From Candidatus Scybalocola faecipullorum (lineage in GTDB: Bacteria; Bacillota; Clostridia; Lachnospirales; Lachnospiraceae): a DNA stretch of 64,000 bases. This document shows, piece after piece, positions 1-64,000 of this stretch. Each line of letters begins with the position of its first letter. Positions within the stretch are counted from its first letter, which is position 1. Below the pieces are notes generated by a model, which was not told the DNA's origin, searched no databases, and saw only the letters and a program-made list of their open reading frames with translations. The position numbers and the translations under genes were made by a program. The stretch spans positions 1-64,000 of the forward strand of contig DVJY01000054.1 of assembly GCA_018716485.1 (NCBI GenBank), written 5' to 3'.

Positions 1-43
1 TCCATATACATCCTGGCTGACCCGTCCGCGGCTTGGTACAATT

Positions 44-121
44 GGAAAGAATCACATTCAGAGCAGTTCAACTTTACTTAGAACTGCTCTTTTTGTGTCT
101 GCTCTGAATCTGATACTTTCC
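44..121. repeat. Nested imperfect inverted repeat at the left edge
   Basis: The 23 bases at 44-66 and the reverse complement of 99-121 agree at 21 of 23 positions. A second, shorter hairpin uses the same left arm: 60-69 pairs perfectly with 81-90 and is followed by a T-run at 90-94. The two hairpins are mutually exclusive because both need GAGCAG at 61-66. The right arm ends two bases before the ATG of the following permease gene. It could be an attenuator-like switch, the remnant of a small mobile element, or a rearrangement or assembly junction. I cannot tell which from this window. Confidence 0.6.
60..95 (+). terminator. Terminator-like hairpin upstream of the permease gene
   Basis: A ten-base perfect stem (AGAGCAGTTC with GAACTGCTCT), an 11-base loop and a following TTTTT form a typical intrinsic terminator pointing to the right. 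If it works, it would isolate the permease gene from anything upstream. Confidence 0.5.
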
Positions 122-123
122 TA

Positions 124-903
124 ATGAATTATAACGGCACAGAAGTAGCGCTGTATTACGGCTCTTCACCGTATTTACTTGCAGATGCATCAACAAGAGC
201 AGTTTACAGTCAGTCCCATGTATGGAATCATTCTTATATTCTCGGTACTGACAGTTTGGGGAGAGATGTGCTGACACGTCTTATGTACGGCACACGTATT
301 TCTTTGATCGTTGCTTTCGTGGCGGCGGCAGTTAACTTAGTCATCGGTATTCTTTACGGCGGTGTTTCCGGATATGTGGGAGGTATTGTCGACACGGTGA
401 TGATGAGAATTGTTGATATTATCAGTACGATACCGATGACGCTGTATGTTATTTTGATCATGGTCATTATGGGCAACGGCATACATAGTATTATTGTGGC
501 GCTGGGCATTGTATATTGGGTAGATATGGCCCGTGTTGTCAGAGGACAGGTGCTCAGTCTGAAAGGACAGGAATTTGTCATGGCGGCACGCTCCATCGGG
601 ACCTCCACAAAAAATATTTTATTCAGACATTTGATCCCCAATGCCCTCGGCTCTATTTTAGTCACAGTGACCATGCTTATTCCATCGGCTATTTTTATGG
701 AAGCTTTTCTGGGATATCTGGGCATTGGCCTGCAGCCGCCGATGGCAAGTCTTGGAACGATGTGCAACGACGCGGCGGAAACGCTGAGAACAAGTCCGTA
801 TCAGCTGCTGATACCGGCAGCCGTCATTTGTATCATTATGTTTGCATTTAACTTTGTCGGTGACGGCTTACGAGATGCGATGGATCCGAAACTTAAGAAA
901 TAG
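124..903 (+). CDS. oppC: Oligopeptide ABC transporter permease, OppC/DppC type, N-terminus short
   Basis: Inner-membrane permease of a peptide/nickel-type ABC importer. The 259-residue frame carries the family hallmark GTDSLGRDVL (residues 41-50), several hydrophobic helices (about 58-80, 90-135, 175-200, 230-248) and the EAA loop around residues 150-173, which contacts the ATPases. Family members are about 280-320 residues and begin with a cytoplasmic tail and a first transmembrane helix before the external loop. Here the frame starts inside that loop, so helix 1 is missing. The ATG at 124 has no recognisable ribosome binding site, and in-frame stops lie just upstream (79, 106 and 112). The gene may be broken, or the true upstream part may lie beyond a rearrangement at 1-120. 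Genes for two ATPases follow with tight spacing. Confidence 0.8.
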   Translation: MNYNGTEVALYYGSSPYLLADASTRAVYSQSHVWNHSYILGTDSLGRDVLTRLMYGTRISLIVAFVAAAVNLVIGILYGGVSGYVGGIVDTVMMRIVDIISTIPMTLYVILIMVIMGNGIHSIIVALGIVYWVDMARVVRGQVLSLKGQEFVMAARSIGTSTKNILFRHLIPNALGSILVTVTMLIPSAIFMEAFLGYLGIGLQPPMASLGTMCNDAAETLRTSPYQLLIPAAVICIIMFAFNFVGDGLRDAMDPKLKK

Positions 904-913
904 GAGAATGCAT

Positions 914-1921
914 ATGGAACCCGTGATATTACAAATTGAAAATTTAAAAACGTCTTTTTTTACGAGCAACGGGGAGGTACAGGCAGTCAGAGGCATCTCT
1001 TTGGAAGTACATAAAGGAGAAATCCTCGGAATTGTCGGTGAATCCGGCAGCGGCAAGAGTGTGACCTCCATGTCTGTGCTCCGCCTTCTGGCGGACACGG
1101 CGAAAATTAAAGAAGGCCGTATTTTATTTGAAGATAAAGACTTAACAAAATTCAATAAAAAGAAAATGCAGAAAATCCGCGGTGAAGAAATCGCGATGAT
1201 TTTTCAGGACCCGATGTCCTCGCTGAATCCGCTCATTCCTGTGGGCAAGCAGGTGGCGGAGATGATACAGACCCATCATCCTGAAGTAAAAGGAGATCAG
1301 TTAAAACAGAAAGTGCTTGATTTGTTTAAAATGGTCAGAATTCCGGAGCCGGAAAAAAGATATAAATCTTATCCTCATGAGTTTTCCGGCGGTATGCGTC
1401 AGCGTGTGATGATCGCGATGGCATTTGCAAACCATCCGAAACTTTTGATCGCAGATGAACCGACAACAGCCCTTGACGTGACGATTCAGGATCAGATTCT
1501 TAAGCAGATGCGCAATATGCAGCAGGAATTCGGCACAAGTATTATGTTTATTACCCATGACTTGGGCGTTGTCGCTGAGTTGTGCGACAGAGTTGTGGTT
1601 ATGTACGGAGGCCTGATCATGGAACAGGCGCCGATCAATGAAATTTTTGACAACCCGAAACATCCGTATACGTTAGGACTGCTTGCGTCCATACCGCGGT
1701 TAAATCAGGATAAGTCAAAGCGGCTCGTTCCGATTGCCGGTTCGCCGCCGGATATGATCAATCCGCCGAAAGGCTGTCCGTTTGCGCCGCGCTGTCCATA
1801 TGCGAGAAATATATGTGCCGCGGAATGTCCGGAGTTTACAAAAATTTCACCGGAACACAGTTCGCGCTGCTGGCTGCTTGACCCGCAGGCGCCGCACGAT
1901 CATAATCCATTTGCGAAATAA
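914..1921 (+). CDS. oppD: Oligopeptide ABC transporter ATP-binding protein OppD/DppD
   Basis: Cytoplasmic ATPase that powers peptide import together with the neighbouring OppF. Visible motifs are Walker A GESGSGKS (residues 42-49), the signature FSGGMRQRV, Walker B LLIADEP with the following D-loop, and the H-loop in MFITHDL. The C-terminal oligopeptide-transporter extension is present with its cysteine cluster (CPFAPRCPYARNIC), which in this family can hold an iron-sulfur cluster. The start at 914 is preferred because AGGAG at 902-906 is seven bases away. An in-frame ATG at 908 sits too close, and the longer frame would overlap oppC heavily. The length of 335 residues is normal. Confidence 0.95.
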   Translation: MEPVILQIENLKTSFFTSNGEVQAVRGISLEVHKGEILGIVGESGSGKSVTSMSVLRLLADTAKIKEGRILFEDKDLTKFNKKKMQKIRGEEIAMIFQDPMSSLNPLIPVGKQVAEMIQTHHPEVKGDQLKQKVLDLFKMVRIPEPEKRYKSYPHEFSGGMRQRVMIAMAFANHPKLLIADEPTTALDVTIQDQILKQMRNMQQEFGTSIMFITHDLGVVAELCDRVVVMYGGLIMEQAPINEIFDNPKHPYTLGLLASIPRLNQDKSKRLVPIAGSPPDMINPPKGCPFAPRCPYARNICAAECPEFTKISPEHSSRCWLLDPQAPHDHNPFAK

Positions 1922-1933
1922 GAGGTAATGTCA

Positions 1934-2893
1934 ATGAGTCAAAAGATATTAGAGGTTAAAAACCTGACAAAATATTTTAAGGCCGGGGGCAAGCAGGTCG
2001 TTCATGCAGTGGACAATGTTTCTTTTTCGCTGGAAAAAGGGAAAACCCTCGGACTTGTCGGCGAATCCGGATGCGGAAAATCCAGCTGCGCAAGAACGGT
2101 CATTCGTCTGTATGATCCCACATCGGGACAGATTATTCTCGACGGTCAGGATATTACACATATGAGGCAGAAAGAACTGCAGCCGATCCGCAAAAAGATG
2201 CAGATGATTTTTCAGGATCCGTATGCATCTTTAAATGCGAGAATGACTGTGCGCGATATTATTGCGGAACCGCTGATCGCGCATCATATCATCCGGAAAA
2301 AAGCGGAAGCGGATGAATATGTATTTCCAATGCTGGAACGTATGGGGCTGAGCAAAGAGCATGCCAACCGGTATGCCCATGAATTTTCCGGCGGCCAGCG
2401 TCAGCGTGTCGGTATTGCCAGAGCGCTGATTTTACAGCCGGAGCTTGTTATATGTGATGAGCCGATTTCGGCCCTGGATGTATCGATTCAGGCGCAGGTC
2501 ATCAACCTGCTGAAAGACTATCAGGAGGAAAAAGGACTGTCCTATTTGTTTATTGCCCATGATCTGTCCATGGTGCGCTATGTTTCCGATGATATCGGCG
2601 TTATGTATTTGGGACAGCTGGTGGAGACAAGTACGTCAGAAGAATTGTACAGCCATCCGCTCCATCCGTATACAAAAGGTTTGATGGACAGTGTGCCGGT
2701 AGCAGATCCGAAGCTGGCTCGGCAAAAAGAAAAGAGCAGTATTGAGGGTGATATCCCAAGCCCGATCAATCCGCCGTCAGGATGCCGTTTCCACACCCGC
2801 TGCCCATATGCCACCGAGGCGTGCAGCGCGCAGATGCCGGATATGAAAGAGGCGGCGCCGGGACATTGGGTGGCCTGCCATTTATACGAATGA
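1934..2893 (+). CDS. oppF: Oligopeptide ABC transporter ATP-binding protein OppF/DppF
   Basis: Second ATPase of the peptide importer, forming a heterodimer with OppD. Motifs seen are Walker A GESGCGKS, the signature FSGGQRQRVGIARAL, Walker B LVICDEP followed by ISALDVS, and the C-terminal HTRCPYATEAC segment typical of OppD/F proteins. It starts 12 bases after oppD. The ATG at 1934 fits the AGAGG at 1921-1925 better than the ATG at 1928, which would add only MS. The 319 residues match the family. It is co-transcribed with oppCD. Confidence 0.94.
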   Translation: MSQKILEVKNLTKYFKAGGKQVVHAVDNVSFSLEKGKTLGLVGESGCGKSSCARTVIRLYDPTSGQIILDGQDITHMRQKELQPIRKKMQMIFQDPYASLNARMTVRDIIAEPLIAHHIIRKKAEADEYVFPMLERMGLSKEHANRYAHEFSGGQRQRVGIARALILQPELVICDEPISALDVSIQAQVINLLKDYQEEKGLSYLFIAHDLSMVRYVSDDIGVMYLGQLVETSTSEELYSHPLHPYTKGLMDSVPVADPKLARQKEKSSIEGDIPSPINPPSGCRFHTRCPYATEACSAQMPDMKEAAPGHWVACHLYE

Positions 2894-2918
2894 TTTATTT
2901 TGGAAAAAGTTCAGACGC

Positions 2919-2990
2919 ATGTGTGTTCGGCCGGCGCCGGCTGCGGCGGCCGGGTTTCACATAAATAATGTATCCGTGCTGCGGATACTA
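2919..2990 (+). promoter_or_regulatory. Hairpins between oppF and oppA
   Basis: The gap before the binding-protein gene holds a GC-rich segment with CGGCCG repeated as an inverted pair, flanked by TGTG and CACA, then a clean hairpin GTATCCG-TGCTG-CGGATAC at 2970-2988. Neither is followed by a T-run. Such intercistronic stems often set segmental mRNA stability, which would fit the need for more binding protein than ATPase. That role is inference. Confidence 0.4.
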
Positions 2991-3012
2991 AGATTTAAGG
3001 AGGAGAAACATC

Positions 3013-4707
3013 ATGAAAAAAGGAAAATTGATGAAAGCGGCAGCGTTTGGTATGTGCTGCGCCTTTCTTCTGACAGCCTGCGGTTCATCGGGAGATACAC
3101 CGGAAACATTGCCGGATGCAGCTTCAGACACAACAGCTGAAGCGACTGAAGGAAGCGACAGTGCACAGGGAGAAGCATCAGGCACTCAGGAAATGACATT
3201 TGTACTGAGTAATGAACCTGACGGCCTTGACCCGGGTATTACCAACAACTCTTTTGCCCAGTATGTGCTGGCCAACTGTTTTGAAGGTCTTGTAACATAC
3301 AATCAGGATGGCGAAGTTGTAGGCGGTTCTGCGGAAAACTGGGATGTCAGCGATGACGGTACTGTTTATACATTCCATCTGCGCGACGGTTTGAAATGGA
3401 GCGACGGTTCAGATCTGACAGCGTCGGATTTTGTATATTCGATCCAGCGTGTTTTAACACCTGAAACGGGCGGTATGTATGTAGATATTGTAAAATCCTA
3501 CATTCTTAACGCCGATGAATATTATGCCGGCGAAGCTACAGAAGAAGATCTCGGGGTGAAAGCTATTGATGACCAGACACTGGAAATCACTTTAAAACAG
3601 CCGACATCATTTTTCATCGATTTGCTGACGATGTGGGTATTTGACCCGGTACAGCAGGAAACGATTGAAGCCAACGGCGATTCATGGACAACATCCGGTG
3701 AAACTTACATTTGCAACGGCCCATTTAAAGTATCTGAAATGAATATGGGTGAAAATGTTGTTCTTGTGAAAAACGAGAACTACTGGGATGCAGACAATGT
3801 AACGATGGAAAAAGTAACGCTGCGTTACATTTTGGATACATCAACAGCGCTGACAGCATACGAATCCGGCGAAGTTGACGGTATCAGAAGTATTCCGTCT
3901 TCAGACTATGCAAGACTGAAGGCTGAAAATGCCGGCGTCAATGTTGTACCAAACTACGGAACTGTATATTACAATATTAACTGCGGCAAAGAACCTTATG
4001 ATGATCCGCTTGTAAGAAAGGCACTTAATCTTGCGGTAGACAGAGAAAATATTATTAATAACGTTGTTCAGGTTGATGCAACACCGGCATACAATTTCCT
4101 TGCGCCGGGTTATGTGGTTGACGGCAAAGATATGATGGACGGCGTTTCTGACAGAGGTTTAAGCGCAACAGCTGACGTTGAGGCAGCTCAGGAAGCGCTG
4201 GCTGAGGCAGGCTATCCAAACGGCGAAGGATTCCCGACATTGGAACTGTCTTACTATTCTGATGATACAGTTAAGAAGGTGGCAGAAGCTATTGCAGAAA
4301 TGCTTGAAACAAACTTAAATATCGATGTTGAAGTTACTTCTGCAGACTGGGCGGTATTCTATGACGATGTTATCAACGGCAACTATGATGTGGCAGCGAT
4401 GGGCTGGACAGCAGACTATACACATCCGATGAGTTTCATGCCTCTGCTTGTGACAGGCGATGCCAACAACAATTCATTCTACAGCAACGAAGAGTATGAT
4501 GCACTTGTAGCACAGGCACAGTCTGAGACAGATGCTGCAAAATGCGAAGAATTGCTGCTTCAGGCACAGGATATTGCCATGGATGAATATCCGTTTATTA
4601 ACCTGTACTATAAGAGCAATAATTATTTGATGAAAGACTATGTTCAGGGCGTTTATATGACAGCCAACGGCAACCTTTATTTTAAAGATGCTGTGATCAC
4701 AGAGTAA
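3013..4707 (+). CDS. oppA: Peptide ABC transporter substrate-binding lipoprotein, OppA/DppA family (SBP family 5)
   Basis: Extracellular, membrane-anchored binding protein that delivers peptides, or another solute, to the OppC permease. A basic hydrophobic signal peptide ends in the lipobox LLTAC, with the lipidated Cys at residue 23. An acidic Ser/Thr-rich linker of about 35 residues follows. The mature domain begins near TFVLSNEPDGLDPG, and the segments SAENWDVSDDGTVYTFHLR and WSDG are classic for family 5. The length of 564 residues is typical. AAGGAGGAG lies just before the ATG. The ligand cannot be read from sequence. Its position at the end of the opp operon supports a peptide importer. 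Confidence 0.93.
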   Translation: MKKGKLMKAAAFGMCCAFLLTACGSSGDTPETLPDAASDTTAEATEGSDSAQGEASGTQEMTFVLSNEPDGLDPGITNNSFAQYVLANCFEGLVTYNQDGEVVGGSAENWDVSDDGTVYTFHLRDGLKWSDGSDLTASDFVYSIQRVLTPETGGMYVDIVKSYILNADEYYAGEATEEDLGVKAIDDQTLEITLKQPTSFFIDLLTMWVFDPVQQETIEANGDSWTTSGETYICNGPFKVSEMNMGENVVLVKNENYWDADNVTMEKVTLRYILDTSTALTAYESGEVDGIRSIPSSDYARLKAENAGVNVVPNYGTVYYNINCGKEPYDDPLVRKALNLAVDRENIINNVVQVDATPAYNFLAPGYVVDGKDMMDGVSDRGLSATADVEAAQEALAEAGYPNGEGFPTLELSYYSDDTVKKVAEAIAEMLETNLNIDVEVTSADWAVFYDDVINGNYDVAAMGWTADYTHPMSFMPLLVTGDANNNSFYSNEEYDALVAQAQSETDAAKCEELLLQAQDIAMDEYPFINLYYKSNNYLMKDYVQGVYMTANGNLYFKDAVITE

Positions 4708-4727
4708 TCAGGAAGCAGGAAACTGTT

Positions 4728-5213
4728 ATGAAATGTACGATTACAACAAAAGATATCGGGGATATGGTTTTTGAACTTTATCCGGATGACGCGCCGATCA
4801 CAGTGAAAAACTTTGTTGAGACGGCAAAAAGCGGCTTTTACGACGGACTTGCATGGTGCCGTATCGTTAAAGATTATGTGATTCAGGGCGGATCACCGGA
4901 TAATGATATTATGACCGACAGTGAATGGCATATTAAAGGTGAATTCGAGGCCAACGGCGTTTCCAATCCTCAGAAGCATTGCCGGGGCGCGATTTCTATG
5001 GCCCGGGATGACGATTATGATACGGCGGGGACACAGTTTTTCGTTGTGCATAAAGACGCCCATCAGCTTGACGGCAAATATGCGGCTTTCGGTCAGATGA
5101 TTTCCGGCTTTGAAGTGCTTGATGCCATTGCGCAGATGCCTACATTGGGGCCGCAGACATGGAATAAACCGGTGAATATGCCTGAAATTTCAAAAATTGT
5201 GATTGAAGACTGA
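4728..5213 (+). CDS. Peptidyl-prolyl cis-trans isomerase, cyclophilin type
   Basis: Small single-domain cyclophilin of 161 residues that catalyses proline isomerisation during protein folding. It has no signal peptide, so it is probably cytoplasmic. Recognisable pieces are APITVKNFVE, the CRIVKDYVIQGG segment that carries the catalytic arginine in place of FHRVI..FMIQGG, AISMARDDDYDTAGTQFFV and the DGKYAAFGQMISG loop. It lies 20 bases after the oppA stop, so it may be read from the opp transcript. A strong terminator follows directly. Confidence 0.93.
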   Translation: MKCTITTKDIGDMVFELYPDDAPITVKNFVETAKSGFYDGLAWCRIVKDYVIQGGSPDNDIMTDSEWHIKGEFEANGVSNPQKHCRGAISMARDDDYDTAGTQFFVVHKDAHQLDGKYAAFGQMISGFEVLDAIAQMPTLGPQTWNKPVNMPEISKIVIED

Positions 5214-5216
5214 TAA

Positions 5217-5258
5217 CAGGGGCAATCGTGAGTTTAAGCGGTTGCCCCTGTATATTTT
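5217..5258 (+). terminator. Intrinsic terminator after the cyclophilin gene
   Basis: CAGGGGCAA at 5217-5225 pairs perfectly with TTGCCCCTG at 5242-5250, followed by TATATTTTT. This probably ends the opp-cyclophilin transcript. Confidence 0.85.
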
Positions 5259-5330
5259 TGCACTTTTCTTTCATACTGATATCATGGCCGGAAACTTTTG
5301 CCGGCACGATAAACAGCAAAGGAGACAAAT

Positions 5331-6035
5331 ATGGAAAGGGAAGAAAAGCAGGAAAAGGAAGATCAGATTAAAGAAAGCGGACAGATTATTTTGGAACATA
5401 ATTCCCAAAAGCATAAAATCTATCTTTTGAGTATTATCGGAGAGATTGAAGGACATGATATTGCTTCGGGACAGACAAAAACGACCAAATATGAACATGT
5501 TCTGCCGATGCTGGCGGCTGTGGAAGACAGCAGAGATATTGACGGCGTGCTTGTGCTGCTTAATACGGTGGGCGGCGATGTGGAGGCCGGGCTGGCAATC
5601 GCAGAAATGATCGCTTCGCTGAGCAAGCCGACGGTGTCCCTTGTACTCGGCGGCAGTCATTCAATCGGCGTGCCGCTGGCAGTTTCTTCGGATTATTCCC
5701 TGATTGTGCCCAGCGGGACGATGATCATTCATCCGGTCCGCATGAACGGCATGGTGATCGGCGTCGCCCAGACATATGAATATTTTGAACGGATCCAGGA
5801 ACGCATTTTAAATTTTATTGCAGGCAATTCATCCATACAAAAAGACAGGCTGAAGGCGCTGATGCTGGATACAAGCAAACTGGCAAAAGACGTGGGCACA
5901 GTGCTTGACGGAAGGGAAGCGGTTGCCGAAGGACTGATCAATGAAGTCGGCGGTATTGACAAAGCTATGGAAAGACTGAATAAAATGATTGAGAAACATC
6001 ATTCTGATTTTGACAAAGATGAAAAAATAGTGTAA
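5331..6035 (+). CDS. tepA: TepA/YmfB-like ClpP-class serine protease
   Basis: Cytosolic ClpP-fold protein of the TepA (translocation-enhancing protein) family, found beside ftsK/spoIIIE in many Firmicutes. The N-terminus is short, charged and Lys/Glu-rich. The oxyanion-loop region LNTVGGDVEAG matches ClpP. The nucleophile is probably the second serine in LVLGGSHSIGVPLA, and the histidine lies in MIIHPVRMNG. The length of 234 residues is typical. It starts after GGAGACAAAT at 5321-5330. Its physiological substrate is not known from sequence. Confidence 0.85.
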   Translation: MEREEKQEKEDQIKESGQIILEHNSQKHKIYLLSIIGEIEGHDIASGQTKTTKYEHVLPMLAAVEDSRDIDGVLVLLNTVGGDVEAGLAIAEMIASLSKPTVSLVLGGSHSIGVPLAVSSDYSLIVPSGTMIIHPVRMNGMVIGVAQTYEYFERIQERILNFIAGNSSIQKDRLKALMLDTSKLAKDVGTVLDGREAVAEGLINEVGGIDKAMERLNKMIEKHHSDFDKDEKIV

Positions 6036-6089
6036 TATAAATGCATGTAAAAAACACAGGAGGAAAGCCAAAACGGCGCTAAGATAAAG

Positions 6090-6971
6090 ATGAATTTTTT
6101 GTATGCAGTATTTATGGGAATTATCCAGGGACTGACAGAGTTCCTTCCGGTAAGCAGTTCCGGCCATCTGGCGATTTTTCAGCATATTTTCGGATTAAAT
6201 ACAGGTACGGGTGTTTTGTTTGAATCGCTGCTTCATTTAGGAACACTGGCAGCAGTTTGTATTGTTTTTTGGAAAGATGTTAAAAATCTGGTAATACACG
6301 GTTTCAGTCTGATTGTTGACGCGTGTATCTATGGGTGCCAGTGGATCAGCTGCAAAGCAGGCCACCGGCCTTTTAGAAGACGTCGTCTGATCAATAATGC
6401 ATACAGAAAATTTGCGCTGCTGATCATAGTCACAAGTATTCCGACAGCAGTCATCGGTCTGCTGCTTAAGCCGATCATCGATGCCGCAAGTTCAGTGCTT
6501 GTTATTCCGGGCATCTGTCTTGTGATTACAGCGATTGTGCTGCTGCTTGTGGACGGCAGAGAAGGCGGCCATAAAAAGGCAAAGGCGACAACTTACAAAG
6601 ATGCCGCAGTGATCGGCGTTGCCCAGGGTATTGCCACACTTCCGGGAATTTCCCGTTCGGGTTCAACGATTGCTGCATGCCTGTTTGTAGGCGTTGATCG
6701 TTCATTTGCGGTCAGATATTCGTTCCTGGCTTCGATACCGGCAATTGTGGGGGCAAACCTTCTGGAACTTGGCGGCATTGCAGGAGAGACAATCACTCCG
6801 TCGCTGGTTGTCAGCTATCTGATCGGCATGGTCGTTGCAGGTGTCGTCGGTTATATTTGTATTAAAGTGATGATTAATATCGTAAAAAAGAGCAGATATC
6901 AGTATTTTGCTTATTATTGTGCAGTGATCGGTATTATTTCGATGATCGCATATTTCTTTTTTAATAAATAA
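6090..6971 (+). CDS. uppP: Undecaprenyl-diphosphatase UppP (BacA family)
   Basis: Multispanning membrane phosphatase that converts undecaprenyl diphosphate to the monophosphate carrier for peptidoglycan and other wall polymers. It can confer bacitracin resistance. The two signature motifs are present: QGLTEFLPVSSSGHL (residues 11-25) and LPGISRSGSTIAA. It has about seven or eight hydrophobic helices. At 293 residues it carries the extra basic loop (RPFRRRRLINNAYRK) seen in clostridial members. It lies between tepA and ftsK. RBS AGGAGG is at 6059-6064, with a rather long spacer to the ATG. Confidence 0.95.
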   Translation: MNFLYAVFMGIIQGLTEFLPVSSSGHLAIFQHIFGLNTGTGVLFESLLHLGTLAAVCIVFWKDVKNLVIHGFSLIVDACIYGCQWISCKAGHRPFRRRRLINNAYRKFALLIIVTSIPTAVIGLLLKPIIDAASSVLVIPGICLVITAIVLLLVDGREGGHKKAKATTYKDAAVIGVAQGIATLPGISRSGSTIAACLFVGVDRSFAVRYSFLASIPAIVGANLLELGGIAGETITPSLVVSYLIGMVVAGVVGYICIKVMINIVKKSRYQYFAYYCAVIGIISMIAYFFFNK

Positions 6972-6984
6972 TAGGGGTTTATTA

Positions 6985-7035
6985 TTGCGAAATATTCATG
7001 CGTCCTCCCGGATGGTAATGTTTCGCAATTCTTTT
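6985..7035 (+). terminator. Candidate terminator or attenuator hairpin between uppP and ftsK
   Basis: TTGCGAAA (6985-6992) pairs with TTTCGCAA (7021-7028), followed by TTCTTTT. The interior can form an additional weak TCC/GGA stem. The loop is long, so efficiency is uncertain. Confidence 0.45.
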
Positions 7036-7093
7036 GTAAGGACCGCAATCGGATACCCATATTCAGTCAGGACAGGCAGTAGGAGGAATTTTC

Positions 7094-9871
7094 ATGGCTT
7101 CCAGTCAAAATAATAAAAGGACAGGCGCAAAAAAGACAGCGTCTAAAACAACTTCATCAAAAACAAAACAAAAAAAACCGGCTTCGGGACGGAAAAGAAC
7201 AACTTCAGGTACGAAAGCATCAAGTGTAAAGACAGCTACGGGACAAAAACGTAAGTCCGGGCGTATGTCAGAGTATGAGAAGAAACAAATGCTTAAACGC
7301 AAAAGCGGTATGTATGATGAAATCAAGCTGCTGATCGCTCTTGCTGCAGCCAGTATTTTGCTGATCAGTACGCTGGATTTCGGGGGACGGGTCGGCGGCC
7401 TGATATCCTACTTTTTGTTTGGTGTTTTCGGCTGGATCGCTTACCTGATACCGTATATTGTGTTTTTCGGGACAGCGTTTATTATTTCAAACAGACAGAG
7501 CCGGACACTGACCAAAAAAGTGCTGGCATCTGTACTGCTCTGCCTTTCGGTGATGGCATTTTTGCAGATGCTGATCAGCCCTGCAGATACAACAGCAAAC
7601 ATGATGGATTATTATAGAAACTGCGCTATTTATAAAAATGGCGGCGGTATTATCGGCGGCGTGATCTGCCATTTCCTTGTTTCGGTAAGCAGCAGGCCGA
7701 TCGCAATGGTTATCATTATCTTCGGCATGCTTGTGGGGGTGGTTTTGCTTGCACAGCGGGCAATATTTACGGTGCTTTTCGGAAAGATCAAAGCATTTAT
7801 ACAGGAATCCAGCGTTCAGCATGCCGAGAAGAAACGGCTGATGGCTGAGATTGCTCAGGAGGACGCGCAAAAAGAAGAGCAGGCTCGTGAAGAAGCACAG
7901 GCGAAAGCAGCGTCTAAAGCTGCCCGTCAGGCGGCCGCAATGGCAGAAGCGAAGACAGTCAGCAGCGTATCAGAGGAAGATGCGCTGCCAAAAGATTTCA
8001 AACTGGCCGATGTGGATATTTTAGAGCCGGCGCAGGCGTCGGTGCAGGTGCCGGAAGAAACAATCACGGTAACGCATATGGAGCCGATCAGATTTGAGGA
8101 AGTTACGGAAGAGCCGGTACATACGCCGGAAGATGTCAGTGACGAGACAGTTCGCCTGCCGATTGAAGAAATACAAAACGCGGCAGATGAAAGCAGCAGT
8201 CCGGCAAATGATAAAGCGGGTACAGAGACGCCGCTGCCTGTCTATGAACCGGCGCAGATGACACCGGAGGAAGCTGCGGCAGCAGCCGGTGTTGTCCCTG
8301 CGCAGACAAGCGATGGGGCGGCAGAAAAAAAACGTTCAAAGACAAAGTCGGAAAATCCGGTGCCGGAAGATATTAAACCGGAGGAAATTAAAGAACCGGT
8401 CAAAGCATATGTGTTCCCACCTGTGGATCTTTTAAAAAGAGGCGACAGAGGCAGACAGCCGGTATCAGACACACAGCTGAAGTCGACGGCTGTGAAGCTG
8501 CAGCAGACGCTGGAAAGTTTCGGCGTTAAGGTTAAAGTTACAAATGTCAGCTGTGGACCGTCAGTGACCCGTTACGAATTGTCGCCGGAACAGGGTGTGA
8601 AGGTGAGTCGTATTGTCTCTCTGGCAGACGATATTAAGTTAAATCTTGCAGTGGCGGATATCCGTATTGAAGCGCCGATCCCGGGAAAATCGGCTGTGGG
8701 TATTGAAGTGCCGAATAAAGAAAATGCCACGGTATGCTTCAGAGATCTTGTGGAGAGCGCGGAATTTAAAAAGAGTAAATCCAAGATTACATTTGCAGTG
8801 GGCAGAGATATCAGCGGTTCAGTGATTGTGACCGATATTGCCAAAATGCCCCATCTGCTTATTGCCGGCGCCACAGGTTCGGGAAAATCCGTATGTATCA
8901 ATACCTTGATTATGAGTATTATTTATAAATCCAAGCCGGAAGATGTACGGTTGATTATGGTCGATCCGAAAGTGGTGGAACTGAGTGTCTATAACGGCAT
9001 TCCTCATCTGCTTATTCCGGTTGTGACAGATCCTAAAAAGGCGGCGGGAGCGCTCAACTGGGCCGTAGCGGAGATGACAGACCGCTATCAGAAGTTTGCT
9101 CAGCTCAATGTCAGAGATATTCAGGGTTATAATGAAAAGATAGAAAAGCTGGCAAAAGAGCATCTGGAAAGCGAAACCTACAAAAAGCTGCCGCAGATTG
9201 TCATCATCGTTGATGAGCTTGCCGATCTGATGATGGTAGCGCCGGGAGAAGTTGAGGATGCCATCTGCCGTCTGGCTCAGCTGGCAAGAGCTGCCGGCCT
9301 TCATTTGGTGATTGCCACACAAAGACCGTCGGTCAATGTCATCACAGGACTGATTAAAGCGAATATTCCGTCCCGAATTGCATTTTCTGTCTCTTCGGGT
9401 GTGGATTCAAGGACAATTATTGATATGAACGGGGCTGAAAAGCTGATGGGGAAAGGCGATATGCTCTTTTACCCGGCCGGACTGCAAAAACCGGTCCGCG
9501 TTCAGGGGGCGTTTATCTCAGACAGCGAGGTCAATGCGGTTGTTGACTTTTTAAGCGCGCAGGGGCAGACGGCCTCCTACAGCGATGAAGTTGCCCAGAA
9601 GATTGAAACAGCCAAAACCGCTTCCGGAAATACAGGACAGGGCGCTGAGCGTGATGTATATTTTGAAGAAGCAGGGAAATTTATTATAGAAAAAGATAAA
9701 GCTTCCATCGGCATGCTCCAGCGCGTTTACAAGATTGGTTTTAACCGCGCGGCAAGAATTATGGATCAGCTGTGTGAGGCAGGCGTTGTAGGGCCGGAGG
9801 AAGGAACAAAACCGAGAAAAGTTTTAATGACTGCCGACCAGTTTCAGCAGTACATTGACGAATATTTATAA
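7094..9871 (+). CDS. ftsK: DNA translocase FtsK/SpoIIIE
   Basis: Membrane-anchored motor that pumps chromosomal DNA through the division septum or into the forespore. Domains in order: a very basic Lys/Thr/Ser-rich tail (residues 1-70); about four transmembrane helices (roughly 78-240); a coiled-coil and Pro/Glu/Ala-rich linker (240-450); the RecA-like motor with Walker A GATGSGKS near 591-598 and Walker [12 protein letters not shown] near 700; and the DNA-reading gamma winged helix at the end (about 860-925, [13 protein letters not shown]). The 925-residue length reflects the long linker. RBS AGGAGG lies shortly before the ATG. Neighbours tepA and uppP match conserved clostridial order. Confidence 0.96.
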
Positions 9872-9897
9872 TTTTTAAAATATAAGGAGGGCTATGC

Positions 9898-11568
9898 ATG
9901 AAAACAGATATTGAAATCGCTCAGGAGGCAAAGATGGTCCCGATCCGGGAAGTTGCCGCAAAGCTTGGCATCGAAGAGGATGACCTGGAATTATATGGTA
10001 AATATAAGACAAAGCTGTCGTCAGACTTGTGGGAAAAAGTTAAAAACAATAAAGACGGAAAGCTTGTGCTTGTTACTGCGATCAATCCGACACCGGCAGG
10101 CGAAGGAAAGACAACGATCAGTGTCGGATTGGGACAGGCATTATGCCGGATCGGCAAAAAGGCATCAATCGCTTTAAGAGAGCCTTCTCTGGGCCCGTGT
10201 TTCGGTATTAAAGGAGGCGCTGCCGGCGGCGGCTATGCGCAGGTTGTGCCTATGGAAGATCTGAATCTGCATTTTACCGGAGATTTTCATGCCATTACTT
10301 CAGCCAATAATCTTCTGGCAGCAATGCTGGATAATCATATGCAGCAGGGCAACGCGCTTCGTATCGATCCGAAACAGGTTGTCTGGAAACGCTGCGAAGA
10401 TATGAATGACCGTGCACTGCGGAATATTGTTATCGGGCTCGGTTCCAAAATGGACGGCGTTGTCAGAGAAGATCATTTCGTCATTTCGGTTGCCTCTGAA
10501 ATTATGGCGATTCTTTGTCTTGCCAACGATATGAATGATTTGAAGGACCGTCTTGGAAAGATTATTGTTGCTTATAATTATGACGGCGAACCGGTGACGG
10601 CAAAAGACCTGAAGGCTGTAGGTTCTATGGCGGCGCTTTTAAAAGATGCTATTAAGCCGAATATGATCCAGACACTTGAACATACGCCGGCATTTGTCCA
10701 CGGCGGCCCGTTTGCCAATATTGCCCACGGCTGCAACAGTGTCCAGGCGACACGTCTTGCACTGAAGCTGTCAGATATCGTTGTGACGGAAGCAGGTTTC
10801 GGTGCGGATCTGGGCGCGGAGAAATTCCTTGATATCAAATGCCGTATGGCCGGACTTAAACCGGATGCTATTGTGTTGGTGGCAACGGTGCGGGCGCTCA
10901 AGTATAATGGCGGCGTGGCGAAAGCAGATCTGGGACAGCCGGATGTGGAAGCGCTTAAAAAAGGTATTGTCAATCTTGAAAAACATATTGAAAACCTTCA
11001 GAAATATGATGTACCGATCGTCGTTACTTTAAATGAATTTATTACAGATACCAAAGAAGAACTGAATTTTGTCAAAGAATTCTGTGAAAGCAGAGGCTGT
11101 GCCTTTGCTCCGGCGAAAGTATGGGAAATGGGCGGCGAAGGCGGCGAAGCTCTGGCTTATAAAGTTGTTGAAACTCTGGAGACAAAGGAGAGTCATTATC
11201 ACCCGCTGTACGCTGATGATTTGTCTCTGAAAGAAAAAATTGAAACCATCGCCAAAGAAATCTACGGCGCCGACGGCGTCACATATGCTCCGGCGGCTGC
11301 CAAGGCGCTCCAGAAAATTGAAGCCATGGGCTTTTCAAAGATGCCTGTCTGTATGGCAAAGACCCAGAATTCTTTATCTGACAATCCGAAGCTTTTAGGG
11401 CGCCCTCAGGGATTTGAAGTGAATATCCGGGAAGTATATGTCAGTGCAGGCGCAGGTTTCGTCGTAGCAATTACAGGATCTATTATGACAATGCCGGGGC
11501 TGCCGAAAGTGCCGGCTGCTGAAGGCATTGATGTCGATGAGAATGGAAAAATTACAGGACTTTTCTAA
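9898..11568 (+). CDS. fhs: Formate--tetrahydrofolate ligase
   Basis: Cytosolic ATP-dependent enzyme that makes 10-formyl-THF from formate and THF. It feeds purine and formyl-Met synthesis and, in acetogens, the methyl branch of the Wood-Ljungdahl pathway. The P-loop [11 protein letters not shown] (about residues 63-73) and the [21 protein letters not shown] region (split here only by its conserved glycines) are diagnostic. The length of 556 residues is standard. AAGGAGG precedes the ATG. folD follows by 27 bases, giving a two-gene one-carbon module. Fhs alone does not prove acetogenesis. Confidence 0.97.
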
Positions 11569-11595
11569 AAACAGAGACCGAAGGAGATGGATGAA

Positions 11596-12447
11596 ATGGC
11601 AATGATCATTGACGGAAAGGCAATTTCCGCACAAATTAAGGACGAAGTCAAAGAGGCTGTGGCAAAGATGGCAGACGAAGGACGTACAGTGACACTGGCA
11701 GTTGTGCTTGTAGGCGACGATCCGGCATCCCATGTATATGTAAGAAATAAAAAACGGGCATGTGAATATACGGGAATCCGTTCTTTGTCATATGAACTGC
11801 CGGGAACGACGACTCAGGATGAACTTTTGGCGCTGATCGGTGAGCTGAACCGGCGTGCGGATGTGGACGGTATTTTAGTTCAGCTGCCTCTGCCGCAACA
11901 TATGAATGAAGACGAAGTGATCAAAGCCATTGATCCGGATAAAGATGTGGATGGTTTTCATCCATACAATGTGGGACGGCTGAGTATCGGACAGGAAGGT
12001 TTTGTTTCATGTACGCCGGCCGGCATTATCCAGCTTTTAAAACGCAGCGGCATTGAGATGGAGGGCAAAGAATGCGTGATCGTGGGCAGAAGCAATATTG
12101 TCGGAAAACCGATGGCCATGCTGATGCTTCGCGAAAATGCGACGGTGACGGTCTGCCATTCAAAGACCGCTGATCTGAAAGAGGTCTGCCGGAGAGCGGA
12201 TATTTTGATCTGCGCTATCGGCAGAGCAAAGTTTTTTACGAAGGATTATATTAAAGCCGGCGCGGCTGTGATCGATGTCGGTATGGACAGAGATGAAAAT
12301 AATAAGCTGTGCGGCGATGTTGATTTTGATGATGTTTTTGAAAACGCCGGCGCCATAACGCCTGTGCCGGGCGGTGTGGGTCCGATGACAATCGCCATGC
12401 TGATGCATAATTGCGTCGCGGCAGCAAAAATGAAAGATGAGAAATAA
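11596..12447 (+). CDS. folD: Bifunctional methylene-THF dehydrogenase / methenyl-THF cyclohydrolase FolD
   Basis: Interconverts 5,10-methylene-THF, 5,10-methenyl-THF and 10-formyl-THF, linking to the Fhs product encoded just upstream. Diagnostic segments are the [14 protein letters not shown] region with the catalytic lysine, [23 protein letters not shown], the NAD(P)-site [14 protein letters not shown] and the C-terminal [14 protein letters not shown]. The start at 11596 is preferred. AAGGAG at 11581-11586 is nine bases away, whereas the upstream in-frame ATG at 11587 directly abuts it. That leaves 283 residues, the usual size. Confidence 0.97.
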
Positions 12448-12450
12448 TTT

Positions 12451-13791
12451 ATGAATGTATTATTTATATCACTTGGCTGTGACAAAAATCTTGTAGATTC
12501 TGAGGTCATGCTCGGTCTGATCCGCGACAGAGGATATATGCTGACCAACGATGAAAATGAGGCGGATATTGCGGTGATCAACACATGCAGTTTTATCCAT
12601 GATGCTCAGCAGGAGAGTGTCAATACAATTTTGGAAATGGCTCAGCTTAAAGATGAGGGGCAGCTAAAAGGTCTTATTGTTACCGGCTGTCTTGCGCAGC
12701 GCTTTAAAGAGGAGATTATGACGGAGATTCCCCAGGTAGATGCTGTTATCGGCGCGACAGCCTATGATGAGATCGCATCTGTCATGGATAAGGTTGCAGC
12801 CGGAGAAGAAAATATAATTAGTTTTAAAGATATCAGTTATCTGCCTCATACAGATACAAAAAGAGTGGTGACAACCGGAGGCTATTTCAGTTATCTTAAA
12901 ATTGCCGAAGGATGCGACAAGCACTGCTCTTACTGTATTATACCGAGCCTGAAAGGCAATTTTCGCAGTGTGCCGATGGAAGAAATACTTCAAGATGCCA
13001 AAGACTTGGCCGAAAAAGGTGTGAAGGAACTGAATATTGTTGCTCAGGAAACGACGGTGTACGGCGTGGATCTGTACGGAAAGAAAATGCTGCATGAACT
13101 GCTTCGTAAGCTCTGTGCTGTTGAAGGGATTGAATGGATCCGTCTGCTCTATTGCTATCCTGAAGAAATTTACGACGAATTGATCGAAACGATAAAAACA
13201 GAACCTAAAATATGTCATTACCTTGATCTGCCTATCCAGCATGCCAGCGACCGTATTTTAAAGAAAATGGGACGAAGGACAGACCGGAAGGCGCTGGAAA
13301 CAATGATCGCGAAGCTGCGGAAAGAAATTCCCGATATTGCTCTGCGTACGTCATTGATCACCGGTTTTCCGGGAGAGACAAGGCTGGAACATGAGGAACT
13401 GATGGATTTTGTCAGAAATATGCGCTTTGATCGTCTCGGCGTGTTTACATTCTCTGCGGAAGATGGGACGCCGGCAGCAAAATTCGAAGGACAGATTGAT
13501 GAAGAGGTCAAAGAAGCACGCAGGGATGAATTGATGACACTGCAGCAGCAGATCGCTTTTGAAGCAGCAAAGAAAATGAAAGACAGGCAGCTCCCTGTAC
13601 TGATTGAAGGAAAAATACCCGAAGATGGCGTTTATATCGGGCGTACATATAAAGACGCGCCTAATGTGGACGGATATATTTTTGTCAATGCGCCGTGGGA
13701 ACTGATGTCGGGTGATATTGTTCCGGTCCGTGTGACCGGTGCCAGTGATTATGATTTGATAGGAGATGTGGTCGATGAATCTGCCGAATAA
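12451..13791 (+). CDS. rimO: Ribosomal protein S12 methylthiotransferase RimO
   Basis: Radical SAM enzyme that adds a methylthio group to an aspartate of ribosomal protein S12. The N-terminal MTTase domain carries SLGCDKNLVDSE and two further conserved cysteines (CSFI and TGCLAQR). The radical SAM cluster is CDKHCSYC near residue 155. A TRAM domain closes the protein (last about 65 residues). SLGCDKN rather than the MiaB-type start supports RimO. It begins three bases after the folD stop and overlaps pgsA, giving the clostridial order rimO-pgsA-cinA. Confidence 0.95.
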   Translation: MNVLFISLGCDKNLVDSEVMLGLIRDRGYMLTNDENEADIAVINTCSFIHDAQQESVNTILEMAQLKDEGQLKGLIVTGCLAQRFKEEIMTEIPQVDAVIGATAYDEIASVMDKVAAGEENIISFKDISYLPHTDTKRVVTTGGYFSYLKIAEGCDKHCSYCIIPSLKGNFRSVPMEEILQDAKDLAEKGVKELNIVAQETTVYGVDLYGKKMLHELLRKLCAVEGIEWIRLLYCYPEEIYDELIETIKTEPKICHYLDLPIQHASDRILKKMGRRTDRKALETMIAKLRKEIPDIALRTSLITGFPGETRLEHEELMDFVRNMRFDRLGVFTFSAEDGTPAAKFEGQIDEEVKEARRDELMTLQQQIAFEAAKKMKDRQLPVLIEGKIPEDGVYIGRTYKDAPNVDGYIFVNAPWELMSGDIVPVRVTGASDYDLIGDVVDESAE

Positions 13792-14323
13792 ACTCACTGT
13801 GTTGAGAGTGATACTGATTCCTGTGTTTGTTGTCTTTTTGCTCGGAAGCCATACATGGGGCATGTGGGCCAGAATAGCTGCCCTGATTGTGTTTGTGGCG
13901 GCAAGCCTGACAGATCTTATGGATGGAAAAATTGCAAGAAAATACAATCTTGTGACGAACTTTGGCAAGTTTATGGATCCGCTGGCTGACAAACTGCTTG
14001 TGGCCGCGGCATTGATTTGTTTTGTAGACATGGGAAGAATTGCTTCATGGATCGTACTGATTATTATTTCCAGAGAATTTATCATCAGTGGTTTTCGCCT
14101 TGTGGCGGCAGAATCAGGAATTGTTATTGCTGCCGGATGGTGGGGCAAAGTTAAAACAGCAGTTACAATGGTTACTATTATTTTCATGATACCTGATTTC
14201 GGCGGAGAGGCAGTATTTTGGATTGAACAGATTTTGATCTATGCGTCGCTGATTTTGACCGTGGTATCACTGATGGATTACATTATAAAAAATAAGAAAG
14301 TCATTTTAGGGGGCAAAATATAA
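13775..14323 (+). CDS. pgsA: CDP-diacylglycerol--glycerol-3-phosphate 3-phosphatidyltransferase
   Basis: Membrane enzyme making phosphatidylglycerol phosphate, the first step of acidic phospholipid synthesis. The CDP-alcohol phosphotransferase motif is visible as MDGKIAR ... GKFMDPLADK, with the required aspartates. About five hydrophobic helices cover the 182 residues. The start at 13775 is chosen because AGGAG at 13761-13765 is nine bases away; the in-frame ATG at 13766 is too close. It overlaps the end of rimO by 17 bases. Its own stop overlaps the cinA start (TAATG). Confidence 0.94.
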   Translation: MNLPNKLTVLRVILIPVFVVFLLGSHTWGMWARIAALIVFVAASLTDLMDGKIARKYNLVTNFGKFMDPLADKLLVAAALICFVDMGRIASWIVLIIISREFIISGFRLVAAESGIVIAAGWWGKVKTAVTMVTIIFMIPDFGGEAVFWIEQILIYASLILTVVSLMDYIIKNKKVILGGKI

Positions 14324-15567
14324 TGACAGCAGAAATCATCAGCGTGGGGACAGAAATTTTACTCGGTAATATTGTTAATACGAATGCATGCTATTTAGCG
14401 GGACAGTTTGCGGGACTGGGGCTTTCGTCATATTATCAGACCGTTGTGGGTGATAATATGGAGCGTCTGAAATCATGCATCAAAACAGCGATGGAGCGCT
14501 CGGATATTATTATTTTAAGCGGAGGACTGGGGCCGACCAAAGATGACCTGACGAAAGAAGCAGTTGCAGAAGTGGTCGGACTGCCCCTTGTGGAGGATGC
14601 CCGTTCCAGACAGAGAATTGCCGATTATTTTGAATCTACGGGCAGAACGCCGACGGAAAACAACTGGAAGCAGGCGCTTGTGCCAAAAGGGTCCGATGTT
14701 ATTGACAATGACAATGGAACTGCGCCGGGAATTGCCGTCCATACAGAGGAGGGCAGACATTTGTTCCTGCTGCCGGGACCGCCTGACGAACTTGTGCCAA
14801 TGTTTGAAACATCGGTGATTCCCATGCTTCGGCGTCTGAGCGAAGACGTGATCGTTTCTGTGACTGCTAAAATATGCGGGCCGGGTGAAAGCGCAGTGGA
14901 AACGGAAATACGGGATATGATTGATGAACAGAGCAATCCGACAATCGCCCCTTACGCTAAAATCGGGGAAGTACATCTGAGAATTACCGCCCGCGCCGAA
15001 AGTGAGGCGCAGGCGCAGGCCATGAACCGGCCTGTTGCAGAAGAACTGATGCGTCGGTTCGGTAATAATATTTATACATTTGATGAAAAGGAGACGATGG
15101 AAGCGTGTCTTATTCATCTGCTTGAGGAAAAGCAGATGACGATCACTGCGGCAGAATCGTGCACAGGCGGGCTTTTGGCGGCCAGACTTGTCAATGTTGC
15201 GGGCGCTTCGTCTGTTTTTCGTCAGAGTGCGGTAACTTATTCCAATGAAGCAAAACAAAAGCTGCTCGGTGTACCTGAAGAAACACTGGCTGCATGGGGC
15301 GCTGTCAGCAGACAGACAGCCGAGGCGATGGCCAGAGGCGCTGCAGCTGCCGCCGGAGCGGATGTTGCATTATCGGTTACTGGTATCGCAGGACCTGACG
15401 GCGGAACAAAGGAAAAGCCGGTAGGGCTCGTTTATATTGGATGTTTTATTCGCGGACACGTCGAAGTGATGGAATGTCATTTCCGGGGAAATCGTGAAAA
15501 AATCCGTGAGCAGACCGTGATACGGGCATTAAATATGGCGCGCATTAATCTTTTGCAGGAGAAATAA
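14323..15567 (+). CDS. cinA: CinA family competence/damage-inducible protein (NMN deamidase-like)
   Basis: Two-domain cytosolic protein. The N-terminal half is the MoaB/MogA-like fold (SVGTEILLGNIVNTNACYL, GGLGPTKDDLTKEA, LLPGPPDELVPMF). The C-terminal half is the CinA/PncC amidohydrolase (TAAESCTGGLLAARLVNVAGAS, SVTGIAGPDGGTKEKPVGLV), which in other bacteria deamidates nicotinamide mononucleotide. The length of 414 residues is normal. Start and stop overlap with pgsA implies translational coupling. In many Firmicutes recA follows, but here an unrelated lipoprotein gene does. Confidence 0.94.
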   Translation: MTAEIISVGTEILLGNIVNTNACYLAGQFAGLGLSSYYQTVVGDNMERLKSCIKTAMERSDIIILSGGLGPTKDDLTKEAVAEVVGLPLVEDARSRQRIADYFESTGRTPTENNWKQALVPKGSDVIDNDNGTAPGIAVHTEEGRHLFLLPGPPDELVPMFETSVIPMLRRLSEDVIVSVTAKICGPGESAVETEIRDMIDEQSNPTIAPYAKIGEVHLRITARAESEAQAQAMNRPVAEELMRRFGNNIYTFDEKETMEACLIHLLEEKQMTITAAESCTGGLLAARLVNVAGASSVFRQSAVTYSNEAKQKLLGVPEETLAAWGAVSRQTAEAMARGAAAAAGADVALSVTGIAGPDGGTKEKPVGLVYIGCFIRGHVEVMECHFRGNREKIREQTVIRALNMARINLLQEK

Positions 15568-15577
15568 GGAGTTGCGG

Positions 15578-17473
15578 ATGAGAAGATTGAAATGGTTTAT
15601 ACTGACGGTAATATGTACGGCAGTGATCGCACTGCTGTGCGGCTGTCAGAAAGATCAGACCATCACGGTCAATACACAGTTGGTGATCAACAGCAGTTTT
15701 GACGGTGAACGTGTGATGACCGCGTCAGTCGGCCAGGCAGCATTGGATGGGCTTTTTGACGGTAATGTAGATCTGCTCCAATCAATGATCGAGCGGTACT
15801 GTCCGGTGGAAATGAGCTGCAGTGCGCAGGCATCTGAAAATGGTGCTGTCGTATCTATGTCGGTGCCTTTTGCCACATATGAAGAATATCAGAATAAAAT
15901 TGAGGCGATTTTAGCGGGCGCCGGGGATAGGGTAAATAGTTCGGTTTACTATGAATATTCGGATAATTTATTTAAAACAGGATACACAGTAGAAGAAAAA
16001 TTCTGTTCTGAAGACTTGTTTTACTGGCTGAATGATGCGCTTAAAAAGGAATTTCCTTCACTGGCAGATGAGAATCTTGACGATCTTTATCAGGAGGGGA
16101 CAACAGAACTTGTTTTTAACGGGAGTGCTGTAACAACAGACAGATATATCAGTTATTCTACGATGCAGTCCCACGGCTTTAAATCGATGGCTGTGGAGAC
16201 AATTCTTCAAGAAGATGATACGATAGAGGCATCGCTGGCGCTGACAATTTCGGAAGAAAATGAGGACTGGTTTGATGATCTGGACACTACGATGCGGCGC
16301 ATGGTGCCGCAGGATGGCAATATAGCAATCCGTACAGTCGGCGGAGAAAAGACATATACAATTTCTTTCGATGCATTGAATATTCAGTCGTATGTCCGTC
16401 AGATGAATGAAATTCTTCATCAGGATAATACGATTTTTGAAATGAATGAGCAGCAGGATGATACACAGACGCTTCGGGCCAATCAAAACATTGTGCAGTA
16501 TGCGGATGCATCTTATTTCGTAGATTATGCGCAGCCGGATGCTTTTGTCAGCTATACAGTACAGCTTCCGGGAAGTCTTTCATTTGAAACATGCGAGAGC
16601 AAAAACGGCTATATGGTTGACAGCAGTTATGAAACTGAAGATACGTCCAGTATGGCGGTTGTCACAATGAACCCGAGTGATGAGATTACATTTATCTTTG
16701 GCGCGGATATTTCTCTTGAGGAAATAGATGTTTATACAAAGATCAATAATAATCACAATCTGGAACGGCAGATTACGTTTTCGCTGCTGTCGGAAAAAGA
16801 TGCGGTTGTCGGCGAAAATTTTATGGCGCGTATACAGGAACGGCTCAATGATCATATTTCATGTGAAAGAGAAGAGAAGGATGATCTTGTCATTTATACT
16901 GTGACAATCCGGGCCGACAGTACGCAGCAGATGTCGGCGCAGACGGCATGGTTTCTCGACGGCAGTGAAACATCTGAGACAACAGCGTTCACAGGCGGTA
17001 TTAATGACAAAAACAGTCTGAACCGTATCAGGTATGCTTATGATGACCGGCTGGATTTTTCCGGCTTCCTCGGAAGTTCCCAGTCTACCAACGGCATTAT
17101 TTATATGTTCGAATACCCTTCAGGATATCATGCGTCATTTGTTGATGCCAGCGCCTATGAAGATGTGGCGGAAACAGGCAATACACTGGTATGCAGAACG
17201 TTTAATAAGACGGTTTCCATCGATACGTCGGCATGGAAGCGCAACACCGAAGGTATGATTCTTCAGATTCTATGGTATACATCTCTTGCCGGCATACTGC
17301 TTTCTATATTATTCAGTCTGCCGAATCTGATCCGCTGTGCTAAGGCAAGGCACTTTTCGGCGGAAGAGATGGAAATGTATTCTAAGAAAGGCCGTGTGGT
17401 TGTAACCATTTTTGCCATATGTGCAGTTATCTTTATAATTGATTCCATACGGCTGCTTTTTGGCGTTTATTAA
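15578..17473 (+). CDS. Predicted membrane-anchored lipoprotein of unknown function
   Basis: I do not recognise a named family. What can be seen: a signal peptide with lipobox (LLCGC, Cys about residue 23), a long extracellular region of about 520 residues rich in acidic residues and alternating beta-like stretches, then two hydrophobic helices near the C-terminus (about 555-578 and 605-625) separated by a basic cytoplasmic-looking loop. Anchoring both by lipid and by a C-terminal helical pair is unusual. The ATG at 15578 is six bases after AAGGAG; a TTG at 15572 abuts the RBS. It begins ten bases after cinA and ends before a strong bidirectional terminator, so it is probably the last gene of the fhs-to-cinA unit. 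Confidence 0.75.
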   Translation: MRRLKWFILTVICTAVIALLCGCQKDQTITVNTQLVINSSFDGERVMTASVGQAALDGLFDGNVDLLQSMIERYCPVEMSCSAQASENGAVVSMSVPFATYEEYQNKIEAILAGAGDRVNSSVYYEYSDNLFKTGYTVEEKFCSEDLFYWLNDALKKEFPSLADENLDDLYQEGTTELVFNGSAVTTDRYISYSTMQSHGFKSMAVETILQEDDTIEASLALTISEENEDWFDDLDTTMRRMVPQDGNIAIRTVGGEKTYTISFDALNIQSYVRQMNEILHQDNTIFEMNEQQDDTQTLRANQNIVQYADASYFVDYAQPDAFVSYTVQLPGSLSFETCESKNGYMVDSSYETEDTSSMAVVTMNPSDEITFIFGADISLEEIDVYTKINNNHNLERQITFSLLSEKDAVVGENFMARIQERLNDHISCEREEKDDLVIYTVTIRADSTQQMSAQTAWFLDGSETSETTAFTGGINDKNSLNRIRYAYDDRLDFSGFLGSSQSTNGIIYMFEYPSGYHASFVDASAYEDVAETGNTLVCRTFNKTVSIDTSAWKRNTEGMILQILWYTSLAGILLSILFSLPNLIRCAKARHFSAEEMEMYSKKGRVVVTIFAICAVIFIIDSIRLLFGVY

Positions 17474-17478
17474 AAATA

Positions 17479-17526
17479 AAAATTCTCCTGAATTCCGGGT
17501 CAAACGGATTTTCAGGAGAATTTTTT
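17479..17526. terminator. Bidirectional intrinsic terminator between convergent genes
   Basis: A 14-bp perfect stem (17479-17492 with 17511-17524) has T-runs on both strands and an additional internal TCCG/CGGA pair. It can serve both the lipoprotein gene and the converging DUF1461 gene, whose stop codon it touches. Confidence 0.92.
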
Positions 17527-18157
17527 ATTTTTGTTTTCGTTTCAGGATGGTATAGAGAACACCGCATATTATACTGCCCAGAATAATCAGCCCTAAAATC
17601 ATGATGGCAGAGTGCATGAAAAATGTATCCGGAAGTACGTTAATAATAGCATCTTCCTGAGGGTCGAAAATCCAGTAATCATTGGAAAAGAAAATATGGT
17701 GAAAGGTTACAAAAGCCTGTTCCCAGTTGATAGAGATTAAAACAGCCAGCACCGCGGGGATTGCGATGGTAAAAATAGAGGTCAGTTTCAGAAAGAGCCA
17801 GTCTTTTTTGCGGATAGCCGCGATTAAAAAAAGGATGCTTAGTATCAATGTGATAATGCCCATGATCTGAATGCCGACAAATATGTTTTTTACTTCCTCA
17901 AAGTGGATCCGGCCGTGTTCGGACATGGCAAAATCCGGGAAATACAAAGTATCGTGATTAAACATGGAGTTGTAGTCGATCAGGATGTCATAGTTTTCTT
18001 TGATCGTATCTGCGTCGACGCCGGAAGTTTCGGCGATATGTAAATAATCGATATCAAAGTAATATAATTGGCGAAAATTTAATGTTATCGTTACAGCTGC
18101 GGCAATAATGAAGAGCATAAGTGAAAGGGCTGCGGCCGTATTTCTGACATATCTCAT
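17525..18157 (-). CDS. DUF1461 / TIGR01906 family integral membrane protein
   Basis: 210-residue membrane protein with one N-terminal helix (about 8-28), an extracytoplasmic domain (about 30-100) containing the family-like stretches TIKENYDILIDYN and LYFPDFAMSEHGRIHF, and three or more C-terminal helices (about 92-145 and 180-203). It ends in a basic tail. The family is common in Firmicutes, and its biochemical role is not established. AGGAGG lies ten bases upstream of the ATG on the minus strand. It is transcribed alone and converges with the upstream lipoprotein gene. Confidence 0.85.
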   Translation of the reverse strand: MRYVRNTAAALSLMLFIIAAAVTITLNFRQLYYFDIDYLHIAETSGVDADTIKENYDILIDYNSMFNHDTLYFPDFAMSEHGRIHFEEVKNIFVGIQIMGIITLILSILFLIAAIRKKDWLFLKLTSIFTIAIPAVLAVLISINWEQAFVTFHHIFFSNDYWIFDPQEDAIINVLPDTFFMHSAIMILGLIILGSIICGVLYTILKRKQK

Positions 18158-18235
18158 AAGTGTGTCCTCCTGTGAATTTTGTTATTAAGTAGTATACATG
18201 TTACAAAGAAGTGCGTCAAGAGATGCACATAGAAC

Positions 18236-18264
18236 TGGACTTTTGGCAAAGAATGTGGTATACT
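18236..18264 (+). promoter_or_regulatory. Sigma-A type promoter of the queuine salvage operon
   Basis: TGGACT (18236-18241), a 17-base spacer, then TATACT (18259-18264). Transcription would begin near 18271 and run through a structured leader of about 230 bases before queK. Confidence 0.75.
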
Positions 18265-18288
18265 GACACGGTTTAAAATTCATAAAAT

Positions 18289-18307
18289 CAGAGGCATTAA
18301 GCCTCTG
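18289..18307 (+). promoter_or_regulatory. Leader hairpin upstream of the preQ1-like aptamer
   Basis: CAGAGGC (18289-18295) pairs perfectly with GCCTCTG (18301-18307) over loop ATTAA. It is probably a 5' structural element of the leader RNA. Confidence 0.6.
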
Positions 18308-18309
18308 GA

Positions 18310-18343
18310 CTTGTTCGCAAACTTCCAAGGATAAAAAACTAAG
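18310..18343 (+). promoter_or_regulatory. Candidate preQ1-I riboswitch aptamer
   Basis: The arrangement matches the class I preQ1 aptamer: a short P1 stem (CTTG 18310-18313 with CAAG 18326-18329), a 12-base loop that starts TTC and ends C, then an A-rich tail ATAAAAAACTAAG (18331-18343). From memory, the tail is the same as that of the Bacillus subtilis queC-operon aptamer, whose loop is also 12 bases and begins UUC. P1 here is only four pairs, one fewer than in B. subtilis. The downstream genes fit queuosine metabolism. A covariance-model search would settle it. Confidence 0.7.
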
Positions 18344-18376
18344 AATCTTTAAAATCCATAGGTGATTTAGGATGGG

Positions 18377-18400
18377 AAGCTGCCGACGCAGCTTTTTTTT
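18377..18400 (+). terminator. Intrinsic terminator, expression platform of the leader
   Basis: AAGCTGC-CGAC-GCAGCTT (18377-18394) followed by a run of eight T (18393-18400). It sits about 34 bases after the aptamer tail and before the first gene, as expected for ligand-controlled premature termination. Confidence 0.88.
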
Positions 18401-18480
18401 AATCGTGCTGCCGCGCTTGGCGCGCAACGGCGCCGCCCGGAGCGGAGTGAAGACCATCGGGCGCTTTCCCTATCCGATCA
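18401..18480. other. GC-rich segment between the leader terminator and queK
   Basis: Unlike the AT-rich leader, this stretch is strongly GC-rich and can fold into two hairpins: CGCGC-TTG-GCGCG (18412-18424), and CGCCCG (18434-18439) with CGGGCG (18458-18463). I see no open frame or tRNA in it. It could be a dispersed repeat or a second regulatory structure. Confidence 0.4.
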
Positions 18481-18507
18481 GCTTATGGAGAGAAAGGAGA
18501 TAGGAGA

Positions 18508-19584
18508 ATGGATTCTAAAAGAGAAGTTGTTATTGATTGTGATCCGGGTATTGACGACGCCCTTGCTCTCATGCTGGCGCTTGGCAGTAAGGATATCCGT
18601 GTCGTCGGTATTACCGTTGTCTGCGGCAATGTGGGCGCAGCGCTGGGAACGGTCAATGTATGCCGTATTTTGGAACTGATGGGACGGACAGATATTCCGG
18701 TGATTATGGGCGCGGCAAAGCCTTTAAACAAACCGCTGGTTACGGCGCAGGATACCCATGGCATGGATGGGCTTGGCGAGGCGGGCTATGGCTGTATGGA
18801 TGAGACGCTGCTTAAGCGCGGCGGCTGGAAGTCTTACTGCAGTCAAGTGTCTGAGGTCGTTTTCTGCGAAGATGAAGCGGATAATCCGGCGGCGCATTGG
18901 CTGGTGCAGAAATTTGCGTCAACGCCAGGACTTTCTTTGATCGCCCTCGGGCCGATGACCAATATTGCGTCGGCGATGCAGATGGATCTGGAAGCGTTCA
19001 AAAACATGGGACATTTTGTCAGTATGGGCGGCAGCTATAAAAGCCACGGCAATTGTTCGCCAGTGGCAGAATTTAATTACTGGGCGGATCCTGATGCAGC
19101 GGCATGGGTTTATGCCAACAGCCCTGTAAAGATTCATATGGTCGGTCTTGATGTGACGCGCAGAATTGTACTGACACCGGATATATGCAGCCTGATCGGG
19201 CGGTTTGATGATCCGAAGGCGGAATTTATTTTGAATATTACAAAGTTTTATACGGATTTTCACTGGCATCAGGAAAAAATTATCGGCTGTGTGATCAATG
19301 ATCCTCTGGCAGTTGCGTATATGATCGGCCTGTGTCGGCAGACGGCGGAGGAGCCGACGTTATGCAGCGGATTTGAAAGTTATGTGGCTGTGCAGACCGA
19401 AGGGCTTGGCGTTGGCCAGACAATCGTGGATGGGTATCGTTTTTGGAACCGTCCGGCCAATGCGGTGGTTTTGACGGACACAGATCCGAAGGTATTTATG
19501 TCATTGTTTTTGAAAACGATTTTCCCGTCTTACAGCCATTGGATTGATATCGGTATGAAGGAGGTTTATCATCATGAGACATAA
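18508..19584 (+). CDS. queK: Nucleoside hydrolase, probable queuosine hydrolase QueK
   Basis: Inosine/uridine-preferring nucleoside hydrolase fold. The calcium-binding signature VIDCDPGIDDALALML occurs at about residues 9-24, followed by LIALGPMTNIASAM and a late NDPLAVAY motif with the conserved Asp. Generic members salvage purine or pyrimidine nucleosides. Here the gene is the first of three behind a preQ1-like riboswitch, with an ECF S-component and a QueL-like protein. That is the arrangement described for bacterial queuine salvage, where QueK splits queuosine into queuine and ribose. The specific substrate is therefore inferred from context. At 358 residues it is somewhat longer than typical IunH (about 310). 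AAGGAG is eight bases upstream. It overlaps the next gene by 11 bases. Confidence 0.88.
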   Translation: MDSKREVVIDCDPGIDDALALMLALGSKDIRVVGITVVCGNVGAALGTVNVCRILELMGRTDIPVIMGAAKPLNKPLVTAQDTHGMDGLGEAGYGCMDETLLKRGGWKSYCSQVSEVVFCEDEADNPAAHWLVQKFASTPGLSLIALGPMTNIASAMQMDLEAFKNMGHFVSMGGSYKSHGNCSPVAEFNYWADPDAAAWVYANSPVKIHMVGLDVTRRIVLTPDICSLIGRFDDPKAEFILNITKFYTDFHWHQEKIIGCVINDPLAVAYMIGLCRQTAEEPTLCSGFESYVAVQTEGLGVGQTIVDGYRFWNRPANAVVLTDTDPKVFMSLFLKTIFPSYSHWIDIGMKEVYHHET

Positions 19585-20146
19585 TCAGAGCCTCCTTCTG
19601 AAAGAATGTATGACAGCCATGGGTATAGCAGTTAATATTGCAGGGGCATTTATTGCGGCCAATCTGCATCTGCCGGTTTATATGGATTCAATCGGCACAA
19701 TTATGAATGCGTCGCTTTTGGGTCCGGGCTGGGCGATGATTACCGGAGTGCTGGGAAGTCTGGCAAGCGGCGTATTGTTTGATGTGTATTCTTTATATTA
19801 TGCGCCGGTACAGCTGATTACGGGCTGTCTTGCAGGCCTGCTTTTTAGAGGCCCGTGGATGAAAGGACGCAGAATCGCGGTCGGGACATTTTTATTTTCA
19901 CTGCCTTTGTCGCTGGCAAGCGCAGCCATTACGGCTTTTGTTTTCGGCGGCATTACATCTTCAGGCTCGTCTTTTCTTGTTCAGATTATGACTAAGCTGG
20001 GGATGAATCTGACGCTGAGCTGTTTTCTCGTTCAGGTGATCACAGATTATGCGGATAAACTTATGGCTGTATTCATTGCTACGGCTGTGGCAGCGGCAAT
20101 GACAGGAGAGATGAAGCGTAAGCTTCGGGGAGAGATTCATGGATAG
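19574..20146 (+). CDS. queT: ECF transporter S component, probable queuine/queuosine precursor transporter (QueT/QrtT)
   Basis: 190-residue, six-helix membrane protein of the substrate-binding S-component type, with the characteristic early MDSIGTIMNASLLGPGWAMITGVLGSL region and repeated small-residue helices. S-components capture a vitamin or base and depend on shared EcfA/A'/T energising subunits, which are not in this window. Ligand specificity comes from context: it lies between queK and queL, overlapping both (11 and 8 bases), so all three are translationally coupled. The function is probably uptake of queuosine or queuine. A different base would be the alternative. Confidence 0.85.
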   Translation: MRHNQSLLLKECMTAMGIAVNIAGAFIAANLHLPVYMDSIGTIMNASLLGPGWAMITGVLGSLASGVLFDVYSLYYAPVQLITGCLAGLLFRGPWMKGRRIAVGTFLFSLPLSLASAAITAFVFGGITSSGSSFLVQIMTKLGMNLTLSCFLVQVITDYADKLMAVFIATAVAAAMTGEMKRKLRGEIHG

Positions 20147-20828
20147 ATATAGTAAAATTACAAATAAAAATGTGAGGGAAATCGTACTGCTTAAAGCCTT
20201 TCCGTGTGCGTGGGGCAAATGTGCATTCTGTGACTATATTGATGATAATTCAAAAGATGAGCAGGCGATGGTGCGGCTTAATTCGGAAGTGCTTAAAAAT
20301 GTCACCGGAGAATTCGGTGTGCTTGAAGTCATTGACTCGGCAAGCTGCTTTGAATTGCCAAAGGCGACACTTGAAGAAATACGAAATATTATCCGGGAAA
20401 AGCATATTTCAAAGCTTTTTTTTGAGAGTCATTGGATTTACCGAAAAAAACTTCAGCAGATGCGAGATTATATGGGGATTCCTGTTGTCTATAAAATCGG
20501 TATTGAAACATTTGACAATGATTTCAGGGAAAATGTTTTGAATAAACATGCTGATTTTAAAACGCCGGAGGAAGTGGCTGCCTATTTTGATTCCCCGTGC
20601 CTGATGGTCGGAATACAGGGGCAGACAAAGGAAATGATCGACAGGGATATTGAAATTTTAAAGACTTATTTTAAACTGGGAACAATTAATATTTATACCA
20701 ACAATACGACGCCGATCCGTCGGGATGACGAACTTGTGGCATGGTTTGCGCAAAAATATAAGTATTTGGATGATGATCCGTCGGTGGAAGTGCTTTGGCA
20801 GAATACGGATTTTGGTGTGGGTGATTGA
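20139..20828 (+). CDS. queL: Radical-SAM-like protein, probable queuine lyase QueL
   Basis: 229-residue protein with an N-terminal cysteine cluster C23, C28, C31 (CAWGKCAFC, spacing CX4CX2C), followed by a partial TIM-barrel-like pattern (VLEVIDSASCFELP, FFESHWIYR, VVYKIGIETFD, NIYTNNTTPI). The classic radical SAM spacing is CX3CX2C, so the cluster is slightly atypical. In experimentally described salvage pathways QueL cleaves queuine to release preQ1, which then enters Q-tRNA synthesis. Linkage to queK, an ECF S-component and a preQ1-like leader supports this assignment. It starts by overlapping queT by eight bases. No terminator is evident before the thrC promoter. Confidence 0.8.
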   Translation: MDRYSKITNKNVREIVLLKAFPCAWGKCAFCDYIDDNSKDEQAMVRLNSEVLKNVTGEFGVLEVIDSASCFELPKATLEEIRNIIREKHISKLFFESHWIYRKKLQQMRDYMGIPVVYKIGIETFDNDFRENVLNKHADFKTPEEVAAYFDSPCLMVGIQGQTKEMIDRDIEILKTYFKLGTINIYTNNTTPIRRDDELVAWFAQKYKYLDDDPSVEVLWQNTDFGVGD

Positions 20829-20839
20829 AAGATTTAACC

Positions 20840-20868
20840 TTGTAAAGCATTAAATAATGTGCTATAAT
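20840..20868 (+). promoter_or_regulatory. Sigma-A type promoter of thrC
   Basis: TTGTAA (20840-20845), a 17-base spacer and a perfect TATAAT (20863-20868), 38 bases before the thrC start. Confidence 0.8.
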
Positions 20869-20906
20869 GCCCACAGTCAATGATGCATGTGAAAGGATGG
20901 AATACG

Positions 20907-22409
20907 ATGGAGTTAAATTATAAAAGTACGAGAAGTTCACAGACAGTGACAGCCTCTCAGGCTATTTTAAAGGGACTGTCCGAAGACGGCGGGTTATTTG
21001 TGCCGGAATATATTCCAAAGCTTGACGTGCCGATGGAAGCACTGGCACAGATGAGTTATCAGGAGACCGCTTATGAAGTGATGAAGCTGTTTTTGACAGA
21101 TTTCACAGAAGAAGAGTTAAAGTCATGTATTGCCGGCGCTTATGATGATAAGTTTGATACAAAAGAAATCGCACCGATCCATCAGGCGGATGATGCATGG
21201 TTCCTTGAACTGTTCCACGGCGCGACCATTGCATTTAAAGATATGGCGCTGTCTATTTTACCGCATCTGATGATTACTGCAGCTAAGAAAAATCATGTAG
21301 ATCATGAGATCGTGATTTTGACGGCAACTTCCGGAGATACAGGCAAAGCAGCCATGGCAGGATTTGCTGATGTCAGGGGAACAAAGATTATTGTATTCTA
21401 TCCGAAAGACGGCGTCAGCCCGGTTCAGGAAAAGCAGATGGTGACACAAAAAGGTGAGAATACATTTGTTGTGGGGATTCACGGCAATTTTGACGATGCA
21501 CAGACCGGCGTGAAGAAGATGTTCAATGATAAGGCTCTGGCACAGCAGCTTGACGATGCGGGCTATCAGTTTTCTTCGGCCAATTCAATTAATATCGGAC
21601 GGCTTGTGCCGCAGATTGTTTATTATGTGTATGCCTATGCGAGGCTTGTAAAGGCGGGAGAGATTAAAGAAGGCGAGAAGATAAATATTGTTGTGCCGAC
21701 GGGCAATTTCGGCAATATTTTGGCAGCTTACTATGCGAAAAATATGGGACTGCCGGTGGCAAAGCTGATCTGCGCTTCCAATGAAAATAAAGTATTGTTT
21801 GATTTCTTTGCCACAGGTACATATAACAGAAACAGAGACTTTATTGTCACATCATCTCCGTCCATGGATATTTTGATTTCCAGCAATCTGGAACGTCTGA
21901 TTTATAAAATTTCAGGTGAAGACAGCGATAAGACACGCCGTCTGATGGAAGCATTATCCGGACAGGGCTCTTATGAGATTACAGAGGAGATGCAGGCGCA
22001 GCTGGCTGATTTTTACGGAAACTTTGCCACAGAGGCGGAAACGGCAGCGGCTATCCGCAGCATATATGAAAAAGACGGTTATGTGATTGATCCGCATACA
22101 GCCGTGGCTGCATCGGTTTATCACAAATATAGAAGTGAGACCGGCGATCATACGAAGACAGTCATTGCTTCTACGGCAAGTCCGTATAAATTTGCAGGCA
22201 GTGTGATGCCGGCAATTGATGAGAAATATAAAGGCATGCCGGATTTTGAACTTATCGATGCGCTGAGACAGATCTCCGGTGTGGCTGAGCCGAAAGCAGT
22301 CACAGAACTTCGTACAGCGCCGGTGCGCCATACGACGGTCTGTGATGCAGATCAGATGGAACAGACAGTGATAAATTGGCTCATGGGGCAGCAGCTTAAA
22401 AATAAATGA
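20907..22409 (+). CDS. thrC: Threonine synthase
   Basis: PLP enzyme converting O-phosphohomoserine to threonine, the last step of threonine synthesis. The ELFHGATIAFKDMALS segment contains the PLP lysine, ATSGDTGKAAMAGF is the phosphate-binding loop, and PTGNFGNILAAYYAKNMGLP is typical of the long (class 2) type. The length of 500 residues fits. The start at 20907 is chosen for AAAGGA at 20892-20897 and homology-like opening MELNYKSTR; the frame is open for nine more codons upstream. It is a single-gene unit with its own promoter and a downstream hairpin. Confidence 0.96.
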   Translation: MELNYKSTRSSQTVTASQAILKGLSEDGGLFVPEYIPKLDVPMEALAQMSYQETAYEVMKLFLTDFTEEELKSCIAGAYDDKFDTKEIAPIHQADDAWFLELFHGATIAFKDMALSILPHLMITAAKKNHVDHEIVILTATSGDTGKAAMAGFADVRGTKIIVFYPKDGVSPVQEKQMVTQKGENTFVVGIHGNFDDAQTGVKKMFNDKALAQQLDDAGYQFSSANSINIGRLVPQIVYYVYAYARLVKAGEIKEGEKINIVVPTGNFGNILAAYYAKNMGLPVAKLICASNENKVLFDFFATGTYNRNRDFIVTSSPSMDILISSNLERLIYKISGEDSDKTRRLMEALSGQGSYEITEEMQAQLADFYGNFATEAETAAAIRSIYEKDGYVIDPHTAVAASVYHKYRSETGDHTKTVIASTASPYKFAGSVMPAIDEKYKGMPDFELIDALRQISGVAEPKAVTELRTAPVRHTTVCDADQMEQTVINWLMGQQLKNK

Positions 22410-22418
22410 TGAGAAAGC

Positions 22419-22454
22419 AGGGCAGATGATACAGTAACTGTATTGTCTGCCCTT
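22419..22454 (+). terminator. Hairpin after thrC
   Basis: AGGGCAGA (22419-22426) pairs with TCTGCCCT (22446-22453), with an inner ATACAG/CTGTAT extension. The following T-run is weak (TTAAATATG). Confidence 0.6.
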
Positions 22455-22498
22455 AAATATGTCTGTATGGGTTTGCAGAATAAGATATTAAATTTTAA

Positions 22499-22535
22499 AT
22501 ACTATATTGTATTATATAATAGTATGTGATACAAT
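22499..22535 (+). promoter_or_regulatory. Promoter with overlapping operator dyad upstream of padR
   Basis: Promoter: TTGTAT (22507-22512), a 17-base spacer and TACAAT (22530-22535). A dyad ATACTAT (22499-22505) with ATAGTAT (22519-22525) covers the -35 element and spacer. PadR regulators commonly bind AT-rich dyads in their own promoters, so autorepression is likely. Confidence 0.65.
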
Positions 22536-22580
22536 AATGATGTATCAATAAACAGCCATTTTTAAAGGAGCGTGGACGAA

Positions 22581-22886
22581 TTGAATGCACAGTTTAAAAA
22601 AGGCGCATTAGAAATTTGTGTGCTCTCTCAGCTGGCTTCGGGAGATAAATATGGTTATGAACTGACGGAAGTAATTTCTGAAGAAATGTCAATTGCTACA
22701 GGAACCTTATATCCGATATTAAAAAAGCTGAAGGATGATTTATATGTGGAAACATATCTTGTGGAAGCAGGAGAAGGTCCGGCACGCAAATATTACCACC
22801 TGACAGAAAAAGGAAGAGCATATCAGGGACAGCAAAAGCAGGAATGGCAGGCTTTTGTTAAAGCGGTTGAGCGGCTGATAGGTTAG
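22581..22886 (+). CDS. PadR family transcriptional regulator
   Basis: Small DNA-binding repressor of about 101 residues (subfamily without the long C-terminal coil). The winged-helix core is visible: ALEICVLSQLASGDKYGYEL, ATGTLYPILKKL, then the beta wing GPARKYYHLTEKGR. The TTG at 22581 is ten bases after AAAGGAG and gives the usual opening MNAQFKKG. A GTG at 22572 is in frame but abuts the RBS. It is followed closely by the HAAS/DUF4097 gene, the common PadR partner, and preceded by a dyad overlapping its promoter. Confidence 0.9.
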   Translation: MNAQFKKGALEICVLSQLASGDKYGYELTEVISEEMSIATGTLYPILKKLKDDLYVETYLVEAGEGPARKYYHLTEKGRAYQGQQKQEWQAFVKAVERLIG

Positions 22887-22901
22887 CGCGGGAGGATGAA
22901 T

Positions 22902-23972
22902 ATGAGAAAAGATGAATATTTGAATACGATTGCGCAGGCATTAAAACAGTATGATACGGCATATGTGAATGAAATTATTTCTGATTATGAGGAGCATTTT
23001 AAAGACGGACTCTCTCAGGGAAAGAGCGAAGAAGACATTTGTGCCGAACTGGGAGATATCAATGATATTATTGACGAAATTAAAGATTTGCTTGGAGAGC
23101 GTCATTTGAAACAATTTGAAATCGCAAGACCGAGGGCGGAACTGGAAAAAAGTGCGGGCGGCTATCAGTATGACGAGGCGCCAAGGGAAGACACTGATCG
23201 CATCCGGATTCAGTTTATGGCCGGCAGCGCTGATGTCAAAGTTTTTCGTTCCCCGGAAAATATTGTTAATATTTACACAGAAGATCCCGACGATATGGTA
23301 TATTTAGATTGTTCTCAGCGGGGAAACACCTATATGGGACGCATATGCCCCAGAAGCAGCGCAAAATTTTTGGGCACAGACATATTGCTTTCGCTGTTGG
23401 GAGCCACAGTAGATGAAGTTATCATAGAAGTACCTTACGATGCGGCATCTGTAGAAATAGAAACGACCAGCGGGGATGTTTATTTAGACAGCTGTTTTGC
23501 CGAAACAATCACTGTCGCGACCATTTCCGGCGATGTCAAAATCGAAGAAACACAGTGCAGACAACTGACAATTTCCACAAAAAGCGGCGATGCAGAACTG
23601 AAACGTACGCAGGCAGAGCAGGCGGATATAAGGACAGTCAGCGGCGACGCACATTATAAAAAAGTGACAGCCAATGCGATGAATGTGAATACAGTCAGCG
23701 GTGATTTCGGCGGCAGATGGCTGGAGAGCAGAAGTGTATATGTCAGGACAGTCAGCGGAGATGCAGCCGTAAGGATTTGCTGTTTCGGCGAACCGTACTA
23801 TATCTATGCCAAGACAGTCAGCGGCGATGTCCGTATCCGCGAGGGCATCCGTTTGGGCACCAATGATTTTGAAAATGAAAATTTGGACGATTGTATTCAG
23901 GTGACTGTCAGTTCAGTCAGCGGCGATATATACGCCTGCTCGGATAAAGAAAGAAAAACTATAAATTTTTAA
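22902..23972 (+). CDS. HAAS (DUF1700) plus DUF4097 adhesin-like beta-helix protein
   Basis: The N-terminal 65 residues form the helical HAAS/DUF1700 signalling domain (YEEHFKDGLSQGKSEEDICAELGD). The rest is a DUF4097-type beta-helix with eight SGD motifs (SGDVYL, SGDVKI, SGDAEL, SGDAHY and so on). The first six Ser codons are exactly 57 bp apart (23469, 23526, 23583, 23640, 23697, 23754), a 19-residue coil period; spacing then lengthens to 66 and 99. There is no signal peptide and no clear transmembrane helix, although related proteins have one. The ATG at 22902 is preferred over 22896 for spacing to GGGAGG. It pairs with padR. Such modules often respond to envelope stress, but that role is not shown here. 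Confidence 0.85.
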   Translation: MRKDEYLNTIAQALKQYDTAYVNEIISDYEEHFKDGLSQGKSEEDICAELGDINDIIDEIKDLLGERHLKQFEIARPRAELEKSAGGYQYDEAPREDTDRIRIQFMAGSADVKVFRSPENIVNIYTEDPDDMVYLDCSQRGNTYMGRICPRSSAKFLGTDILLSLLGATVDEVIIEVPYDAASVEIETTSGDVYLDSCFAETITVATISGDVKIEETQCRQLTISTKSGDAELKRTQAEQADIRTVSGDAHYKKVTANAMNVNTVSGDFGGRWLESRSVYVRTVSGDAAVRICCFGEPYYIYAKTVSGDVRIREGIRLGTNDFENENLDDCIQVTVSSVSGDIYACSDKERKTINF

Positions 23973-23986
23973 TAAGATAACCAATG

Positions 23987-24024
23987 AAGGCGGTCTGTCC
24001 CGTAATAAGGGGCAGGCCGCCTTT
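23987..24024. terminator. Bidirectional terminator between convergent genes
   Basis: A 15-base imperfect stem (23987-24001 with 24009-24023; AAGGCGG and CCGCCTT at its base) lies between the DUF4097 gene and the converging LUD gene. Confidence 0.75.
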
Positions 24025-24037
24025 GCAGTTCACGGCA

Positions 24038-24676
24038 TCAATAGCCCAGTTCTTCACCGACTAAAATCACTTTAATTCTGTCTGGAATACCACTGCGGCG
24101 TGTAATAACAAACTGATTGCATATACAGTCAGGGCTGCTGCAGTCGCAGCAGTGACCGACATGAGTACATGGCGTATTTTTATTCAGACGAACTGTGTTG
24201 GCCGGAGCAGCAATATCCCGGGCGCGCTTAAAAGCTGACGGGATATCAGAAACGACCTTATTAATGCCGGCAATGATGATCACATTTTTCGGGCCATGGA
24301 TCAAAGATGCAACCCGATTGCCGTTACCGTCAATATTGACCAGCTGGCCGTCAATGGTCATAGCATTTGTGCTCATAAAATAGTAATCACAGGCAGCAAC
24401 TTTTCCGTAAAATTCAGTCATATCTTCAGGAGCCGGCACAGTACGGTCAAGTACAGTGCAGTCCGAATCTTTGAGGGCATCAATGAGGCCGATTTCATTA
24501 AGTGTCATCGAACCGCCCCATGAAACACTGCTGCCGGGCTGCAGAAAACGACAGGCAATTTCAAGCGCCTCATCTTTATCCTGAGCGTAATAGCCGGCAA
24601 TCTGACGCTTGGATAAATTTCTTATAACTGTTTCGGCAAGATTTTGAGCATTAATTTTTTTTGGTGAAAGTGACAT
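24038..24676 (-). CDS. LUD domain protein (lactate utilization protein/DUF162 family)
   Basis: 212-residue cytosolic protein of the LutC/YkgG-like fold: GSSVSWGGSMTLNEIGLIDAL, STNAMTIDGQLVNIDGNGNRVA split by its turns, and VIIIAGINKVV. It ends in a cysteine-rich tail (HCCDCSSPDCICNQF), common in clostridial stand-alone members. No lutA or lutB neighbours are present, so lactate oxidation cannot be claimed. The ATG at 24676 is preferred because AAGGGGG lies seven bases upstream on the minus strand; the frame remains open for 22 more codons. It is a monocistronic minus-strand gene, divergent from the MATE gene. Confidence 0.88.
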   Translation of the reverse strand: MSLSPKKINAQNLAETVIRNLSKRQIAGYYAQDKDEALEIACRFLQPGSSVSWGGSMTLNEIGLIDALKDSDCTVLDRTVPAPEDMTEFYGKVAACDYYFMSTNAMTIDGQLVNIDGNGNRVASLIHGPKNVIIIAGINKVVSDIPSAFKRARDIAAPANTVRLNKNTPCTHVGHCCDCSSPDCICNQFVITRRSGIPDRIKVILVGEELGY

Positions 24677-24789
24677 AAGAATCCCCCTTAAAAATAAAGT
24701 CTTTTTAGTTTGAGATGCGACATGATCGGGTATCAGAAACATGTCGGATGCCTATCACCAGTATAGCATAAAATTTAACATAAAAGAAC

Positions 24790-24818
24790 TTGAAATTTGG
24801 TGAACCTGTGCGTATAAT
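24790..24818 (+). promoter_or_regulatory. Sigma-A type promoter of the MATE gene
   Basis: TTGAAA (24790-24795), a 17-base spacer and a perfect TATAAT (24813-24818). The roughly 110-base leader before the ATG shows no clear structure to me. Confidence 0.8.
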
Positions 24819-24936
24819 ATCCTTTGTTTGTGCGATAAGACCGGCAGACAGCTGCTGTCCGTGATATCGCGGCGTATAGCGGAGAAAATCTGCCGCTGTA
24901 CCTACAGAGATAAATCTTATAACTGGAGGAAGACAA

Positions 24937-26277
24937 ATGACAAAGGATATGACAAAAGGGTCTCCGTGGAGACTGATTTTCTTTTTTACTGTTCCGGTAC
25001 TTTTGGGAAATATTTTTCAGCAGCTTTACAGTATGGTAGATACGATTATTGTCGGCCGGTTTGTCAGTGTTCAGGCGTTGGCAGCTGTCGGAGCGACGGG
25101 ATCGATCTCTTTTCTTGTGATCGGCTTTGCTACGGGAATTACCAGCGGATTTGGTATTGTCATTGCACAAAAATTCGGGGCAGGAGACGAAAAAGCGGTA
25201 CGCCGTTCAGTTGGTGTATCGATTGTTTTATGCATTATTATTACCATAATTCTGACAATATTAAGTTTGACAACGTCAAGATTTGTTTTGGAATTAATGA
25301 ATACGCCGGATGACATTATCAACGATGCGGTGATTTATATTAATATTATTTACGCCGGTATTTTTGCCACCATTTATTACAATATGGTCGCCAGCATATT
25401 AAGAGCGCTCGGAGACAGCAAAACGCCGCTTTACTTTTTGATTTTATCTTCAATTTTAAATGTTGTGCTGGACCTGGTGCTGATCATCAACTTTCATATG
25501 GGTGTGGCAGGTGCAGGTATTGCCACTGTATTTTCCCAGTTCGTATCGGCAGTGCTCTGTACAATTTATACAATCAAGCGCTATCCCATATTAAAGCTGA
25601 AAAAGTCAGATTTCAGAGTGAATAAGACATGGGCATGGGCACATTTGCGCGTCGGTCTTCCGATGGCGCTGCAGTTTTCAGTGACAGCGGTCGGCGTTAT
25701 GGTACTGCAGAGCGCTCTGAACGTCTTCGGTTCAGAAGTTATCGCTTCGTTTACGGCTGCCAGCAAGGTGGAGACACTGGTAACTCAGACGATGAACAGC
25801 CTTGGCACAACGATGGCTACATTCTGCGGTCAGAATCTCGGCGCAGGCAAATGGCGCCGGATTAAAAAAGGTATGCAGGTCGGCATGATATTTTCAGCAG
25901 GCTGTGTACTTATTGCGGCGCTTATTAACTTTACGCTGGGAACAGCGGCAACGCGGCTGTTCATGACCGATCCGTCAGATGAGATTATCGGTTATGCGAG
26001 AACCTACCTTTACATTACAACGCTGTTTTATCCGTTTTTAGCAGCTATTTATTTATTCAGAAATTCCCTTCAGGGTATGGGAGATGCCATGATACCTATG
26101 ATCGGAGGCGTGGCCGAACTTATTTCACGGCTTGGCGTGGCTGTGATACTTCCGATATTTATCGGTTACATAGGTGTGTGTCTGGCATCTCCTGCGGCAT
26201 GGTTTGTAACCGGAATGATTTTAACGGTACGATATATTTTACTGATCAAAAAGCAAATGCGGATGCAGGCAGAATAA
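24937..26277 (+). CDS. MATE family efflux transporter
   Basis: 446-residue, twelve-helix cation-coupled antiporter of the NorM/DinF type. The two symmetry-related halves are visible: FTVPVLLGNIFQQLYSMVDTIIVGRFV opens the first half (shown by its helix break) and LRVGLPMALQFSVTAVGVMVLQ the second. The DNA next to the N-terminus has the usual MTKDMTKGSPWR opening. Substrates of clostridial MATE proteins are usually unknown; they include cationic drugs. RBS GGAGG is at 24926-24930. It is monocistronic. The Pho-regulated unit begins immediately downstream. Confidence 0.93.
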   Translation: MTKDMTKGSPWRLIFFFTVPVLLGNIFQQLYSMVDTIIVGRFVSVQALAAVGATGSISFLVIGFATGITSGFGIVIAQKFGAGDEKAVRRSVGVSIVLCIIITIILTILSLTTSRFVLELMNTPDDIINDAVIYINIIYAGIFATIYYNMVASILRALGDSKTPLYFLILSSILNVVLDLVLIINFHMGVAGAGIATVFSQFVSAVLCTIYTIKRYPILKLKKSDFRVNKTWAWAHLRVGLPMALQFSVTAVGVMVLQSALNVFGSEVIASFTAASKVETLVTQTMNSLGTTMATFCGQNLGAGKWRRIKKGMQVGMIFSAGCVLIAALINFTLGTAATRLFMTDPSDEIIGYARTYLYITTLFYPFLAAIYLFRNSLQGMGDAMIPMIGGVAELISRLGVAVILPIFIGYIGVCLASPAAWFVTGMILTVRYILLIKKQMRMQAE

Positions 26278-26278
26278 T

Positions 26279-26332
26279 TTTACACAAAATTTACAAAAAC
26301 ATGACAGAGATTTTACCGGGATTTCATATAAT
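26279..26332 (+). promoter_or_regulatory. Pho box (PhoP-type operator) and promoter
   Basis: Four direct repeats lie at an exact 11 bp period: TTTACA (26279), TTTACA (26290), ATGACA (26301) and TTTACC (26312). A perfect TATAAT follows at 26327-26332, with no good -35 element. Arrays of TTAACA-like hexamers separated by five bases are the known PhoP binding pattern of Firmicutes and replace the -35 at activated promoters. The first repeat overlaps the end of the MATE gene region. Confidence 0.78.
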
Positions 26333-26440
26333 GAGGCATATTTTATTGGAAGCTGACGGATGTATGATGAAAATGCAGTACTATCGGCTTTGATGCGCAG
26401 TGTATAGTTATCAGAAATGTTAGAATGCGGGAGAGAAATT

Positions 26441-28108
26441 ATGGAAGATATTCAAATGCTGTTTGGCTTTATCGGCGGCCTTGGATTGTTCCTTTACGGT
26501 ATGCATATGATGGCTGACGGACTGCAGAAGACTGCCGGAAACAGGATAAAAAATCTCATGGGTCAGGCGGCGGACCATCGGATGATGGGTATTTTTGCCG
26601 GCGCCGCAGTGACGGCAATGCTTCAAAGCAGTTCAGCAGCAACGGTAATGATTGTCGGATTTGTGAATGCCGGTATTATCGGACTGAGTCTGGCAGTCGG
26701 CATTATTATGGGAGCCAATATCGGTACGACAGCGACAAGCTGGCTTGTGTCCATGCAGGAAATCGGCAATGCTTTAAATCCGGAATTTTACGCGCCGCTG
26801 CTGATCGGCGTCGGTGTATTTTTAATGCTGTTTTGCAAAACATTCGGCAAAAAACAGATTGGGGAAATTCTGACGGGACTGGGCGCCTTATTTACAGGAC
26901 TGAGTTTTATTTCCGGCGCCATAGAGGCTTACAGTCATGCCGCTGTCTTTGAAAAGATATTTGATACGCTTGGAAACTTTCCGTTGCTCGGGCTGCTGAC
27001 AGGTACGGCGGTAACAGCTCTGCTTCGGAGTTCTTCTGCGTCCATCGGTGTTTTGCAGACAATGGCGTTTCACGGCATGGTTCCATGGGATGCGGCAGTA
27101 TATATCATACTCGGTCAAAATATCGGAACATGTATAACGACGCTGATTTCAGGTGCAGGCGCAAAAAATTATGCCAAGCGGGCAGCGGTGATCCATCTTT
27201 TATTCAATGCGTTCGGATCGGTTATTTTTGGGATCGGGATGTCTGCTGTGTTTGTTATTTGGCCGTCATTTGCCAATGCTATGACTGACAGTATCCGGAT
27301 ATCGATTTTCCATACGGTATTTAACATCATAAATACATTGATTTTATTCCCATTTACTGATAAACTGATTAAGTTATCAGGTATGATTGTAAAAGATAAA
27401 AAGAAAGATACAGATACACAGGAGAAGCTGACAGAAGAAAGCGATTTTCTGAGACACCTTGACCGGCGTATTTTAGAATCGCCTGCATTTGCCGTACAGA
27501 ATGCAGCTGAAGAAGTTGTACAGATGGCGGAAATTACTATAAAGAATATTGAAGATTCTTTTGAAGCCATTTTGGATAATAATGCCGAAAAGATAAAGTC
27601 AGTCTGCGAATGTGAAAAAAGTATTGACCGTATGGCAAAGCGGCTTTCGGACTATTTGATCAAAATCAGCCGCCTGTCATTGAGTGAAGATGAAAATACA
27701 CTTGTCAATCATCTGTTCTATTCGGTCAGCGATATTGAACGCATGGGCGATCATGCGGAAAATATTGCGGATTTGGCAAAGTATAAACTGGAAAATAAAA
27801 TCGCATTTTCTGAGACAGCAAAGCGCGAACTGGAAGGCCTTATGACATATGTGATCAATGGTCTGAGTTATGCACTTAAAGCACGGCAGGAAATGGAGCT
27901 TGCTTTTGTTGAAAAAGAAAAAGAATATGAAGATTTGGTCGATTATGTAGAAAGCGAGCTTCGGGAGAAACATATTGAGCGTCTGGCTCAGAACCGATGC
28001 CAGCCGGCGTCGGGGATTGTCTATTTGGATGTCTTGAGCAATCTCGAAAGAATTTCGGACCATGCCGATAATATCGCAGGGTATGTGAAACGTGAACTAA
28101 AGAAATAA
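26441..28108 (+). CDS. Na+/phosphate cotransporter (NptA/PF02690) with C-terminal PhoU domain
   Basis: Membrane transporter for inorganic phosphate. Two inverted repeats carry the substrate motifs: LQSSSAAT near residues 61-68 and LRSSSASI near 194-201. Eight or nine helices cover residues 5-300. Residues 340-555 form a helical PhoU-like domain (IERMGDHAENIADLA and LERISDHADNIAGYV are the paired metal-binding ExxxDHAxN motifs). PhoU domains report phosphate status to PhoR kinases. The ATG at 26441 is chosen over 26417 for the RBS-like GGGAGAG upstream. A Pho box precedes it and a PhoPR-like pair follows, so the unit is probably phosphate-starvation induced. Confidence 0.93.
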   Translation: MEDIQMLFGFIGGLGLFLYGMHMMADGLQKTAGNRIKNLMGQAADHRMMGIFAGAAVTAMLQSSSAATVMIVGFVNAGIIGLSLAVGIIMGANIGTTATSWLVSMQEIGNALNPEFYAPLLIGVGVFLMLFCKTFGKKQIGEILTGLGALFTGLSFISGAIEAYSHAAVFEKIFDTLGNFPLLGLLTGTAVTALLRSSSASIGVLQTMAFHGMVPWDAAVYIILGQNIGTCITTLISGAGAKNYAKRAAVIHLLFNAFGSVIFGIGMSAVFVIWPSFANAMTDSIRISIFHTVFNIINTLILFPFTDKLIKLSGMIVKDKKKDTDTQEKLTEESDFLRHLDRRILESPAFAVQNAAEEVVQMAEITIKNIEDSFEAILDNNAEKIKSVCECEKSIDRMAKRLSDYLIKISRLSLSEDENTLVNHLFYSVSDIERMGDHAENIADLAKYKLENKIAFSETAKRELEGLMTYVINGLSYALKARQEMELAFVEKEKEYEDLVDYVESELREKHIERLAQNRCQPASGIVYLDVLSNLERISDHADNIAGYVKRELKK

Positions 28109-28125
28109 ATCAGTCTGCATACCAG

Positions 28126-28148
28126 CCTGCGGTTTTTCCGCAGGTTTT
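28126..28148 (+). terminator. Intrinsic terminator after the phosphate transporter
   Basis: CCTGCGG (28126-28132) pairs with CCGCAGG (28138-28144) over TTTTT and is followed by TTTT. It may be partly read through into the two-component genes. Confidence 0.8.
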
Positions 28149-28188
28149 ATATTTTGCCGGGTAACGGACAAAGGAATGAGGAGGCCCT

Positions 28189-28872
28189 ATGAAATCAATG
28201 ATTTATTATGTAGAAGACGATAATAATATTCGCGAGCTTGTGGTATATGCTTTGAAATCCTCAGGCTTTGACGCCGCAGGCTTTGACAGCGGCAAAACGT
28301 TTTTCAGGGAAATGCGCCGTCAGCTGCCAGAGCTGATTTTGCTGGATATTATGCTGCCGGATGAAGACGGCATGTCCATATTAAAAAAGTTAAAAAAGAC
28401 AGAATCAATGAAGGACATTCCGGTAATCATGCTGACGGCAAAGTCTGCGGAATATGATAAGGTGATCGGACTGGATACCGGCGCCGACGATTATGTGACA
28501 AAGCCTTTTGGGGTTATGGAACTTGTATCCAGGGTCAAGGCTGTTCTGCGGCGCAGCGGCAGGAAAGAGCAGAAACCGCAAAACATGGTGCTTGATGACA
28601 TTCATCTGGACAGAGAACGGCATACTGTGACTGTCGGCGGACAGCCGGTAGAGTTAACATATAAGGAATTTGAACTGCTCGATTATTTAATGCGAAACCA
28701 GGGCATTGTTCTGAGCAGAGAAAAACTGCTGGAGGTCGTATGGAATACGGATTACGAAGGTGAAAGCCGGACCGTTGATGTGCATATCGGTTCTCTGCGC
28801 CAGAAACTTGGAGAGAGCGGCAGAAAGATACAGACCGTCCGCGGTGTCGGATATAAAATGGAGATGATGTAA
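28189..28872 (+). CDS. phoP: OmpR/PhoB family response regulator, probable PhoP
   Basis: Receiver domain with phospho-acceptor D53 (LLDIMLPDEDG), acidic pocket EDD at 9-11, and the switch TAKS lysine. It is joined to an OmpR-type winged helix (about 130-227; YKEFELLDYLMRNQGIVLSREKLLE, with RTVDVHIGSLRQKLG as the recognition helix, here noted in two parts). The assignment to phosphate control rests on its place after a Na/Pi-PhoU gene with a Pho box, not on the sequence alone. GAGGAGG precedes the ATG. It ends one base before the kinase start. Confidence 0.88.
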   Translation: MKSMIYYVEDDNNIRELVVYALKSSGFDAAGFDSGKTFFREMRRQLPELILLDIMLPDEDGMSILKKLKKTESMKDIPVIMLTAKSAEYDKVIGLDTGADDYVTKPFGVMELVSRVKAVLRRSGRKEQKPQNMVLDDIHLDRERHTVTVGGQPVELTYKEFELLDYLMRNQGIVLSREKLLEVVWNTDYEGESRTVDVHIGSLRQKLGESGRKIQTVRGVGYKMEMM

Positions 28873-28873
28873 A

Positions 28874-29854
28874 GTGAGAAAAAAAATATATAAAAAAATG
28901 CTCATACTTTCCGGCTCTGTGTTGGGTGGTTTTGCAGCAGGCGGCGCGCTGATCCTCTATCTGGCATGGTGCTTTAAGATTCCGGCCGCCATCGCAGCCG
29001 CCGCTGAAGTGATATGGCTGGTGATCTGTTATCTGATTGCCGTAAAAACATCGGGAAAAATGACGAAAAAAATTGTACAGCCGATTCAGAAAATTGATTT
29101 GAAGCATCCGGAAAAAGGGTGTGTCTATGAAGAAATGCAGCCGATTTTGCTGCGGATGGGGAGGCAGAAGAAGATGCGTCAGAAAAACGAAAAACTCAGA
29201 CAGGAATTTTCGTCCAATGTTTCTCACGAATTGAAAACACCGCTGACGTCTATTTCAGGATATGCGGAACTTTTGATGAACGGCATGGTTCCTCCGGAAG
29301 ATGTGCCTTCATTTTCTGCAAAAATTTATAATGAAGCAGGCCATATGATCCGTTTGATTGATGATATTATCAAACTGTCCAAACTGGATGAGCGCCCGAC
29401 TGAGATTGAAAAAGAACCTGTGGATCTTTACGAAATGGCAACAGACGCGGCAAACCGGCTTGAAATGCTTGCTAAGAAAAACCGGGTGACAATGCATGTG
29501 GAAGGTGCCCATACAGAGATTCAGGCTATCCCTCAGATGACAGAGGAATTGATTTATAATCTTTGTGAAAATGCGATAAAATATAATAAAACGGGCGGTT
29601 CGGTGACCGTGACAGTCGGTCAGGAAAATGATAAAGGGAAAATTGTTGTAAAAGATACGGGCATCGGTATTCCGGAAAAATATCAGGATCGTGTCTTTGA
29701 ACGCTTTTTCAGAGTAGACAAGAGCCATTCCAGACAGATTGGCGGCACGGGACTCGGCCTTGCAATCGTGAAACATATTGTTGAGTATCATGGCGGAGAT
29801 ATCCGTCTGGAGAGCAGACAGGGACATGGAACAACGTTTACGGTGGTGATGTAG
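28874..29854 (+). CDS. phoR: Sensor histidine kinase, probable PhoR, minimal membrane input
   Basis: 326-residue HisKA/HATPase kinase. H118 lies in FSSNVSHELKTPL, the N box is NLCENAIKYN, and the G boxes are DTGIGIP and GGTGLGLAIVKH. Two hydrophobic helices (about 10-33 and 38-56) are separated by only a few residues, so there is no extracytoplasmic sensor domain and no clear PAS domain. Input is therefore likely to come through the membrane or through PhoU-type contacts. The GTG start is ten bases after GGAG within the phoP end. It forms a coupled pair with phoP. Confidence 0.88.
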   Translation: MRKKIYKKMLILSGSVLGGFAAGGALILYLAWCFKIPAAIAAAAEVIWLVICYLIAVKTSGKMTKKIVQPIQKIDLKHPEKGCVYEEMQPILLRMGRQKKMRQKNEKLRQEFSSNVSHELKTPLTSISGYAELLMNGMVPPEDVPSFSAKIYNEAGHMIRLIDDIIKLSKLDERPTEIEKEPVDLYEMATDAANRLEMLAKKNRVTMHVEGAHTEIQAIPQMTEELIYNLCENAIKYNKTGGSVTVTVGQENDKGKIVVKDTGIGIPEKYQDRVFERFFRVDKSHSRQIGGTGLGLAIVKHIVEYHGGDIRLESRQGHGTTFTVVM

Positions 29855-29862
29855 GAACAATT

Positions 29863-31869
29863 ATGGGAAAATCATTATTTATTGCTGAAAAGCCGAGTGT
29901 TGCCAGAGAATTTGCGAGAGTGCTTAAAATTACGGGAAAAAACAGCGACGGATACATGGAATCGGATCAGGCTGTGGTAACATGGTGCGTGGGGCATCTT
30001 GTGACAATGAGTTACCCTGAAAAGTATGATCCCGGACTGAAAAAGTGGAGTCTGGACACGCTGCCGTTTATACCGAAAACATTTAAGTATGAAGTTATTG
30101 AAGATGTTAAAAAGCAGTTTAAAATCGTGTCCGGTCTGCTCAACCGCAGGGATGTGGACACGATTTATATTTGTACAGACTCGGGGCGAGAGGGTGAATA
30201 TATTTACCGGCTTGTGGATCAGATGGCAGGCGTTCATGATAAAACAAGAAAAAGAGTATGGATTGATTCACAGACGGAAGAGGAGATATTAAGAGGGGTT
30301 AAAGAGGCGAAAGATTGGTCAGCCTATGATCATCTTGCCGACTCGGCCTATTTGCGTGCCAAAGAAGACTATTTAATGGGCATTAACTTTTCCAGACTGC
30401 TGACTTTAAAATACGGTCAGACGATCTCTAATTTTATGCATACAAAGTATACGGTATTATCGGTCGGACGTGTGATGACCTGCGTTTTGGGTATGGTCGT
30501 GCGCAGAGAACGGGAAATACGGAATTTTGTGAAAACGCCGTATTTTCGTGTAGTTGCCGGTTTTGATGCATCCGGGTACCGGTTTGAAGGAGAGTGGCGG
30601 AGCACAAAAACGTCAGACTATGATCAGAGTCCGCTGCTGTATAAAGAAAATGGCTTTAAGAAAAAGGAAGACGCGCAGGCCCTGATTGACCGTTTGACGG
30701 CAGATCCGCCGGTTCAGGCTGTCGTTGAAAAAATTGAGCGAAAGAAGGAAAAGAAAAATCCGCCGTTGCTTTACAATCTTGCGGAACTGCAGAATGACTG
30801 CTCACGTTTTTTTAAGTTCAGTCCGGACGAAACGCTGAAAGCAGTTCAAACGCTGTATGAGAGGAAGCTGGTGACTTATCCGAGAACAGATGCCCGCGTT
30901 TTATCGACAGCTGTGGCAAAAGAGATTGATAAAAATTTGTCGGGTTTGCGCCAATATGATCAGGGAGGAGCCTATGCGGCTCATATTTTGGAAAAAGGCG
31001 GATATAAAAAGCTGGTATCGTCAAGATATGTCAATGATAAGCAGATTACCGATCATTATGCCATTATTCCTACCGGGCAGGGGCTGTCGGCGTTGAAAGG
31101 CGTCAGTGAGGGACTTCAAAATGTTTATGAAATTATTGTCCGGCGGTTTTTGTCCATTTTTTATCCGGCGGCAGAATACCAAAAAATCAGCATCGTTTCA
31201 AAAATCGGCAGAGAGTCTTTCTTTACAAGTGATAAGCGTTTGATCAAGGAAGGCTATCTGAATATTTTAAAATATTCCTTTTCAAAGAAAAGTGATGAAA
31301 AAACTCTGGAAGACAACCCGGAGGAATTTGTAAAGACTCCGGAAGATTTTGATCAGGTGATTAAAAATATAAAAAAAGGAACGGTGCTTTCTGTTACAGA
31401 TATGAATATTAAGGAAAGTGAGACTGCGCCGCCGAAGCGATACAATTCGGGCACGATGATACTTGCCATGGAAAATGCAGGGCAGCTGATTGAGGATGAA
31501 GAATTGCGGGCGCAGATTAAAGGCAGCGGTATCGGGACGAGCGCGACCCGGGCGGAAATTTTAAAAAAGCTGGTCACCATCAAATATCTTGCCTTAAATA
31601 AAAAAACGCAGATCATTACACCGACCCAGCTTGGAGAAAATGTTTTTGATACGGTTGCCTGTTCCATTGGTTCGCTGCTGAATCCCGAACTGACAGCCAG
31701 CTGGGAAAAGGGGCTTACTTATGTGGCGGAAGGCACGATTACGTCGGATGAGTATATGCAGAAACTTGATGATTTTATCAAACGAAGAGTTTACGGTGTG
31801 ATCGGACTGAATAATCAATACGAACTTCGTCAAAAATTTATGGATACGTCAAAGAATTATAAAAAATAA
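29863..31869 (+). CDS. topB: DNA topoisomerase III (type IA)
   Basis: Type IA topoisomerase that relaxes and decatenates DNA by single-strand passage. The TOPRIM domain is at the N-terminus (SLFIAEKPSVAREFARVL, then CTDSGREGEYI with the metal acidic residues). The active-site tyrosine is Y339 in LVTYPRTDARVLS. The C-terminal part contains SGTMILAMENAG and GIGTSATRAEIL. At 668 residues it lacks an obvious C-terminal zinc-finger region. It starts nine bases after phoR, with a weak RBS (TAGGAAC). Related proteins also occur on conjugative elements, but no such genes surround it here. Confidence 0.92.
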   Translation: MGKSLFIAEKPSVAREFARVLKITGKNSDGYMESDQAVVTWCVGHLVTMSYPEKYDPGLKKWSLDTLPFIPKTFKYEVIEDVKKQFKIVSGLLNRRDVDTIYICTDSGREGEYIYRLVDQMAGVHDKTRKRVWIDSQTEEEILRGVKEAKDWSAYDHLADSAYLRAKEDYLMGINFSRLLTLKYGQTISNFMHTKYTVLSVGRVMTCVLGMVVRREREIRNFVKTPYFRVVAGFDASGYRFEGEWRSTKTSDYDQSPLLYKENGFKKKEDAQALIDRLTADPPVQAVVEKIERKKEKKNPPLLYNLAELQNDCSRFFKFSPDETLKAVQTLYERKLVTYPRTDARVLSTAVAKEIDKNLSGLRQYDQGGAYAAHILEKGGYKKLVSSRYVNDKQITDHYAIIPTGQGLSALKGVSEGLQNVYEIIVRRFLSIFYPAAEYQKISIVSKIGRESFFTSDKRLIKEGYLNILKYSFSKKSDEKTLEDNPEEFVKTPEDFDQVIKNIKKGTVLSVTDMNIKESETAPPKRYNSGTMILAMENAGQLIEDEELRAQIKGSGIGTSATRAEILKKLVTIKYLALNKKTQIITPTQLGENVFDTVACSIGSLLNPELTASWEKGLTYVAEGTITSDEYMQKLDDFIKRRVYGVIGLNNQYELRQKFMDTSKNYKK

Positions 31870-31898
31870 TTATTTTACCTTTTGTATGACAAAAGTAC

Positions 31899-31926
31899 TT
31901 GAATTTTTTGAAGGACGTGCTATAAT
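31899..31926 (+). promoter_or_regulatory. Promoter of thlA
   Basis: TTGAAT (31899-31904), a 16-base spacer and a perfect TATAAT (31921-31926). The roughly 105-base leader ends in a strong AAGGAGAG ribosome binding site, in keeping with high expression. Confidence 0.78.
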
Positions 31927-32037
31927 AAAGACTGTTAAAAAAATGTCAAACAGGCGCAGATATTTTGTTGCCGAAACACCCTACATATGTTACAATTAAA
32001 GCGCACAAAAAGAAAATTTTTTAAGGAGAGTGTCAAG

Positions 32038-33216
32038 ATGAAAGAAATAGTAATTGCAAGTGCATGCAGAACTGCTATCGGAAGCTTCGGCGGTACATTA
32101 AAGAGTGTATCAGCAGTTGATCTTGGTGTAACAGTTGTTAAAGAAGCAGTAAAAAGAGCTGGCATCAAACCGGAGCAGGTTGATGAAGTGATCTTTGGTG
32201 ATGTGCTTCAGGCTGGTCTTGGACAGAACGTTGCACGTCAGGTATCTATCAAAGCTGGTCTTCCGATTGAGACAACAGCGATGACAATCAACATTGTCTG
32301 CGGTTCAGGTCTGAAATCTGTTGCTTTGGCAGCAAATCAGATTATCGCAGGTGAATCAGAAATCGTTGTTTGCGGCGGTACAGAAAACATGAGTGCAGCA
32401 CCATATGCTATTCCTACAGCTCGTTGGGGTGCAAGAATGAACAATGCTCAGATTATCGATATTACAGTAAATGATGGTCTGACAGACGCGTTCAACAACT
32501 ATCATATGGGTATTACAGCAGAAAACGTTGCAGAAAAATACGGCATTACAAGAGAAATGCAGGATGAATTCGCTGTAAGAAGCCAGAACAGAGCAGAAGC
32601 TGCTATTAAAGCAGGCAAATTCAAAGATGAAATCGTTCCTGTTATGGTTCCTCAGAGAAAAGGCGATCCAATTGTATTTGATACAGATGAATTCCCTAAA
32701 TTCGGAAACTCTATGGAAAAAGTTTCAAAACTTCGTCCGGCATTCAAGAAAGACGGTACAGTTACAGCAGCGAACGCATCAGGTGTTAACGACGGTGCAG
32801 CAGCTTTAGTTGTTATGTCTAAAGAAAAAGCAGAAGAATTAGGCATCACACCGCTGGCAACGATCGTTTCTTATGCTACAGCAGGTGTAGATCCTACGAT
32901 CATGGGTATCGGACCTATCCCGGCATCCCGCAAAGCTCTTGAAAGAGCAGGTCTTGAAGTAAAAGATCTTGATCTTGTGGAAGCTAACGAAGCTTTTGCT
33001 GCTCAGTCAATCGCTGTATGCAACGAACTTGGCTTAGATCCTGAAAAGACAAACGTTAACGGCGGCGCAATCGCATTAGGTCATCCGGTTGGTGCGTCAG
33101 GCGCAAGAATCCTTGTAACACTGCTTTATGAAATGGCAAAGAGAGATTCCAAATACGGTCTTGCAACACTTTGCATCGGCGGCGGACAGGGACAGGCTTT
33201 AATTGTTAAAAGATAA
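32038..33216 (+). CDS. thlA: Acetyl-CoA acetyltransferase (thiolase)
   Basis: Condenses two acetyl-CoA to acetoacetyl-CoA, the entry to butyrate/butanol pathways in clostridia. Catalytic residues are visible: C88 in [11 protein letters not shown], the histidine in [13 protein letters not shown] and the late cysteine in [16 protein letters not shown] is also present. The 392 residues are standard. Codon use is more biased than in neighbours (many GCA, GTT, CTT, AGA, few rare codons), as in highly expressed genes. It is monocistronic, with its own promoter and terminator. The other butyrate-pathway genes are not in the window. Confidence 0.96.
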
Positions 33217-33242
33217 AAAATTATAAAAAGAATCCAAACAAA

Positions 33243-33282
33243 TAGATGGAGCTGCTGTGCCAACGGCAGCTCTATTTATTTT
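33243..33282 (+). terminator. Intrinsic terminator after thlA
   Basis: GAGCTGC (33249-33255) pairs with GCAGCTC (33266-33272), extended by flanking ATAG/CTAT and followed by TTTATTTT. Confidence 0.85.
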
Positions 33283-33456
33283 GCAGGAATATTTCTGCAA
33301 TCATTCAAAAGACAAGTATACAGATATGCTGCGGGAAAGCCTTAAAACCCTTGTAAATCTTAAAAAGTTCTTTGTTTTTTCAAAAAAGCGTGGTATACTA
33401 GGAAAGATGATTTATGCATTTTTTTTATGGCATAAAAGCTTTATGAGGTGAATGGT

Positions 33457-34332
33457 GTGGAAGTATCGACAGATTTATTGAAAACGATTGAGGAAAAGTA
33501 CAGGACTTTCAGTAAGGGGCAAAAGCGTATTGCCAACTATGTGTGCGGCAATTATGATCAGGCAGTCCATCTGACAGCGGCAAAGTTAGGCGGTATTGTA
33601 GGAGTCAGCGAGTCTACGGTCGTCCGTTTTGCCACGGAGCTTGGATTTAAAGGGTATCCTCAGTTTCAGGATGCTTTGGAAGAAATTGTAAAAAATAAAT
33701 TGAATTCTATTCAGCGAATTACGATGACCTCTAACAGAGTCGATGAAAAGTCGATTTTAAAAGCGGTGCTGCAGTCAGATTGCGATAATATTAAAAAGAC
33801 TGCGGAAGAAATTTCGGAGGATGAATTTAACCGGGCAGTTTCAGAAATTTCATCAGCACGCCGTATTTTTGTGACCGGCGGCAGAAGCTGTGAAGGGCTT
33901 TCAAGATTTTTAACATATTATTTGAATTATATTTTTGATGATGTGAAGATGGTCATCTCCAACAGCCTGACAGAGTCTTTTGAAGATATTCACAGAATCG
34001 GCTGCGATGACGTTGTGATCGGTATCAGTTTTCCGAGATATTCCATCGATACAGTTAAGGTGATCGAATTCGCCCGCAGGAGACATGCAAAAGTTGTGGC
34101 AATCACAGACAGCAGAGTGGCGCCGATGGCAAAATATGCGGATTGTGTGCTGCTTGCCCGGAGCGATATGGTTTCTATCGCCGATTCACTGGCAGCGCCT
34201 CTGAGCGTGATCAATGCGCTTATTGCGGCGCTGAGTATGAAAAACAGAGATCAGGTTGTTGAAACGATGGAAACGCTGGAAAATATATGGAAAGAATTCA
34301 GCGTATATACAGACGGTGATAAAGATGAGTAA
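33457..34332 (+). CDS. RpiR/MurR family transcriptional regulator (HTH plus SIS)
   Basis: 291-residue regulator. The N-terminal RpiR helix-turn-helix (about 1-77; KGQKRIANYV, VSESTVVRFATELGFKGYPQF) is followed by a SIS sugar-phosphate-binding domain (about 125-265; RIFVTGGRSCEGLSRFL, VIGISFPRYSIDTVKVIEFA). The ligand is probably a phosphosugar, but no sugar genes are adjacent. The GTG at 33457 is seven bases after AGGTG; another in-frame GTG at 33448 overlaps that RBS. A TATACT at 33395-33400 could be its -10. It overlaps the next gene by eight bases. Confidence 0.9.
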   Translation: MEVSTDLLKTIEEKYRTFSKGQKRIANYVCGNYDQAVHLTAAKLGGIVGVSESTVVRFATELGFKGYPQFQDALEEIVKNKLNSIQRITMTSNRVDEKSILKAVLQSDCDNIKKTAEEISEDEFNRAVSEISSARRIFVTGGRSCEGLSRFLTYYLNYIFDDVKMVISNSLTESFEDIHRIGCDDVVIGISFPRYSIDTVKVIEFARRRHAKVVAITDSRVAPMAKYADCVLLARSDMVSIADSLAAPLSVINALIAALSMKNRDQVVETMETLENIWKEFSVYTDGDKDE

Positions 34333-35560
34333 AGTAGTGATTGTCGGCGCCGGCGCAGCAGGGATGATGGCAGCGGTCACAGCGGCTGACTGCGGCCACG
34401 ATGTGACGGTACTTGAAAAGAATGACCGTCCCGGGAAAAAATTATATATCACAGGCAAAGGCCGCTGCAATATAACCAATGATTGTCCGGTGGAAGATTT
34501 GTTGTCGAATGTTGTGACAAATTCACGGTTTTTATATAGTGCCTTTTATCAATTCAACAGCCAGGATATGATGTCATTTTTGGAAAATGAAGGGTTGAAG
34601 CTAAAGGTAGAACGGGGGAAAAGAGTCTTTCCTCTGTCTGATAAATCATCTGATGTGATTCAAACGCTCAGACAGGCAATGGCAAAACGTAAAGTTGTCT
34701 GCTGTTATGGCGTTCAGGCAGCCCATCTCATATTTTCGGACGACGGCGCCCGGGTAAACGGTATAAAGTCGTCTGACGGGCATTTTTATCCGGCGGATGC
34801 AGTGATTATCGCAGCCGGCGGTCTTTCCTATCCGTCGACCGGGTCTGCGGGAGACGGATATGCACTGGCAAAGGAAGCGGGACATCAAGTGACGCCGACG
34901 ATGCCGTCACTTGTGCCTTTAAATATAGAAGAGCCGTGGTGCGCCAGCCTTCAGGGACTGTCCCTGAAAAATGTCCGTCTTAGTGTGAAGGATGGGAAAA
35001 AGGTACTGTTCGATGACTTTGGAGAGATGCTGTTTACCCATTTCGGTATCAGCGGTCCGCTGGTTTTAAGCGCCGGGGCAATCTGTCTAAAGCAGCTCAA
35101 CAGTAAACATCTTCAAGTATGCATTGACCTGAAACCTGCACTGACGCTAAAACAATTGGACGAGAGGCTTTTAAAAGATTTTGAAAAATATCATAATAAA
35201 CAATACAGAAATGCATTATCCGATTTACTGCCGAATAAACTGATTCCGGTTATTGTGGATTTATCCGGCATTGACCCGTATAAGAGGGTCCATGAAATTC
35301 AAAAGGAAGAAAGACACCGTCTGGGAGCCCTCCTAAAGCAGATGACAATGACAGCAGTCGGAACACGGGGCTATAATGAAGCTATTATTACGCGGGGCGG
35401 CGTGTCGGTCAAAGAAGTAGATCCCTCTTCGATGGCTTCAAAACTTAAGCAGGGATTGTATTTTGCCGGCGAAGTCCTTGATCTGGATGCATTGACAGGC
35501 GGCTTTAATCTGCAGATTGCATGGTCTACGGGGCGGCTTGCCGGAATGAATATTAAATAA
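34325..35560 (+). CDS. NAD(P)/FAD-dependent oxidoreductase, HI0933/BaiN-like family
   Basis: 411-residue flavoprotein with the Rossmann FAD motif VIVGAGAAGMMAAVTAA at the N-terminus, KKLYITGKGRCNITNDCP, AAGGLSYPSTGSAGDGYALAK and the closing GEVLDLDALTGGFNLQIAW with the second FAD contact. Members are widespread. One clostridial relative (BaiN) has been linked to bile-acid dehydroxylation, but that cannot be transferred here. The start at 34325 overlaps the rpiR-type gene stop. The gene precedes cmk, as in other Clostridia. Confidence 0.9.
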   Translation: MSKVVIVGAGAAGMMAAVTAADCGHDVTVLEKNDRPGKKLYITGKGRCNITNDCPVEDLLSNVVTNSRFLYSAFYQFNSQDMMSFLENEGLKLKVERGKRVFPLSDKSSDVIQTLRQAMAKRKVVCCYGVQAAHLIFSDDGARVNGIKSSDGHFYPADAVIIAAGGLSYPSTGSAGDGYALAKEAGHQVTPTMPSLVPLNIEEPWCASLQGLSLKNVRLSVKDGKKVLFDDFGEMLFTHFGISGPLVLSAGAICLKQLNSKHLQVCIDLKPALTLKQLDERLLKDFEKYHNKQYRNALSDLLPNKLIPVIVDLSGIDPYKRVHEIQKEERHRLGALLKQMTMTAVGTRGYNEAIITRGGVSVKEVDPSSMASKLKQGLYFAGEVLDLDALTGGFNLQIAWSTGRLAGMNIK

Positions 35561-35589
35561 TATATAAGTAAAAAGGAGCGTTTAAGACG

Positions 35590-36261
35590 ATGGGTTTTAA
35601 TATTGCTATTGACGGCCCTGCTGGTGCCGGAAAAAGTACGATTGCCAAAAAAGCGGCCGCTGATCTGGGCTTTATTTATGTAGATACAGGAGCCATGTAT
35701 CGGGCGCTGGCTTTATATTTTATCAGAAACGGCATTGATGGGGCTGACGAAGAAGCCATTAAAAATGCATTGACGCAAATTTCCGTGACGCTGCAGTACA
35801 GCGGCGGTACCCAGCAGGTGCTGCTCAACGGTGAAAATGTTTCAGATCTGATCAGAACTGAAGAAGTATCACGGATGACTTCGGTTACATCAGCGCTGGG
35901 CTGTGTGAGGGAAAAATTGCTTTCACTGCAGCAGGATATGGCTGCGGCACACGATGTCATTATGGATGGTAGAGACATCGGAACAAATGTGCTTCCTAAT
36001 GCGGATATTAAAATTTATCTGACAGCTTCTGTGGCCGAGCGGGCAAGACGGCGCTATTTGGAGCAGAAGCAAAAAGGAGGTACGAGCAGTCTGGAGGAAA
36101 TAGAGAAAGATATTATTGAGAGGGATACGCGGGATAAAAACCGGGCCATCGCACCGCTGCGCCGGGCAGAAGATGCCGTTTATCTGGATACATCGGATAT
36201 GAATATTGATGAAGTCGCCGCCGAAATTGAACGATTATACCGGGAGAAGATCAGATCATGA
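35590..36261 (+). CDS. cmk: Cytidylate kinase
   Basis: Phosphorylates CMP and dCMP. P-loop GPAGAGKST (about residues 9-17), VDTGAMYRALALY, MDGRDIGTNVLPNADIKIYL and the RDTRDKNRAIAPL lid all match. The 223 residues are normal. AAAAGGAG precedes the ATG. Its TGA overlaps the ispH ATG (ATGA), a coupled arrangement that together with the S1 gene is the conserved cmk-ispH-rpsA order of Clostridia. Confidence 0.97.
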   Translation: MGFNIAIDGPAGAGKSTIAKKAAADLGFIYVDTGAMYRALALYFIRNGIDGADEEAIKNALTQISVTLQYSGGTQQVLLNGENVSDLIRTEEVSRMTSVTSALGCVREKLLSLQQDMAAAHDVIMDGRDIGTNVLPNADIKIYLTASVAERARRRYLEQKQKGGTSSLEEIEKDIIERDTRDKNRAIAPLRRAEDAVYLDTSDMNIDEVAAEIERLYREKIRS

Positions 36262-37097
36262 AAGTTATTCTTGCAAAAACTGCCGGTTTTTGTCCCGGTG
36301 TTAAACGTGCGGTAGATCTGGTGTATCAGGAAGCGGGAAAAGGCAGCGTGTATACGTTCGGTCCTATTATCCACAATGAAGCTGTTGTGGAAGATTTGAA
36401 GGATAAGGGCGTCAAGGTTGCAGAATCCATTGATGATATTCCGGAAGACCCGAAGACAACGGTCGTTATCAGATCCCATGGCGTTTCAAAAAAAACCAGT
36501 GAGGCAATCGCGGCAAAAGGCGTACATGTGCTTGATGCCACATGTCCGTTTGTTAAAAAGATTCATCGCATTGTGATGGAAAAGGGCAGCGAAGGCAGAG
36601 AAATCATCATTATCGGTGATCCGCAGCATCCGGAAGTGGAGGCAATCTGCGGATGGTGCGATAGAGAACCGACGGTTATTGAGAATGTCGGACAGGCTGC
36701 AGCTTTTGTTCCAAAATGGTCAGAAAAATTATGTGTTGTTTCACAGACGACATTTAATTACAAGAAATTTCAAGAATTAGTTGAAATTCTTTCAAAAAAA
36801 GGTTATGATATATTATGTTTAAATACGATATGCAACGCAACTGAGGAAAGACAGTCAGAGGCAAAGCGTATCGCTGCTTCAGTCGATGCTATGATAGTCA
36901 TCGGAGGGAAAAACAGCTCAAATACACAAAAACTTTATGAAATAAGTAAAAAAGAATGTAAAAATACTTACTATATACAGGCACTTGGTGACTTAGATTT
37001 CTCTAAAATGGAATCTGTAGATAATGTAGGTATTACAGCAGGGGCTTCAACCCCAAATAATATTATCGAGGAGGTTCATAAAGCATGTCAGAAATGA
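36258..37097 (+). CDS. ispH: 4-hydroxy-3-methylbut-2-enyl diphosphate reductase IspH
   Basis: Iron-sulfur enzyme for the last step of the MEP pathway, giving IPP and DMAPP. Cluster cysteines are C12 (AGFCPGVKRA), the one in LDATCPFVKK, and the one in LNTICNATEERQ. Conserved FGPIIHN and SQTTFN motifs are also visible. The length of 279 residues is the stand-alone size. In many Clostridia ispH is fused to ribosomal protein S1. Here the two are separate frames overlapping by 13 bases. The second half (about 36760-37060) is noticeably more AT-rich and uses ATA codons more than the first half. Confidence 0.96.
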   Translation: MKVILAKTAGFCPGVKRAVDLVYQEAGKGSVYTFGPIIHNEAVVEDLKDKGVKVAESIDDIPEDPKTTVVIRSHGVSKKTSEAIAAKGVHVLDATCPFVKKIHRIVMEKGSEGREIIIIGDPQHPEVEAICGWCDREPTVIENVGQAAAFVPKWSEKLCVVSQTTFNYKKFQELVEILSKKGYDILCLNTICNATEERQSEAKRIAASVDAMIVIGGKNSSNTQKLYEISKKECKNTYYIQALGDLDFSKMESVDNVGITAGASTPNNIIEEVHKACQK

Positions 37098-38194
37098 GTT
37101 TTGAACAATTACTGGAGGCATCATTGAAAACTATAAGAACAGGAGAAGTCGTTGAAGGCACCGTGATCGATGTTAAAGAAGATGAGATCATCTTAAATAT
37201 AGGCTACAAAGCGGACGGAATCATTTCAAGAAATGAATATTCCAATACACCGAACCTTGATTTAAGAACAGTTGTCAATGTCGGTGATACGATGCAGGCA
37301 AAGGTACTCAAAGTCAATGACGGCGAAGGTCAGGTGCTCCTGACATATAAGCGTCTTCTTGCAGAAAGAGGCAATAAGCGTCTTGAAGAAGCCTACGAAA
37401 ATAAAGAAGTACTGACAGCAAAGGTTGACAAAGTATTAGACGGCGGTTTAAGTGTTGTGATCGATGAAGCAAGAGTCTTTATCCCGGCAAGTCTTGTATC
37501 TGATACTTATGAAAAAAATCTTGGCAAATACGCCGATCAGGAAATTTCTTTTGTTATTACCGAGTTTAATCCAAGAAAGAGAAGAATTATCGGTGACAGA
37601 AAGCAGCTGCTCCTTGCTGAAAAAGCAAAGAAACAGGCTGAATTGTTTGCAAGGATTGAACCGGGCATGATTGTGGAAGGTAAAGTGAAGAATGTCACAG
37701 ATTTCGGCGCATTCATTGATCTTGGCGGCGCAGACGGACTGCTTCATATTTCCGAGATGTCATGGGGTCGTGTTGAGAATCCGAAGAAAGTATTAAAAGT
37801 CGGTGATATGATTAAAGTCCTTATCAAAGATATTCAGGGCGAAAAGATTGCGCTCAGCCTTAAATTCGAGGATCAGAATCCGTGGCTGACAGCATCTGAA
37901 AAATATGCGATCGGCAACGTTGTCAGCGGACATGTAGCGAGAATGACAGACTTTGGTGCGTTTGTAGAACTTGAACCGGGCGTTGATGCACTGCTTCATG
38001 TATCTCAGATTTCCAAAGAACATGTAGACAAACCTGCAGATGTATTAAAGATCGGTCAGGATATTACAGCAAAAGTTGTAGATTTCAATGGCGAAGAAAA
38101 GAAAATCAGCCTGAGCATCAAAGCACTTGATGCGGATAAAGCGGAAGAAAGCGAGCAGGCACCGGAAGAAAATTCCGCAGAAGTGACAGAATAA
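37085..38194 (+). CDS. S1 RNA-binding domain protein (ribosomal protein S1-like)
   Basis: 369 residues with four S1 (OB-fold) repeats at about 18-85, 108-172, 195-265 and 280-350. The last two have the strongest consensus (GKVKNVTDFGAFIDLGGADGLLH, noted in parts, and HVARMTDFGAFVEL). The C-terminal tail is acidic. Its role is mRNA binding on the 30S subunit or RNA metabolism. Short Firmicutes S1 homologues are not always ribosomal. The ATG is ten bases after GAGGAGG inside ispH, and the overlap suggests translational coupling. Confidence 0.92.
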   Translation: MSEMSFEQLLEASLKTIRTGEVVEGTVIDVKEDEIILNIGYKADGIISRNEYSNTPNLDLRTVVNVGDTMQAKVLKVNDGEGQVLLTYKRLLAERGNKRLEEAYENKEVLTAKVDKVLDGGLSVVIDEARVFIPASLVSDTYEKNLGKYADQEISFVITEFNPRKRRIIGDRKQLLLAEKAKKQAELFARIEPGMIVEGKVKNVTDFGAFIDLGGADGLLHISEMSWGRVENPKKVLKVGDMIKVLIKDIQGEKIALSLKFEDQNPWLTASEKYAIGNVVSGHVARMTDFGAFVELEPGVDALLHVSQISKEHVDKPADVLKIGQDITAKVVDFNGEEKKISLSIKALDADKAEESEQAPEENSAEVTE

Positions 38195-38229
38195 TTGGCA
38201 GCTGCCAGATTTTGTGATAAAGCTGGTCG

Positions 38230-38266
38230 GGACTGTTGTTCATCGAACAGCAGTCCTTCTTTTTTT
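38230..38266 (+). terminator. Intrinsic terminator after the S1 gene
   Basis: GGACTGTTGTTC (38230-38241) pairs with GAACAGCAGTCC (38245-38256; one G-T pair), followed by TTCTTTTTTT. Confidence 0.92.
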
Positions 38267-38278
38267 GGAGGATGTTGC

Positions 38279-39103
38279 ATGAATATATTTAACAGCATAC
38301 GCATGCGCAGTTATCTCGAGCATTTGGTTGTCGGCGTAGCCGTATTTTTTGTTGGCGCAGGTATACTATACGGGATTATCGAAGAGATGGTCACCAGTTA
38401 TCTGCCTGAAAGCAGATATGCCTATATATGCGGTATTATTGCCAGCGGCGCAATGGTTTTATGCGGTATTGTGTTTATTTTTCGGGCTTTTTATATGGAT
38501 AAGAAAATCTTTGTCCATTTAAATACAGAAGAAAGACAGCTTTTCTTTAAAGAACTGAATGATGCAACGACGATGATTTTCGGGCACAGGCTGATTATCA
38601 CTCAGCATTTTATATTAATTTACGCCCGGAAATTTAAATCCTTTATCCATCTTTGGAAGCTGGATGATCTGACGGCGTGTTATGGAAAGGCGATCTATTC
38701 TGAAGGTGTTCAGAAGCCGGATGGATACCGGCTCGTCATCAGTGACGAACGTTTCGAGCCGATGGTCTGTATGATCAAAGGGGAGGCCGCGCTGGTGATG
38801 GATGAAGCCTACAGAGCAATCATAAGTCTTGCGCCGTGGGTATTTACAGATAATTTTGAGGAATTTATGAATGCCTATACGCGCAGAGCGCGAAAAAAAG
38901 CATTTGCAAAAGAGATCGAACACCGGAAGGCAGCGATGCATCAGACGGAAGTCAGTGATGATACGCTGCCGATGGATGTGATTACTGCTGCGGATATTAT
39001 TAAAGCTTTCAATGAGGCCCAGAAGAAAAAGCCGAAGCCAAAAGTCGATCCGAAATCTATTTTGCAAAAACATTTACAAGACTCCGGACATAATCAGAAA
39101 TAA
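38279..39103 (+). CDS. Hypothetical membrane protein
   Basis: 274 residues, not recognised. Two hydrophobic helices (about 15-37 and 48-70) are followed by a soluble domain of about 150 residues with alternating beta-strand-like segments (HFILIYARKFKSFIHLWKL, YRLVISDERFEPMV) that resembles a PH-like or YcxB-like fold in pattern only. A basic helical region and a Lys/Pro-rich C-terminus follow. GGAGG is seven bases before the ATG. The frame is open upstream through the terminator, but that part is unlikely to be coding. Its last 47 bases overlap the converging YprB-like gene. Confidence 0.75.
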   Translation: MNIFNSIRMRSYLEHLVVGVAVFFVGAGILYGIIEEMVTSYLPESRYAYICGIIASGAMVLCGIVFIFRAFYMDKKIFVHLNTEERQLFFKELNDATTMIFGHRLIITQHFILIYARKFKSFIHLWKLDDLTACYGKAIYSEGVQKPDGYRLVISDERFEPMVCMIKGEAALVMDEAYRAIISLAPWVFTDNFEEFMNAYTRRARKKAFAKEIEHRKAAMHQTEVSDDTLPMDVITAADIIKAFNEAQKKKPKPKVDPKSILQKHLQDSGHNQK

Positions 39104-40115
39104 GTCCGGGAGATTCTTCCAACCGGCTGGCGCAAAACCACAGCTCCCGGCTGGTACTGTCTTGTTTAAATACTGGTGTGATGACCGGATCGGATTCCGG
39201 CAGAAAGAAATCCGTCTTTTTTGTGTAGCAGTTGTGACGGGTTGCTTTTTGCCGGAATTTTTTATCTACAAATGCGGCGACACTTTTATGTATAGCCTCA
39301 TCCTCTAAAGGAAGGTATTCATAGTCTTTGTAATTTTCATAAAAATATTTCAGTTGTCCGTCAAATCCGTGGACAGTGAGAATGGCTGTATCTTTATCCA
39401 GCTGCAGCGACGCAATGGTCCGACCGGCAGTGACGGCAACAGGGACGGGGGAAGGCAGATACAGCGTTAGACACAGATCCGCGCCGCTGCGCAGGGGCTG
39501 TCCGAACGTGTAATTGCCGTCAAAAAGATTAAGATAGGAAAGCATCGGCAGCAGGCCGAACATACCTTTGACATCTTCATAATTATGGAGCATTAAAGCA
39601 TCAAAGGCCTGCCGGTTTTTTGTCTGTATGTAGTCGGTATAAACTTGGATCAGTTCACCGCCGCTGTATGTATCTTTGCGGTCAAGACCGAGAAAATCTT
39701 CCACGGATTTTTGCTTCATACTGGTCATTCCGAAAAATTTTTTGTAATGGCGCAGACGGCTGTATAAATCCAGATGCTCCACATGAGCCAAAGGGTCGTC
39801 CATGTGATGCCGGGAGGCCTTTTTGCGGATATACGGAAAGTCAAATGTGGCGCCGTTAAAGGAAATACAGTAATCTGACCGGGAAGCCGTCCGGGCGAAA
39901 GCTTCCAAAAGCAGCCGTTCTCCGGCGTCGGTTTTAGTTTCGTCAAACCACTGTATGATCTGCCAGACGCCGTCCTGAATAAAACTGCATCCGATCATAT
40001 ACAGATGGGAGGAATCCGGGGGAAATCCGGTCGTTTCAATATCAAAAAATAAAGTGCCCTCAGGCAGCGCCGCGGATGTGATGTCCTTCGGCAGAGAAGA
40101 ACGGGCAGTTATCAT
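39057..40115 (-). CDS. YprB-like ribonuclease H-fold exonuclease
   Basis: 352-residue protein with a DEDD-type exonuclease core: Exo I LFFDIETTGF near residues 22-31, CISFNGATFDFPYI (Exo II-like), and YNYEDVKGM-type Exo III seen as LHNYEDVKG. It resembles Bacillus YprB, whose substrate is uncertain; nucleic acid is assumed. The ATG at 40115 is preferred because AGGTGA lies upstream at suitable spacing; the frame continues 13 codons further. It is transcribed divergently from ruvA. Confidence 0.85.
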   Translation of the reverse strand: MITARSSLPKDITSAALPEGTLFFDIETTGFPPDSSHLYMIGCSFIQDGVWQIIQWFDETKTDAGERLLLEAFARTASRSDYCISFNGATFDFPYIRKKASRHHMDDPLAHVEHLDLYSRLRHYKKFFGMTSMKQKSVEDFLGLDRKDTYSGGELIQVYTDYIQTKNRQAFDALMLHNYEDVKGMFGLLPMLSYLNLFDGNYTFGQPLRSGADLCLTLYLPSPVPVAVTAGRTIASLQLDKDTAILTVHGFDGQLKYFYENYKDYEYLPLEDEAIHKSVAAFVDKKFRQKATRHNCYTKKTDFFLPESDPVITPVFKQDSTSRELWFCASRLEESPGLISDYVRSLVNVFAK

Positions 40116-40156
40116 TTTAAAATCACCTGTACTTTCGTAAAAAAATAGGTACATGT

Positions 40157-40185
40157 ATTATAACTGCTTTTAGCTGCAAGGTAAA
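40157..40185 (-). promoter_or_regulatory. Promoter of the YprB-like gene
   Basis: On the minus strand: TTTACC (40185-40180), a 17-base spacer and a perfect TATAAT (40162-40157). Confidence 0.65.
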
Positions 40186-40193
40186 GTTATTCC

Positions 40194-40222
40194 TTGAATT
40201 TCAAAATACCATCATGTATAAT
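40194..40222 (+). promoter_or_regulatory. Promoter of ruvAB
   Basis: TTGAAT (40194-40199), a 17-base spacer and a perfect TATAAT (40217-40222), 33 bases before the ruvA ATG. Confidence 0.82.
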
Positions 40223-40254
40223 AGAACTGATGTTTGTTAATAAGGAGAATTCAG

Positions 40255-40863
40255 ATGATTTCATATATCAAAGGTGAACTGGCACATATCGGTGAGGATT
40301 ATATTATTGTGGAGAACGGCAATATCGGCTATGAGATCCGTGTTCCGGCCACTGTATTGGATGAGATGTCTTATGTGGGCGCTCAGGTGAAAGTTTATAC
40401 ATATATGTATGTCAGGGAAGACGTGCTGGCGCTGTATGGTTTTTTGACAAGAGATGATCTTTCGGTGTTTAAACAGCTGATTACGGTCAGCGGAATCGGC
40501 CCGAAGGGGGCGCTGGGAATTTTGTCGACGATCGCAGCCGATGATCTGAGATTTGCAGTGCTGGCCGGAGATATCCGGACCATCTCCAAGGCGCCGGGCA
40601 TTGGAAAGAAGACGGCGCAGAAGCTGATTATTGAATTAAAGGACAAGATGAGTCTGGAAGATGCCTTTGAATCCAAAATTTCTGAAAACCATGGAGAAAA
40701 TACGGGGGTCCCTGACAGCAGAAATGATGCTGTGCTGGCACTGACAGCGCTGGGCTACGGCCAGGCAGAAGCGATGAAAGCGGTAAAGATGTGTCCTGTC
40801 AATGATGATATGACGACAGATGAGATATTGAAGCTGGCATTGAAAAAGCTGATGACATTTTAA
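40255..40863 (+). CDS. ruvA: Holliday junction branch migration protein RuvA
   Basis: DNA-binding subunit that holds the four-way junction and loads RuvB. It opens with MISYIKGEL and the N-terminal OB fold. Two helix-hairpin-helix motifs are visible ([16 protein letters not shown] and [22 protein letters not shown]), then an acidic linker and the small RuvB-binding domain III ([21 protein letters not shown]). The 202 residues are typical. Start 40255 follows AAGGAG. ruvB follows by 26 bases. Confidence 0.96.
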
Positions 40864-40889
40864 GGACACAAATATTTTGGAGGCTGAAC

Positions 40890-41891
40890 ATGAATAAAAG
40901 AGTGATAACAACAGAGCTTATGGAAGAAGATATAGGCATAGAGAATCATCTGCGCCCTAAACTGTTAGAAGATTATATCGGACAGACAGGCATAAAAGAT
41001 AAGCTGAAAGTTTATATTCAGGCCGCAAAGCAGCGGGAAGAGCCGTTGGATCATGTGCTTTTTTACGGGCCGCCGGGGCTGGGAAAGACAACGTTGGCCA
41101 TGATCATTGCCAATGAGATGAATGTCCATCTTAAAATCACCAGCGGGCCGGCGATTGAAAAGCCCGGAGAGATCGCGGCTGTTTTAAACAGCCTTTCTGA
41201 AGGCGATGTGCTGTTTATTGATGAGATCCATCGTATGAACCGTCAGGTGGAAGAAGTTTTGTATCCGGCGATGGAAGATTTTGCCATTGACATTATGATC
41301 GGCAAGGGTGCCACGGCACGGTCTGTCCGTCTTGATCTTCCAAGATTTACGCTTGTAGGGGCGACGACGAGAGCAGGCATGCTTTCAGCACCGCTGCGTG
41401 ATCGATTCGGTGTTGTCAGCAGGCTGGAATTTTATAAGCCGGAGGAATTGTGCCAGATTATACGGCGGTCGGCCAAGGTGCTGGGAGTTAAGATCGATGA
41501 GGCGGGCGCCATGGAACTGGCAAGACGTTCCAGAGGAACGCCGAGGCTGGCGAACCGGCTTTTAAAACGAGTCAGAGATTTTGCCCAAGTACGGTTTCAC
41601 GGGGATATTACAAAAGAGGCGGCGGATTATGCGCTGGATCTTCTGGAAGTGGATAAATTCGGTCTCGATCATATCGACAGAAGGGTGCTGCTGACGATGA
41701 TCGATCAGTTTGACGGCGGACCGGTAGGTCTGGACACGCTGGCAGCAGCTATCGGTGAAGACGCAGCCACATTGGAAGACGTTTATGAGCCTTATTTGCT
41801 GCAGAACGGACTGATTGCCAGAACGCCCCGGGGCAGAATGGCTACCGCCGCAGCCTATGAACATTTTCACAGGCATAAATCTGAAAAATAA
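40890..41891 (+). CDS. ruvB: Holliday junction branch migration helicase RuvB
   Basis: Hexameric AAA+ motor of the RuvABC system. It shows [12 protein letters not shown], Walker [12 protein letters not shown], Walker B LFIDEIHR, sensor [21 protein letters not shown] (in parts) and the C-terminal winged helix with TPRGRMAT. The length of 333 residues is standard. It is co-transcribed with ruvA. Confidence 0.97.
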
Positions 41892-41899
41892 AAAACGCC

Positions 41900-41928
41900 T
41901 TGTGCTTTCTGAAACTATCGTTTATAAT
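41900..41928 (+). promoter_or_regulatory. Promoter of zapA
   Basis: TTGTGC (41900-41905), a 17-base spacer and a perfect TATAAT (41923-41928), directly after the ruvB stop. Confidence 0.75.
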
Positions 41929-41968
41929 AATGGTTATCGAAAGAACGTATGATGGGAGGATGGCAGGC

Positions 41969-42382
41969 ATGTCATTAAAAACAGATATACAAGTTTTAAT
42001 CGGCGGCAAGGTCTATACATTGAGCGGTTATGAGAGCGAGGAATATCTTCAGAAGATTGCGCTTTATATAAATAATAAGATGGAAGAGATGAACGAGGCA
42101 CCAAACTATAAGCGGCTGAACAGCGATATGCAGAAGATTCTTCTGGAGATGAATATGGCTGATGATTTTTATAAGGCAAAACATCAGATTGAAGTATTGG
42201 AGGCGGATATCGAGGATAAGGATAAGATTGAATATGACTTAAAGCATGAATTGATCGCGTCACAAATCCGCCTTGAGGATGCAAATAAAGAAATCGAGCG
42301 CCTTAAAAATGAAAATAATGAACTTCAGAAGCAAATTGTGAAGCTTGAGGCAAAGACAGCGGCAGGCGGCCGCAGATCATAA
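41969..42382 (+). CDS. zapA: Cell division protein ZapA
   Basis: FtsZ-ring associated protein. It has the short ZapA head (VLIGGKVYTLSGYESEEYLQKIALYIN, read in two parts) and a long C-terminal coiled coil (about residues 70-130, heptad-rich Glu/Lys/Leu). The 137 residues are longer than in Bacillus, mainly through the coil. The ATG at 41969 is nine bases after GGGAGG; the frame is open further upstream but lacks an RBS there. A terminator follows. Confidence 0.9.
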   Translation: MSLKTDIQVLIGGKVYTLSGYESEEYLQKIALYINNKMEEMNEAPNYKRLNSDMQKILLEMNMADDFYKAKHQIEVLEADIEDKDKIEYDLKHELIASQIRLEDANKEIERLKNENNELQKQIVKLEAKTAAGGRRS

Positions 42383-42391
42383 TGGGGGTGG

Positions 42392-42424
42392 AAAGTGCTG
42401 TACATAGGTCACAGCACTTTTTTG
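42392..42424 (+). terminator. Intrinsic terminator after zapA
   Basis: AAAGTGCTGT (42392-42401) pairs perfectly with ACAGCACTTT (42411-42420) and is followed by further T bases. Confidence 0.92.
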
Positions 42425-42469
42425 TATGAAAAGCCCGGCAGGTCCGGCATGCCTGCACTGAGCGGATAT

Positions 42470-42498
42470 TTGACGGACAGATATTTGAAGAGTATATT
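42470..42498 (+). promoter_or_regulatory. Promoter of the U32 peptidase-ftsW-PBP unit
   Basis: TTGACG (42470-42475), a 17-base spacer and TATATT (42493-42498), 35 bases before the U32 gene. Confidence 0.78.
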
Positions 42499-42532
42499 TT
42501 TAATGAATACAGGATAAATACAGGAGATGATT

Positions 42533-44956
42533 ATGAGAAAGGTTGAGATACTTGCACCTGCAGGATCCTATGATACAATGAAGGCTGCGCTTAATTCAGG
42601 CGCGGATGCTGTATATTTGGGCGGACAAATTTTTGGCGCCAGAGCCTATGCAGATAATCTGAGTCAGAGCGAACTGATCGATGCTATCCGGGAAGTCCAT
42701 ATCCATGGGAAAAAGCTGTATCTTACAGTAAATACCCTGCTGAAAGAAGATGAGTTGTCCAAAGCATTGGAAAATTATCTTGTGCCGTTGTATGAAGCAG
42801 GTCTGGATGCTGTGATTGTTCAGGACTTTGGGGTACTGTCATGGATCAGTAAAAATCTTAGAGATATGGATATTCATGCAAGTACACAGATGAATGTAAC
42901 GGGGCCTGCGTTTGCGGCATGGCTCGGTCAGTTCGGTGTGACGCGGATAGTTCCCGCAAGAGAATTATCTATTGAAGAAATTCGGGCGGTCAAACAGGCC
43001 AGCGGACTGGAAATAGAAACTTTTGTTCATGGCGCCCTGTGCTACTGCTATTCAGGCAGGTGCCTGATGAGCAGTATGATCGGAGGAAGAAGCGGCAACA
43101 GAGGACGGTGTGCTCAGACGTGCCGTCTTCCTTACGATCTTATATCCGCAGAACATGGGGCGAAGCGCCTGAATCTTCCGGAAGAAAGGTATTTGCTCAG
43201 TCCGAAGGATATTCAGACATTGGCGCTGATTCCCGAAATGTATGAAGCAGGCATTGATTCTTTCAAAATTGAGGGCCGGATGAAGAAGCCGGAATATACA
43301 GCCCTTGTTTCGGCGATGTACAGAAAATACGTTGATCTGTATGAACGTGTCGGAAAGCAGGACTATGCTGTAGACGCCGGGGATATCCGCGATCTGATGG
43401 ATTTGTATAACCGGGGCGGATTCAGCGAAGGATATTACTACAGACATAACGGCCGGGCGATGATGTCTGTACGCAGGCCAAATCACTATGGAACAAAAGC
43501 TGCCGTTGTACGCAGTGTTTCAAAAACAGAAGCGATACTGGAGGCACTTGAACCGTTAAATGAACGTGACGTGCTGGAAACGGAAACGGTATCTGGCGGC
43601 AGGCAGCGCTGTGAGATTACAGTGACATCTCATGTTTCTTCAGGCGGACGTTTTCCGGTCAGGCTGACCGGGACGGCTGTGCGAAAGGGCGATGTGTTTT
43701 GCAGAACGAGGAATCAAACACTGATAGACAGTATTGATGAGCATTACATCCGGAAGCAAATCAAAGAAAAGATTTATGGTTCTTTAACGATTTCTAAAGA
43801 TTTGCCTGCTACAATGACTGTAAAATATAAAGATTTCCGTACAGATGTCTCAGGTGAAACAGCAGGTGAAGCACTTAATGCGCCGCTGACAGCCGAGGAG
43901 GTGCGCAGGCGGATGCTAAAAACCGGCGGCACGCCGTTTGTATTTGAAAAACTGGACGTGTGTATTGATGATCATGTTTATATGAGCGTCAAAGATTTAA
44001 ATCAGCTGCGAAGGGATGCCATTGACACATTGACTGAAACGGTGTATAAGTCATATGAAAGAAAATATTCAGGCCGGACAGACAGTACATCACAGGTCCT
44101 GTACCGGAAGCCGGGGGAGCAAAGGAAGCTTGCGGTGCAGATCGGACGCATGGAACAGATTGTGCCGGCGGTTCAGGCGCCGAATGTGGATACAATTTAT
44201 GTGGAAATCGGGGACTTTGAAAGCCTTGGAGGACAGGAGCGCCGCCAGCTTGTGCAGGAACTGCATAGACAGCGGAAGCAGTTTTATATTGCGCTGCCTC
44301 ATATTTTCCGGCATGACATTGAGAAAAAGTGCAGTGACAGTTTTGAACAGGCGCTGCTTTACGGCGCTGACGGAGTCCTTGTGCGAAATATGGAATCGCT
44401 GCTTTTTGCGCGAAAATACGCACCGGCGCTGTCTGTTGTGACAGATTATTCTATATACACAATGAACAGCGAAGCAAAGGCCTTTTTGAAGGCAGCAGGC
44501 GCTTCACGGGTGACAGTGCCTCTTGAACTGAATGAAAGGGAATTGAGGCAGAGAGGCTGCGCTGCGGACGAGGCAGTGATTTACGGATATATTCCGCTGA
44601 TGATTTCCGCCCAGTGTCCGTTAGAGACTGTCGGTATGTGCAGAAAGAACGCACATAAAGTCTCTAATGAGCGGCTTTATTTAAAAGACAGAAAAGGCGC
44701 CATGTTTTTATCGGTATCATGCTGCCGCTATTGTTACTCGATGATTTATAACAGCCGGCCGCTGCAGCTGGCAGATACTCTGGGCGCGCTGGCGGCTCTG
44801 GGCATCACTTACGGACGTTTGTCGCTGACCAATGAAAGTGCGGCGCAGACAAGAAAGCTTTTGGAAACTATTGGAGAACACTGGCGTTTGGGAGAAGATG
44901 CTCCAAATGAACTGACAGAATTCACGAAAGGACATTTTAAAAGAGGAGTAGAGTAA
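42533..44956 (+). CDS. Peptidase U32 family protein with DUF3656 region
   Basis: 807 residues. The N-terminal TIM-barrel-like U32 domain begins ILAPAGSYDTMKAAL and carries the U32 signature ETFVHGALCYCYSGRCLMSS. Further cysteines follow (GRCAQTCRLPY). The C-terminal half (about 390 onward) has the collagenase-like DUF3656 domain and ends with a second cysteine set (CPLETVGMCRKN, SCCRYCYS). U32 members include RlhA/TrhP-type RNA hydroxylases and annotated proteases; which activity applies here is open. The ATG at 42533 follows GGAG. It is five bases upstream of ftsW. Confidence 0.92.
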   Translation: MRKVEILAPAGSYDTMKAALNSGADAVYLGGQIFGARAYADNLSQSELIDAIREVHIHGKKLYLTVNTLLKEDELSKALENYLVPLYEAGLDAVIVQDFGVLSWISKNLRDMDIHASTQMNVTGPAFAAWLGQFGVTRIVPARELSIEEIRAVKQASGLEIETFVHGALCYCYSGRCLMSSMIGGRSGNRGRCAQTCRLPYDLISAEHGAKRLNLPEERYLLSPKDIQTLALIPEMYEAGIDSFKIEGRMKKPEYTALVSAMYRKYVDLYERVGKQDYAVDAGDIRDLMDLYNRGGFSEGYYYRHNGRAMMSVRRPNHYGTKAAVVRSVSKTEAILEALEPLNERDVLETETVSGGRQRCEITVTSHVSSGGRFPVRLTGTAVRKGDVFCRTRNQTLIDSIDEHYIRKQIKEKIYGSLTISKDLPATMTVKYKDFRTDVSGETAGEALNAPLTAEEVRRRMLKTGGTPFVFEKLDVCIDDHVYMSVKDLNQLRRDAIDTLTETVYKSYERKYSGRTDSTSQVLYRKPGEQRKLAVQIGRMEQIVPAVQAPNVDTIYVEIGDFESLGGQERRQLVQELHRQRKQFYIALPHIFRHDIEKKCSDSFEQALLYGADGVLVRNMESLLFARKYAPALSVVTDYSIYTMNSEAKAFLKAAGASRVTVPLELNERELRQRGCAADEAVIYGYIPLMISAQCPLETVGMCRKNAHKVSNERLYLKDRKGAMFLSVSCCRYCYSMIYNSRPLQLADTLGALAALGITYGRLSLTNESAAQTRKLLETIGEHWRLGEDAPNELTEFTKGHFKRGVE

Positions 44957-44960
44957 AACT

Positions 44961-46313
44961 ATGGTAAATTTACTGACACAGAGTGCCAGATACGTTTTGG
45001 CCATCCTAATGGCTTTGTATGCAATGAAATGCTTTACTGTATTCAGAAAAAAATACGATTATGACCGGGGTTCGGTTTATACGACGCAGAATGTGCTCAT
45101 GTTTATGATCCATTTTATCTGCTATCTGTTAATTTATCTGCATACAGAAGACATTGCGGTCATCGTTTTTTATCTGGCTCAAGTCGTGCTTTTTGCAACA
45201 ACATTAATTGTTTACGGTATATTTTACCGGAGAGCGTCAAGACTGCTGATCAATAATATGTGTTTTCTGATGATGATCGGCTTTATGATGCTGACAAGAC
45301 TTGATGATGCGGATTCACCGGCGATCCGGCAGTTTTTTATTGCAGTTGCGGCTGTTGTGATTTCTTTATTTATTCCGGTGATTATTGAAAAAGGCGCGTT
45401 TTTAAAAAAGCTTGGCATTGCATACGGCATACTGGGAGTTTTACTGATTATATCTGTATATATTCCGGGTGTGGGCGTTGAAAGATACGGCGCTACCGGC
45501 TGGATCCAGATCGGACCGATCGGCCTGCAGCCGTCGGAACTTGCAAAAATTGTTTTTGTCTTTTTTGTGGCGGCCATGCTTTATAATAAGCCCAGCTTTA
45601 AAAGAATTGTTGTTGTGACAGCGTGTGCGGCAGCATTCGTACTGATCCTTGTTGTGTCCAGAGATCTTGGCGCAGCGCTGATTTTCTTTATGGTTTATAT
45701 CGTTATGCTTTTCATTGCTTCGGGAAAAGCGCGGTATGTGGTGCTGGGACTTGCGGGCGCCAGCGCTGCAGCGGCTGTTGCTTACAAATTGTTTACCCAT
45801 GTGCAGACTCGTGTCTATGCATGGTTGCATCCATGGGGCGATATGCAGAACCGGACGTATCAGATTTCCCAGTCATTATTTGCCATCGGTACAGGCGGTT
45901 GGTTTGGCCTTGGCCTTTACAATGGTATTCCGGACACAATCCCGGTAGGCGCCAGTGATTTTATTTTTGCGGCTATTGTCGAAGAAATGGGCGCTTTATT
46001 TGGGATCTGCCTGCTTCTTGTATATATCAGCTGCTTTATTATGTTTATCAATATTTCACTGCAGATCACAGATACATTCTATAAGTTGCTTTCCATCGGA
46101 CTTTCGGTAGCTTACGGTGTTCAAGTGATTTTGTGCGTCGGCGGTGTAGTTAAGTTTATTCCTCACACCGGTGTTACACTGCCGCTGATCAGCTACGGCG
46201 GAAGTTCAATTCTGGCGACGATTATTGTGTTTGCAGTCATTCAGGGGTTATATCTGCTTAAACAAAGGGAGGTGTACGGCGTTGAGAAAAAGACGTGGCG
46301 ATCAGGAAAATAA
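44961..46313 (+). CDS. ftsW: FtsW/RodA/SpoVE family peptidoglycan glycosyltransferase
   Basis: SEDS-family membrane protein with about eleven helices that polymerises lipid II together with a partner class B PBP. Diagnostic segments are the helix-loop QPSELAKIVFVFF, NRTYQISQSLFAIGTGGWFGLGL (in parts) and the late FIPHTGVTLPLISYGGSS. The extra N-terminal helices (residues 1-85) are as in the FtsW-like proteins paired with PbpA. The PBP gene starts 32 bases before this stop, so the two are translationally coupled and likely form one synthase. Whether it acts in division or elongation cannot be told. Confidence 0.94.
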   Translation: MVNLLTQSARYVLAILMALYAMKCFTVFRKKYDYDRGSVYTTQNVLMFMIHFICYLLIYLHTEDIAVIVFYLAQVVLFATTLIVYGIFYRRASRLLINNMCFLMMIGFMMLTRLDDADSPAIRQFFIAVAAVVISLFIPVIIEKGAFLKKLGIAYGILGVLLIISVYIPGVGVERYGATGWIQIGPIGLQPSELAKIVFVFFVAAMLYNKPSFKRIVVVTACAAAFVLILVVSRDLGAALIFFMVYIVMLFIASGKARYVVLGLAGASAAAAVAYKLFTHVQTRVYAWLHPWGDMQNRTYQISQSLFAIGTGGWFGLGLYNGIPDTIPVGASDFIFAAIVEEMGALFGICLLLVYISCFIMFINISLQITDTFYKLLSIGLSVAYGVQVILCVGGVVKFIPHTGVTLPLISYGGSSILATIIVFAVIQGLYLLKQREVYGVEKKTWRSGK

Positions 46314-48060
46314 CAAAAATCAGCGCTATAATCCATACGATACAGAAGAGTTTCGCATTAATCTGGACAGCAGCTATGATCCGATTGACGGTGATGATCC
46401 GGAAGATATTGACTATGGCGGGTATAACGGCGGCGATGGTCAAAATTATTATGAAGATGACAATTATATTGAAGAACCGGACGATTATAGTTCTGTCAGC
46501 GATGAAACCAGGATATACGGCGATATCGATGACGGCACTAAAATTTATGGAGGTTACGAACCTTTCCAAGATGAAACAGACGATAATAATGCAGCGGATC
46601 ATCTGCAGACGCCTCCGGAGCCGGAGAGCGAAGATAACAGAAAGCAGAAAAAGAAACAAAACCGGCAGATCATGGTTGTGATGTATTCTATTTTGGCAAT
46701 ATTTGTGGCGATGATCGGTTATTTTACTTATTTTGATATCATTCAAAGGGATACGTTTATAAACAGTTCAAGCAACAGACGTATTGCCAAACTGAGCGAT
46801 ACTGTGATCAGGGGAAGTATTCTTGCTTCTGACGGTACAGTGCTTGCCGAAACACTTGTTGATGATGAAGGCAATGAGACCCGAAGTTATCCATATAAAA
46901 ATATATTTTCCCATGTGGTCGGAACCAGCGAGATCAACAAATCAGGACTTGAGCAAAGCAGCGAGTTTGAACTGCTGACATCCAGTCTGAATCCGCTGCA
47001 GCAGGCCTATAACCAGCTCAGAGGCGAAAAAAATATGGGTGACAGCATTGTGACGACGATGGATGTCGGTCTGCAGCAGGCGGCATATCAGGCGCTTGGA
47101 TCTCAGGATGGGGTTGTTATTGCTATTGAGCCGTCGACCGGCAAAGTACTTGCCATGGTGTCAAAACCGGATTATGATCCGAACACACTTGAAGAAGACT
47201 ATGAATCGATTATTTCAGATACAAACAGCAAGGTACTGCTGAATCAGGCGACTTACGGACAGTTTGCTCCGGGATCGATTTTTAAGATCATAACGGCGCT
47301 GGCTTATATGCGGGAATATCCGGACTATGAAAATTATGCGTATCAGTGCGGGGGCGCGATATCGCTCAGTTCGGGGGCAGGACATGTGAATTTATCCTGC
47401 TACGCCAATACAATTCATGGTTATGAAAATTTTGAAAGTTCTTTCGCCAATTCGTGCAATGCATCATTTGCCAATATGGGACTGTCTCTCAACTTTGATA
47501 TATGGACAGATACGGCGCAGGATCTGCTGTTTAATCAAAGTCTTCCGGCTGATTTTTCATGCAGCCGCAGCAGTTTTGAACTTGATGACGATATGACAGA
47601 ATGGGAGATCGGGGCGACAGCTATCGGACAGGGTACAACAGTGGTTACACCGATGCATATGGCTATGGTGACAAGTGCGATCGCTAACGGCGGCGTGCTG
47701 ATGGAGCCGTATCTTGTTGACGGTGTACAAAATGCTGACGGCGCCGGTGTATCCATTCACAATCCGAGCAGCAGCGGAACGCTGATGACAACAGAGGAAG
47801 CTTCCAAACTGACGGAAATGATGAAAAGCGTAATTACAGAAGGTACAGGAACTGCCTTAAATAATATGGGCTACGAAATCGCCGGAAAAACCGGTACAGC
47901 TGAAACAGAAAGCTCAGGAAACAACGCATGGTTCGTAGGTTTTGCACCGGCTGACGATCCGCAGATCGCAATTTGTGTCCTTGTGGAAAATGCGGAAACG
48001 AGCAGTTCTTATGTGGCCGTGCCGATCGCAAGACAGCTGTTTGCCGAATATCTTCAGTAA
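46282..48060 (+). CDS. Class B penicillin-binding protein (transpeptidase, PbpA-like)
   Basis: Membrane-anchored D,D-transpeptidase, partner of the FtsW-like protein upstream. It has a long acidic, Tyr/Asp-rich cytoplasmic tail (about 10-125) containing the near-repeats DETRIYG and DGTKIYG, then one transmembrane helix (about 131-152), a short pedestal, and the transpeptidase domain with S332-I-F-K335, S391-C-N393 and K536-T-G-T. There is no PASTA domain. The TTG at 46282 is eight bases after GGGAGG and gives 592 residues; the frame is open 19 codons further upstream inside ftsW. The acidic tail is unusually long. Confidence 0.93.
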   Translation: MRKRRGDQENNKNQRYNPYDTEEFRINLDSSYDPIDGDDPEDIDYGGYNGGDGQNYYEDDNYIEEPDDYSSVSDETRIYGDIDDGTKIYGGYEPFQDETDDNNAADHLQTPPEPESEDNRKQKKKQNRQIMVVMYSILAIFVAMIGYFTYFDIIQRDTFINSSSNRRIAKLSDTVIRGSILASDGTVLAETLVDDEGNETRSYPYKNIFSHVVGTSEINKSGLEQSSEFELLTSSLNPLQQAYNQLRGEKNMGDSIVTTMDVGLQQAAYQALGSQDGVVIAIEPSTGKVLAMVSKPDYDPNTLEEDYESIISDTNSKVLLNQATYGQFAPGSIFKIITALAYMREYPDYENYAYQCGGAISLSSGAGHVNLSCYANTIHGYENFESSFANSCNASFANMGLSLNFDIWTDTAQDLLFNQSLPADFSCSRSSFELDDDMTEWEIGATAIGQGTTVVTPMHMAMVTSAIANGGVLMEPYLVDGVQNADGAGVSIHNPSSSGTLMTTEEASKLTEMMKSVITEGTGTALNNMGYEIAGKTGTAETESSGNNAWFVGFAPADDPQIAICVLVENAETSSSYVAVPIARQLFAEYLQ

Positions 48061-48079
48061 ATCACGGATAGGTATTGTA

Positions 48080-48102
48080 TTGACACATAAAAAGAGGTAT
48101 AC
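48080..48102 (+). promoter_or_regulatory. Candidate promoter of the Nudix gene
   Basis: A perfect -35 TTGACA (48080-48085). The -10 is less clear: TAAATA lies 17 bases on, and TATACT lies closer than usual. Confidence 0.5.
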
Positions 48103-48152
48103 TAAATATATATTTCCATAAAAACACACCAAACAATACAGGAGGAATTGCA

Positions 48153-48605
48153 ATGATTGAAGCAACGAGCTGTGGCGGTGTGGTTATTTTCAGAGGAAAG
48201 ATTCTCGTCCTTTATAAAAACTATAAAAACAAATATGAAGGATGGGTCTTGCCGAAGGGAACTGTTGAGGCTGGCGAAGCGTTTAATGAGACAGCGATTC
48301 GGGAAGTCAGAGAAGAAACGGGTGTCAGCGCGTCGATTATTAAGTATGTGGGTAAAAGCCAGTATACCTTTAATACGTCAAGTGATACAATCGTGAAGGA
48401 TGTCCACTGGTATCTGATGATGTCAGATAGCTATTCCAGCAAACCACAACGTGAAGAATTTTTTGTTGATTCGGGTTATTATAAATATCATGAAGCCTAT
48501 CATCTGCTGAAGTTCAGCAACGAAAAGCAGATTTTGGAGAAAGCATATGCAGAATATCTCGAATTAAAAAAAAGTAATCTTTGGGGCAATAAAAAATACT
48601 TTTAG
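48153..48605 (+). CDS. Nudix hydrolase
   Basis: 150-residue pyrophosphohydrolase of the Nudix fold. The complete Nudix box runs from G36 to V58 (G-X5-E-X7-REVREETGV), with all metal-binding glutamates. The N-terminal CGGVVIFRGKILVLYKNY matches small (deoxy)nucleotide or diadenosine polyphosphate hydrolases, but the substrate is unknown. GGAGG is ten bases before the ATG. A very strong terminator follows, so it is probably monocistronic. Confidence 0.92.
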   Translation: MIEATSCGGVVIFRGKILVLYKNYKNKYEGWVLPKGTVEAGEAFNETAIREVREETGVSASIIKYVGKSQYTFNTSSDTIVKDVHWYLMMSDSYSSKPQREEFFVDSGYYKYHEAYHLLKFSNEKQILEKAYAEYLELKKSNLWGNKKYF

Positions 48606-48619
48606 CCTCCGACATATAC

Positions 48620-48650
48620 AAAGACCCCTGAAATTCTTTCAGGGGTCTTT
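48620..48650 (+). terminator. Strong intrinsic terminator after the Nudix gene
   Basis: A 14-bp perfect stem (48620-48633 with 48637-48650) with a three-base loop; the stem itself ends in TTT. As AAA flanks the 5' side it could also act on the other strand. Confidence 0.92.
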
Positions 48651-48651
48651 G

Positions 48652-48696
48652 TAGCGTCGGTGTACAAGCGTATTGTCCCTTGGTACACCGACGCTA
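48652..48696. repeat. 14-bp perfect inverted repeat upstream of the small gene at 48731
   Basis: TAGCGTCGGTGTAC (48652-48665) and its exact reverse complement (48683-48696) flank a 17-base centre. No T-run follows, so it is not a second terminator. It sits one base after the terminator and about 35 bases before the next start. It could be an operator, an mRNA stability hairpin or a small-element scar. Confidence 0.6.
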
Positions 48697-48730
48697 ACGT
48701 ATACAGAGAAAAGACAGGAGTAATTTTACA

Positions 48731-48973
48731 GTGAAAAAAATTGATTTCAGAATGGAGCGTCCGGATCTGGTCAAAGTGGGAGACAAAATCCATGTTGACG
48801 AATCGATGCTGCAGACGTTGGCGGGACGTATGTATTATTATACAATTTATCCTGCAGTTGCAATGTCGGGGAATATTCCGGCAAAAGATCGTTTGAAGAT
48901 GCATGAAGGTACGGTGACGGAAATTATCGATGAAGGTGCGCTTTGGACCGTATGGTGCGAATTTGAAGAATGA
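48731..48973 (+). CDS. Small conserved-looking hypothetical protein
   Basis: 80-residue soluble protein starting with GTG ten bases after AGGAG. It has no signal peptide, helix or known motif. The content is mixed, with an acidic C-terminus and a compact beta-like pattern (VGDKIHV, GTVTEIIDEGALWTVWCEF), such as a small SH3-like or OB-like barrel could give. It lies 17 bases before the next unknown gene, and the two may be one unit. No function is assigned. Confidence 0.7.
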   Translation: MKKIDFRMERPDLVKVGDKIHVDESMLQTLAGRMYYYTIYPAVAMSGNIPAKDRLKMHEGTVTEIIDEGALWTVWCEFEE

Positions 48974-48990
48974 AGAAGAGGAAATAAGAG

Positions 48991-50124
48991 ATGAATTACA
49001 TTAATTTAATCAATGCCTTCGATCGGGAGATTGAAGTACTTGAGGTGACAGAAGATGCGATGATCTATGCTGTTGACAGAAAAGATGATTCGAAAAACCG
49101 GTGTGATATTGAAAAACTGGATTTTAATTTGCAAAAGACAGAGCCCCTGATCCGTCTGGACTACACAAGGATTTATGAATCTTTCCAGACATACAGGCAG
49201 AACCCGGACTTTTTTTATGCGGTCAATGTACTTTCCGATTACAGAGTACGGCTGCGGCGTGTTGACAAGCAGCAGTGGCAGATTCATGAGGATATTCTTT
49301 TAAATGCCGAGGGCGAGGTGCTCAGTCTGTATGTGCTGGATGAACGTTATCTGCTTGTGACTGATGAAGTCGTGAAAGACGAAACGTATACAAAAATTTA
49401 CGGCGAACCAGAGACTGACAGCCGGTACATGACACTGTGCTATCTGTATGATGTAAAAACAGGAGAAAAGTTTCCTATAACAGACAGACGTTTTGGCTGC
49501 CTGCCGGATACGGTGAGAACTTACCGGACACCGCACGGTCTGAAAACGATGATCATTACAGCAGATCGGGCTTTGTATACAACGGATACAAAAGCATTCG
49601 CTGCGGCCGCGAGCAGCGGACAAACTCTGCCGATGACAGCTGTCAGGACGGCTGAAGCGGATGGCCCGGTATATTTTATCAGTGATAATCCGGAAGGATT
49701 TTATTACAGAATCAATAGCGGACAGACAGAAACGGTCTATTTTTGCGGATGCGACGGCAGTGAAAAACAGCTGTATGTATATCCTTATGACAGTGGGGAA
49801 ACCTATTTTTATGATATGACGAACGGACATATTTTTTGTACACAGTCACAGGACGGCGAAAAAAGTGTAAAACGCCTTGCGTGCGTTACAGATTCTATGC
49901 TATCATTATCATTTGAACAGGATTACGGCGACTTTACCGGAATCTGTACGAAAGATTTATTCCTGACGGCTTTTTATAAAGAAGTGCAGGTTAAGGAAGA
50001 TACAGAATTCAGAGAATGTGTGGCAGTTCATTATATGGATGGCCGGACACCGGATATTTTTGAAGGACGCTGTATGTATGACGGCGGTAAAGTAATTTTA
50101 CTCAGGTCGTTTTTAGCATTATAA
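48991..50124 (+). CDS. Hypothetical protein, possible beta-propeller
   Basis: 377 residues, not recognised. There is no signal peptide or transmembrane helix. The sequence is dominated by short hydrophobic beta-like strands separated by Asp/Gly/Thr turns (LLVTDEVVKDETYTKIYG, TMIITADRALYTTD, GPVYFISDNPEGFYYRI), a pattern seen in beta-propellers, though I cannot count clear blades. The start is supported by AAGAGGAAATAAGAG upstream. It lies between the 80-residue unknown and the Mrp ATPase gene, with spacing of 17 and 30 bases. Confidence 0.7.
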   Translation: MNYINLINAFDREIEVLEVTEDAMIYAVDRKDDSKNRCDIEKLDFNLQKTEPLIRLDYTRIYESFQTYRQNPDFFYAVNVLSDYRVRLRRVDKQQWQIHEDILLNAEGEVLSLYVLDERYLLVTDEVVKDETYTKIYGEPETDSRYMTLCYLYDVKTGEKFPITDRRFGCLPDTVRTYRTPHGLKTMIITADRALYTTDTKAFAAAASSGQTLPMTAVRTAEADGPVYFISDNPEGFYYRINSGQTETVYFCGCDGSEKQLYVYPYDSGETYFYDMTNGHIFCTQSQDGEKSVKRLACVTDSMLSLSFEQDYGDFTGICTKDLFLTAFYKEVQVKEDTEFRECVAVHYMDGRTPDIFEGRCMYDGGKVILLRSFLAL

Positions 50125-50154
50125 AATGAATAGGGTTAAAGGAGCGAGAGGACA

Positions 50155-50976
50155 ATGAGCGAATGCAATTCAAACTGCAGTTCATGCAGTCAGCAGGACT
50201 GTGCATCAAGAAAACAGGATTTTAAAGTTGCCCAAAATGAATACAGTCATATTAAGCATGTGATTGGTGTAGTCAGCGGAAAGGGAGGTGTCGGAAAGTC
50301 ACTGATCACAGCAGAGACAGCTGTGCTTTTAGCGAGAGCCGGATACAGAGTCGGTATATTGGATGCCGATATTACGGGGCCGTCTATTCCGAAAGTATTT
50401 GGCATTCACGAGCAGGCTATGGGCAGCGATCAGGGGATTATGCCGGCCGTAACTGAAAATGGTATTGAGATTATTTCAATCAATATGCTTCTGGACAGCG
50501 AAGAAACGCCGGTTATTTGGAGAGGTCCTGTACTGGCAGGCGTTGTAAAGCAGTTCTGGAATGAAGTTATTTGGGGAGATCTGGATTATCTGCTTGTAGA
50601 TATGCCTCCGGGCACCGGAGATGTGCCTTTAACAGTATTTCAGTCGCTGCCTGTAGACGGAATTGTTATCGTGACATCACCGCAGGAACTTGTGGAGATG
50701 ATCGTAAAGAAGGCTTACAATATGGCAAAACAGATGAACATTCCGGTCGTAGCGCTTGTTCAGAATATGAGTTATCTTGTATGTCCTGACTGCGGCAGAA
50801 AGATTTTTATTTACGGCGAAGGCAAGGGTGAAGAGATGGCTCAAAAACTGGGGATTCCTTCATTTGCATCGCTGCCGATCGAACCGGAGATCGCAGGGCT
50901 GTGCGACGCAGGCCAGATTGAGAAGTTTGAAAACAGCTATTTGTCCGATGTGATCAAATATATTGAAACGATATGA
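50155..50976 (+). CDS. Mrp/NBP35 family P-loop ATPase (ApbC-like)
   Basis: 273-residue cytosolic ATPase associated with iron-sulfur cluster delivery. A Cys-rich head (CNSNCSSCSQQDC, residues 4-16) resembles the NBP35 N-terminal cluster ligands. Deviant Walker A GKGGVGKS is at 42-49. DYLLVDMPPGTGDVPL and a CxxC (CPDCGRKI) near the end also match. It lies 22 bases upstream of the molybdenum hydroxylase genes, so it may load clusters into their iron-sulfur subunit. That link is inferred from position. RBS AAAGGAG. Confidence 0.93.
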   Translation: MSECNSNCSSCSQQDCASRKQDFKVAQNEYSHIKHVIGVVSGKGGVGKSLITAETAVLLARAGYRVGILDADITGPSIPKVFGIHEQAMGSDQGIMPAVTENGIEIISINMLLDSEETPVIWRGPVLAGVVKQFWNEVIWGDLDYLLVDMPPGTGDVPLTVFQSLPVDGIVIVTSPQELVEMIVKKAYNMAKQMNIPVVALVQNMSYLVCPDCGRKIFIYGEGKGEEMAQKLGIPSFASLPIEPEIAGLCDAGQIEKFENSYLSDVIKYIETI

Positions 50977-50997
50977 TAAGATACTAAGGAGGAAATG

Positions 50998-51801
50998 ATG
51001 TTTACAGCACAAGCATATGCTATGCCTCAAAATGTTGACGAGGCATATCAGATACTGACAGCGAAAAACACCAACTGTATTTTGGGCGGATGTGCATGGC
51101 TGAGACTGGGGCAGCGCCGTATTCATACGGCGGTGGATCTGTCGGCATGCGGCCTTGACTTTATCCGCGAAGATGAAGCGCACATTGAAATCGGAGCGAT
51201 GACTTCGTACCGTAAAGTGGAGACGGATCCCATTATTCTCGGGAATTTTTCCGGTGTTTTGAGCCGCGCGGTGGCGCCGATCATCGGTACTCAGTTCAGA
51301 AATACCGTTACAGTGGGAGGCTCTGTATTTTCACGGTTTGGCTTTTCAGACTTTTTAACACCGCTGCTGGCCTTGGAGACATCAGTTGTCCTGCATGCGG
51401 GAGGTACATTGCCTCTGGAAACTTTTATGAATATGCCGTATAAAAAAGATATTCTGGAGAAAATTGTGATCAATAAAAACGGGGCTGAAGTAAGCTACCA
51501 AATGCTGAGAAATGCTGAAGCTGATTTCCCGATTGTTAATTTGGCGGCAGCGAAAACGGCAGATACAGTTAAAGTCACTGTGGGCGCCAGATCAGGGAAA
51601 GCTGTGATCGCAGCAGAGACATCGGCGTATCTTACGGAGCATATGGATACGCTTGACGACAGTGCTGTCCATCAGCATGCGGCAAAACTGCTGGAAAAAG
51701 AAGTACAGTTTACATCAAATATGCGGGCGTCAGCCGTATACCGCGCGCAGATGGCCAAAGTGCTGCTGGGACGCGCATTAAAGGAGGTGTCCGGATGCTG
51801 A
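50998..51801 (+). CDS. Molybdenum hydroxylase FAD-binding subunit (XdhB-like)
   Basis: FAD-domain subunit of a xanthine-dehydrogenase-type enzyme. It passes electrons from the iron-sulfur subunit to NAD or another acceptor. Visible are the family segments LAGG-like CILGGCAWLRLG, the FAD-binding GTQFRNTVTVGGSVFSR and a C-terminal CO-dehydrogenase-flavoprotein domain. At 267 residues it is somewhat short. The ATG at 50998 is favoured by spacing to AAGGAGG; the ATG at 50995 is adjacent. It overlaps the iron-sulfur subunit gene by seven bases. Confidence 0.92.
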   Translation: MFTAQAYAMPQNVDEAYQILTAKNTNCILGGCAWLRLGQRRIHTAVDLSACGLDFIREDEAHIEIGAMTSYRKVETDPIILGNFSGVLSRAVAPIIGTQFRNTVTVGGSVFSRFGFSDFLTPLLALETSVVLHAGGTLPLETFMNMPYKKDILEKIVINKNGAEVSYQMLRNAEADFPIVNLAAAKTADTVKVTVGARSGKAVIAAETSAYLTEHMDTLDDSAVHQHAAKLLEKEVQFTSNMRASAVYRAQMAKVLLGRALKEVSGC

Positions 51802-52244
51802 TTCATATTTATATTAATGAAAAGCTGACTGAGATTCAGTGTGATGCGGATACAATGCTCATGGAAGTTTTGAGAAAAGCCGGATGCAAAAGCGTTAAAT
51901 GCGGATGCGAGACAACAAACTGCGGTTTGTGCACAGTATGGCTTGAAGGAACACCGGTGCTCTCGTGCAGCGTGCCTGCGGCAAGATGCGACAAAAAGCA
52001 TGTGACTACGCTGGAAGGCGTCCAGGAAGAGGCTGAAAAGATCGGCTCTCTGCTTGTTGACGAAGGCGCTGATCAGTGCGGTTTTTGTTCACCGGGACTG
52101 ATCATGAATATTATCGCTATGAAGAAAGAACTGACAAATCCTGATGAGGATCAGATTAAACATTATCTGGCCGGTAATCTGTGCCGCTGTACAGGATATA
52201 TGGCGCAGATGCGTGCAGTGAAAAAATATATGGAGGTGGAGTGA
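51795..52244 (+). CDS. Molybdenum hydroxylase [2Fe-2S] subunit (XdhC/CoxS-like)
   Basis: 149-residue electron-transfer subunit with two [2Fe-2S] clusters. The plant-type ferredoxin cluster ligands appear as KCGCETTNCGLCTVW plus CSVP, and the second cluster ligands as CGFCSPG and CRCTGY. These link the molybdenum centre to the FAD subunit. Overlap with both neighbours (7 bases upstream and 1 base downstream) shows a tightly coupled three-subunit operon. Confidence 0.95.
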   Translation: MLIHIYINEKLTEIQCDADTMLMEVLRKAGCKSVKCGCETTNCGLCTVWLEGTPVLSCSVPAARCDKKHVTTLEGVQEEAEKIGSLLVDEGADQCGFCSPGLIMNIIAMKKELTNPDEDQIKHYLAGNLCRCTGYMAQMRAVKKYMEVE

Positions 52245-54565
52245 TGAGATATATCAGCAAACCTGTCAGAAAGGTTGACGGTATGGCGCTCGTAAAAGGG
52301 AAGCCTCTCTATACAAATGATCTCGCACCGGAAGATTGTCTGGTCGTACTGGCGCTGCGCAGCCCTTATGCCTATGCGCGCATACGGTCAATTGATGTGT
52401 CTAAGGCGCTGCTTGTTAAAGGGGTAGAATGCGTTCTTACATACAAAGACATGCCGGATATCCGATTTACAAAAGCGGGACAGACTTATCCTGAACCGTC
52501 TCCGTATGACCGAAAGATTCTTGATGAATATGTGCGCTATGTGGGTGATGAGGTGGCGCTGGTAGGCGCGGTTAACGAAAAAGCTGCCCGGCAGGCGCTC
52601 CGGATGATCAAAGTCGACTATGAAGTGTTAAAGCCTGTACTGGATTATAAGACAGCCATAGACAATGAATCTGTGGTGCATATGGAAAAAGACTATATCA
52701 ATGCCAGATTCTGCAATACTGCGCCGGAAAGAAATATACTGACTTACGGCGAGGAAAGCAATGGTGATGTGGAGGCTGAGTTCGCCGCCAGTGATCTGAT
52801 CGTCGAGGAGACTTATGAGATTCAGGCTCAGGAACAGTCGATGATGGAAACATTTCGGACATATACTTATTTGGACCACAACGACCGCCTTGTCTGTGTG
52901 ACATCGACTCAGGTGCCGTTTCATGTGCGCCGTCAGCTGTCAAGGGCTCTTGGTATCCCTCAGACGAGAATCCGTGTCGTAAAGCCGAGGATCGGCGGCG
53001 GATTCGGAGCAAAGCAGACGGTAGTTTCAGAGTTTTATCCTGCAGTCGTGACGTTAAAGACAGGCAGGGCTGCCAAGATGATCTACAGCCGTCAGGAAAC
53101 ATTTGCATGTTCCAACAGCCGGCATCAGATGCAGGTACATGTGAAAGTCGGCGCCAACTCCGATGGGCATATTCGTGCCATTGAAGTTGATGCGCTGTCC
53201 AATCAGGGCGCCTACGGAGAGCACGGAACGACGACCATCGGACTGGTCGGCCATAAATCCATCCCGCTGTATAATCAGGCCGAGGCATTTCGGTTTAAAT
53301 GGCATACAGTCTATACAAACATGATGCCGGGCGGAGCATTCCGCGGCTACGGCGCGACACAAGGTATTTTCGCTGTAGAATCGGCGGTCAATGAACTGGC
53401 GATCAAGCTTGGTATGGACAGCAGTTTGATCCGTGAGAAAAATATGCTGCATTTCGGAGAGATTCTTAAGGCATACTATAATGAGCCGCTGACAAGCTGC
53501 GCCCTTGACCGCTGCATTGTCCGGGGCAAAGAGATGATCGGATGGGATGAAAAATATCCGATGAAAAAGATCAGCGAAACAAAGGTCCGCGGTGTCGGTA
53601 TGGCGATTGCCATGCAGGGATCAGGCATTTCAAATGTTGATGTTTCATCGGCGGAAATCAAGCTTAACGACGGCGGATACTATACGTTAAAAATCGGTTC
53701 TACTGACATGGGCACAGGCTGCGATACAATTCTGACTCAGATTGCAGCAGAGACATTGCTGGCGGATATGGATAAATTTATCATTGCTCAGGTTGATACA
53801 GATGTTTCGCCTTATGATCCGGGTTCCTATGCGTCAAGTACAACGTATGTGGCAGGTATGGCGGTTTTTAATGCGGCAACAAGTCTGAAAAATAAGATTA
53901 TTTATGAAGGGGCGCGGATGATCGATCCGGATAAATACGGCGACAGAGAAGCGCCGTTCAACCCGAAAAAGTTCTTTTTTACCGGAGAGAAAGTGATTGA
54001 AGTATCCACCGGCAAATTTGTAACGCTGGATGAGATTGCCATTTCATGTGCGGGCGGCATTCAGGGCAATTATCTTAATGCCACAGGATTTTATTCCAGT
54101 CCCACATCGCCGCCGCCGCTGATGGCCGGCTTTGCTGAAGTTGAACTGGATCTTGAAACGGGCAAATATGAGCTTCTGGATTTCGCGGCGGTCGTTGACT
54201 GCGGTACGGTGATCAATGCCAATCTGGCAAGAGTGCAGACAGAGGGCGGTATTGCCCAGGGTATCGGCCTTGCCATGTATGAAGATGTTCACTACAGTGA
54301 AAAAGGCAAGATGATGACAAATTCCTTTATGCAGTATAAAATACCATCCCGTGTGGATATTTCCAAAATACGCGTGGATTTTGAATCCAGTTATGAACCG
54401 TCAGGCCCTTACGGCGCAAAATCTATCGGAGAGATTGTTGTCAATACACCGGCTCCGGCCATTGCAGACGCGCTTCGAAATGCGGCGGGAATCAACATGA
54501 GAAGTCTTCCGATCACACCTGAAAAAGTCTTTATGGCTCTTCAGGAAAAAAATAAGGAATCGTAA
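52244..54565 (+). CDS. Molybdenum hydroxylase catalytic subunit (XdhA-like, probably selenium-dependent)
   Basis: 773-residue molybdopterin-binding subunit of the xanthine oxidase family. Motifs in order: VDGMALVKGKPLYTNDL opening; GGGFGAKQ around the active-site loop; the AFRGYGATQ arginine loop; the moco loop near AIAMQGSG; and GAKSIGEIVV with the catalytic glutamate near the C-terminus. The substrate may be xanthine, nicotinate, purine or another heterocycle. Linkage to yqeB, yqeC, selD and yedF is the known signature of selenium-dependent hydroxylases carrying a labile Se ligand. GGAGG precedes the start at 52244. Confidence 0.93.
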   Translation: MRYISKPVRKVDGMALVKGKPLYTNDLAPEDCLVVLALRSPYAYARIRSIDVSKALLVKGVECVLTYKDMPDIRFTKAGQTYPEPSPYDRKILDEYVRYVGDEVALVGAVNEKAARQALRMIKVDYEVLKPVLDYKTAIDNESVVHMEKDYINARFCNTAPERNILTYGEESNGDVEAEFAASDLIVEETYEIQAQEQSMMETFRTYTYLDHNDRLVCVTSTQVPFHVRRQLSRALGIPQTRIRVVKPRIGGGFGAKQTVVSEFYPAVVTLKTGRAAKMIYSRQETFACSNSRHQMQVHVKVGANSDGHIRAIEVDALSNQGAYGEHGTTTIGLVGHKSIPLYNQAEAFRFKWHTVYTNMMPGGAFRGYGATQGIFAVESAVNELAIKLGMDSSLIREKNMLHFGEILKAYYNEPLTSCALDRCIVRGKEMIGWDEKYPMKKISETKVRGVGMAIAMQGSGISNVDVSSAEIKLNDGGYYTLKIGSTDMGTGCDTILTQIAAETLLADMDKFIIAQVDTDVSPYDPGSYASSTTYVAGMAVFNAATSLKNKIIYEGARMIDPDKYGDREAPFNPKKFFFTGEKVIEVSTGKFVTLDEIAISCAGGIQGNYLNATGFYSSPTSPPPLMAGFAEVELDLETGKYELLDFAAVVDCGTVINANLARVQTEGGIAQGIGLAMYEDVHYSEKGKMMTNSFMQYKIPSRVDISKIRVDFESSYEPSGPYGAKSIGEIVVNTPAPAIADALRNAAGINMRSLPITPEKVFMALQEKNKES

Positions 54566-54575
54566 CATTTGTTAC
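54562..54575. promoter_or_regulatory. Palindromic candidate operator upstream of rubredoxin
   Basis: GTAACA-TT-TGTTAC is a perfect 6+2+6 inverted repeat overlapping the stop codon of the hydroxylase gene, about 105 bases before rubredoxin and the Crp/Fnr gene. It might bind that Crp/Fnr protein or a redox regulator. No clear sigma-A promoter could be assigned nearby; a TATGCT lies at 54597-54602. Confidence 0.4.
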
Positions 54576-54681
54576 AAACATATCATAATATTTATGGTAT
54601 GCTAAGTCACAGGAGAGGAGAAGGTTTCCTGTTCCTGATGACTATTTCAATAATGACAAATCAATAAAGGAGATTGAGACT

Positions 54682-54843
54682 ATGAAAAAGTATGAATGTG
54701 AACCATGCGGTTATATTTATGATCCTGAAGTCGGCGATCCGGATAATGGTATTGCTCCGGGCACAGCATTTGAAGATCTTCCGGAAGACTGGGTATGCCC
54801 GATCTGCGGTGTAGGTAAGGACGAGTTCAAAGAGGTTGAATAA
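54682..54843 (+). CDS. Rubredoxin
   Basis: 53-residue one-iron redox protein. The two iron-binding pairs are [19 protein letters not shown] (CxxCG) and [12 protein letters not shown] (CPxCG), with the usual [12 protein letters not shown] between them. AAAGGAG is nine bases upstream. It probably carries electrons in oxygen or peroxide defence, or for the adjacent hydroxylase, and the second possibility rests only on neighbourhood. The Crp/Fnr gene follows by six bases. Confidence 0.96.
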
Positions 54844-54849
54844 TTCCTG

Positions 54850-55527
54850 ATGGAAATTCAATACGATCAATGTGCGCTATTTCAGCACATGAATGAGAGT
54901 GAAGTAAGCCGGTGCCTGAGCTGTTCGGGCGCCGGTATTCAATATTACGAAAAAGACGATTTTATATATGATGTTCTTGAGAAGCCGGCTATGCTGTATG
55001 TGCTGATTGACGGCGCGGCCTTTGTCGGACGCAATCACTATTCCGGACGCAGATCGGTGCTTTATGAAGTACACCCTTATGATATTTTCGGTATCAGTGA
55101 TTTGTTTTCCGAACAGGAGACATATGACAGCTATGCTGTTGCTGTAGAAAAGTCGGTCGTGCTTGCGATTCCCAAACGTTTTCTATACCATCCGTGCGGC
55201 AGGGCATGCAGTCATCATGTACAGTTTATTTATAACATTTTGAGTATTTTATCCTCAAAGAACCATTCACTGACGCGTAAAATATCGCTTCTGTCCTCAG
55301 GCAATCTGCGCCGGAGGATATGCGGATACTTGCTGGATAACTGTGATAAGGGCGGGGTCGTCCGCCTGGCAATGAACAGAGAGCAGCTGGCGGATTACCT
55401 AAATGCGGAGCGCCCGTCACTGTCGCGCGAACTGATGCGGATGCAAAAAGAAGGGCTGATCGAGACAGACAGAAAACTTGTGATTATCCGGGATCTTGAA
55501 AAAATGAATCATATTGTTGACGATTAA
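54850..55527 (+). CDS. Crp/Fnr family transcriptional regulator
   Basis: 225-residue regulator with an N-terminal cyclic-nucleotide-binding-like jelly roll (about 20-130; MLYVLIDGAAFVGR, YEVHPYDIFGISDLF) and a C-terminal HTH_Crp (about 150-220; NREQLADYLNAERPSLSRELMRM, recognition helix RPSLSREL). Two N-terminal cysteines (CLSCSG) and one at residue 8 might sense redox, but an Fnr cluster is not established. It is likely to control the flanking hydroxylase and selenium genes. It begins six bases after rubredoxin, with a weak RBS. A terminator follows. Confidence 0.9.
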   Translation: MEIQYDQCALFQHMNESEVSRCLSCSGAGIQYYEKDDFIYDVLEKPAMLYVLIDGAAFVGRNHYSGRRSVLYEVHPYDIFGISDLFSEQETYDSYAVAVEKSVVLAIPKRFLYHPCGRACSHHVQFIYNILSILSSKNHSLTRKISLLSSGNLRRRICGYLLDNCDKGGVVRLAMNREQLADYLNAERPSLSRELMRMQKEGLIETDRKLVIIRDLEKMNHIVDD

Positions 55528-55577
55528 ACGGCCGCCAAAGGCAGACAGACAATCTGCTTTTGACGGCCGTTTGCTGT
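55526..55577 (+). terminator. Intrinsic terminator after the Crp/Fnr gene
   Basis: AAACGGCCG (55526-55534) pairs with CGGCCGTTT (55564-55572). Inner GGCAGA/TCTGC pairs extend the stem, and a T-rich stretch follows. Confidence 0.8.
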
Positions 55578-55620
55578 ATTTTTGGGAAGGCATATTTATC
55601 AGCAGTCATAAAGTGAAAGG

Positions 55621-55649
55621 TAGACCGCGGCAGGTAAAAATGGTATAAT
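55621..55649 (+). promoter_or_regulatory. Promoter of the yqeC-yqeB-moeA-selD-yedF unit
   Basis: TAGACC (55621-55626), a 17-base spacer and a perfect TATAAT (55644-55649). The roughly 70-base leader that follows contains GGCGC/GCGCC and ATGGC/GCCAT pairs and may be structured. Confidence 0.65.
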
Positions 55650-55726
55650 AATTCCAATGGCGCGGAGCGCCGCTTTCTGCCATGTGCACGCGGCATAGTG
55701 ACCAAAGATGCTGACGAGGGGAGGTA

Positions 55727-56980
55727 TTGCTGCTGAAATTTGAAAGAACAGAGCTTATAAAAACAGATGACATCCCGAAGGGCAGTGTGATTTCTGTCGT
55801 CGGATGCGGCGGAAAGACAACCCTGATCGAATATATGGCGGCAGTACTGTCAAAGAAGTTTAAAGTCGGCGTAGCAGCTTCAGCCAAAATGCGTATGCCG
55901 CTGCCGGGAACATTTGATCAATGCTTCATCGGCAGCCAATCAGAGGTTATATTACCTGAGCCGGGGATTTATTATTTTGCGGACACATGTATGAAAACGC
56001 CGGAGGGGGACAAGCTGTGCGGATTTTCAGGCGATTTAAAGAAAAAAGCACTTTTGGCAACGGATATCATGCTGATAGAAGCAGACGGCAGCGCCCACAA
56101 GCCGGTGAAAGCGTGGAAAGAAGATGAGCCGGTAATTATCCAAGAAACGACGATGACCATCGGTGCTGCTGCTTTTGGGCGCATCGGTGAAGCTGCGGAC
56201 GGGACGACAATTCATAGGCTGCCTCTTTTTTTAAGTATTTATCCGGGAGCAGTGTCTAAAACACTGACTCGGGATATGTTTGAATGGATGATAGGATCCA
56301 AAGACGGTATGTTCAAAAACAGCCGGGGCCGGGCAGTTGTGTGGGAAAATCGGGCAGAGATCGCCGCGGTGGTTCTTGCATCAGGTTATGCCAGGCGGAT
56401 GGGCGCCAATAAACTGATGATTCCTGTCATGGGAAAGCCGATGATCGCCCATGTTTTTGAAGCCCTTGCCACCGTAAGCTTTTCCAAAAAGACCGTTGTT
56501 ACCAATCAGGCGTCTATTGGGGCGCTGGCAAAAAAATACGGCATCGACACGGTATTCAACCATCACGCCGACGAAGGCCAGAGCCGTTCAGTCGTATTGG
56601 GAACAGCGGCCTGCATGCGGCAGGAACATGGCGAAGGCGGCAAACACATCGACGGCCTTATGTTTTTTCCGGGCGATATGCCGCTTGTGACGCCGGATCT
56701 GATCAGAAAACTGATGACAGCCTTTGCTGCTGCCGGCAAAGAAAAAATCATTGTGCCGGTTTATTTGGGATCAGATCAAAAGACTTACCGGAGGGGCAGT
56801 CCGGTCATATTTCCGGCCGCATTTTCAGAAGCATTGATGCAGTTGTCCGGTGACAGCGGCGGACGTCAGATTTTAAAAAAATATCCTGAAAAAGTTTACG
56901 AAGTACCTGTCGGTGACGGCCGTTTAGGTACGGATATAGACAGCAGTGAAGATTTAATAAAATTAAGGAGCAGAACATGA
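55727..56980 (+). CDS. yqeC: YqeC-MobA/MocA fusion, selenium-dependent moco maturation protein
   Basis: 417-residue two-domain protein. Residues 1-200 match YqeC, with a P-loop-like VGCGGKTT (about 25-32) and LLIEADG-type MLIEADGSAHKPVKAW. Residues 205-417 are a MobA/MocA-like nucleotidyltransferase (VVLASGYARRMGANKLM, FFPGDMPLVTPDLI), which would attach CMP or GMP to molybdopterin. The role is cofactor maturation for the nearby hydroxylase. The TTG start sits very close to GGGGAGG, and a CTG at 55733 is better spaced; the true start is uncertain by two codons. It overlaps yqeB by four bases. Confidence 0.9.
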   Translation: MLLKFERTELIKTDDIPKGSVISVVGCGGKTTLIEYMAAVLSKKFKVGVAASAKMRMPLPGTFDQCFIGSQSEVILPEPGIYYFADTCMKTPEGDKLCGFSGDLKKKALLATDIMLIEADGSAHKPVKAWKEDEPVIIQETTMTIGAAAFGRIGEAADGTTIHRLPLFLSIYPGAVSKTLTRDMFEWMIGSKDGMFKNSRGRAVVWENRAEIAAVVLASGYARRMGANKLMIPVMGKPMIAHVFEALATVSFSKKTVVTNQASIGALAKKYGIDTVFNHHADEGQSRSVVLGTAACMRQEHGEGGKHIDGLMFFPGDMPLVTPDLIRKLMTAFAAAGKEKIIVPVYLGSDQKTYRRGSPVIFPAAFSEALMQLSGDSGGRQILKKYPEKVYEVPVGDGRLGTDIDSSEDLIKLRSRT

Positions 56981-57783
56981 AAATTAAGGAAACACGGATT
57001 ATTGTCCGAGGCGCAGGCGATCTGGCAACAGGGACGATTTACTGTCTCCATCAGTGCGGGTTTCAAGTTGCCGCATTGGAGATTGAAAATCCGACCGTGA
57101 TCCGCCGGTATGCCGCTTTTGCAGAAGCCATGTTTACCGGTGAGACCGAAGTGGAACACGTCATTGCTAAAAAAACGGAAACAAAAGAGCAGATTGAGGC
57201 CTGTTGGCGTCAGGGACAGATTCCTTTGATGGCAGATGCCAAAGGTGTATGGATTGAACGGCTGAAACCGGCTGTTGTTGTTGATGCCATTCTAGCCAAA
57301 AAAAATCTGGGCACATCCCGGGCGATGGCGCCTCTTGTGATCGGCCTTGGACCGGGCTTTACAGCGGGCGATGATGTGGATGTTGTCATCGAGACGATGC
57401 GCGGACACAGGCTGGGGCGTATCATTACAGAGGGGACAGCCATAGCAAACACAGGCGTCCCGGGAAATATCGGCGGTTTTACTTCAGAGCGGGTCATTCA
57501 TGCGCCGGCCTCGGGAATGATGAGAAATGTATGCCGTATCAGTGATATTGTCAAAAAAGGTGATATTATCGCTTATATTGGCGATACTGCAGTGCCGGCA
57601 TCCATTGACGGTGTGCTCAGAGGTCTTTTAAGAGACGGCATGCCTGTGGAAAAAGGATTGAAAATCGCGGATATTGATCCGCGGATCAGTGAACAGTCCA
57701 ACTGTTTTACAATTTCCGACAAGGCAAGAACGATTGCCGGCTGCGTGCTTCAGGCGATTTTGATGAAAGGCGGTGTGGAATAA
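56977..57783 (+). CDS. yqeB: Selenium-dependent molybdenum hydroxylase accessory protein YqeB
   Basis: 268-residue protein of the EF2563/YqeB family, a marker of SDMH systems. It starts with a Rossmann-like RIIVRGAGDLATGTIYCL. The central LVIGLGPGFTAGDDVDVVIETMRGHRLG (in parts) and GNIGGFTSERVIHAP are typical. The proposed role is insertion or maintenance of the labile selenium in the molybdenum cofactor; the exact chemistry is not known. It overlaps yqeC by four bases and its stop overlaps the next start (TAATG). Confidence 0.92.
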   Translation: MKIKETRIIVRGAGDLATGTIYCLHQCGFQVAALEIENPTVIRRYAAFAEAMFTGETEVEHVIAKKTETKEQIEACWRQGQIPLMADAKGVWIERLKPAVVVDAILAKKNLGTSRAMAPLVIGLGPGFTAGDDVDVVIETMRGHRLGRIITEGTAIANTGVPGNIGGFTSERVIHAPASGMMRNVCRISDIVKKGDIIAYIGDTAVPASIDGVLRGLLRDGMPVEKGLKIADIDPRISEQSNCFTISDKARTIAGCVLQAILMKGGVE

Positions 57784-58805
57784 TGAAAAAAATTCCGGTA
57801 GAACAGGCAGTAGGGTCAGTACTTTGCCATGATATTACCCAGATCATACCGGGGGAATTTAAAGGTCGGCGGTTTAAAAAGGGACATATAGTAACGGAAG
57901 AAGATATTCCGGTGCTGTTGTCTTTGGGAAAAGATCATTTATATGTGTGGGAAGATGAACCGGGCATGGTCCATGAAAATGATGCAGCTATCTTTTTGAA
58001 AGATATTGCTATGGGTCAGGGGCTGACTTTCGGAGAAATCAAAGAAGGAAAGATCAGCTTTAACGCGGCATTTGACGGTCTGTTGAAGATTAATGTAGGG
58101 TTGCTGACAGAATTGAATATGCTCGGAGAAATCTCATTTGCCACATTGATGAATGACACGCCGGTCAAAAAAGGACAAAATGTGGCGGCAGCAAGAGTTA
58201 TTCCGCTTGTTATACGGCAGGAAAAGCTGGATGAAGCAAAGGCTTTGCTGAATGGTACGAAGATTGTATCTGTATTGCCGCTGAAGCCGAAAAAAGCCGG
58301 GATTGTGACCACAGGCAGCGAGGTCTATTATCACCGGATCGAGGACAAATTCGGGCCTGTGATACGTCAGAAGATGGAGCAGTATGGCTGTGAGGTGATG
58401 GGACAGACCTTTGTGCCTGATGATAAAGCACAGATCAAAGCGGCTATACAGGCGTGGCTTGATGCCGGCGCAGAAATGATTTTCTGTACCGGAGGTATGA
58501 GTGTGGATCCTGATGATATGACACCGGCCGCAATTAAAGAAATCGGCTGCCGGATTGTTACTTACGGGACGCCGGTGCTGCCGGGAGCTATGTTTTTGAT
58601 GGCTTACAGCGGAGATATTCCGGTGATGGGACTGCCGGGCTGTGTCATGCATGCAAAAACGACCGTATTTGATATTGTGCTGCCTAAAATTCTGGCGGGT
58701 GAGACGATTACGTTAAGAGATACTGCAGTGCTCGGTCACGGCGGCCTTTGCATGCAGTGCGACCCGTGCCGTTATCCGGTATGTCATTTTGGAAAGGGAG
58801 ATTAA
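57783..58805 (+). CDS. MoeA-like molybdopterin-binding protein with C-terminal Cys cluster
   Basis: 340 residues. The N-terminal two-thirds are MoeA-like, and the central MoCF_biosynth fold is visible (AGIVTTGSEVYYHR, IFCTGGMSVDPDDMTPAAIKEIG in parts, MGLPGCVMHAKTTVFDIVLP). It ends with four cysteines in CMQCDPCRYPVC (CX2CX2CX4C), likely a metal or cluster site. It probably helps insert molybdenum or handles the cofactor of the SDMH enzyme. It lies between yqeB and selD with overlap and a four-base gap. Confidence 0.88.
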   Translation: MKKIPVEQAVGSVLCHDITQIIPGEFKGRRFKKGHIVTEEDIPVLLSLGKDHLYVWEDEPGMVHENDAAIFLKDIAMGQGLTFGEIKEGKISFNAAFDGLLKINVGLLTELNMLGEISFATLMNDTPVKKGQNVAAARVIPLVIRQEKLDEAKALLNGTKIVSVLPLKPKKAGIVTTGSEVYYHRIEDKFGPVIRQKMEQYGCEVMGQTFVPDDKAQIKAAIQAWLDAGAEMIFCTGGMSVDPDDMTPAAIKEIGCRIVTYGTPVLPGAMFLMAYSGDIPVMGLPGCVMHAKTTVFDIVLPKILAGETITLRDTAVLGHGGLCMQCDPCRYPVCHFGKGD

Positions 58806-58809
58806 TGGA

Positions 58810-59844
58810 ATGAAGGAGAAAATCAGACTGACAAGTCTGTGCCAGACCGGCGGCTGCGGGGCAAAAATACCGGCAGGACGCTTGGAAGAAATCGTCAGAG
58901 AACTGCCGGTGCTTCACGATGACAGGCTTCTTGTCGGCTTTGATTATGCGGATGATGCCGGAGTATATAAAGTCAATGATGAACTCGCCATCATTCAGAC
59001 GCTGGATTTTTTTCCGCCGGTAGTTGATGATCCGTATATGTTCGGACAGATTGCGGCGGCCAATGCCCTGAGCGATGTCTATGCCATGGGCGGTACTGTG
59101 AAAACGGCGATGAATATTGTGGCATTTCCGGACAGTCTTGATGCCGGGATCCTTGGCGATATTTTAAAAGGCGGCGCCCAAAAAGTGATGGAAGCCGGAG
59201 GCATTTTGTGCGGCGGCCATTCTATCCGGGATAATGAACCAAAATACGGGCTTTCGGTGACGGGTTTTGTCCATCCGGATAAGATTTTGGCAAATTCGGG
59301 AGCAAAAGCCGGAGATCTGCTGATCTTCACAAAAAAGCTGGGTGTGGGCATCGTTATGGCGGCAAAAAATATGGACATGGACAGTGAAGGCGCTTTTGAT
59401 GAGGCAGCTGCGTCCATGGCACTGCTCAACCGCTACGCCTGTGAAGCAATGTCGGCATTTGATGTGCATGCATGTACGGATGTGACCGGATTCGGTTTTA
59501 TGGGCCATTTGTATGAAATGATGAAAGCTTCGGGGACGAGCGCATTGATTTATAAAGATCAGGTGCCGGTCATCGGCGCGGCGGTTGATTATGCAGATCA
59601 GTTTATGATCACTTGTGCCGGACAGCGCAACCGCAGACACACAGAAGCAGCAGCAGAACTCATCGATGTGGCTTTCGGCCTTCAGGAAGTGTTGTTTGAT
59701 CCGCAGACGAGCGGCGGCCTGCTCATTTCCTGTGAAGCTTCTCAGGCGTCGCAGCTGCTTGAAAAGCTGAAAGAAAAAAATCCGGCGGCAGCAATCGTCG
59801 GGCAGGTTACAGAACAAACAGAAAAATCAATGACAGTTTTTTGA
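58810..59844 (+). CDS. selD: Selenophosphate synthetase SelD (selenide, water dikinase)
   Basis: Makes selenophosphate from selenide and ATP. The N-terminal active site is QTGGCGAKI with C16 and K19 (cysteine codon TGC, not a selenocysteine TGA). The ATP-site segments TLDFFPPVVDDPYMFGQIAAANALSD (in parts) and AMNIVAFP, and the C-terminal DPQTSGGLL also match. The 344 residues are normal. The ATG at 58810 is nine bases after AAAGGGAG; a TTG at 58789 lies inside the previous gene. No selA, selB or selU gene is in the window, so its partner here is probably the SDMH pathway. Confidence 0.95.
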   Translation: MKEKIRLTSLCQTGGCGAKIPAGRLEEIVRELPVLHDDRLLVGFDYADDAGVYKVNDELAIIQTLDFFPPVVDDPYMFGQIAAANALSDVYAMGGTVKTAMNIVAFPDSLDAGILGDILKGGAQKVMEAGGILCGGHSIRDNEPKYGLSVTGFVHPDKILANSGAKAGDLLIFTKKLGVGIVMAAKNMDMDSEGAFDEAAASMALLNRYACEAMSAFDVHACTDVTGFGFMGHLYEMMKASGTSALIYKDQVPVIGAAVDYADQFMITCAGQRNRRHTEAAAELIDVAFGLQEVLFDPQTSGGLLISCEASQASQLLEKLKEKNPAAAIVGQVTEQTEKSMTVF

Positions 59845-59858
59845 CAGGGAGGAAGCGT

Positions 59859-60428
59859 ATGTTTTATGTAGATGCGAAAGGGCTTGTATGCCCGAGACCG
59901 GTGATTATGGCAAAGAAAGCGCTTGAGTCCAATGACGAAATCTGCATTCTTGTGGATAATGAGACATCAGCTCAGAATCTGGAAAAAATGGCTTCAGTGA
60001 TGGCGTTGGCTTATGAGTGTCAGACAAAAGACGGCATTTATGAAATTACGCTGAAAAAAACAGGAGAAATCCACGCACAGGCAGAAGACGATAACGATTA
60101 TATTGTCGTTGTCAGCTCAAAATTCGCAGGACAGGGTGATGATACACTGGGAGAAGCGCTGATGAAAAGTTTTATATATACATTGACTGAGGCGGAAAAA
60201 CTGCCGGCGACGATGATTTTTTATAACGGCGGCGTCTGGCTGACAACCGAAGGTTCGCCGGTGATCGAAGATATTAAGAAGCTTGAAAGCGCCGGCGTGG
60301 AAATATTATCATGCGGTACATGCCTGAATTTTTACGGACTGACGGAAAAACTTCTTGCAGGCGGCGTGACGAATATGTATGTCATCGCAGAAAAACAGAT
60401 GAAAGCCAAAAGAATCGTGCGCCCGTAA
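59859..60428 (+). CDS. yedF: Sulfurtransferase-like selenium metabolism protein YedF
   Basis: 189 residues. The N-terminal TusA/SirA-like domain carries the CPxP motif (LVCPRPVIMAKKAL, C11), followed by a DsrE-like domain (about 85-189; LGEALMKSFIYTL, MIFYNGGVWLT, GVEILSCGTCLNFY with a C-x-x-C). This domain pair next to selD defines the selenium-linked YedF family. It may carry selenium or sulfur as persulfide or perselenide. RBS GGGAGG is seven bases before the ATG. It begins 14 bases after selD. Confidence 0.92.
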   Translation: MFYVDAKGLVCPRPVIMAKKALESNDEICILVDNETSAQNLEKMASVMALAYECQTKDGIYEITLKKTGEIHAQAEDDNDYIVVVSSKFAGQGDDTLGEALMKSFIYTLTEAEKLPATMIFYNGGVWLTTEGSPVIEDIKKLESAGVEILSCGTCLNFYGLTEKLLAGGVTNMYVIAEKQMKAKRIVRP

Positions 60429-60461
60429 CCGGCATTGCCAAAAGGCAGAGGGAGAAATGTT

Positions 60462-61538
60462 ATGAAAGCCAGAATATGTCCTTATTGCGACAGTATTATG
60501 AGTCGAAAACACAGATGTGATGCATGCGGCTCTTTTGTATGGAATGCGGCAGAAATGGAAATTACATATAAAACCGATGATACAGTGAACTATAAAATCG
60601 GAGAGTTATTTCAGCCGTCGCCGGACAGTCAAAAGAAACAGTCCAAAAAGACGCAGTCTCCAAAGCCGCATCCGTATGCGGGGACAGATGCCGCAAAGGC
60701 AAAGAACAAGAAAAATGCGCAGACAAATAATTATCGTACACAGACGCCCGCGTCTTCGCCATATCAGAAAAGAAATGAGACTCAAAAGAAAAAGTCAAAA
60801 GCAGGAATTTATATATTTATTATCATTATCATACTATTTTTCTTAATGCGTTTTATGCAAAATCATGATGTGAGCGATTTTATTGATTCGGTAACAGAAA
60901 TCTTTGAAGGCAGTTCATCGTCGGAAACAGACTCATGGAGCTCCGATGCAGCTGATACGATATCCGAATATGATATGTATAATTTTGAAGTAACCAATGC
61001 CGAGGAAAATTATGAAAATGGTATTTGGGATTATAAAGAAGGCAGAGAACTGACTCAGGCCGAAGTTATTGAGGGCGGCAAAGAATGCTCACAGATGGCG
61101 CATATGGATCTTTTGGCGGACGATGCCGCTGCTGCGATGGAACAATTTTATGAACAAAAAGGCATCGAATATGATGTTATTGAAGATGAACCGTTTAATG
61201 CCGTATATCATTCGGGCGACAGGGAATATACAAGTTTTATGATGACAGTGACGGTTGGTGTTAAAGACAGTTATGATGAATATTTTTACATCGATGCCGA
61301 CAGCTATTCAGAGCGAGTGCATGCCCTTTGGGGATATACAGAAGATGAAGCGGCGGCGGAGCAGATGCTTGCGGTGATGTATGAGACAGCATCGGGAGAG
61401 AAGCTGACGGACTCTCAGATTTCTCTGTGTATGGACTTCGGGGAAGAGGATTATAAATTTACCGAAATCGGTAATCTGGAAATTTATACGACCTTCTCAG
61501 ACGGCGCGTATTATTCCATGTCTGTCAGACCGCTGTAG
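60462..61538 (+). CDS. Zinc-ribbon membrane protein of unknown function
   Basis: 358 residues. The N-terminal zinc ribbon (CPYCDSIMSRKHRCDACG) is followed by a basic low-complexity linker (about 40-108, Lys/Gln/Pro/Ser), one transmembrane helix (about 110-127), an acidic Ser-rich stalk and an extracellular domain of about 180 residues, with FYEQKGIEYDVIEDEPFNAVYHSGDREY (in parts). I do not recognise the outer domain. This topology is common in Lachnospiraceae. The ATG at 60462 is preceded by GAGGGAG. It is last in the selenium unit, 33 bases after yedF, but need not share its role. Confidence 0.78.
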   Translation: MKARICPYCDSIMSRKHRCDACGSFVWNAAEMEITYKTDDTVNYKIGELFQPSPDSQKKQSKKTQSPKPHPYAGTDAAKAKNKKNAQTNNYRTQTPASSPYQKRNETQKKKSKAGIYIFIIIIILFFLMRFMQNHDVSDFIDSVTEIFEGSSSSETDSWSSDAADTISEYDMYNFEVTNAEENYENGIWDYKEGRELTQAEVIEGGKECSQMAHMDLLADDAAAAMEQFYEQKGIEYDVIEDEPFNAVYHSGDREYTSFMMTVTVGVKDSYDEYFYIDADSYSERVHALWGYTEDEAAAEQMLAVMYETASGEKLTDSQISLCMDFGEEDYKFTEIGNLEIYTTFSDGAYYSMSVRPL

Positions 61539-61570
61539 TCAATAAAATATGCAGGACAGTTTATGTACAG

Positions 61571-61592
61571 AAGCCCGGGGCTTTGTATTCAA
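61571..61592 (+). terminator. Weak hairpin after the zinc-ribbon gene
   Basis: AAGCC-CGG-GGCTT followed by TGTATT. The stem is short, so this is only a possible terminator. Confidence 0.3.
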
Positions 61593-61621
61593 TAATAAAC
61601 AATCCTCACATTGATATTTTC

Positions 61622-64000
<2,379 letters not shown>

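Follow-up and report, generated by a model that had tools for sequence, protein, structure and literature searches.

A preQ1-I riboswitch has been described to precede the queK-qrtT-queL genes (CD1682-CD1684) in C. difficile (PMC11477304), the salvage pathway being that of Yuan et al. 2019 PNAS, as cited there, and queK and queL are controlled by preQ1 in many bacteria (PMC12519234). The region analysed here belongs to a 64,000-nt stretch of contig DVJY01000054.1 of Candidatus Scybalocola faecipullorum (Lachnospiraceae), which as a whole is referred to as the window, and it carries, at positions 18508-20828, what is very probably an operon for queuosine/queuine salvage, controlled by its end product preQ1. 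Because the cited works state preQ1 control of such genes, the operon is a known system in kind, the trio under a preQ1-I riboswitch having been described earlier in C. difficile. The initial annotation had presented the control of these three genes by aptamer plus terminator as the point to be checked; the aptamer stands, and the arrangement is known in kind. The locus is nonetheless a clear added example of gut Clostridia that would scavenge queuosine and regulate this scavenging by its end product.

The window shares with C. difficile the gene content and order, a preQ1-I aptamer in the leader and an apparent dependence on salvage, with protein identities of 49% for QueK, 55% for QrtT and 69% for QueL. 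In contrast, the genes overlap in the window, by 11 nt (queK/qrtT) and 8 nt (qrtT/queL) according to its ORF list, an accessory hairpin (P0) that is present here is found little or not at all in C. difficile leaders, and the terminator-like hairpin behind the aptamer has no counterpart among the C. difficile leaders surveyed. The small points that may be new lie in P0 and in the expression platform. The features of the locus are collected in the table.

Table. Features of the leader and operon, in positions of the window
Feature	Position	Strand	Basis or remarks
Probable promoter TGGACT - 17 nt - TATACT, TG ahead of the -10	18236-18264	+	consensus scan, 9/12
Conserved 5' leader motif TCATAAAATC	18280-18289	+	TTTATAHAATC / UUYAUAHAAUC in relatives; directly 5' of P0
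P0 accessory hairpin UCAGAGGC-AUUAA-GCCUCUGG	18288-18308	+	covariation; adjoins aptamer helix P1
preQ1-I aptamer (predicted)	18304-18348	+	RF00522, 36.1 bits, E 7.1e-6
Aptamer P1, CUUG / CAAG	18310-18313 / 18326-18329	+	RF00522 match
Aptamer L1 UUCGCAAACUUC	18314-18325	+	RF00522 match
Aptamer tail AUAAAAAACUAAG	18331-18343	+	identical to consensus
L1/P1 strand of putative antiterminator	18313-18326	+	partner 18375-18387
Intrinsic terminator-like hairpin AAGCUGC-CGAC-GCAGCUU + U run	18377-18400	+	sequence; -10.7 kcal/mol
34-nt stretch resembling Clostridiales-1 RNA (RF01699) copies at their 3' end and in the flank that follows it	18391-18424	+	
Shine-Dalgarno AAAGGAG of queK	18493-18499	+	sequence; AAAGGAGAT(T/A)GGAGAATG context common to relatives
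queK (predicted queuosine nucleoside hydrolase)	18508-19584	+	Pfam IU_nuc_hydro and similarity to C. difficile QueK
qrtT (predicted ECF S-component, queuosine precursors)	19574-20146	+	similarity to C. difficile QrtT and sub-cut-off ECF_S_CD3073
queL (predicted radical-SAM queuine lyase, C23-x4-C28-x2-C31)	20139-20828	+	full-length match to 6P78

Genes of the operon and their genome context

The three overlapping ORFs expected behind the leader are present, and the genes and their orthology can be seen directly. The small radical-SAM-like protein, which the initial annotation had taken for QueL, aligned over 229 of 229 residues to the solved structure PDB 6P78 ('Queuine lyase', E 2.3e-82), sharing with it the CX4CX2C cluster motif and the C-terminal TDFGVGD and departing from it by sequence divergence only; it is a QueL orthologue and a predicted queuine lyase. 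A search for queL in phages gave no copy. The hydrolase belongs to the Pfam family IU_nuc_hydro (E 7.5e-82), has the motif DCDPGIDD and aligns to C. difficile QueK with 346 bits. In the PDB its best matches are to generic nucleoside hydrolases and reach about 143 bits, a score obtained with a different program. Its fold, its orthology to the C. difficile protein and the adjacency of queL identify it as a predicted QueK, in agreement with the first assignment. Residues ca. 97-126 of the protein (18796-18885 in the window) represent about 30 residues that are additional with respect to C. difficile QueK.

The S-component had initially been named QueT, an assignment that has to be corrected. The protein rendered no Pfam hit, PF06177 (QueT) included, and both PF06177 and QPTR (PF02592) were absent from the genome by profile search. 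It reached 80.8 bits with ECF_S_CD3073, whose cut-off is 180, and since C. difficile QrtT behaves alike on that profile (87.1 bits) and is the 55% identical protein mentioned above, the transporter is, as predicted from its sequence, an S-component of the QrtT type. It could be argued that the hydrolase and the S-component serve ordinary nucleosides or a vitamin and that queL is a chance neighbour, given that the best curated models are RihA/RihC for the hydrolase and CD3073 for the S-component, all of them below cut-off, and that the latter protein faintly resembles S-components for folate among the PDB entries. The QueK and QrtT proteins of C. difficile, however, give the same profile, and the gene order and tight arrangement, preceded by the aptamer, recur in dozens of genomes, so that we consider such an explanation very improbable. 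None of the outcomes that the initial annotation had named as speaking against its reading occurred: the third protein matches QueL, the hydrolase and S-component resemble those of C. difficile, and the leader has a preQ1-I hit.

The genome context, also observed directly, fits this reading. By profile search, the host genome (96% complete, 74 contigs) encodes Tgt, QueA and QueH, as salvage had led one to expect, as well as ECF T-components (PF02361, EcfT family). The best matches to queC and QueF scored 34 bits (cut-off 150) and 25 bits (cut-off 87), respectively, and are probably MnmA-like and FolE-like proteins. The synthesis of preQ1 is impossible without queC and queF. Since both were absent above cut-off, the queuosine of this organism would have to come from salvage, and the host is, judged from its gene content, a predicted queuosine salvager. 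Among the related genomes, G081 (locus L122), G116 (L123), G069 and G131 had queL, tgt and queA and no QueH match, and QueG may take the place of QueH in them.

By analogy with the relatives and with the literature, from which the enzyme activities and the repression by preQ1 are deduced, QrtT would dock on a shared ECF module and import queuosine or queuine, QueK would split queuosine into queuine and ribose, and QueL would release preQ1 from queuine by radical-SAM chemistry. Tgt would then put preQ1 into tRNA, where QueA and QueH would rebuild queuosine. Accumulated preQ1 would fold the class I (type I) aptamer and thereby engage L1 together with the A-rich tail. The 5' arm of the terminator would thus lose L1 as a pairing partner, and the terminator hairpin would form and stop the transcription of the trio.

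The aptamer and the hairpin that precedes it

The preQ1-I-like aptamer noticed initially is confirmed as a clear match to RF00522, although one below threshold. The match spans the complete model, is visible in the leader without further interpretation and is the sole one in the 2.67-Mb genome, and it was obtained on the leader alone at a relaxed threshold; its 36.1 bits fall short of the gathering score of 39, so that it fails the strict cut-off taken by itself, and a scan of the whole window against Rfam at the gathering threshold rendered no match. P1, L1, the A-rich tail AUAAAAAACUAAG and the UC ahead of the 3' strand of P1 are as in the class I type I model, one visible departure being the outermost P1 pair, A18309-G18330, which is a mismatch. 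The UC, together with a UU behind the 5' strand of P1, is the signature of class I type I (PMC11625349), and the leader can be assigned on its sequence to a predicted preQ1-I riboswitch of that type. Two preQ1 molecules would be expected to bind to each aptamer of class I type I (PMC8752633). Unlike the model, in addition to scoring just below gathering, the window has a covarying P0 and a conserved 5' motif outside the modelled region, and possibly an antiterminator based on L1.

Named genomes yielded, in one scan, 80 loci whose queL is 59-79% identical. Four C. difficile strains are among them, and these have the trio in the order seen in the window. An aptamer exceeding the gathering score was found in the leader of 34 queL loci (15/17 and 19/20) out of 37, a set that is not random, most of its members having been picked for keeping queK or a leader. 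As for the three misses, the leader of L032 is truncated where its contig stops; L068 and L082 do have the motif and were detected with a covariance model (R1, see below). The Peptoniphilus loci have queL without queK and no motif was seen in them. Locus L050 was considered as a case of queL with a leader motif and was discarded, because it had no RF00522 hit and the motif is a chance match. A Lit-like gene seems, by eye, to lie ahead of this queL-only locus, and a membrane protein of the Lit family (lipoprotein intramolecular transacylase / TIGR01906) is encoded by the divergent neighbour of the operon in the window (17525-18157, minus strand).

A strand of consensus UUYAUAHAAUC lies ahead of P0 in many leaders; its distance from a TATACT-like box is 17-19 nt in most of the relatives bearing the motif and 22 nt in the window. 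P0 itself is directly apparent. In 64 distinct leaders, its eight pairs were all changed on both sides (8/8) and 87% of the cells were paired. For the whole structure on the alignment, the covariation score was 0.40 versus 0.03-0.08 for slid versions, in an alignment that was fitted to the structure and thus favours it, with P0 anchored by the adjoining invariant aptamer. Hairpins upstream of the aptamer in 57 non-redundant leaders had a mean score of 5.4, versus 3.6 after shuffling, and were strong in 44% versus 8%. R1, built from 23 of these 57 leaders, rendered one match per locus in 68 of 68 loci, all chosen as having an aptamer. In the fold of the window leader P0 is the most stable early element, and it is missing or weak in most leaders of the Peptostreptococcaceae, C. 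difficile included.

Neither the conserved 5' strand nor P0 is part of the RF00522 model, and this module, of which a limited literature search found no description, may be new. We tentatively propose, with limited confidence, that in clostridial salvage operons the preQ1-I riboswitch has a 5' module so far undescribed (UUYAUAHAAUC plus P0 stacked on P1) that would aid the folding or switching of the aptamer, and that in this genome the platform would have been rebuilt, with L1 and not the tail acting as the antiterminator strand. The 57 leaders show that one operon has been joined to several expression platforms, with P0 accompanying many of the aptamers, and they provide a small, testable case of riboswitch platform turnover.

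Expression platform

The terminator reported initially in the leader corresponds to a terminator-like hairpin followed by a T run, which can be read from the sequence. A simple terminator scan of the + strand did not list it, probably because a G-U extension of the stem consumes the T run. In simulated folding of the growing transcript, P0 and then P1 form; with transcript ends at 18381-18390, L1 and the 3' side of P1 are paired with GGAAGCUGCCGA, a part of the terminator yet to form, and from an end at 18393 the terminator is the minimum-energy element. The duplex of L1 with the terminator arm has -12.0 kcal/mol and is equalled by 1% of arm shuffles, complementarity to L1 being as strong in 154 of 400 random 160-nt regions and hence not significant in that comparison. 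The antiterminator based on L1 is thus a putative one, deduced from folding.

In five terminator-bearing relatives, the tail CUAAGG pairs with an arm CCUUAG or CCUUGG (-10.6 to -11.6 kcal/mol, p <=0.004), and pairing of L1 with the arm was not significant against shuffles in any of them. The tail of the window aptamer, in turn, had no significant match in its own terminator (p 0.19). Because the relatives pair through the tail and their L1 is unpaired, the antiterminator strand in the window appears to be another one, as far as can be judged from the folding. Pairing of the tail CTAAGAATC with GATTTAG (18364-18370) was also considered as an antiterminator and was rejected, since it lies outside the stem of the terminator and the pairing between tail and arm was not significant.

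The sequence at 18391-18424 is found in seven other places of the genome at 89-94% identity. Three of the five copies scanned lie at loci that match RF01699 with 108-115 bits, and several copies correspond to that RNA at its 3' end, with the flank that follows. The sequence that surrounds and follows the T run of the terminator may therefore derive from a Clostridiales-1 RNA element. Among the copies, L129-L135, some sit just upstream of genes.

On the basis of the folding, ligand-dependent termination is plausible in this leader, and we lean slightly towards control by transcription termination. It can also be the case that the same operon and aptamer are controlled at translation, by sequestration of the Shine-Dalgarno sequence as in the nearest Lachnospiraceae, the terminator-like hairpin being incidental and in part the flank of a Clostridiales-1 RNA, a possibility that deserves attention even if we regard it as the less probable one. 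The closest aptamers (L036, L040, L033, L034 and L118) have a CCAAG tail, no terminator and a Shine-Dalgarno sequence a short distance from the tail, and in many close relatives there is no terminator and queK starts soon after the aptamer. The repetition of 18391-18424 elsewhere in the genome and the weakness of the complementarity between L1 and the terminator when set against random regions are on the same side. The tail of the window, however, reads CTAAG, as in the terminator-bearing relatives, and not CCAAG, the hairpin with its tract of eight T is suitably placed between aptamer and gene, and the pairing of L1 with the arm is better than that of 99% of the arm shuffles, which is not so in the five relatives. 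Termination is, by a small margin, the reading that we favour.

Leaders of the Peptostreptococcaceae present another arrangement. In C. difficile (L067, ca. 2155-2302) and in L082, L083, L087 and L088, an L1 of sequence GAGAACT is, by eye, complementary to AGTTCTC, which directly precedes a CTCCT able to pair with the Shine-Dalgarno sequence. Their sequences suggest translational control through switching of L1 in this family. In L088 both sides are changed, to GAGAACC and GGTTCTC.

Follow-up and report, generated by a model that had tools for sequence, protein, structure and literature searches.

The element at positions 26279-26332 of the window (the whole stretch of 64,000 nucleotides analysed here, from Candidatus Scybalocola faecipullorum) is very probably a Pho operator, predicted to control the Na/Pi cotransporter gene nptA that follows it. 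Its box pattern is specific in the genome, conserved among relatives in a fixed register with the -10 element and linked to phosphate genes. A single suspected motif thereby becomes a tested and searchable definition of phosphate-starvation promoters across a large gut-bacterial family.

The original prediction described four hexamers, TTTACA, TTTACA, ATGACA and TTTACC, followed by TATAAT with no -35, as the PhoP operator of Firmicutes standing before a Na/Pi-PhoU gene and a PhoPR-like pair. All these coordinates are correct to the base (Table 1), and both the pattern and the domain profiles of the encoded proteins agree with this putative assignment. When the four hexamers (24 fixed bases) were searched with at most 3 mismatches, one match was found in the window and none in 100 shuffles of it. 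As described, no canonical -35 hexamer is present 16-18 nt before TATAAT, the bases there being CAGAGA, ACAGAG and GACAGA; ATGACA matches TTGACA at 5 of 6 positions, yet it is located 20 nt from the -10. A MATE transporter gene has its stop codon 2 bp ahead of the operator, and 108 bp separate the operator from the likely start codon of nptA, taken as 26441, an in-frame ATG being present further upstream at 26417. The nptA product reaches 227 bits with TIGR00704 (cut-off 210) and is above the cut-off for PF02690 and PF01895.

Table 1. Features of the predicted operator locus and of the pst site (positions in the window unless a contig is given)
Feature	Position	Strand	Remarks
Pho box 1, TTTACA	26279-26284	+	read directly; invariant among relatives
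Pho box 2, TTTACA	26290-26295	+	start +11 from box 1; invariant among relatives
Third 11-bp unit, ATGACA	26301-26306	+	unconserved in relatives; overlaps the -35 place
Downstream Pho box (position 4), TTTACC	26312-26317	+	start +33; conserved in relatives
-10 element, TATAAT	26327-26332	+	starts 15 bases after the downstream-box start, 9 bases between
nptA-type Na/Pi cotransporter with C-terminal PhoU domains	26441-28108	+	PF02690 6e-58, PF01895 8e-26
Terminator-like hairpin, nptA-phoP gap	28124-28146	+	9-bp stem, U-rich tail
PhoP/PhoB-type response regulator, nptA-linked lineage	28189-28872	+	Response_reg and Trans_reg_C; tree
PhoR/PnpS-like histidine kinase, 326 aa	28874-29854	+	HisKA and HATPase_c alone; no ectodomain, no PAS
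pst-site operator, TTTACA-N5-TTAACA-N17-TTTACA-N9-TAGTAT	C2:2543-2597		before pstSCAB-phoU; 1 mismatch

The genus is represented by a single genome, which precludes within-genus footprinting. The comparison was made at the family level, in a survey of 250 genomes (the named relatives being mostly Lachnospiraceae) with the reversed pattern as control. Of the 250 genomes, 41 contain the exact array TTTACA-N5-TTTACA-N16-TTTACA, against 4 matches for the reversed pattern; for the exact N17 form, 35 sites were recorded in 33 genomes out of the 250, with a single control match. Among 30 N16 sites examined, 26 are upstream of an nptA gene on the same strand, at a distance of 39-239 bp, and 1 is directly before phoP-phoR; the 30 N17 sites examined include 19 before pstS and 9 before nptA. 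Thus 55 of the 60 examined exact three-box arrays are upstream of nptA (35), pst (19) or phoPR (1), and these phosphate-uptake and phoPR genes were reached without any gene information in the search pattern. The motif had been expected at other phosphate genes, and it does occur there: besides these family arrays, the pst operon of the same genome has an operator, and the pstS promoters of relatives bear the same layout. Exact arrays that do not precede known phosphate genes were also seen in other genomes: near a gene for a GH18-like secreted protein carrying repeated surface domains (L210), near a transcription regulator and a solute-binding protein (L205), near either a phosphofructokinase-like gene or one of unknown function (L206) and near a condensation-domain-like protein (L330).

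Neither search pattern, N16 or N17, contained a -10 element. Nevertheless, every one of the 27 exact N16 sites has the T, A and T of TANNNT at +48, +49 and +53, matching the window, and 25 of the 30 exact N17 sites have TANNNT at +49. When 19 nptA promoters were aligned on boxes 1 and 2 only, boxes 1, 2 and 4 appeared strongly conserved, together with the A-T preceding each of boxes 1 and 2. The columns of the third unit, which falls at the would-be -35, have an information content near zero, and ATGACA of the window is therefore probably not an essential repeat. The description as a four-repeat box is thus true of the window sequence, built of four 11-bp units, and does not carry over to the conserved design, which consists of three boxes plus a fixed -10. 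The genome and family searches show a predicted family Pho operator of the form TTTACA-N5-TTTACA-N16/17-TTTACA-N9-TANNNT. Spacing varies with the gene that follows, N16 sites being before 26 nptA and 0 pst genes and N17 sites before 9 nptA and 19 pst genes (Fisher 4e-8, a value that overstates independence because the sites come from related species). This exact operator is usable in other genomes, with nptA-type and pst-type sites being separable.

The operator is also associated with gene order. In a set of 60 nptA promoters from 80 family genomes, where a full operator was defined by at least 17 of 21 positions, it is present before 19 of the 22 nptA genes with phoP next, before 5 of the 38 others and in 0 of 1,200 shuffles (Fisher 2e-8). 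A second genome set, which may have some species in common with the first, was scored for boxes 1 and 2 and gave 15 of 17 nptA genes with an adjacent phoP versus 7 of 62 without. The operator is missing at three nptA-then-phoP loci (G022, G037 and G041), whose scores are only 13-14 of 21.

Within its own genome, a 2.67 Mb draft searched for the full operator allowing at most 3 mismatches (reversed-pattern controls 0), the window site is the sole match of the N16 form. The N17 form recovers the pst site and two sites with 3 mismatches. One of these, TTTGCA-N5-TTAACA-N17-TTAACA-N9-TATACT (G000:C44:25477-25531, L311 1501-1555, minus strand), is about 45 bp upstream of an operon with three GT2 glycosyltransferases and recalls the Pho-controlled wall polymer genes of B. 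subtilis. The other match (G000:C66:28381-28435, L312 1501-1555, plus strand) is weaker and may be due to chance; it precedes a gene for a membrane protein without a Pfam match, then an ABC ATPase gene (ECF-transporter-like). The PstS encoded on the pst contig (L017 2668-3618, G000:C2) has its halves swapped relative to the Pfam model and to most solved PstS, and several PstS proteins of the family match it end to end. This apparent circular permutation was not retained as a novelty, the protein aligning end to end with the solved chain 4h1x_A (phosphate-binding protein pstS 2). A second nptA is located on another contig (C27:16-1656, minus strand). A Pho-like array on the plus strand there (L018 1729-1781), with TATACA at 1729, TTTACG at 1740, TTTACA at 1750 and 1761 and TATAAT at 1776, 15 bases after the last box as in the window, is opposite in strand to this nptA and overlaps its upstream region. 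It is directed away from nptA and runs into the last part of a HAD hydrolase gene; it might serve in repression or give rise to an antisense transcript.

Looser searches were abandoned. In the same genome, the two-box pattern is too weak as a search tool (57 matches versus 39 in the control), and four-box scoring with flexible spacing gave spurious low-p matches in AT-rich spacers, so that a fixed model was used instead. Perfect box pairs occur at C3:51230 and C61:23235, but neither is part of a full operator and the neighbouring genes are unrelated. The array TTTACG-N5-TTTACA-N5-ATGACA before a D-Ala-D-Ala carboxypeptidase gene (C45:6274-6301, L002 1501-1528, minus strand) was rejected as an operator because the downstream box and the in-register -10 are missing; it could be a WalR-type site or the result of chance.

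The best NCBIfam model for the regulator encoded at 28189 is PhoB (TIGR02154, 6.6e-73), which scores 244.7 bits compared with 199.1 for YycF. Since the equivalog cut-off for PhoB (296.2 bits) is missed, this protein is named here PhoP-type and its placement relies on the tree. The kinase encoded at 28874 is closest to the PnpS, WalK and PhoR models, PnpS being the best and all being below their cut-offs, and it has two hydrophobic stretches with hardly any loop separating them. The nptA-linked kinases of other species are mostly of 438-473 aa with an extracytoplasmic region, a region that the window kinase has apparently lost. A PAS domain and, in Gram-positives, such an extracytoplasmic region are characteristic of PhoR sensor kinases. 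A second PhoP/PhoR pair is found on contig C2 beside pstSCAB-phoU, with the pst-linked PhoP at C2:6772-7437 and a kinase carrying sCache-like and PAS domains. The two pairs share 57% identity for the regulators and 52% for the kinases, and the recognition helices are near-identical (RTVDVHIGSLRQK in the window regulator, RTVDVHIRTLRQK in the pst-linked one). A tree of 49 regulators places the window protein in a 22-member group of which 20 members are nptA-linked (support 88/86), and the pst-linked regulator of the same genome in a mostly pst-linked group; these separate groups indicate that the two pairs are old paralogues. The question is then raised of why there are two PhoP/PhoR pairs, one of them with a kinase stripped of its sensors.

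The original prediction also held that the operator gives a function to the two-component system beside it. This claim is unsupported by the operator, which alone cannot single out the 28189 regulator because a second, closely similar pair sits with pst, and either PhoP, or both, could bind at 26279. Linkage and tree favour the nptA-linked PhoP lineage, including the 28189 regulator, as the putative binder. In the nearest relative of this regulator (G059), an exact operator is directly before the phoP-phoR genes themselves, a placement that favours a possible autoregulation in this lineage. On balance, we consider the linked 28189 regulator a reasonably good candidate for the main binder, with probably some overlap from the pst-linked PhoP.

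The strongest competing explanation keeps the Pho operator and makes the pst-linked PhoP its main binder, the 28189/28874 pair having another or a modulatory role. We regard it as possible but doubtful: the pst operon bears the same operator, the regulators are similar, recognition helices included, the pst-linked kinase is complete where the window kinase is reduced, and three nptA genes without an adjacent phoP keep the full operator; however, the operator tracks nptA-then-phoP loci in both promoter sets, it precedes the regulator gene itself in the nearest relative, and spacing differs, being mostly N16 at nptA and mostly N17 at pst sites. A WalR (YycF) site on the other strand is far less probable. 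WalR targets are cell-envelope genes, whereas nearly all the examined exact arrays (55 of 60) precede phosphate transporters or phoPR, and a two-box site leaves unexplained the third box and the -10, both conserved in fixed register and orientation. Moreover, the loose pairs of the genome exceed their control by a small margin only, and the linked regulator scores higher as PhoB than as YycF. The attraction of this explanation is that the reverse complement of boxes 1 and 2, TGTAAA-N5-TGTAAA on the minus strand, fits the consensus TGTWAH-N5-TGTWAH, at least in the form quoted for B. subtilis and applied to C. difficile (PMC9210968), and related regulators may cross-bind at the box pair.

It is also improbable that PhoP binding mainly represses, nptA being lowered upon induction of Pst. 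B. subtilis does have Pho-repressed promoters (review PMC4415409), and the array overlapping the upstream region of the second nptA from the opposite strand would be in agreement with such a role. At 26279, however, 9 bp lie between the last box and the -10, the boxes stand in for the -35, and the same layout precedes pst. Activated Pho promoters have their boxes just upstream of the -10, in place of the -35, and to our knowledge pst is activated in all well-studied species. As for chance repeats in an AT-rich spacer, with nptA driven by an ordinary promoter, short AT-rich hexamers are common and loose pairs are widespread in the genome; this explanation can nearly be dismissed, being strongly contradicted by the comparative data, with an operator conserved across genera in a fixed -10 register, in addition to the absence of matches in the 100 window shuffles and the single match in 2.67 Mb. 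The Pho operator controlling nptA, which we retain as the predicted reading, has several points against it: the PhoB and PhoR models are matched only below cut-off, the window kinase has no PAS domain, a second PhoPR pair exists in the genome, a terminator-like hairpin separates nptA from phoP, and three nptA-then-phoP loci elsewhere have no operator.

From this layout we infer that PhoP binding would activate rather than repress nptA. At low phosphate, molecules of the phosphorylated PhoP-type regulator would bind in head-to-tail order along a single DNA face, covering boxes 1 and 2 at about -60 to -44 and, at about -27 to -22, the downstream box. They would thereby bring RNA polymerase to the TATAAT at 26327, itself without a usable -35. 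Binding of phosphorylated PhoP head to tail on 11-bp repeats that replace the -35 is the accepted mode of action at Pho promoters (review PMC4415409). The Na/Pi cotransporter would then rise. The terminator-like hairpin behind nptA (z -2.6 for the folded segment 28106-28165) weakens the connection of the promoter to phoPR, and most relatives with the same gene order have a short nptA-phoP gap and no hairpin; the window phoPR genes are probably read by leakage past it, giving more transporter than regulator, and this readthrough would raise PhoPR in a positive feedback. Through its PhoU domains, the transporter could finally signal uptake to the kinase. Transcription of nptA is under PhoPR control in S. 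aureus, where the PhoU domain of NptA in turn modulates PhoPR (PMC13170248). We infer by analogy that the same logic may apply to the window, with both partners encoded in one locus. In E. coli PhoR, the PAS domain is the contact for PhoU. A rather speculative extension is that the family holds two old parallel PhoP lineages, one linked to the symporter with its PhoU domains and to N16 operators, the other to Pst-PhoU and N17 operators, and that the stripped window kinase may sense phosphate solely through the PhoU of the transporter.

Little direct study of phosphate regulation was found in the literature for this gut-bacterial family, and the operator is best compared with systems described elsewhere. 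The PhoP consensus of B. subtilis, in the form quoted from Liu and Hulett 1998 (PMC12404567), is TT(A/T/C)ACA-N4-6-TT(A/T/C)ACA; three of the four window units, TTTACA, TTTACA and TTTACC, fit or nearly fit it, with a spacing of N5. The element resembles the B. subtilis Pho box in its hexamer, its spacing of about 11 bp, its location on the gene strand directly upstream of a -10 without a -35 and its association with phosphate genes. It differs in the family design of boxes 1, 2 and 4 around an unconserved third unit, in the strict register, TANNNT beginning 15 bases from the first base of the last box, and in the spacing, mostly N16 at nptA sites and mostly N17 at pst sites. The E. coli PHO box is made of two 11-nt repeats (CTGTCAT-type) bound by PhoB head to tail (review PMC4415409); as in that case, the 11-bp direct repeats of the window stand in for the -35, but the hexamer differs and the array is longer (about 39 bp). 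The WalR box shares with the window two hexamers at the same spacing, on the opposite strand, and differs in having two boxes only, cell-envelope targets and no link to phosphate genes. As in the PhoPR-nptA system of S. aureus, the NptA-type transporter carries a PhoU domain; unlike in S. aureus, nptA is immediately followed by the genes of the regulator pair, and pst comes with another PhoPR pair. Pho boxes of Firmicutes and the control of nptA by PhoPR are already known; the operator is ordinary in kind, and it is more precisely defined here.
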